Assembly (NCBI GenBank): GCA_013042795.1
Contig: JABDPK010000248.1
Coordinates: forward strand, 1 to 7,584
From: Saprospiraceae bacterium
GTDB lineage: Bacteria; Bacteroidota; Bacteroidia; Chitinophagales; Saprospiraceae
Length of the DNA stretch: 7,584 nucleotides
Reading direction: 5' to 3'
The notes beneath the pieces are model-generated. The model made no database searches. It saw only the letters and a program-made list of their open reading frames with translations, and had not been told where the DNA came from. This document shows positions 1 through 7,584 of the stretch, in pieces. Each line of letters starts with the position of its first letter. Position 1 is the first letter of the stretch. The position numbers were made by a program, and so were the translations under genes.

Positions 1-2
1 CA

Positions 3-32
3 TCAATTCCATCCCACGGTCATGAACATTAA
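3..32 (+). CDS. possible 3' end of an upstream gene (His-rich tail, perhaps RND adaptor)
   Basis: The third frame reads SIPSHGHEH followed by a TAA stop, 21 bases before the outer-membrane factor gene. Histidine-rich C-terminal tails are common in periplasmic adaptor proteins of heavy-metal RND pumps, and an adaptor is the one component of the tripartite pump missing from this window, so an upstream CzcB/CusB-like gene is a reasonable guess. The first frame is also open to a TAA at 40-42 (ending in NINSF) and is an equally legal gene end. With so few codons no homology can be claimed; the choice rests only on the His-rich tail and context. Confidence 0.25.
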   Translation, partial: SIPSHGHEH

Positions 33-53
33 TTCTTTTTAACAATTACAGAA

Positions 54-1262
54 ATGAAAAATAGAACATTATTTCTCAAAGAAATTATAAGTGTATTTCT
101 GCTTTTAAGCACATTTAATACAATTGCACAGGATATCAGGATTTCAATTGAAGAAGCTATAGAAATCGGAATCAATAATAATGCGGGCATACTAAGTGAT
201 CAAATCAGAGTTGAACAAAATTCAGTTCTTTCGAAATCTGGTTTAAATAATAATGCTACTCAAATTGTATTCACAGGAGAAGAATTTGGCGCCGAGGGAT
301 ATACTGGATTGTACTCGTTGAATGTACAGCAAAATTTCAATTTACCTAAAGCTCATTCCATCCAAAAGGAGTATTACCTCTCGACTAAAAACCTGGCCGA
401 GAAACAACTTGTTCTGACCAGGAAAGCCCTGGTAAAAGAAATCACCAAAGCATACATCAGTTTACAATATGCCAAACAAAACCAGGAGTTACTTACGCGG
501 TTTACAGCATTAAATGAAGATTTTAACAGGGTAACAAAACTGCGTTTCGAGACAGGAGAAACCGGTATTATTCCTAAAGTTGTAGCTGAGACTGGGTTGA
601 TGGAAGCCAGGCTTGAGGAAACTAATGGAATTTCTGATTATGAAAATGCCAGAATAATTTTTAATCAATGGCTCAGGACAGAAGATAATTATGATGTTCA
701 AGGTGAATTATCAACTTCTGTTGTCTTGGATATTGATTCATTATTTCCTGAAAATCCGCATATGTTATTCCTGGCAGCAAAAAATCAAGTGGCTTCAGCC
801 CGCATTAATCAATCACGAGCACAATTGCTTCCACAAATAAATTCTGGATTGATGCTTCAGACAACATCTGGTGCCTTTCCATTATTTGGCTTTCAAATTG
901 GTATTAACCTTCCCTTGTTCAATAAAAATACAAAGCAGAAAATTGAGGCTTCTGAACTAGGGTTAAAGATTCAGGAAGAAGAAAACCGGGAACAAGCAAA
1001 ACGGATGCGACTCGCCATTGAAAGTCTGATGAATAATATGTTAAAAAAACAAAACACCATTAAGCAGCTTGATGAATCAATCAAACCTTTGCTGCTGGAG
1101 CTCAAGGACATCAGCTTTGTAGCATACCAGGAGGGAGAAATCAGTTACCTGGAATACCTGAATGGATTCGAGCAACTTATGAGTATGAACAAAAGACTCT
1201 TGAAAGCACAATATGAATTTCATTTGTTAAAAGCTGATCTGGAATACCTGCTTTCTAACTAG
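54..1262 (+). CDS. TolC/CzcC-family outer-membrane efflux protein
   Basis: This encodes the outer-membrane channel and periplasmic tunnel of a tripartite RND efflux pump. The 402-residue product starts with a Sec signal peptide (residues 1 to about 25: basic MKNR, a hydrophobic core, then TIAQ-D). The mature N-terminus, ISIEEAIEIGINNN, is the typical opening of an OEP domain. There are two OEP repeats (about 30-215 and 230-400), each with long amphipathic helices, and the second contains the beta-strand signature GINLPLFNKN near residues 282-291. There is no lipobox cysteine, so it is probably not lipidated, unlike many proteobacterial CzcC/CusC proteins. The length is at the short end of the family's usual range, as expected for CzcC-like members. 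The ATG has an A-rich leader without a Shine-Dalgarno. It lies 26 bases before the RND permease on the same strand, so the two are likely co-transcribed. The family is clear; the substrate is not. Confidence 0.9.
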   Translation: MKNRTLFLKEIISVFLLLSTFNTIAQDIRISIEEAIEIGINNNAGILSDQIRVEQNSVLSKSGLNNNATQIVFTGEEFGAEGYTGLYSLNVQQNFNLPKAHSIQKEYYLSTKNLAEKQLVLTRKALVKEITKAYISLQYAKQNQELLTRFTALNEDFNRVTKLRFETGETGIIPKVVAETGLMEARLEETNGISDYENARIIFNQWLRTEDNYDVQGELSTSVVLDIDSLFPENPHMLFLAAKNQVASARINQSRAQLLPQINSGLMLQTTSGAFPLFGFQIGINLPLFNKNTKQKIEASELGLKIQEEENREQAKRMRLAIESLMNNMLKKQNTIKQLDESIKPLLLELKDISFVAYQEGEISYLEYLNGFEQLMSMNKRLLKAQYEFHLLKADLEYLLSN

Positions 1263-1288
1263 TAGAAATTCTCTATATATAATAAATC

Positions 1289-4200
1289 ATGTTAAATAAA
1301 ATAATTGAGATATCATTAGAATACCGTTTGCTGGTACTCGCAGGATTTATAATGGTCATGGTAACCGGAGGTTATATTGCCTCGGAAATGGATGTAGATG
1401 TATTTCCTGACCTGACTGCACCTACTGTCACGATAATGACTGAAGCCCATGGGATGGCGACTGTTGAAGTGGAAAGGTTGGTGACTTTTCCTATAGAATC
1501 ATCCTTGAATGGAGCTCCTAATATACGTAGGATTAGGTCTTCATCAGCAATGGGTATATCCATCATATGGGCTGAATTTGAATGGGGAACAGACATCTAT
1601 AAGGCCAGGCAGATCGTCAATGAAAAACTGGCTACAGCTGCCAATAAATTGCCGGAAAGCATTAAAAGTCCGGTACTTGCTCCTATTTCATCGATTATGG
1701 GTGAAATTATGTTCTTAAGCTTAAGTTCAGATAGTTTATCACCCATGGAGCTGAGAAATTGGGCGGACTGGAATCTGAGACCACAGCTTCTTGCAACACA
1801 GGGTGTTGCACAGGTCATTGTGATCGGGGGGGACTTTAAGCAGTATGAAATTGCTGCCTCACCAGAAAAAATGAAGTATTATGGCATTTCCATTAATGAA
1901 CTTGAAGAAGCTGCTGCAGCCTCCACCAGGAATGCTTCAGGAGGCTTTATTAACGCTTATGGAAACCAATTTATAATTCAGGGTGAAGGAAGAACGACTT
2001 CGGTACAGCAAATTGGCGAGACCTTAATAAAAATGGAAGGTAATAAACCTGTAAGTATACAGGATGTTGCTGAAGTTCAAATATCCAGTGCTCCTAAAAT
2101 CGGAGATGGAGCTGTCTCTGGAAAACCTTCTGTCATTCTGACGATAAAGAAACAACCCACTGCAAATACGCTTAAGCTTACAAAAAGAATTGAAGTTACA
2201 TTAGAAAAATTCGAACAACAATTGCCTGAAGGTGTCGAACTGAACTCTCATTTATTCAGGCAATCAGATTTTATCCAGGCCTCTATCGATAACCTGAAAA
2301 GAACACTTCTTGAAGGCGGACTTTTTGTATCAATTATTCTGTTTTTATTCCTGCTTAACTGGAGAACTACATTAATTTCTCTTTTAGCCATCCCAGTATC
2401 TTTACTAGTCACAATTATCGCCTTAAAATTACTGGGATATACCATCAACACTATGAGCCTTGGAGGAATGGCCATTGCAATTGGCGCTTTGGTAGACGAC
2501 GCCATCATAGATGTAGAAAATATTTTCAAAAGGCTAAGAGAGAATGCGATAAAGCCTAAAGACGAAAAAAGCAGCTCCATGAAAATTATTTATGAAGCTT
2601 CTTCAGAAATAAGGAATTCTATTCTCATCGCAACTCTTATAATTATAATGGCTTTTATTCCCCTGTTCTTTCTCAGTGGCATGGAAGGCAGATTACTGGA
2701 ACCTCTTGGAATATCCTTTATCGTAGCTATTTTCACTTCCTTGTTTGTGGCAGTAACTTTAACTCCAGTCCTTTCCAGTTACTTATTGATTAATGAAGCG
2801 CAGTTGATTAAACAGGCTAAGGGAAGTTTGGTTGAACGTTTTTTTTCAGGCTTATATCATTCAATATTAAAAAAGACACTGGCGTTCCCACGAAGCATTA
2901 TTGTTTCTGTTTTAGCGCTATTCGTATTTTCTATGATTGTATTATCCGGCTTAGGGAGAAGCTTCCTTCCTGAGTTTAATGAAGGTGCTTTGGTAGTCTC
3001 TGTCGTTACCCCTCCCGGTACATCATTGGAGGAATCTGGAAAGACAGGAAAACTGGTGGAAGAACTCCTGCTTGAATTTCCTGAAGTTTCAATCACTTCT
3101 CGAAGAACAGGTCGTGCGGAAATGGACGAACATTCCCAAAGTGCTAATTCATCAGAAGTTGAAGTGCCTTTTAAACTAAAAGACCGCGATCGAGATGAAT
3201 TTTTAGATGATATAAGAAAAAAACTTTCAATTGTTCCTGGAGCAAACATTACAATTGGTATGCCGATCGCACACAGAATAGATCATATGTTGTCAGGAAC
3301 AAGAGCAAACATTGCCATAAAAATTTTTGGACCTGAATTAAACAGACTTTTCACAATTGCCAACAAAGTAAAATCTGCAATTGAGCAGACTGGAGGCCTG
3401 GTAGATGTCAATGTAGAACAATTGATTGAGGTACCCCAAATAAGGATTATTCCAAATCGTGTCATGCTTGCAAAATACGGGATTAAACTTGGTGACTTCA
3501 TGGATTTTATTGATGTTGCTTTTGCAGGTGAGACTGTGGGACAGGTTTTTGAAGGTGAAAGGGCATATGATCTTGTAGTCAGGTTTAATGAACAAAACAG
3601 GAGTAATATTGAGGCTATCAGAAACTGTCTGGTGGACACAGAAACAAATGAGAAGATTCCATTACATTATGTTGCAAATGTTATAAATGATTCCAACCCT
3701 CATAATATAGGAAGAGAAAATGTTCAGCGTAAAATTGTTGTTTCAGGAAATGTATCTGGCAGAGATCTTAGATCAGTTGTAAATGATATTCAATCCAGAA
3801 TTGATAAAGAAGTAACATTTCCAGAAGGATACAGGGTTGAATTCGGAGGCCAATTTGAAAATGAAGCAAAAGCTACAAGGATGCTTATGTTAACTTCCAT
3901 CGGTGCCGTCATCATTATATTTCTATTACTGTTTCTTGAATTTAGAATTCTTCGATTAGCTGGAATAGTCATCCTAAATTTACCGCTTGCTTTGATCGGT
4001 GGAATCTTTAGTGTTTACTTTACTTCTGGCATAATATCTATTGCATCAACTATTGGTTTCATTAGTTTATTCGGAATAGCTGCAAGAAATGGCATCTTAC
4101 TTATCAGCAGATACCGTTTGCTTGAACAGCAAGGAATGAATTTAAAAGATACAATTCTTAATGGTTCTCTGGACAGGTTAAACCCAATCCTGATGACAGC

Positions 4201-4357
4201 ACTTACAACCGGTCTGGCTCTAATCCCACTAGCTGTCGCCAGCCATCAGGCTGGAAGTGAAATTCAAAGTCCGATGGCCGTAGTCATTTTAGGTGGATTA
4301 ATAAGTTCAACAATATTGAATCTTGTAGTTATACCGGCTATTTACTCATTAAAGTAA
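1289..4357 (+). CDS. CzcA/CusA-family heavy-metal efflux RND permease
   Basis: This is a proton-driven inner-membrane antiporter, the trimeric engine of the tripartite pump whose outer-membrane channel is encoded just upstream. At 1022 residues it is full length for the HME-RND family. TM1 is near 13-33, followed by a first periplasmic porter half, TM2-6 (about 340-500), TM7 (about 538-555), a second porter half, and TM8-12 (about 872-1020). Family signatures are present: FPDLTAPTV after TM1, SFLPEFNEGAL around E562, RIDHMLSG at 663-670 and GIAARNG at 929-935. The TM4 relay motif reads LVDDAIIDVEN, with D403, D404, D408 and E410. As I recall the family, CzcA has VDGAV and CusA has VDAAV here, so this belongs to a VDD-type subgroup. 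H666 and M667 lie in the segment that holds a copper-binding Met in CusA. Metal specificity cannot be assigned; nickel, cobalt or zinc are possible. A run of seven G lies inside the gene at 1826-1832. Confidence 0.93.
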   Translation: MLNKIIEISLEYRLLVLAGFIMVMVTGGYIASEMDVDVFPDLTAPTVTIMTEAHGMATVEVERLVTFPIESSLNGAPNIRRIRSSSAMGISIIWAEFEWGTDIYKARQIVNEKLATAANKLPESIKSPVLAPISSIMGEIMFLSLSSDSLSPMELRNWADWNLRPQLLATQGVAQVIVIGGDFKQYEIAASPEKMKYYGISINELEEAAAASTRNASGGFINAYGNQFIIQGEGRTTSVQQIGETLIKMEGNKPVSIQDVAEVQISSAPKIGDGAVSGKPSVILTIKKQPTANTLKLTKRIEVTLEKFEQQLPEGVELNSHLFRQSDFIQASIDNLKRTLLEGGLFVSIILFLFLLNWRTTLISLLAIPVSLLVTIIALKLLGYTINTMSLGGMAIAIGALVDDAIIDVENIFKRLRENAIKPKDEKSSSMKIIYEASSEIRNSILIATLIIIMAFIPLFFLSGMEGRLLEPLGISFIVAIFTSLFVAVTLTPVLSSYLLINEAQLIKQAKGSLVERFFSGLYHSILKKTLAFPRSIIVSVLALFVFSMIVLSGLGRSFLPEFNEGALVVSVVTPPGTSLEESGKTGKLVEELLLEFPEVSITSRRTGRAEMDEHSQSANSSEVEVPFKLKDRDRDEFLDDIRKKLSIVPGANITIGMPIAHRIDHMLSGTRANIAIKIFGPELNRLFTIANKVKSAIEQTGGLVDVNVEQLIEVPQIRIIPNRVMLAKYGIKLGDFMDFIDVAFAGETVGQVFEGERAYDLVVRFNEQNRSNIEAIRNCLVDTETNEKIPLHYVANVINDSNPHNIGRENVQRKIVVSGNVSGRDLRSVVNDIQSRIDKEVTFPEGYRVEFGGQFENEAKATRMLMLTSIGAVIIIFLLLFLEFRILRLAGIVILNLPLALIGGIFSVYFTSGIISIASTIGFISLFGIAARNGILLISRYRLLEQQGMNLKDTILNGSLDRLNPILMTALTTGLALIPLAVASHQAGSEIQSPMAVVILGGLISSTILNLVVIPAIYSLK

Positions 4358-4384
4358 TTATATAATCCTAAAGCCACATAATAC

Positions 4385-4421
4385 AATATTTTGTTTTTTA
4401 TATATTTGTATTCAAAATATT
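4385..4421. repeat. perfect 9+9 inverted repeat flanking the hox -7 element
   Basis: AATATTTTG at 4385-4393 is the exact reverse complement of CAAAATATT at 4413-4421, with a 19-base spacer holding the candidate -7 promoter element. It may be an operator for a dimeric regulator, or by position a weak terminator for the efflux gene that ends at 4357. The stem is nearly all A/T and no clean T-run follows, which argues against a strong terminator. The arms are AT-rich in an AT-rich gap, so chance cannot be excluded. Confidence 0.4.
4401..4408 (+). promoter_or_regulatory. candidate Bacteroidota -7 promoter element for the hox operon
   Basis: TATATTTG matches the Bacteroidota sigma-A -7 consensus TAnnTTTG exactly and lies in the only sizeable gap of the window. 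Transcription would start near 4413-4416, giving a leader of about 140 bases before hoxF. No TTTG-like -33 element sits at the usual spacing of about 19-20 bases upstream; the nearest TTTG (4390-4393) is only 7 bases away. I saw no sigma-54 (GG/GC) promoter in the gap. Confidence 0.4.
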
Positions 4422-4449
4422 TTATACTGCATTTGTTGGCTCTTCAAAA

Positions 4450-4472
4450 CAATAGCTTCATACGAAGTATTG
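4450..4472 (+). promoter_or_regulatory. stem-loop in the hoxF upstream region
   Basis: CAATA (4450-4454) pairs with TATTG (4468-4472), and CTTC (4456-4459) pairs with GAAG (4464-4467). This gives nine base pairs with one bulged G (4455) and an ATAC tetraloop. It would lie in the 5' leader of the hox transcript if the promoter at 4401 is used, or could serve as a palindromic protein-binding site. No T-run follows, so it is not an obvious intrinsic terminator. The structure is read directly; the function is inference. Confidence 0.4.
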
Positions 4473-4554
4473 ACTATTATCATTTCCATCTATGATTTAG
4501 ACAATCCATATCGACTTCTTATTGTAAATACCTTGCTTCTAAAATAAGAATCAA

Positions 4555-6267
4555 TTGGACCGTACACAGACCCTCAATTGCCTGTGGAAAGAACAAAATG
4601 AAAATGGTCATCTCTCCCAGGAATTTATTAAGACATGTGCTTCAAATCTCGGCATCTCATCAGTAGAACTGGATGGTGTCATTTCATTCTACCACTTTTT
4701 CAAGAAGAAACCACAAGCTGAATTCACAATTTACGTGAACAATAGCATTGTTTCTGAAACAAAAGGTTTGTCAAGGATAAAGGAAGCTTTTGTAAGAGAA
4801 ACAGGTGCCGATTTTGGAAAGATTGGTCCTGCTGGAAAATTTGGATTATATGAAACTGCCTGTATTGGCTTGAGCGATGTGGAGCCGGCAGCATTGATCA
4901 ATTTTCACCCTTTTACAAATTTGACAAGCCTCAAGGTGCGTAAAATAATTGCTGCCCTGAAAAAAGGTGAACCCGTCGAATCTATCTGTGATACCATTGA
5001 AGGTAATATCAGATACTATCCTCCTGCAGGAAAGTCTGTCTTTATCAGGGAATATCATCCAGGCCTTACAGTTCATAAACTGGCTAATCTTGGCCAGAAA
5101 GGTATCATTAAAGAAATCAAAAAATCCGGACTACGGGGAATGGGAGGCGCTTACTTCCCTGCAGGTATAAAAATGGAATCCTGTGCCAATCAGCCTGCAA
5201 ATCCAAAATACGTTGTTTGCAATGCGGATGAGGGAGAACCTGGTACATTCAAAGACAGGTTAATACTGCATAAATATCCCGGCCTGATGCTCGAAGGCAT
5301 GATTGCTTCAGGATATGCGATAGGGGCACGTGAAGGTATAATTTACCTGAGAGCAGAATATCAGTGGCTTCAAAAAGACCTGGAAAATGCGATTGAAGAT
5401 TTTAAACGTCGTGGATATCTTGGTAAATCCGTGAGTGGTATTGAAGGATTTGATTTTGATATAAGAATTCAATTAGGTGCAGGAGCTTATGTATGTGGCG
5501 AAGAAACCGCGATGTTGAATTCAATGGAAGGGAAACGAGGTGAACCAAGGACTAAGCAATATTTCCCAACAGAACGAGGATTTCTGAATAAACCTACCCA
5601 AGTCAATAATGTAGAAACATTTGCTGCCATAAGCAGAATAATTGAACTTGGCCCGGATCACTTTATGAGTTCAGGTACTGAAAGTTCACCAGGAACAAAG
5701 CTTATAAGTATATCAGGAGATTGCCACAAACCAGGAATTTACGAAATTGAATGGGGTACAAAAATTTCTGATCTGCTTAATTTATGTCATGCAGATGATC
5801 CATTCTTCATCCAGGTAAGTGGTCCTTCCGGGCAATGTCTTAATCCAAACGATTTTGAAAGGGAATTATCCATGGATGACATTCGGTGTGGAGGTTCTTT
5901 TATGATTTTCAATTCAAAGCGGAATCTTCTAAATATACTCAGAAACTTTACCGCTTTTTTCAAAACCGAATCATGTGGTGTCTGTACACCTTGTCGTGCC
6001 GGGAATTTTATAATAGAAAGGAAACTTGAGAAAATTGCCAATGGTCTGGCTTATGCAGAGGACTATGAAGAAATCAAACAATGGGGAAAGATCATGCAAA
6101 GAACAAGCAGATGTGGCTTAGGTAAAGCTGCGACTAATGCCCTCCAGGATGCCTTAAGTAAATGTCCTGATTTCTTTGAGAACAAATTCATGCAGTCCGG
6201 CGATGGATTCAATAAAAAATTCGATATGCGTGCCGCTTTGGAACCATACGAAAAATTTAAAGACTAA
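4555..6267 (+). CDS. hoxF: HoxF, NAD(H)/FMN diaphorase subunit of soluble [NiFe] hydrogenase
   Basis: This subunit exchanges electrons between NAD(H) and the FeS chain of the cytoplasmic NAD-reducing hydrogenase. The 570 residues have the Ralstonia-type layout: a NuoE-like domain (about 1-150) fused to a NuoF-like domain (about 170-570). FMN/NAD(H) signatures include NADEGEPGTFKDR (223-235) and GAGAYVCGEET (308-318) with E316/E317. The [4Fe-4S] ligands are C474, C477, C480 and C520 (CGVCTPC, then SRCGLG). In the NuoE-like domain only C103 remains of the four [2Fe-2S] ligand positions; the others are N62, S67 and S107. The FMN glycine loop reads LRGMGGAYF, with M196 and Y200 where Arg and Gly are usual. 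The start is TTG: the frame has a stop at 4540-4542, no ATG or GTG lies between, and the next in-frame Met is residue 196. The N-terminus is about 14 residues shorter than Ralstonia HoxF as I recall it. The HoxUY gene follows after 9 bases. Confidence 0.93.
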   Translation: MDRTQTLNCLWKEQNENGHLSQEFIKTCASNLGISSVELDGVISFYHFFKKKPQAEFTIYVNNSIVSETKGLSRIKEAFVRETGADFGKIGPAGKFGLYETACIGLSDVEPAALINFHPFTNLTSLKVRKIIAALKKGEPVESICDTIEGNIRYYPPAGKSVFIREYHPGLTVHKLANLGQKGIIKEIKKSGLRGMGGAYFPAGIKMESCANQPANPKYVVCNADEGEPGTFKDRLILHKYPGLMLEGMIASGYAIGAREGIIYLRAEYQWLQKDLENAIEDFKRRGYLGKSVSGIEGFDFDIRIQLGAGAYVCGEETAMLNSMEGKRGEPRTKQYFPTERGFLNKPTQVNNVETFAAISRIIELGPDHFMSSGTESSPGTKLISISGDCHKPGIYEIEWGTKISDLLNLCHADDPFFIQVSGPSGQCLNPNDFERELSMDDIRCGGSFMIFNSKRNLLNILRNFTAFFKTESCGVCTPCRAGNFIIERKLEKIANGLAYAEDYEEIKQWGKIMQRTSRCGLGKAATNALQDALSKCPDFFENKFMQSGDGFNKKFDMRAALEPYEKFKD

Positions 6268-6276
6268 CTGTTTCAA

Positions 6277-7560
6277 ATGAAAGAGCAAATCACAATTAAA
6301 ATTGATGGTAAAGAGATCAAAACAAAGGCCGGGATGAACCTGGTTGATGTCGCCAGTGAAAATGGCATCTTTATCCCTTCCCTTTGCTACTATAAGCATA
6401 TAGATCCTCCTCTTGGTACTTGCCGAGTGTGTACTTGTAAAGTAGAAGGTCATGACAGACCTTCCTGCACTACCAAAACTTTTGATGGTATGAATGTGCA
6501 GGTAAATACTGAAGATCTTCTGGATTTAAGGAAAGCTATTCTGGAAATGATGTTTGCAGAAGGAAATCACTTTTGCCCATCATGTGAAAAAAGTGGTGAT
6601 TGTGACATGCAGCACATGGGGTATGAAATGGGCGTTTCACATACAAGATACCCGCACCTCTTTAAAGACCGAATTGTTGATTTTACGCCAAAGAGGATAA
6701 TTATCGAACATAACAGATGTGTAAAATGCAAGAGATGTGTTGAGGAAGTATTTAATGATGATGGTGAAAGAATCTTTTCATTCTGTAATCGGGGAAATGA
6801 AACTGTGGTTGGTGTAGATTATGATGCCGAAGCTAAACTATCAGAAGAACAAGCTTTTGCTGCAATGCACCTTTGCCCTACCGGTGCTATACTGGTCAAA
6901 GGAAAAAGCTTCACAAATCCATTTGGAGACCGCAGATTTGATATGGTATCCGCAAATAAGGAAAAAGAAGAGAGTGACTTAAAGGAAGTATTCAGCAAAG
7001 GCAATGATAAACCAAAAGAGAAAAAAATCATAGCTACTACATCATTGGCAGGATGTTTTGGGTGCCACATGTCATTACTGGATGTTGACGAGGGACTTCT
7101 TGATCTCATAAATGTAGTTGACTTTAATAAGTCGCCTTTAACGGATATCAAAGAATTTACTGAAATATGTGATGTAGGTTTGATTGAAGGTGGATGTTGT
7201 AACGCAGAGAATATAGAAGTACTAAGGGAGTTTAGAAAAAAATGTAAGCTTCTTGTATCTGTAGGTGAATGTGCGATCTGGGGAGGCGTGCCCGCAATGA
7301 GAAACACAATTGCCCTCGAAGAGTGCCTCGAAGAAGCATACCTCAATAGTATGACAACTGAAACCGGGGAGAGTACAATACCTTACCATGAAGATCTTCC
7401 TAAAATTCTGGACAAGGTATACCCGTGCCATGAAATTGTAAAAATGGATTATCACATACCTGGGTGCCCACCTTCAGCAAATCACATTTGGAAAGCGGTG
7501 CAGAACTTGCTGTGGGGTGATGAATTCTCGGTATTATATTCTGAATTTAAATATGACTAA
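6277..7560 (+). CDS. hoxU-hoxY: HoxU-HoxY fusion: ferredoxin-like electron-transfer subunit plus [NiFe] hydrogenase small subunit
   Basis: One 427-residue frame covers two proteins that are separate in the known Ralstonia enzyme. The HoxU/NuoG-N-like part (1 to about 225) holds a plant-type [2Fe-2S] site (C37, C49, C52, C64), a His-Cys3 [4Fe-4S] site (H98, C100, C103, C109; GNHFCPSCEKSGDC), and a second [4Fe-4S] site (C148, C151, C154, C200; CVKCKRC then CPTG). A charged Lys/Glu-rich linker spans about 226-250. The HoxY part (about 251-427) has the proximal-cluster ligands C260 and C263 (GCFGC), C332 (GECAIWGG) and C397 (PGCPP), plus conserved YPCHEIVKMDY. It would relay electrons between the NiFe site on HoxH and the FMN on HoxF. 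An unusual Cys pair (C307, C308) follows conserved E304. The lengths of both halves match the separate subunits, so nothing is missing. The ATG lies 9 bases after hoxF, and the next start 6 bases after this stop, so it is clearly operonic. The frame is continuous, with no sign of a stop-start junction in the linker. Confidence 0.93.
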   Translation: MKEQITIKIDGKEIKTKAGMNLVDVASENGIFIPSLCYYKHIDPPLGTCRVCTCKVEGHDRPSCTTKTFDGMNVQVNTEDLLDLRKAILEMMFAEGNHFCPSCEKSGDCDMQHMGYEMGVSHTRYPHLFKDRIVDFTPKRIIIEHNRCVKCKRCVEEVFNDDGERIFSFCNRGNETVVGVDYDAEAKLSEEQAFAAMHLCPTGAILVKGKSFTNPFGDRRFDMVSANKEKEESDLKEVFSKGNDKPKEKKIIATTSLAGCFGCHMSLLDVDEGLLDLINVVDFNKSPLTDIKEFTEICDVGLIEGGCCNAENIEVLREFRKKCKLLVSVGECAIWGGVPAMRNTIALEECLEEAYLNSMTTETGESTIPYHEDLPKILDKVYPCHEIVKMDYHIPGCPPSANHIWKAVQNLLWGDEFSVLYSEFKYD

Positions 7561-7566
7561 AATAAG

Positions 7567-7584
7567 ATGAATATGGGTAAGAAA
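7567..7584 (+). CDS. hoxH: start of next gene, probably hoxH ([NiFe] hydrogenase large subunit), cut by window edge
   Basis: An ATG 6 bases after the HoxUY stop opens a frame reading MNMGKK before the window ends; a second in-frame ATG at 7573 is an alternative start. In Ralstonia-type operons the gene after the small subunit encodes HoxH, which carries the NiFe(CN)2CO site, and HoxH proteins typically begin with a short basic stretch before the TRIEGH motif. The six codons fit that but cannot prove it. Identity rests on gene order alone. Confidence 0.5.

Follow-up and report, generated by a model that had tools for sequence, protein, structure and literature searches.

A fused HoxU-HoxY gene, predicted to belong to a group 3d NAD-linked [NiFe]-hydrogenase, in a clade of Bacteroidota

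HoxU and HoxY lie in a single open reading frame in a Saprospiraceae genome. The stretch of DNA that was analyzed, here called the window, is 7,584 nucleotides long. The frame at 6277-7560 on the forward strand runs from ATG to TAA and encodes 427 amino acids with no interruption by a stop codon or frame shift. The features of the locus are as follows.

4555..6267, forward strand: hoxF, 570 amino acids from a TTG, true start unsure; NuoE-like thioredoxin-fold domain followed by NuoF-like FMN/NAD and 4Fe-4S domains (PF01257, PF01512, PF10589)
6277..7560, forward strand: hoxUY, fused HoxU-HoxY gene, 427 amino acids (open reading frame, Pfam, relatives, alignment)
6277..6942, forward strand: HoxU domain, residues 1-222, ligand sets for one 2Fe-2S and two 4Fe-4S clusters (Fer2_4, NADH-G_4Fe-4S_3, Fer4_Nqo3; invariant ligands)
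6943..7017, forward strand: Lys/Glu-rich linker, about residues 223-247 (composition and length distribution in relatives)
7018..7560, forward strand: HoxY domain, residues 248-427, proximal-cluster ligands (PF01058, match to 5xf9_C, invariant cysteines)
7567..7584, forward strand: start of the following gene, a probable hoxH that is truncated where the window ends (ATG 6 bases past the hoxUY stop; position of hoxH in relatives)

Both halves of the protein have the domains and ligands of complete subunits. Above curated cut-offs, Pfam finds Fer2_4 at residues 3-78, NADH-G_4Fe-4S_3 at 85-124, and Fer4_Nqo3 at 141-205, which are the iron-sulfur domains of HoxU and NuoG, and then Oxidored_q6 (PF01058, 99 bits) at 260-410, the small-subunit domain of the HoxY/NuoB type. 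In an alignment of 98 fused proteins, including that of the window, the invariant residues of the HoxU half include C37, C49, C52, C64, H98, C100, C103, C109, C148, C151, C154, and C200, and those of the HoxY half include C260, C263, C332, and C397. The assignment of each residue to its cluster follows the pattern of the family. The ligand sets of a group 3d HoxU (one 2Fe-2S and two 4Fe-4S) and the four proximal-cluster cysteines of a group 3d HoxY are all present. The usual group 3d state, which is not strictly defining, has HoxU and HoxY on separate chains, and hoxUY departs from it.

The neighboring genes fit a group 3d operon. The diaphorase subunit with an FMN/NAD domain is encoded at 4555-6267 (PF01512, PF10589), and it aligns with HoxF of Cupriavidus necator and with other HoxF proteins. 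In a close relative from a Saprospiraceae metagenome-assembled genome (MAG) (L001, 82% identity), the gene names read from translations give the order hoxF-hoxUY-hoxH-maturation protease, with hypA, hypB, and hypF upstream on the opposite strand. The hoxH gene directly follows hoxUY in this locus and in two others (L022 and L027), and in all three HoxH carries RLCGIC and DPCLSC, the N- and C-terminal CxxC ligand motifs. A preliminary description of the window had proposed a full HoxU and a full HoxY in one unbroken frame, a linker at about residues 226-250, and a three-chain variant of the group 3d enzyme. The open reading frame, the Pfam domains, and the invariant ligands confirm the first; the linker was found close by, at about 223-247; and a group 3d-type operon is supported by hoxF upstream and the probable hoxH start downstream.

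Two side observations concern the upstream part of the window. NuoE-like 2Fe-2S domains have a four-cysteine pattern. The NuoE-like part of the window HoxF is without the usual four cluster cysteines, as in C. necator, and the portion of PMC3189943 on this domain of C. necator HoxF reports that its 2Fe-2S cluster is absent. Upstream of hoxF, positions 54-4357 encode an outer-membrane efflux protein and a CusA/CzcA-type RND pump, while L001 has hyp genes there.

Comparison with solved structures favors a Hox enzyme over other complexes that share these modules. The possibility that hoxUY is part of such a complex, for example a bifurcating HydABCSL or a complex I-like enzyme, arises because HydA (7t2r_A) is the top Foldseek match and also the second sequence match among solved structures. 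In the sequence search the HoxU half matches 7t2r_A (residues 3-209, 152.5 bits) ahead of HoxU 5xf9_B (residues 6-223, 129.6 bits). However, the best solved relative of residues 246-427 is HoxY of Hydrogenophilus thermoluteolus (5xf9_C, 178.8 bits), ahead of 7t2r_E (135.3 bits), and HoxU is the top NCBIfam match (NF005745, the HoxU equivalog, 172.9 bits over residues 5-224), though its score is below the curated cut-off of 333. Also, no extra diaphorase-type gene was found among the open reading frames of at least 110 amino acids read in 13 kb around L001, the one full operon inspected. The features of HydABCSL, a small subunit closest to HydS and extra diaphorase genes, are absent from the fused protein and the L001 operon, and membership in such a complex is highly improbable.

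The predicted structure agrees with the sequence searches. The AlphaFold2 model, built from a 98-row alignment, has a mean pLDDT of 80.3 and a pTM of 0.70, with modest confidence in parts: ten-residue means are 55-72 over residues 211-250, and pLDDT falls below 50 at 286-290 and 338-344, both in the HoxY half. The best solved matches in Foldseek were 7t2r_A at the top, the [FeFe] HydA 8a6t_A, HoxU 5xf9_F/B, 7t30_A, and HoxY 5xf9_C, nothing beyond what the sequence had already given.

The relatives indicate that the HoxU-HoxY fusion is a genuine, inherited trait of one Bacteroidota group. Three protein searches, which include the search for the same domain order proposed in the preliminary description, gave 305 distinct proteins among the matches listed, and 302 of these exceed 400 residues and are full-length fusions containing the two halves. 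In the remaining three (P0122, P0123, and P0125) only HoxU is present. With the window protein counted, the four cysteine motifs occur in the expected order in 302 of 303 full-length fused proteins, and P0234 misses one. Taken singly over the same 303 proteins, the strict 2Fe-2S spacing is matched in 249, GCPP in 301, and H.C..C.....C in 302. The best 120 matches listed from the search with the window protein have 416-446 residues, both domain sets, and 64-100% identity over 98-100% of the query. One of them, P0002 from a Saprospiraceae MAG, is nearly identical to the window protein (100% after rounding, with at least one difference in the linker), and it represents two member sequences on three contigs from several sources. 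Five fused proteins lie on contigs of 3-9 Mb (P0023, P0050, P0077, P0138, and P0145). The searches with joined HoxU and HoxY sequences as queries scored 7,998 and 7,988 candidates and listed the best 120 from each, so rarer fusions may have escaped detection. Separate fusion events in the lineages of C. necator or the Desulfobulbaceae were considered and rejected, as these searches listed both-domain proteins only at 44-52% identity.

A sequencing or assembly error is a barely conceivable source of the long frame. Some unfused relatives (L004, L005, and L073) have adjacent hoxU and hoxY in the same frame, separated by a short spacer with one stop codon, so a single error, by loss of the stop codon or a change of frame at the boundary of two normal genes, could mimic a fusion. 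Against this, hundreds of distinct proteins have an identical architecture, several of them on the 3-9 Mb contigs; the length of the linker is nearly constant while its sequence has diverged; and the fused sequences group as a clade. The same architecture in hundreds of proteins excludes in practice a missed stop or frameshift at 6940-7030, and the indel explanation was rejected on the evidence of relatives with the same open fusion in both proteins and genomes.

The distribution of the fused protein indicates that it is the common state of a clade spread over Bacteroidota and not a local oddity. The sources named in the search with the window protein are Saprospiraceae, Lewinellaceae, Phaeodactylibacter, Chitinophagales, and Cyclobacteriaceae. 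One of the joined-query searches adds Namhaeicola, Lutibacter (L. flavus), Abyssalbus (A. ytuae), and Seonamhaeicola, and the other adds Botryobacter (B. ruber), Hymenobacteraceae, and Ginsengibacter (G. hankyongi). Two fused proteins from MAGs labeled Woeseiaceae (P0156) and Acidobacteria (P0226) are nested in the Bacteroidota clade, and their placement may reflect mis-binning or gene transfer.

Scans of genomes found open fusions in the family and the wider phylum of L001. When a species-genome collection was scanned with the window protein, 13 loci were found: two fused, both in Saprospiraceae, ten with separate hoxU and hoxY, and one cut at a contig end. In the phylum of L001, 395 genomes were sampled: 350 have some match at E <= 0.001, and seven, that of L001 among them, have a stop-free match of nearly full length. 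Among the weaker matches listed in those genomes, G125 and G140 hold recognizable separate pairs, and the remainder are more distant pairs or single regions resembling NuoG/HydA or the small subunit. In the family of L001, 21 of 120 genomes have a match at E <= 1e-35; 19 of these are open fusions, one of which begins at a contig edge, and two are separate pairs, in G456 (L073, with one in-frame TAA) and G480 (L075). Both pairs encode an unfused hydrogenase from a clade of the Bacteroidales/Desulfobulbaceae type, which gives this family two kinds of Hox enzyme.

Outside this phylum, 1,070 genomes of four other phyla had no stop-free match at E <= 1e-40 covering both halves. Eleven matches in these genomes cover both halves, and every one contains at least one stop. 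The phyla are those of the Ca. Aceula, Desulfobulbaceae, Lentisphaerae, and Sulfurovum records. The four surveys covered 285, 297, 288, and 200 genomes, with P0124 as the query for the first three and the window protein for the last. In the survey of 297 genomes, the best six of a larger number of candidates were scored in many genomes, and matches to one half were inspected in part. Apart from the scan of the species-genome collection, the genome surveys for the fusion cover the phylum of L001 and these four phyla.

The fusion most likely arose once in the Bacteroidota clade, when neighboring hoxU and hoxY genes became joined end to end; in several unfused relatives the two genes abut or overlap by four bases. 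Mapping of the fusion on a phylogeny had been suggested in the preliminary description. In a tree built from concatenated HoxU and HoxY alignments, linker excluded, with 88 rows (56 fused and 32 separate), 55 of the 56 fused rows form one clade with support of 100/99. The exception is P0124. The HoxU tree recovers the same clade, again with P0124 outside. Similarly, all 25 fused rows form one clade (100/99) in a HoxH tree of 54 rows, which does not contain P0124; it takes in only loci whose HoxH match reaches about 250 residues, and among its 29 "separate" rows, L013 and L049 carry that label by default. When HoxY is used by itself (180 columns), the fused clade is not recovered, and 55 fused rows fall in one group with C. 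necator and Sulfurovum (81/99), but a single fused clade is not rejected (AU p = 0.297). No split member was found inside the fused clade among the rows sampled.

The trees conflict on the closest unfused relative of the fused clade. It is C. necator plus Sulfurovum in the concatenated tree (97/97) and the HoxU tree (99/94), but in the HoxH tree it is the Bacteroidales/Desulfobulbaceae-type clade (96/89). For the concatenated tree, 30 of the 303 fused proteins were chosen by name or by mutual identity below 70%, and the other 273 were not placed; 29 of the 30 fall in the Bacteroidota-type clade, with P0124 outside. Rows were dropped as duplicate loci (L014-L020, L054, L055, and L076) or because both halves were not present (L013, L021, and L045-L050). 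Loci L077-L102 were found after the trees were made and are not included. One group of distant separate pairs of HoxU-like and HoxY-like proteins, from Bacteroidota genomes (L028 and L030-L044, 31-37% HoxU identity), forms a clade of its own with a pair from an Acaryochloris plasmid (L053). A long-branched fused member (L074, in G506) has a linker (..LLKSARLDRKW..) that by eye resembles the C-terminal tail of distant unfused HoxU-like proteins.

P0124 is probably a second, independent HoxU-HoxY fusion in another lineage. This metagenome protein of 423 amino acids has the same domain order as the window protein, but it comes from a lineage of separate pairs, grouping with those of Ca. Aceula (L006), a genome of the phylum of L001 (L029), and Lichenicola (L052) with support of 98/89. 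Forcing all fused rows including P0124 into one clade is rejected in the concatenated tree (AU p 3.5e-6). In addition, the HoxU part of P0124 still ends in a PIG..VE stretch, which a short linker follows. It is a one-sequence cluster on a 2.6-kb contig, and for that reason the second fusion still calls for confirmation.

The linker is nearly constant in length and variable in sequence. Lysine makes up about 20% of the residues over 293 linkers. The motif filter left 300 proteins, of which 293 allowed the linker length to be measured, and 291 of these gave 25-33 residues; the outliers are P0060 with 42 and P0026 with 5, the latter from a mis-set anchor. In 26 fused loci the distance from the last HoxU motif to SLAGC is 25-32 residues (mean 27.9). 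The HoxU tail and HoxY head of 35 separate pairs add up to 17-47 residues (mean 23.6) when the head is counted from the nearest ATG and loci with HoxY identity below 48% are dropped; the C. necator head is counted too short in this comparison, because the nearest ATG lies within the annotated gene. In H. thermoluteolus, 13 HoxU and 9 HoxY residues lie outside the match, and their sum of 22 is the same as the number of residues at 224-245 of the window protein. The genes hoxU and hoxY overlap by four bases in L009, L010, L029, C. necator (L051), and Lichenicola (L052).

The end of HoxU also differs in sequence between many separate and fused proteins. By eye, 28 of 35 separate HoxU tails end in an IG-x-[DE]-I-E motif (for example L004, L029, L073, L077-L088, and L092-L099). 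An IG..IE-like match is found in only two of the 303 full-length fused proteins, P0124 and P0032, and the latter looks like chance. The HoxU tails of C. necator and Sulfurovum are also without the motif.

The junction provides one way in which some or all of HoxY might still be made as a separate chain, by an internal start or by cleavage of the linker. The linker is rich in lysine and variable, as expected of a protease-sensitive tether. Between 6900 and 7060 the window has two in-frame start codons, an ATG at 6943, which opens the linker, and a TTG at 7045, and an in-frame ATG, GTG, or TTG occurs somewhere in the linker in 19 of 26 fused loci. However, the other seven loci have no start codon in the linker, 14 of the 26 have no linker ATG, and an ATG at the first linker codon is found in seven. 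Over the whole linker, no internal HoxY start position is conserved across the 26 loci. A separately made HoxY is improbable on this evidence.

Several lines of evidence point to hoxUY as the electron-wire subunit of a cytosolic group 3d NAD-linked [NiFe]-hydrogenase: a single uninterrupted frame, the domains and ligands that it encodes, the gene order of related operons, and conservation across one clade of Bacteroidota. This reading is very probable as a whole; it would give the enzyme three chains (HoxF, HoxUY, and HoxH) and inseparable modules. In enzymes of this family, electrons pass between NAD(H) and the NiFe site by way of FMN, the HoxU clusters, and the HoxY cluster. In the fused enzyme, NAD(H) would exchange electrons with FMN in HoxF, and HoxF would do so in turn with the three iron-sulfur clusters in the HoxU half. 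The electrons would then cross a flexible tether, within one chain, and reach the HoxY half, whose single 4Fe-4S cluster would hand them on to the NiFe site that it faces in HoxH. The path itself appears to be unaltered by the fusion; the HoxU and HoxY segments now share one chain, and for this reason the diaphorase and hydrogenase modules should be unable to part. The gene content thus suggests a three-chain enzyme with inseparable modules and fixed 1:1 assembly.

The closest well-known systems have the same modules on separate chains. The soluble NAD-reducing hydrogenase of C. necator (Ralstonia eutropha) H16, also of group 3d, has the gene order hoxF-hoxU-hoxY-hoxH-protease, as in L001 apart from the fusion. 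Its HoxU and HoxY are 45% and 52% identical to those of the window, and in both enzymes the NuoE-like domain fused into HoxF lacks the usual four cysteines. In C. necator, however, two genes with a four-base overlap encode HoxU and HoxY, while in the window a single fused gene does. No HoxI, which belongs to the C. necator enzyme (PMC3189943, in part), was seen among the L001 translations. The NAD-reducing hydrogenase of H. thermoluteolus (5xf9), to which the HoxY half has its best match among solved structures and the HoxU half one of its best, likewise has HoxU and HoxY as separate chains. The cyanobacterial HoxEFUYH consists of five separate subunits, with a HoxEFU diaphorase and a HoxYH hydrogenase (PMC7363133, in part). 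The preliminary description had stated that HoxU and HoxY are separate in Ralstonia, Hydrogenophilus, and cyanobacteria and that the Ralstonia modules can be separated, and these comparisons bear out the first statement and the reports cited below the second.

Dissociation of the modules has been described for the separate-chain enzymes. Sections of PMC3189943 give the module content of the R. eutropha enzyme, report that genetic means allowed HoxHY and HoxFU to be isolated separately, and suggest that detaching the hydrogenase module raises superoxide production. HoxEFUYH of Synechocystis dissociates readily, and HoxEFU has been observed in vivo (PMC7363133, in part). By analogy, the fusion would suppress the detached-diaphorase state and would forbid a HoxEFU-like dissociation. 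There would perhaps be less leakage of electrons to O2 from a detached diaphorase.

Selection and neutral change both carry real weight as explanations of the fusion. A strong adaptive reading holds that the fusion removes the free diaphorase, with no release of HoxFU and no superoxide from a detached diaphorase, giving an aerobically robust single-unit H2:NAD enzyme in which the tether sets the coupling between clusters, and that it arose at least twice, in the main clade and in P0124. Taken as a whole this reading is rather unlikely. Neutral change has a chance not far short of even, and it is compatible with the three-chain enzyme proposed here: translationally coupled neighbors lost a stop, a change that is hard to reverse. 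Adjacency or four-base overlap of hoxU and hoxY in several unfused relatives is consistent with this, as are a linker length near that of the joined tails and a linker sequence that is not conserved. C. necator is an aerobe, and it keeps separate genes. The lack of split members among the sampled rows of the clade, with L073 and L075 belonging elsewhere, counts against neutrality; however, it fits irreversibility as well as selection.

The enzyme type is known, but no description of the fused form was found among the open-access papers listed. The preliminary description allowed that the fusion might prove already common and described. It is common in the Bacteroidota clade, but no description was found in open-access papers searched by title and the start of the abstract, a scope that excludes most subscription journals and bioRxiv preprints. 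Nor was biochemistry on any member of the fused clade found in that literature. The HydDB paper (PMC5037454) classes Phaeodactylibacter xiamenensis, also of the Saprospiraceae, with group 3d hydrogenases by accession, and the words "fused" and "Hox" are absent from its main text. A fused protein of the clade, P0048, is from a Phaeodactylibacter sp.

The three-chain enzyme proposed here may be of use in both research and application. Part of PMC7363133 poses as an open question for Synechocystis whether the Hox diaphorase has a role of its own apart from the hydrogenase, and a clade with inseparable parts is a natural comparison. The suggestion about superoxide (PMC3189943, in part) is made testable by splitting of the linker. 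The natural tether is on offer to enzyme engineers for H2-driven regeneration of NADH. For annotators there is a warning, since the names "NADH-quinone oxidoreductase subunit B family protein" and "(2Fe-2S)-binding protein" conceal a hydrogenase subunit. The term "HoxUY" occurs in nine open-access papers, most of them on cyanobacteria, judged by title. Automatic names from JGI, such as "coenzyme F420-reducing hydrogenase gamma subunit/ferredoxin," already mirror both domains without comment.
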